8,852 nucleotides of DNA from Amphritea sp. (GTDB lineage: Bacteria; Pseudomonadota; Gammaproteobacteria; Pseudomonadales; Nitrincolaceae): contig JAIBDA010000049.1 of the NCBI GenBank assembly GCA_024679635.1, forward strand, positions 1 to 8,852, given 5' to 3'. Both the position numbers and the translations under genes were made by a program. Positions 1 to 8,852 of the stretch are shown piece after piece. A model generated the notes under the pieces. The model was not told the origin of the DNA, searched no databases, and saw only the letters and a program-made list of their open reading frames with translations. Within the stretch, counting starts at the first letter, position 1; each line of letters begins with the position of its first letter.

Positions 1-459
1 CTGGCTTCTGCGGTTGCAGGTTATTTTTGGGACCTTTGGGGTAATCGTCGTCCGCGCTTTATTATCGTTGAACCGGAACAGGCAAACTGTTTGCAGCTGA
101 GCGCAAAAGCAGGTGAGCCGGTGGTAGTCGAAGGCGACCTGGACACGTTGATGGCAGGCTTGGCATGCGGTGAAGTGTCTGCACTAGGTTGGCAGATTTT
201 GTCCAATGGCGCCGACGACTTCATGACGTTGAGCGAAGAAGCCGTTGCCGACACCATGCGCCTTCTAGCCAAAGGTTACGGCAGCGATCCAGCTATCGAA
301 GCCGGTGAATCCGCAGTACCAGGACTAGCTGCAGCGGTTATTGCCCGTGAGCAAGAGCCCTTTGCTAAAGCCCTGAACCTGGATGCGCAGAGTAAAGTAT
401 TGGTAATCGGTACTGAAGGCGCAACCGATCCAGAGCTTTATCAACAGTTGGTAAACTGA
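1..459 (+). CDS. dpaL: Diaminopropionate ammonia-lyase, C-terminal part (5' truncated by window edge)
   Basis: The frame is open from the first base, so 152 C-terminal residues of a protein usually near 400 residues are visible; the PLP lysine and glycine-rich phosphate loop lie outside. Family enzymes (E. coli YgeX/DpaL, fold type II PLP) cleave 2,3-diaminopropionate, either enantiomer, to pyruvate and two ammonia in the cytoplasm. Family-like stretches are PRFIIVEPEQANC, GDLDTLMAGLACGE and, near the end, IGTEGATDP. Two cysteines, codons 88-90 and 166-168, are 26 residues apart, the same spacing as the disulfide pair Cys265/Cys291 that I recall for the E. coli enzyme. A terminator follows and the next gene is convergent, so this gene ends its own transcript. 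It may still serve the catabolic block to its right, since a diamino-acid lyase fits there. Other PLP eliminases such as threonine dehydratase fit less well. Confidence 0.87.
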   Translation: MASAVAGYFWDLWGNRRPRFIIVEPEQANCLQLSAKAGEPVVVEGDLDTLMAGLACGEVSALGWQILSNGADDFMTLSEEAVADTMRLLAKGYGSDPAIEAGESAVPGLAAAVIAREQEPFAKALNLDAQSKVLVIGTEGATDPELYQQLVN

Positions 460-495
460 AACTCACACAATCAATAAGCGCTCTATCAAATAAAT

Positions 496-523
496 AAAAA
501 GCCTCGCTAGTGCGAGGCTTTTT
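496..523. terminator. Bidirectional rho-independent terminator between convergent genes
   Basis: A perfect 7-bp GC-rich stem (501-507 GCCTCGC with 512-518 GCGAGGC, loop TAGT) is flanked by five A on the left (496-500) and five T on the right (519-523), which extend the stem to 12 bp. Read rightward it has a T-tract and ends the lyase transcript. Read leftward the A-run becomes a T-tract and can end the regulator transcript. It lies 37 bp after the lyase stop and 30 bp beyond the regulator stop, as expected for a shared terminator. Confidence 0.9.
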
Positions 524-552
524 ATTATCCAGTGATCAAGCGCAGGCTGTGT

Positions 553-1044
553 TCAACTTTCTTCCAGAACAACCGGCACCGAAAGCCCCGTCTTAACGGA
601 ATCCATCACAACGTTGGTTTGAAAATTACGTATATTCAGGTTGTCAAAGAAGACCTCACGGGTAAAAACCTCATAGTCTTCCATATCCTTAGCCGTCACC
701 ACCAAAATAAAGTCTGCACTGCCAGTAACGTAATAGCATTGTTGTACAGAAGGGTTAATTTTCATTGCCTTTTTGAATGTATCAAGCAAATCTAAGCGCT
801 CTCTTTCAAGGGTTACCTGCACTATCAAGGTGACACCCCGCCCCACCGCTTTAGGATTCACAACAGCAATATCCGACTGAATAACATTCTGCTCACGCAT
901 ACGTTTCATTCGCCGCTGCACAGCGGCAGGAGATAAGCCAACCTGTTCGGCTATCTGATCTGAAGTGACGCGGTTAGATTGCTGGATAATCTCCAGGATC
1001 TTGCAATCAAAACTATCGATGCTTGCTGATTGAGAGCTACTCAT
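553..1044 (-). CDS. Lrp/AsnC family transcriptional regulator
   Basis: This is a 163-residue cytoplasmic DNA-binding regulator of typical Lrp/AsnC length. An N-terminal winged helix-turn-helix covers about residues 8-60, with recognition segment VGLSPAAVQRRMKRM at 35-49. A C-terminal RAM (ligand-binding) domain covers about 66-150, with the family pattern YYVTGSADF at 104-112 and the late NIRNFQTNVVMDSVK segment. I chose the ATG at 1044 because AGGTGA (1053-1058 on this strand) stands 8 bases upstream. A GTG at 1056 in frame would add four residues but overlaps that site. The gene is divergent from the catabolic block and convergent with the lyase gene, so it probably controls one or both, with an amino acid or pathway intermediate as effector. 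Lrp/AsnC proteins (DoeX) are known in ectoine catabolic clusters, where diaminobutyrate derivatives act as inducers. The effector here is not shown by sequence. Confidence 0.92.
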   Translation of the reverse strand: MSSSQSASIDSFDCKILEIIQQSNRVTSDQIAEQVGLSPAAVQRRMKRMREQNVIQSDIAVVNPKAVGRGVTLIVQVTLERERLDLLDTFKKAMKINPSVQQCYYVTGSADFILVVTAKDMEDYEVFTREVFFDNLNIRNFQTNVVMDSVKTGLSVPVVLEES

Positions 1045-1291
1045 AAAGCGTTTCACCTATACCCATCAAAGTTACCGCTAAGAATAATCGTTTCTATCTG
1101 TGAGAAGTACTATGAGCACGAAAATATATAGTGTTTTTATGCATTTTTTAATCAACTTCGCGGCAGACCATCATCAAACAATGGCAATTACATGAATTAC
1201 CGCACCCCAACCCCGTAATATTGATAATAGCTTATTCACCATCTCAACAATAAAAATAGCTCAGGATATAAAGCCCGAGCAACGAGACACG
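1045..1291. promoter_or_regulatory. Divergent intergenic control region between the regulator and the catabolic block
   Basis: No gene was found in these 247 bases. The stretch 1119-1155 is very AT-rich, with an AAAATATATA run, a five-T run and a six-T run, the sort of sequence Lrp-type proteins and promoters use. On the minus strand, TTGATT (1150-1155) lies upstream of a TATATA element, but the spacer of about 19 bases is long, so this is only a candidate regulator promoter. On the plus strand GATAAT (1223-1228) is a -10-like hexamer without a good -35. A six-base palindrome AGTACT (1106-1111) does not extend convincingly. Position between divergent transcripts is the main argument for regulation; no operator is identified. 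Confidence 0.5.
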
Positions 1292-2080
1292 ATGATGAAA
1301 TTGACCACTGTTACACATCAGCAGCCTTTGGAATATCTGGCCCCTGCCGGTCGTATCGGCGTGATATCCCTGGCCACGGACTTCAATATCGAAGCTGACC
1401 TGCTGCGAATGTATCCCGATGATGTGCAATTTTTCACCAGCCGGGTGAGGAATGTAAATCCGCTGACAATTGAGAATCTTCGCAGCATGGAACCAGGCAT
1501 CAGCGCGGCGGCCGATACCATTCTGCCGGGCACCGATCTCGATGCCATCATTTATGCCTGTACTTCCGGCACGATTGCTATTGGCGTAGAACGCATTACC
1601 GAATTAGTCCACCAAACGCGCCCGGGAGTTCCAGTCACTAACCCTGTAACCGCAGCGCTATCTGCTTTTCAACGATCCGAAGCCAAGCGAATATCGATTC
1701 TGACTCCTTATACCGAAGCCGTGAACCGTGAGGTCGCCGAATTTTTTAGCGCCCAGGGCTATGAAGTCTTGAGTATTGCCGGATTCGGCTTCGAAGATGA
1801 TACCGCGATGACATATATCACTCCTCAAGATATTGCTGATGCTGCGGTTGCCAGTTGTGATCCTGAAGCCGACCTGATGTTTATCTCCTGTACCGCCCTA
1901 CGGGCATCGTCAGTGCTTGATGATATTGAGCAACGCTTGAATATCCCGGTTGTTAGCAGCAACCAGGCATTAGTGTGGCATAGCTTGCAGCTGGTGAACT
2001 ACCCCAGCCCCGTATCGGGTTTTGGCGCATTACTGCGCGAACAGTTAAGCCGCAACGCTGCCTCACCTGTAAAACAATAA
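1292..2080 (+). CDS. EutA-like protein of the Asp/Glu racemase, maleate isomerase and arylmalonate decarboxylase superfamily
   Basis: This is a 262-residue soluble cytoplasmic protein. Both cysteine positions of the cofactor-independent racemase/isomerase fold are present: Cys90 in YACTSGTIAIG and Cys200 in SCTALR. Two catalytic cysteines suggest a racemase or isomerase rather than an arylmalonate decarboxylase, which keeps one. The segments NPLTIENLRSMEP, LPGTDLDAI, ILTPYTE and VVSSNQALVWH resemble the ectoine-utilisation protein EutA as I remember that family. Known relatives invert a carbon centre or isomerise maleate; the role of EutA is thought to involve (hydroxy)ectoine breakdown together with EutB and EutC, which are not seen here. 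Two adjacent ATGs (1292, 1295) compete, with only a weak GAG at 1284-1286 upstream. It is the first gene of the block, 17 bp before the M20 gene, so the two are almost certainly co-transcribed. The true substrate is unknown. Confidence 0.85.
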   Translation: MMKLTTVTHQQPLEYLAPAGRIGVISLATDFNIEADLLRMYPDDVQFFTSRVRNVNPLTIENLRSMEPGISAAADTILPGTDLDAIIYACTSGTIAIGVERITELVHQTRPGVPVTNPVTAALSAFQRSEAKRISILTPYTEAVNREVAEFFSAQGYEVLSIAGFGFEDDTAMTYITPQDIADAAVASCDPEADLMFISCTALRASSVLDDIEQRLNIPVVSSNQALVWHSLQLVNYPSPVSGFGALLREQLSRNAASPVKQ

Positions 2081-2097
2081 GAGTTGGAGATTAAATA

Positions 2098-3258
2098 ATG
2101 TCTTTAGACCCACAATTGATTGCCCAGATGACCGAATGGCGTCGTCACATGCATCGTTTTCCCGAATGTGGATTTGATTTACCACTGACCGCCGATTTCA
2201 TTGCCGATAAGCTTGAAAGCTTTGGCATCGAGGTAACCCGTAATATTGGTCAACAAGGTGTCGTAGGGATTTTACGTTGCGGTGATGGAGACGCCAGCAT
2301 TGGTTTGCGAGCAGACATGGATGCGCTGTTTATCCATGAAGAAAATGGCTTTGAACATCGCTCCCGTCACGACGGAAAAATGCACGCCTGTGGCCATGAT
2401 GGTCATTCCGCGATGCTGCTCGGGGCCGCCAGTTATTTAGCCCAGAGCAAGGGTTTCAATGGCACCGTACATTTTATTTTCCAGCCAGATGAAGAACATG
2501 GTCAAGGCGCGCAAGCCATGATTGATGATGGTTTGTTCGAGCGCTTTAAGATCGATGCTGTCTACGGCTTACACAACATGCCGGGCCTGCCCGAAGGCAA
2601 CTTTACTGTTCGGCCGGGTTCATTGATGGCCAGTGAAAGTAGCTTCGAGATCGTTATCAACGGCATCGGTGGTCATGCCGCCATGCCACATCGCGGGGTG
2701 GACCCCATCGTGGTTGGCTCGCAGATTATTTTAGCGTTGCAAACCATCGTATCCCGTAACTTGAGTGCCATTGAAGAAACAGCGGTGGTCTCAGCTACGG
2801 AGTTTATAACCAATGGTACGGTGAATGTAATTCCGTCCCAAGTAACTATCAAAGGCGATTGCCGCTGCTTCACGGAAGACAGTCTAGCTAAGATTGAGCA
2901 GAGCATGGAACGCATCGTGGCTGGCATTTGTCAGGCCGCCGGCGCGCAGTACCAATTTACCTTTGTGAATACTTTTTATCCCACAGTGAACAGTCCGGTA
3001 CAGACCGAATTCGCGATCCAGGCGGCTATAACCGTACTGGGGAGCGACAATGTCGAGGCGAACTGTTTGCCCCTCACTATTTCAGAAGATTTTTCCAGCA
3101 TGCTACGTGTAAAACCTGGCTGCTATGCACTCCTGGGTAACGGTGTTGAATCGATTGGCGGCTGTGCTCTGCACAACCCCGAATACGACTTCAACGATCG
3201 TATCCTTGGACATGGCGCGCAGTACTGGGTGCAGTTGGTATGTGATCAATTGAAATAA
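2098..3258 (+). CDS. M20D family amidohydrolase (N-acyl amino acid deacylase-like)
   Basis: This 386-residue zinc-dependent amidase is of normal family length. The M20D signatures are all in place: RRHMHRFPECGF (15-26), HACGHDGHSAMLLG (96-109, ligands Cys98 and His100), QPDEE (129-133, with the acidic pair Glu132/Glu133), LHN (His159), GGHAAMPH in the lid domain (191-198) and ALHNPEYDFND near the end (His359). Family members remove acyl groups from N-acyl amino acids (hippurate, N-acetyl amino acids, auxin conjugates). There is no signal peptide, so it acts in the cytoplasm. The start is well supported by GGAG (2086-2089) 8 bases before the ATG. Placed between an EutA-like gene and a TeaA-like transporter, it is a candidate replacement for the DoeB/EutE deacetylase, which belongs to a different (aspartoacylase-like) family. 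I recall M20 proteins being named DoeB2 in some ectoine clusters, but I cannot check similarity here. Confidence 0.9.
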   Translation: MSLDPQLIAQMTEWRRHMHRFPECGFDLPLTADFIADKLESFGIEVTRNIGQQGVVGILRCGDGDASIGLRADMDALFIHEENGFEHRSRHDGKMHACGHDGHSAMLLGAASYLAQSKGFNGTVHFIFQPDEEHGQGAQAMIDDGLFERFKIDAVYGLHNMPGLPEGNFTVRPGSLMASESSFEIVINGIGGHAAMPHRGVDPIVVGSQIILALQTIVSRNLSAIEETAVVSATEFITNGTVNVIPSQVTIKGDCRCFTEDSLAKIEQSMERIVAGICQAAGAQYQFTFVNTFYPTVNSPVQTEFAIQAAITVLGSDNVEANCLPLTISEDFSSMLRVKPGCYALLGNGVESIGGCALHNPEYDFNDRILGHGAQYWVQLVCDQLK

Positions 3259-3306
3259 TTTTTAAATAAAACCTTAACTCTAAAAATAAAATTTGAGGAA
3301 TACTCC

Positions 3307-4341
3307 ATGAAAAAATTATTAACCGCTTTGCTTGCAATAGGTATCAGCTTCGGTGTTAGCGCCGAAACCTGGAAGTTCGCTTCTGAAGAAGACAAGCAGG
3401 ACGTACAAGACATCTTTGCCCAGACCTTTGCCGAGACCATTAAGAAAGAATCCGACGGTGATATTCGCGTTAAAGTCTATTATTACGGCCAGCTGGGCAC
3501 CGAGAATGACATTGTAGAGCTGACTGCTAAAGGAACCGTTCAGTTCGTTTCTGTTGGTACAGGTCACCTGGGCTCTTATGTACCTGAAGTACAGGCACTC
3601 AGCGTACCCTATGTGATGGGCACCGATACTGAGGTAGTACGCAAGGTATTGACCGGCAGCAAGACCATATACAACGATCTGGCCGATCGTTTCGAAAGCG
3701 TAAACCTAAAGCTATTAACTATGATTTCTGAAGGCGAGATGGTTTGGGGTGCAAATAAGGCAATTCGCAGCCCTGAGGATTTTGCCGGTCAGAAGATTCG
3801 TACCTTCACCTCAACGATTCCTGTTGAAACCTATAAAGCATTTGGCGCCACACCAACACCTCTGTCCTGGGGCGAAGTATACGGCGCATTGCAGCTTAAA
3901 ACTGTCGACGGCATGGTTAACCCTATCTACTTTGTTTACAACGCTAAGTGGCACGAAGTTCAGGACTACCTGATGTTCCCTGGTCAGCAGCCTTACGTCG
4001 GTACGATCTCTACCAATAGTCAGTGGTTCAATGGACTGTCTGCGGAAAAACAGAAAATGGTGCACAAGGCGATCGCCGCTGCAGAACAGGCAGCCCATGA
4101 TTACCAGCTACGCATCAACCAGGAGAACATGGACAAAATAATGGCGGAGCGTCCAAACATGCAGGTAGTCACCCTGAATGCGGAAGAACGTGCACGCTTT
4201 AAAAAGCTAAGCCTAACTCTGCACGAGACTTACTATGATGTTGTCGAGAACGCCTATGACAATACAGAAAAAGTTGTTGCACGGAAGAACGCTAAAAACA
4301 TTTTGGAAAGCCTGATCCAAGAAGTTAAGGACGCCTCTTAA
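3307..4341 (+). CDS. TRAP transporter solute-binding protein, TeaA/UehA-like (DctP family)
   Basis: This 344-residue periplasmic protein captures the solute for a sodium-driven TRAP transporter. A clear signal peptide (Lys2-Lys3, hydrophobic 4-18, cleavage after VSA at 19) leaves a mature chain starting ETWKF. DctP family features include KIRTFTS with the carboxylate-clamping Arg165 and ETYKAFGATPTPLSWGEVYGAL (about 174-195), nearly the same as in the ectoine-binding TeaA of Halomonas as I recall it. By that remembered alignment the ectoine contacts Glu9, Arg144, Trp167 and Asn184 are kept (here Glu28, Arg165, Trp188, Asn205), while Phe66, Trp188 and Phe209 become His87, Phe209 and Tyr230. 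The solute is therefore probably a small zwitterionic carboxylate close to ectoine but perhaps not ectoine itself. GAGGAA (3295-3300) is a strong ribosome site, fitting the high expression of binding proteins. The membrane subunits follow after a hairpin. Confidence 0.92.
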   Translation: MKKLLTALLAIGISFGVSAETWKFASEEDKQDVQDIFAQTFAETIKKESDGDIRVKVYYYGQLGTENDIVELTAKGTVQFVSVGTGHLGSYVPEVQALSVPYVMGTDTEVVRKVLTGSKTIYNDLADRFESVNLKLLTMISEGEMVWGANKAIRSPEDFAGQKIRTFTSTIPVETYKAFGATPTPLSWGEVYGALQLKTVDGMVNPIYFVYNAKWHEVQDYLMFPGQQPYVGTISTNSQWFNGLSAEKQKMVHKAIAAAEQAAHDYQLRINQENMDKIMAERPNMQVVTLNAEERARFKKLSLTLHETYYDVVENAYDNTEKVVARKNAKNILESLIQEVKDAS

Positions 4342-4356
4342 TAATCGGTTGATTAT

Positions 4357-4403
4357 CAGAAAGCGTGCGGCTGGGACTGATTAGCCGAACATCACGCTTT
4401 CTG
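4357..4403 (+). promoter_or_regulatory. Intra-operon stem-loop between binding-protein and membrane-subunit genes
   Basis: A perfect 11-bp inverted repeat (CAGAAAGCGTG at 4357-4367, CACGCTTTCTG at 4393-4403) encloses a second 5-bp stem (CGGCT 4368-4372, AGCCG 4383-4387) with a 10-base loop and a 5-base bulge. It starts 15 bp after the binding-protein stop and is followed by GAGTTTTA, only a short T-run. Such structures after periplasmic binding-protein genes commonly protect the upstream mRNA or partly terminate transcription, so that far more binding protein than permease is made. That role is inferred from structure and position. The weak T-tract argues against complete termination, since the transporter genes lie immediately downstream. 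Confidence 0.75.
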
Positions 4404-4459
4404 AGTTTTAACCTGACAAAAAGCCACTATCAATAGCATGGCTATTAAGGTGTGTTCTT

Positions 4460-4975
4460 ATGAAAAATATCTTTCACAACATCAGTAGCGTCACTGAATC
4501 GATAGAGAAATTTATCGTGTGTTTTTCAATTCTACTGATAATGGTCAACTCTACCGCCAACGCTATAGGGCGATACGCTTTTGGTAAGAGCTTATTCTTT
4601 TCCGAAGAGCTCAATCAGTTTTTGATCGTGGCAGTCACCTTCATTGGTTTCGCCTATGCCGTGCGAAAAGGCCGCAACATACGCATGACGGCGGTATACG
4701 ACTCTTTAGGCTATACGGCCAAGAAAGTAATCACGACGTTAATTTCTATTACCACTAGCCTGTTGATGTTCTACCTGGCCTATAAAGCAGTGTTTTATGT
4801 CATTGAAATAAAAGAGCTCAACCGCTTAAGTCCGGCACTACAGTTCCCGGTCTACATTATCTATTCCATTATCCCGGTGGGACTGAGTATCGCCGGGCTG
4901 CAATACCTGATCGCCTTCTTTATGAATATTACCCATAAAGAGATCTACCTATCGCACGAAGTAATTAATAACTAA
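4460..4975 (+). CDS. TRAP transporter small permease subunit (DctQ family)
   Basis: This 171-residue inner-membrane protein has the four-helix arrangement of DctQ subunits: hydrophobic segments near residues 17-36, 52-69, 90-114 and 130-155. Family marks are the NAIGRYAFGKSLFFSEELNQF region (34-54), with the Arg-Tyr and Glu-Glu pairs, and RKGRNIRM (69-76) after the second helix. It pairs with the large subunit to form the membrane part of the sodium-driven importer fed by the upstream binding protein. AAGGTG (4447-4452) lies 7 bases before the ATG. The large subunit gene begins 25 bp after its stop. DctQ proteins diverge fast, so identification rests on topology, the short motifs and gene order, which agree. 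Confidence 0.93.
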   Translation: MKNIFHNISSVTESIEKFIVCFSILLIMVNSTANAIGRYAFGKSLFFSEELNQFLIVAVTFIGFAYAVRKGRNIRMTAVYDSLGYTAKKVITTLISITTSLLMFYLAYKAVFYVIEIKELNRLSPALQFPVYIIYSIIPVGLSIAGLQYLIAFFMNITHKEIYLSHEVINN

Positions 4976-5000
4976 TCGATATGATTGCCGGTGGAATATT

Positions 5001-6347
5001 ATGAGTTCTTTTATTGAGTTTTTTTCTGACATCGTAGCCGGTGAACTGGATATCTACGTTGTTACTTTTACCCTCGTCGCAGCGATGCTTATCCTGCTGT
5101 TCCTTAGCTTCCCTATGGTCGTGCCGTTAGCGGTGGGCGCACTGATCGGTCTGGTGCATTTTTCCGGCATCGATACCGGGGTAATTATTCAACAGATGGT
5201 TACTGGCATCTCACCAAACGCTCTGATCGCGGTGCCGATGTTCATACTGGCCGCAGACATAATGACCCGCGGACACACTGCACATAACCTGCTGGGGCTG
5301 ATTGAATCCTTTGTGGGACACCTGCGAGGCGGCCTGCCAATTACTGCTTGTATCAGCTGCACTTTGTTTGGTTCAGTCTCTGGTTCAACCCAGGCAACGG
5401 TCGTTTCCGTCGGCCAGATTATGCGCCCCAAACTGCTGCAGGCTGGCTATAAAGATAGTTTTGTCATGGCACTAATCATCAATGCCAGCGACATCGCTTT
5501 TTTGATTCCGCCGAGTATCGGGCTGATCCTCTACGGCACACTGGCAAATACCAGTGTTGGCGAACTATTTATCGCGGGCATCGGCCCGGGAATTTTGCTG
5601 GCTATCCTGTTCTCTGTCTATTGCTATGCTTATAGCGTTTATCAGGGCGACAGTATTGTTCTGGTGGAGAAAACCTCTAATAAGGAAAAGCTTCAGGCAA
5701 TCAAGAAAGCCCTGTTACCACTGGGCTTTCCGGCTCTGATTGTTGGCGGCATCTACTCAGGGGCAGTAACACCCACCGAAGCAGCATCATTCTCTGTGCT
5801 CTATGCGATCATCGTAGAGTGTGTGATCTACCGTGAACTTAAATACAAAGACATCATCGATGCCGCTTTAAGCACCGGCCTCATTACGGCCGTAGTATTC
5901 ATTCTTGTGGGCATCGGTCAGGCGTTCTCCTGGTATATCTCGTTTGAACAAATTCCACAGGAACTGTTAGCTCCGCTGAATCTGGAAGACGCATCTAAGG
6001 AATACATCCTGTTTGTGATCGCATTGAGCTTTTTTGTCGGTTGCATGTTTGTCGACTCATTGGTGGTCCTGGTTATCCTTACACCGATCTTCGTGCCTAT
6101 CGTCACCGCCGTTGGTCTAGACCCTGTGCTGGTTGGCGTAATGATCACCTTACAGATGGCTATCGGTTCAGCAACACCACCGTTCGGCTGCGATATTTTT
6201 ACCGCGATCGCGATCTTCAATAAGCCTTACATGGAAGTTATCAGCGGGACTTTACCGTTCATTCTGATCCTGTTCTTTATGTCGGCGTTGTTAATCTTCT
6301 TCCCGGATATTGCCCTATTGTTAAGAGACCTGGCATTTGCCGACTGA
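5001..6347 (+). CDS. TRAP transporter large permease subunit (DctM family)
   Basis: This 448-residue protein is hydrophobic almost throughout (about 11-13 membrane segments) and is the ion-coupled transport subunit of the TRAP system. Conserved DctM stretches are PNALIAVPMFILAADIM (72-88), FGSVSGSTQATVVSVGQIM (123-141), LIPPSIGLILYG (168-179), GAVTPTEAASFSVLYA (254-269) and ATPPFGCDIF (391-400). These match the repeated helix-hairpin regions that bind sodium and solute in this family. The length is typical and no break is seen. GTGGA (4991-4995) stands 5 bases before the chosen ATG. Together with the preceding two genes it makes a complete three-component importer. The M24 hydrolase gene starts 49 bp downstream, consistent with one transcript. 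Confidence 0.95.
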   Translation: MSSFIEFFSDIVAGELDIYVVTFTLVAAMLILLFLSFPMVVPLAVGALIGLVHFSGIDTGVIIQQMVTGISPNALIAVPMFILAADIMTRGHTAHNLLGLIESFVGHLRGGLPITACISCTLFGSVSGSTQATVVSVGQIMRPKLLQAGYKDSFVMALIINASDIAFLIPPSIGLILYGTLANTSVGELFIAGIGPGILLAILFSVYCYAYSVYQGDSIVLVEKTSNKEKLQAIKKALLPLGFPALIVGGIYSGAVTPTEAASFSVLYAIIVECVIYRELKYKDIIDAALSTGLITAVVFILVGIGQAFSWYISFEQIPQELLAPLNLEDASKEYILFVIALSFFVGCMFVDSLVVLVILTPIFVPIVTAVGLDPVLVGVMITLQMAIGSATPPFGCDIFTAIAIFNKPYMEVISGTLPFILILFFMSALLIFFPDIALLLRDLAFAD

Positions 6348-6376
6348 ATAGAAAGCAAAGTAACAGGCGAAAAAGA

Positions 6377-6400
6377 ATGAAAAACTGGAAAATATTATGA
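6377..6400 (+). other. Possible seven-codon leader ORF overlapping the next start
   Basis: An ATG at 6377 opens a frame of seven codons (MKNWKIL) whose TGA stop (6398-6400) overlaps the ATG of the M24 gene in an ATGA arrangement, the classic layout for translational coupling. AGGCGA (6365-6370) lies 6 bases upstream and could bind the ribosome. The M24 start itself has only a modest GGA (6387-6389). Such short frames also arise by chance in A-rich spacers, so this is a weak call. Confidence 0.2.
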
Positions 6401-7578
6401 CTGACCTACTGATGGCTCCGTTACGCGGCTTCGAAGAAAATGAATTTGAAGCGCGTACTGAAAAACTGCAACGTTTGATGGCTACTCAGCAAATCGATGC
6501 AGTATTTTTTTCTACCGAACCTGAATTCCGCTATTTCAGCGGATTCAAATCGCAGTTCTGGGAAAGCCCGACGCGTCCCTGGTTTTTGGTCGTACCTTCA
6601 AAGGGAAAACCGATAGCCGTAGTACCGGGAATCGGCGTTGCCGGTTTTGCCGAAACCTGGATCGAAGACGTGCGCAGCTGGCCGTCCCCGCGTCCTGAAG
6701 ATGACGGAGTAACGCTGTTAGCAGAGACTCTCGCCGAAGCTTCAAAAAGCTCCCGACGCATCGGGGCAATGATCGGTCCGGAAACTCACTTGCGGATGCC
6801 TGCGACAAATTACCAGACCCTACAAAATAGCTTAAGCCAGCACCAGGTGGTCGATGTTAGCGAGATTGTCCGTGATGTACGCAGTGTTAAATCTGTCGCT
6901 GAAATTGCCAAAATTCGCTTTGCTTGTGATGTGACCGCCGCCGGCTTTGACTTCCTGCTGAAGAACTTAAAAACCGGCATGACCGAGCGTGAAGCCTGCA
7001 AAGCGATGCACCTGGAAATGCTTCGTTTAGGCGCTGATGCCTGCCCTTATTTAATTTCGGCGTCAGGCCAGGGTGGTTACGACGATATCATCATGGGGCC
7101 AACCGACCGGCGTCTGAACGATGGCGATGTCCTGATTATTGATACCGGCGCAAATTTCGACGGATACTTTAGCGATTTTGACCGCAACTTCGCGTTTGGT
7201 GAGGTCGATAGAGCTACCCATGACGCCTATGAAGCAGTATATGCTTCCACCGAAGCGGGCCTGAGCATAGCAGCACCGGGGCGCACCACTGGAGATATCT
7301 GGCAAGCAATGTGGTCAGTGCTGGAAGACGCGGGCGCACTCGGCAATAGCGTTGGCCGAATGGGCCATGGTCTGGGTATGCAGCTGACAGAATGGCCATC
7401 CAACGTTGAGGGCGGTGATGTGACTCTGCAGGCAGGGATGATCATGACACTCGAACCGGGAATGACCTTTGCGCCGGGGAAAATGATGGTTCACGAAGAG
7501 AACATTCTGATTACCGAAAATGGCTGCGAGATGCTGCATAAACGCGCATGGCCAACCCTACCTGTGATTACTCGATAA
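6397..7578 (+). CDS. M24 family metallohydrolase (Xaa-Pro peptidase/creatinase fold)
   Basis: This 393-residue cytoplasmic protein has an N-terminal creatinase-like domain (about 15-155) and a C-terminal pita-bread catalytic domain (about 165-390). The five metal ligands of aminopeptidase P-type enzymes are all present: Asp249 (IIDTG), Asp260 (GYFSDFDRNF), His324 (GHGLG), Glu353 (LEPGM) and Glu367 (HEEN). The spacings Asp-Asp 11 and His-Glu 29 match E. coli aminopeptidase P. The second histidine usual in that enzyme, seven residues after the first, is Thr331 here, so a plain Xaa-Pro peptidase activity is not assured. The ectoine hydrolase DoeA/EutD shares this fold, but the DoeA signatures I remember around the metal site are not seen, so I call the family only. 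It is the last gene of the block, followed by a terminator, and probably cleaves an amide, peptide or cyclic amidine brought in by the TRAP importer. Confidence 0.9.
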   Translation: MTDLLMAPLRGFEENEFEARTEKLQRLMATQQIDAVFFSTEPEFRYFSGFKSQFWESPTRPWFLVVPSKGKPIAVVPGIGVAGFAETWIEDVRSWPSPRPEDDGVTLLAETLAEASKSSRRIGAMIGPETHLRMPATNYQTLQNSLSQHQVVDVSEIVRDVRSVKSVAEIAKIRFACDVTAAGFDFLLKNLKTGMTEREACKAMHLEMLRLGADACPYLISASGQGGYDDIIMGPTDRRLNDGDVLIIDTGANFDGYFSDFDRNFAFGEVDRATHDAYEAVYASTEAGLSIAAPGRTTGDIWQAMWSVLEDAGALGNSVGRMGHGLGMQLTEWPSNVEGGDVTLQAGMIMTLEPGMTFAPGKMMVHEENILITENGCEMLHKRAWPTLPVITR

Positions 7579-7601
7579 ACCGATCGCTATTTAACCGCCG
7601 T

Positions 7602-7630
7602 AATGGCTCTGCCTGGCAGGGCCATTTTTT
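7602..7630 (+). terminator. Rho-independent terminator of the catabolic block
   Basis: An 11-bp stem (AATGGCTCTGC 7602-7612 with GCAGGGCCATT 7616-7626, one G-T wobble, loop CTG) runs into a six-T tract (7625-7630). It begins 23 bp after the M24 stop and separates that block from the permease gene downstream, which therefore needs its own promoter. Confidence 0.9.
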
Positions 7631-7713
7631 ATTCTTGGTTGAAGCTCCGCTTTTTGATTTACCGACGACATTCAATTTTTTCCTCTTTTACGTATATTTA
7701 TTACGGGTTTCCT

Positions 7714-8583
7714 ATGGGACTTAAACAAGATCTATCCACACGTACTACGGGGATGCTGTATAGCTCGATCGGTGCGCTTCTGCTAACGCCTGATGCCCTG
7801 ATTTTGCGCTGGATATCGATTGAGCACAGCGAAGTATTACTTTGGCGGGGCGTATTCTTTTCGCTGGGCTTTGCTCTTATCGTATTGATTCGTCATCGCA
7901 CCAAGGCATTACGTGCAATCGTGGCAGCAGGATGGCCAGGATTGGTCAGCGGTTTGTTTTTCGCTATAAACACCTACTTTTATACTCAGGCATTGCAGCA
8001 AACCGGGGCGGCTGCGGCAATGATGATTATTAGTACTGCACCGGTTTTTGCAGCTGTAATTGCATGGTTTTGGCTGAAGGAACGGATTAACTTATCCGTC
8101 GGACTGACCATAGCTTTAACCTTGATCGGTATGGCAATCATTGTCAGCGATGAGGGGGGCGTAAACAGCTTGTCTGGTAACTTGATGGCAATTGGCTGTG
8201 CCATCTTTATGGCTTTGAATTTCAATTGGGCGCGTCGACATGCACCTCGAGATATCACACCTGGACTTATTTTCGGTGGATTAATGATCCTGACACTGGG
8301 CTGGCTGGAAACCGATACCGTTATGGCTCGCCCTGAAGAGATCGGAGCTATGTTTTTGTCTGTCGCGATAGCTATGCCAATAGGCTTTGTTTTATTACAA
8401 ATTGCACCTCGTTATATCAGTGCGACTGAGGTCAGCTTATTTTTATTACTAGAATCAATCGTTGCACCTTTCTGGGTATGGATAGGATTAGGTGAAGAAC
8501 CCAGCGCGGTGACGCTATTAGGCAGCACTGTCGTCGTACTGGCGCTGTTGTTCTATAGCTATCGCGTGCGTGCCCAAGGCTGA
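7714..8583 (+). CDS. EamA/DMT superfamily permease
   Basis: This 289-residue inner-membrane protein of normal length consists of two EamA repeats (about 12-145 and 154-283), with about ten hydrophobic helices. Family-typical ends of the repeats are APVFAAVIAWFWLKERI (109-125) and ESIVAPFWVWIGLGEEPS (247-264), the latter being the usual P-F-W-x-W/L and E-P pattern. DMT members mostly export amino acids, metabolites or related small molecules; substrate cannot be read from sequence. I place the start at the ATG 7714, with GGG at 7705-7707. The frame stays open further left, but its earliest ATG (7603) falls inside the terminator stem and the extra residues look non-conserved. A TATATT at 7693-7698 could be a -10 but lacks a good -35. 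It lies outside the terminated block and may or may not share its physiology, for instance by exporting excess amino acids. Confidence 0.9.
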   Translation: MGLKQDLSTRTTGMLYSSIGALLLTPDALILRWISIEHSEVLLWRGVFFSLGFALIVLIRHRTKALRAIVAAGWPGLVSGLFFAINTYFYTQALQQTGAAAAMMIISTAPVFAAVIAWFWLKERINLSVGLTIALTLIGMAIIVSDEGGVNSLSGNLMAIGCAIFMALNFNWARRHAPRDITPGLIFGGLMILTLGWLETDTVMARPEEIGAMFLSVAIAMPIGFVLLQIAPRYISATEVSLFLLLESIVAPFWVWIGLGEEPSAVTLLGSTVVVLALLFYSYRVRAQG

Positions 8584-8693
8584 TTAAAAATCAGATTTCA
8601 TGATGAGATTTACTAGAAACCGAGAGGTTTTGATCTTAGATGATGAACGACGGTGAAACCCCAGGGTATAGATAGGCTTTTGACTGCCTGAAC
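8584..8693. other. Intergenic spacer between convergent genes, weak hairpins only
   Basis: No gene is seen in these 110 bases, which lie between the permease stop and the stop of a convergent partial gene. Two small hairpins are present: CTGATT/AATCAG around the permease stop (8580-8594) and AAACC/GGTTT with a GAGA tetraloop (8617-8630), followed by a single extra T. Neither has the GC-rich stem and long T-tract of the two good terminators in this window, so how either transcript ends is not evident. Confidence 0.3.
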
Positions 8694-8852
8694 TTAGTTA
8701 CTAATCAGACCAAGAGCATACCAGATCCCAGAAACAACAAAGCCCTGCATTTGGCTGTAAGGCTTGAAGTAAGTGGCGCCCGGACTCGGAGCAATGCCGA
8801 AGGCCATTACAACATCGTTGATCTTTGGCGATGGCCCGTAGGGGGAGGAGCC
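8694..8852 (-). CDS. Unidentified protein, C-terminal 52 residues (cut by window edge)
   Basis: On the minus strand the frame is open from the window edge to a TAA at 8694-8696, giving 52 residues and no start in view. The translation looks like real protein: balanced composition rich in Gly, Pro, Ser and aromatics, with PYGPSPKINDVVMAFGIAP near the left and a hydrophobic end VVSGIWYALGLISN. It does not end in the Phe typical of outer-membrane barrels, and I do not recognise a family. The gene is convergent with the permease. The chance that a 53-codon frame is random is not negligible, so the call is moderate; the rest of the gene to the right would settle it. Confidence 0.55.
   Translation of the reverse strand, partial: GSSPYGPSPKINDVVMAFGIAPSPGATYFKPYSQMQGFVVSGIWYALGLISN

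Follow-up and report, generated by a model that had tools for sequence, protein, structure and literature searches.

A gene set of Amphritea sp. that probably serves the import and breakdown of an ectoine-type solute, and its relatives in other Proteobacteria

Which solute is taken up and degraded by a gene block that resembles an ectoine catabolic cluster, with other enzymes in the places of the usual ones, is the question raised by an 8,852-nucleotide stretch of Amphritea sp. DNA (contig JAIBDA010000049.1, positions 1 to 8,852; hereafter the window). This marine bacterium carries genes that would take up and degrade a small salt protectant rich in nitrogen, probably one of the ectoine family. 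A preliminary description had read it as an ectoine-like catabolic cluster with swapped enzymes, and it does look so; the lyase gene is conserved along with it. The module is widespread and apparently undescribed.

Organisation of the window

The window runs from the 3' end of a lyase gene through a convergent regulator gene to a series of six genes, RAC, M20D, three TRAP genes and M24:

1-459, plus strand: 3' end (last 152 codons) of the gene for diaminopropionate ammonia-lyase (DAL; PLP fold type II), the 5' part lying beyond the window
493-526, listed on the minus strand: terminator-like hairpin of 15 pairs between the convergent DAL and Lrp genes
553-1056, minus strand: Lrp/AsnC-type regulator (profile match)
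1057-1291, no strand: putative promoter/operator region between the divergent genes, in which the inverted motif GCGG...CCGCA is conserved
1292-2080, plus strand: RAC, an EutA-like protein of the Asp/Glu-racemase superfamily (best profile TIGR02990)
2098-3258, plus strand: M20D amidohydrolase (TIGR01891), DoeB2-like (below the DoeB2 cut-off), candidate N-deacylase
3307-4341, plus strand: TRAP solute-binding protein DctP, TeaA/UehA-like with an altered pocket (PDB sequence matches)
4460-4975, plus strand: TRAP small permease DctQ (family profile)
5001-6347, plus strand: TRAP large permease DctM (family profile)
6397-7578, plus strand: M24-fold hydrolase, candidate ring-opening enzyme (family profile, five presumed metal ligands)
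7602-7626, plus strand: terminator-like hairpin ending the racemase-to-M24 run, before the EamA gene
7603-8583, plus strand: accessory EamA permease, its true start probably at about 7714

The profile scans found every gene named in the preliminary description where it had been placed, the three TRAP genes together occupying 3307-6347, and identified M20D and DAL in the places of the usual enzymes. The description had also listed the deacetylase DoeB/EutE, EutB, EutC and the DoeC/DoeD pair as missing, and in the family scans of the window's nine proteins none has EutB, EutC, EutE, DoeC or DoeD as its best match; EnuR is likewise absent from the window. Since DAL is convergent with the regulator gene and a hairpin lies between them, it falls outside the racemase-to-M24 transcript. 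The A/T-rich arms on both sides of hairpin 493-526 suggest that it acts in both directions. The inverted motif upstream of Lrp and RAC is conserved in a comparison of 8 sequences, and region 1057-1291 would act as a promoter/operator. The EamA gene adjoins the cluster in some loci only.

The importer and the enzymes

The binding protein is 38-39% identical to TeaA and UehA, and its three best sequence matches in the PDB are 3gyy, 3fxb and 2vpn. Among the residues that we take to touch the ligand in the TeaA/UehA pocket, R144, W167 and N184 are kept in 34/34 and E9 in 33/34 of the cluster binding proteins, and F66H, M146F and F209Y are changed in all 34 and T210V in 33 of them. F66H as proof of a different ligand was dropped, since the protein of a eut cluster (L046) also has H66, together with Y209. 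According to the available part of PMC5924519, 3fxb is UehA and 2vpn is TeaA, both with ectoine.

The M24 protein scores 114 bits against PepQ_Arch (NF040821), far under the cut-off of 630, 93.9 bits against DoeA_2 (cut-off 575) and 66 bits against EutD (TIGR02993; cut-off 613), and its best PDB matches are PepE/prolidases. Residues D249, D260, H324, E353 and E367, presumably the five metal ligands, are invariant in 19 aligned rows, and the aligned EutD rows are altered at least at D249, D260 and H324. The cluster M24 proteins form their own clade (100/100), separate both from the 8 EutD rows and from 14 further M24 rows, the latter from 11 cluster-bearing genomes, in trees that carry long-branch warnings and of which one M24/EutD tree had an unsettled bootstrap; two of the 14 general rows (L192, L195) fall beside EutD. 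Equating the enzyme with EutD is rejected by profile scores, metal ligands and trees, and its own clade likewise disposes of a housekeeping dipeptidase. A grouping of M24 with dipeptide or N-acyl peptide enzymes, which the preliminary description had named as evidence against its reading, was not recovered, M24 being separate from the sampled M24 peptidases.

RAC, judged by its best profile, is a relative of EutA (229.7 bits against TIGR02990, under the cut-off of 318, a value that none of the matches from the 36 cluster genomes reaches). Its Cys90 and Cys200 are invariant in 22 aligned rows; the RAC tree has weakly placed outer rows and a long-branch warning. The relationship of M20D, assessed by family profiles only, is given by 316 bits against TIGR01891 (over the cut-off of 153.75) and 308 bits against DoeB2, the N-acetyl-diaminobutyrate deacetylase (NF038260; under the cut-off of 550).

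The DAL fragment scores 193.6 bits against NF006058 (cut-off 276), and a full-length orthologue in Neptunomonas (L001) reaches 510.8 bits, and 344.6 bits against the stricter cut-off of 532 of TIGR03528. The DAL of L063 passes the latter with 565 bits; those of L152/L153 are slightly under the NF006058 cut-off (270.9/269.9 bits). Among 47 aligned homologues of at least 250 residues, a set that leaves out the window's incomplete copy, a Lys, Asp189 and one Cys are kept in 47/47 and Asp120 in 40/47; the Lys is presumably the PLP lysine and the Lys/Asp columns catalytic. By these profiles and residues the lyase is a member of the diaminopropionate ammonia-lyase family, not EutB. Cystathionine beta-lyase stands in the place of DAL in L062 and L179.

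Linkage, spread and junctions with eut genes

Of the 61 loci collected via the racemase, 28 hold the complete set of eight families, in the same order and with Lrp linked, in hosts belonging to Oceanospirillales, Vibrionaceae, Marinobacter, Zobellella and Denitromonas. The check for co-occurrence proposed in the preliminary description thus came out in its favour, and an accidental linkage of the lyase is rejected because the linkage recurs. DAL or RAC lies within 8 kb of a module-type M24 in 15/18 gammaproteobacterial loci and within 5 kb in 27/47 alphaproteobacterial loci; the other 20 have neither, and none was found beyond 5 kb in 353 kb of alphaproteobacterial flank. The module M24 is present in 17/369 gammaproteobacterial and 46/318 alphaproteobacterial genomes sampled.

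EutD co-occurs with the module M24 in the gammaproteobacterial genomes, being found in 11/17 M24-bearing and 8/352 other genomes (p 2e-12), in counts that ignore kinship and with 4-5 candidates scored per genome. The corresponding values are 7/9 and 6/42 for genomes with ectoine synthase, and 4/8 and 2/310 for those lacking it; ectoine synthase served as the control for an osmolyte lifestyle in place of GbcA, which is too rare (2/369). The preliminary description had also asked whether such genomes carry canonical genes elsewhere: EutD above about 530 bits occurs elsewhere in 12 of the 36 cluster-carrying genomes and not in the remaining ones. In those 12 genomes the cluster thus does more than stand in for the ectoine route, and the coexistence of EutB above its cut-off with the module in G001, G020, G024, G027, G032 and G301 means that the module is not everywhere an EutBC substitute.

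A second module with DAL, found at the loci L063, L066 and L067 of Photobacterium, Vibrio and Enterovibrio, comprises M24-RAC-M20 with DAL and RidA, and has EamA permeases and a YheO-like regulator where the window has TRAP and Lrp. Scans with Rfam and of viral contigs led nowhere.

Several loci join the module to eut genes. L152 and L153, from two related alphaproteobacterial genomes with similar flanks and hence from the single lineage in which so clean an EutD/EutE run is known, hold a single run of DAL-M24-EutA-like-EutD-EutE, in which EutD scores 756/746 bits (cut-off 613) and EutE 559/558 bits (cut-off 402.7); no EutB over the cut-off of 413.35 (best 230/239 bits) and no EutC over that of 471.65 (best 145/149 bits) was found in these draft genomes. 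On one G394 contig (L104+L094), DAL-M20-M24 is joined to a divergent eutD-eutC-eutB set, all under their cut-offs (503.5/613, 413.6/471.65 and 386.9/413.35 bits), and to EhuB (239.5 bits, above 190.9), together with an aminotransferase, a semialdehyde-dehydrogenase-like protein, Lrp and an EutE-like protein (304.7 bits, cut-off 402.7). In L165, EutD (607.7 bits, cut-off 613) adjoins M24 and an EutA-like gene. Neighbours of betaine type (OpuAC ABC, DMGDH-like, MttB, GbcA) are found in L027, L045, L058, L088, L095, L098, L100 and L171, so the substrate may differ between versions, some of them perhaps serving other solutes. PhyH genes beside RAC were considered as EctD, and the three tested gave no NCBIfam match at 1e-20.

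Proposed route, alternatives and known systems

We give about equal weight to accepting and to doubting that the window holds, in stand-alone form, a catabolic module of RAC, M24, DAL and in many cases M20D that is akin to (hydroxy)ectoine degradation. The route that we infer, in its every substrate and reaction, would start with TRAP import of a cyclic amidine of the ectoine type, a zwitterion for which 5-hydroxyectoine or a closely similar compound is the likeliest candidate. Ring opening by metal-dependent M24 would yield an N-acyl diamino acid, from which M20D, or EutE in other versions, would remove the acyl group, and the EutA-like racemase would set the stereochemistry. By alpha,beta-elimination, PLP-dependent DAL would then release a 2-oxo acid and ammonia; 3-hydroxy-2,4-diaminobutyrate would lose water in this step, whereas a 2,3-diaminopropionate chain would lose ammonia. 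Lrp would sense an intermediate. An enzyme for 4-amino-2-oxobutanoate, the DAL product expected from the hydroxylated chain, was not found in the window. Among the readings of the preliminary description, hydroxyectoine degradation by replaced enzymes appears to gain most, because the L152/L153 runs are without EutB and EutC above cut-off. Only tentatively do we extend this to a widespread non-EutBC route of Alpha- and Gammaproteobacteria, with M24, M20D or EutE, and a DAL-clade lyase, acting on 5-hydroxyectoine or on some other marine solute that resembles ectoine and might be an analogue with 2,3-diaminopropionate or with N-methyl groups.

The alternatives differ mainly in the solute. In spite of the main reading of the preliminary description, it is unlikely to be a 2,3-diaminopropionate derivative (a five-membered cyclic amidine or N-acyl-diaminopropionate), opened by M24, deacylated by M20 and split by DAL into pyruvate and two ammonia, even though the window-type cluster would then be self-contained, with nothing further needed after pyruvate, and the conserved DAL residues, the pairing of M24-RAC-M20 with DAL and RidA in the second module and the L063 score over the stricter cut-off agree with it; the linkage to EutD, EutE and EhuB points to six-ring ectoines, and DAL-type enzymes accept other leaving groups.

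We consider quite improbable an N-methylated or betaine-type amide, from which M24/M20 would free a betaine-like part for demethylation by MttB, a DMGDH-like enzyme or GbcA. MttB and DMGDH-like genes do accompany DAL and M24 in L045 and L088, L095 has PhyH, RAC and a DMGDH-like gene beside an OpuAC ABC system, genes for OpuAC or choline binding proteins lie near L098, L100 and L033, and GbcA or GbcA-like genes near L027, L030, L171, L174 and L177. Such neighbours could merely belong to an osmolyte-use island, however, and are lacking from the window and from the examined flanks of most of the 28 complete loci; the two gammaproteobacterial genomes with GbcA are without module M24, and the binding protein is ectoine-like. 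General scavenging of dipeptides or N-acyl amino acids, with M24 as a dipeptidase and M20D as a generic deacylase, is very unlikely: the nearest M24 profile, distant as it is, is that of an archaeal dipeptidase, PepE/prolidases are the best PDB matches and M20D belongs to a broad family, but the separate M24 clade, the absence of a peptide transporter from the window and the links of the module to EutA-like, EutD, EutE and EhuB genes argue against it.

For the hydroxyectoine-type route, genomes in which DAL and M24, instead of EutB and EutC, accompany EutD and EutE open the removal of the hydroxyl group to genetic tests; its removal from 5-hydroxyectoine by EutABC is a proposal, not a demonstrated route, in the available part of PMC5924519. 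No description of the gene combination was found in the accessible parts of the open literature, a scope that excludes subscription papers and preprints, and the available text of PMC13188858 holds 0 occurrences of ammonia-lyase, diaminopropionate, M24 and M20. Surveys based on EutD/EutB/EutC alone could overlook many possible consumers of such solutes, given the spread of the module M24 and the proximity of DAL or RAC to it.

The neighbours of the diaminopropionate ammonia-lyase gene of E. coli presumably differ from those in the window. The E. coli/Salmonella enzyme (4d9g, 5ygr) and the window's DAL are of the same family, with the catalytic Lys/Asp columns kept. The thiazoline (ATC) pathway as an analogue was only an idea, the literature found being unrelated. 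The nearest comparison is with the eutABCDE clusters with UehABC/EhuABCD of Ruegeria pomeroyi and Sinorhizobium meliloti, as described in the available part of PMC5924519. Both they and the window have an EutA-like racemase, a TeaA/UehA-type TRAP importer, an M24-fold enzyme, an N-deacylase, a PLP fold-II lyase and an Lrp/AsnC regulator. In contrast to them, the M24 of the window has the metal ligands and lies in a clade outside EutD, DAL stands at the place of EutB with no EutC, M20D replaces the aspartoacylase EutE, and EnuR, DoeC and DoeD are not in the window, which thus differs from canonical eut/doe clusters in the EutD and EutA cut-offs, in EutE/DoeB and in EutB with EutC. The methylotroph doeBDAC ectoine cluster, for which the accessible part of PMC7192451 describes no DAL, EutA or TRAP, unlike the window, has a DoeB 22% and a DoeA 42% identical to their Halomonas counterparts; its divergent DoeB may be compared with the window's M20D, which is DoeB2-like by its profile score of 308 bits.

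Gene layout and conservation of the cluster

Family scans of the window confirmed the gene content named in the preliminary description:

1-459, + strand, diaminopropionate ammonia-lyase (DAL), 3' end of the gene
553-1056, - strand, Lrp/AsnC regulator
1292-2080, + strand, EutA-like racemase (RAC)
2098-3258, + strand, M20D amidohydrolase
3307-6347, + strand, TRAP binding protein and two permeases
6397-7578, + strand, M24 hydrolase
7603-8583, + strand, EamA permease, open frame

A 15-pair terminator-like hairpin lies between DAL and the regulator, and a second such hairpin stands at the end of M24; the EamA frame begins within a terminator-like hairpin, and a later ATG, at about 7714, is its likelier start. 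The Lrp-racemase gap (1057-1291) contains an inverted motif, TTnGCGG ... CCGCA, with halves ~40 bases apart, conserved in eight relatives and possibly an Lrp operator. The closest racemase with a named source, from Amphritea, is 96% identical to that of the window.

A 22-row alignment of racemases, used to scan genome contigs, yielded 61 loci (L-numbers), in 28 of which tblastn found all eight families (DAL, Lrp/AsnC, RAC, M20D, three TRAP genes, and M24) together; the linkage of the lyase to the block, doubted in the preliminary description, is therefore real. In four more loci only DAL is missing (L002, whose contig begins about 1.1 kb before the racemase, L004, L005, and L010), and L018 has no match for the regulator only. 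RAC, M20, and M24 occur without TRAP in L027, L030, L034, L038, and L058, while the TRAP matches in L035 are remote only. Canonical eut loci, each with at least two of EutB-EutE by tblastn, make up 8 of the 61. In Aliamphritea spongicola (L048:9000-16000) several frame breaks split the cluster (racemase, M20, DctM), owing to either decay or sequencing error.

Canonical eut genes elsewhere were sought in 36 cluster genomes, with or without TRAP (a thirty-seventh, that of L004, was left out): EutD (above about 530 bits) is encoded in 12 and EutB above its cut-off in five, EutA above its cut-off in none. Ectoine synthase is encoded in 24 of the 36.

The enzymes and the binding protein

The DAL orthologue of L001 passes NF006058 (510.8 bits, cut-off 276). 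In 47 aligned DAL homologues the PLP lysine, a Cys, and Asp189 show no variation; Asp120 (E. coli numbering) is kept in 40 and replaced by Ala in seven. The five metal ligands of M24 are invariant in 19 aligned rows, while at least three of them are replaced in the EutD rows of the comparison alignment. In a tree of 26 module, eight EutD, and 14 other M24 rows (11 cluster-bearing genomes), all module rows fall into a single clade (100/100) and the EutD rows into a separate one (99/99), so the module enzymes do not group with general peptidases among the 14 other rows sampled. Both RAC cysteines are invariant in 22 aligned rows; its nearest profile is EutA, at a score under the cut-off, and the outer racemases are weakly resolved in the RAC tree.

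The TRAP binding protein is 38-39% identical to TeaA/UehA. R144, W167, and N184 are present in 34 of 34 cluster proteins and E9 in 33, as are the substitutions F66H, M146F, and F209Y (34 of 34) and T210V (33 of 34); H66 and Y209 also occur in one eut-cluster binding protein (L046).

The wider module and its neighbours

The module-type M24 was found in 17 of 369 gammaproteobacterial genomes (the query's own counted), at 18 loci; DAL or RAC stands no more than 8 kb away in 15 of these and both do in nine. Among 318 alphaproteobacterial genomes scanned, 46 carry it, and of their 47 loci 27 have DAL or RAC no more than 5 kb away and 16 have both; since the flanks beyond 5 kb (353 kb) hold no DAL or RAC, 20 loci show neither. 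The corresponding gammaproteobacterial flanks (126 kb) hold one DAL and one RAC, both from L009's own cluster. A second, paralogous version of the module (M24, RAC, and DAL, often with M20), with a RAC paralogue, EamA permeases, and another DAL (in L063, TIGR03528 565 bits, cut-off 532), occurs in Photobacterium, Vibrio, and Enterovibrio:

L063:5774-13720; L066:2750-11714; L067:7268-14326, M24-RAC-EamA-M20 divergent from a YheO-like regulator, RidA, and DAL

Ala stands at the E. coli Asp120 position in this DAL and in those of L091-L094. Beside M24 and RAC, Zobellella L062:7622-14169, where DAL is absent, has a cystathionine beta-lyase (555 bits, cut-off 500), 69% alike to that of the alphaproteobacterial L179:7463-12107, in the same setting.

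Betaine-type genes adjoin several loci: MttB and DMGDH-like genes accompany DAL-M24 in L045 and L088, L095 has PhyH-RAC-DMGDH-like genes with an OpuAC ABC system, and OpuAC or choline binding proteins occur in L098, L100, and L033. PhyH is also present in L097, L098, and L052, and the proteins of L095, L097, and L052 gave no NCBIfam match at 1e-20:

L095:4747-5613; L097:676-1545; L098:9386-10318; L052:11137-12141, PhyH-family dioxygenases adjoining RAC/M24

GbcA/OYE genes lie near L027, L030, and L171, soxB near L058, and betB or betBA downstream in L014, L016, L021, and L023. As a point against a betaine link, GbcA is absent from all 17 gammaproteobacterial genomes that carry M24. Such neighbours may mark osmolyte-use islands or other solutes. 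L174:7492-11425 and L177 carry module-type M24 genes in tandem followed by a GbcA-like Rieske oxygenase. The L058 record, titled Mesoflavibacter (Bacteroidota), combines proteobacterial-type sox with module genes and is likely mislabelled or a mixed assembly.

Joins to ectoine genes and the proposed pathway

L152 and L153, from related genomes with like flanks, hold DAL, M24, EutA-like, EutD (756 and 746 bits, cut-off 613), and EutE (559 and 558, cut-off 402.7) in a single run whose genes overlap or are separated by a few bases; in L153 an extra 261-codon gene lies between EutD and EutE. The best EutC scores in these draft genomes are 145 and 149 (cut-off 471.65), and the best EutB scores, 230 and 239 (cut-off 413.35), are at the level of other dehydratases. 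One contig (L104 with L094) carries eutD (503.5 of 613), eutC (413.6 of 471.65), and eutB (386.9 of 413.35), each under its cut-off, with aminotransferase, semialdehyde-dehydrogenase-like, and Lrp genes, and then DAL, M20, M24, EutE-like (304.7 of 402.7), and EhuB (239.5, cut-off 190.9). In L165, EutD (607.7 of 613) and an aminotransferase adjoin M24 and EutA-like. The ABC binding protein encoded at this locus shares 50% identity with the Pfam SBP_bac_8 protein beside DAL-M24 in L096 and 37% with its counterpart at the EutA-EutD locus L050. Across the 369 gammaproteobacterial genomes, with four or five candidates scored in each and kinship uncorrected, EutD (E up to 1e-120) occurs in 11 of the 17 that carry M24 and in 8 of the 352 that lack it (Fisher p 2e-12): 7 of 9 versus 6 of 42 where ectoine synthase is encoded, and 4 of 8 versus 2 of 310 where it is lacking. 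The association of M24 with ectoine synthase is weaker (odds ratio 8.3) than with EutD (79), kinship again uncorrected.

All substrates named here are inferred. A solute of the 2,3-diaminopropionate type, as suggested in the preliminary description, is possible and would end at pyruvate, making the window cluster self-contained. Hydroxyectoine or a close analogue is favoured because of the EutD, EutE, and EhuB joins. These joins and the lyase linkage (28 of 61) bear out in part the earlier view of an ectoine-like cluster with swapped enzymes. The TRAP system would import hydroxyectoine or its analogue, M24 would open the ring, M20D, or EutE in other versions, would deacylate, RAC would adjust the stereochemistry, and DAL would act as a PLP fold-II eliminase. 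The conversion of 5-hydroxyectoine into ectoine by EutABC is, in the published scheme (PMC5924519), a proposal and not shown. If 5-hydroxyectoine itself were opened, and water then eliminated from 3-hydroxy-2,4-diaminobutyrate to leave 4-amino-2-oxobutanoate, no EutC-type reductase would be needed, as observed.

The gene combination is apparently undescribed in the open literature searched. Its parts list matches the logic of the eut pathway step for step.
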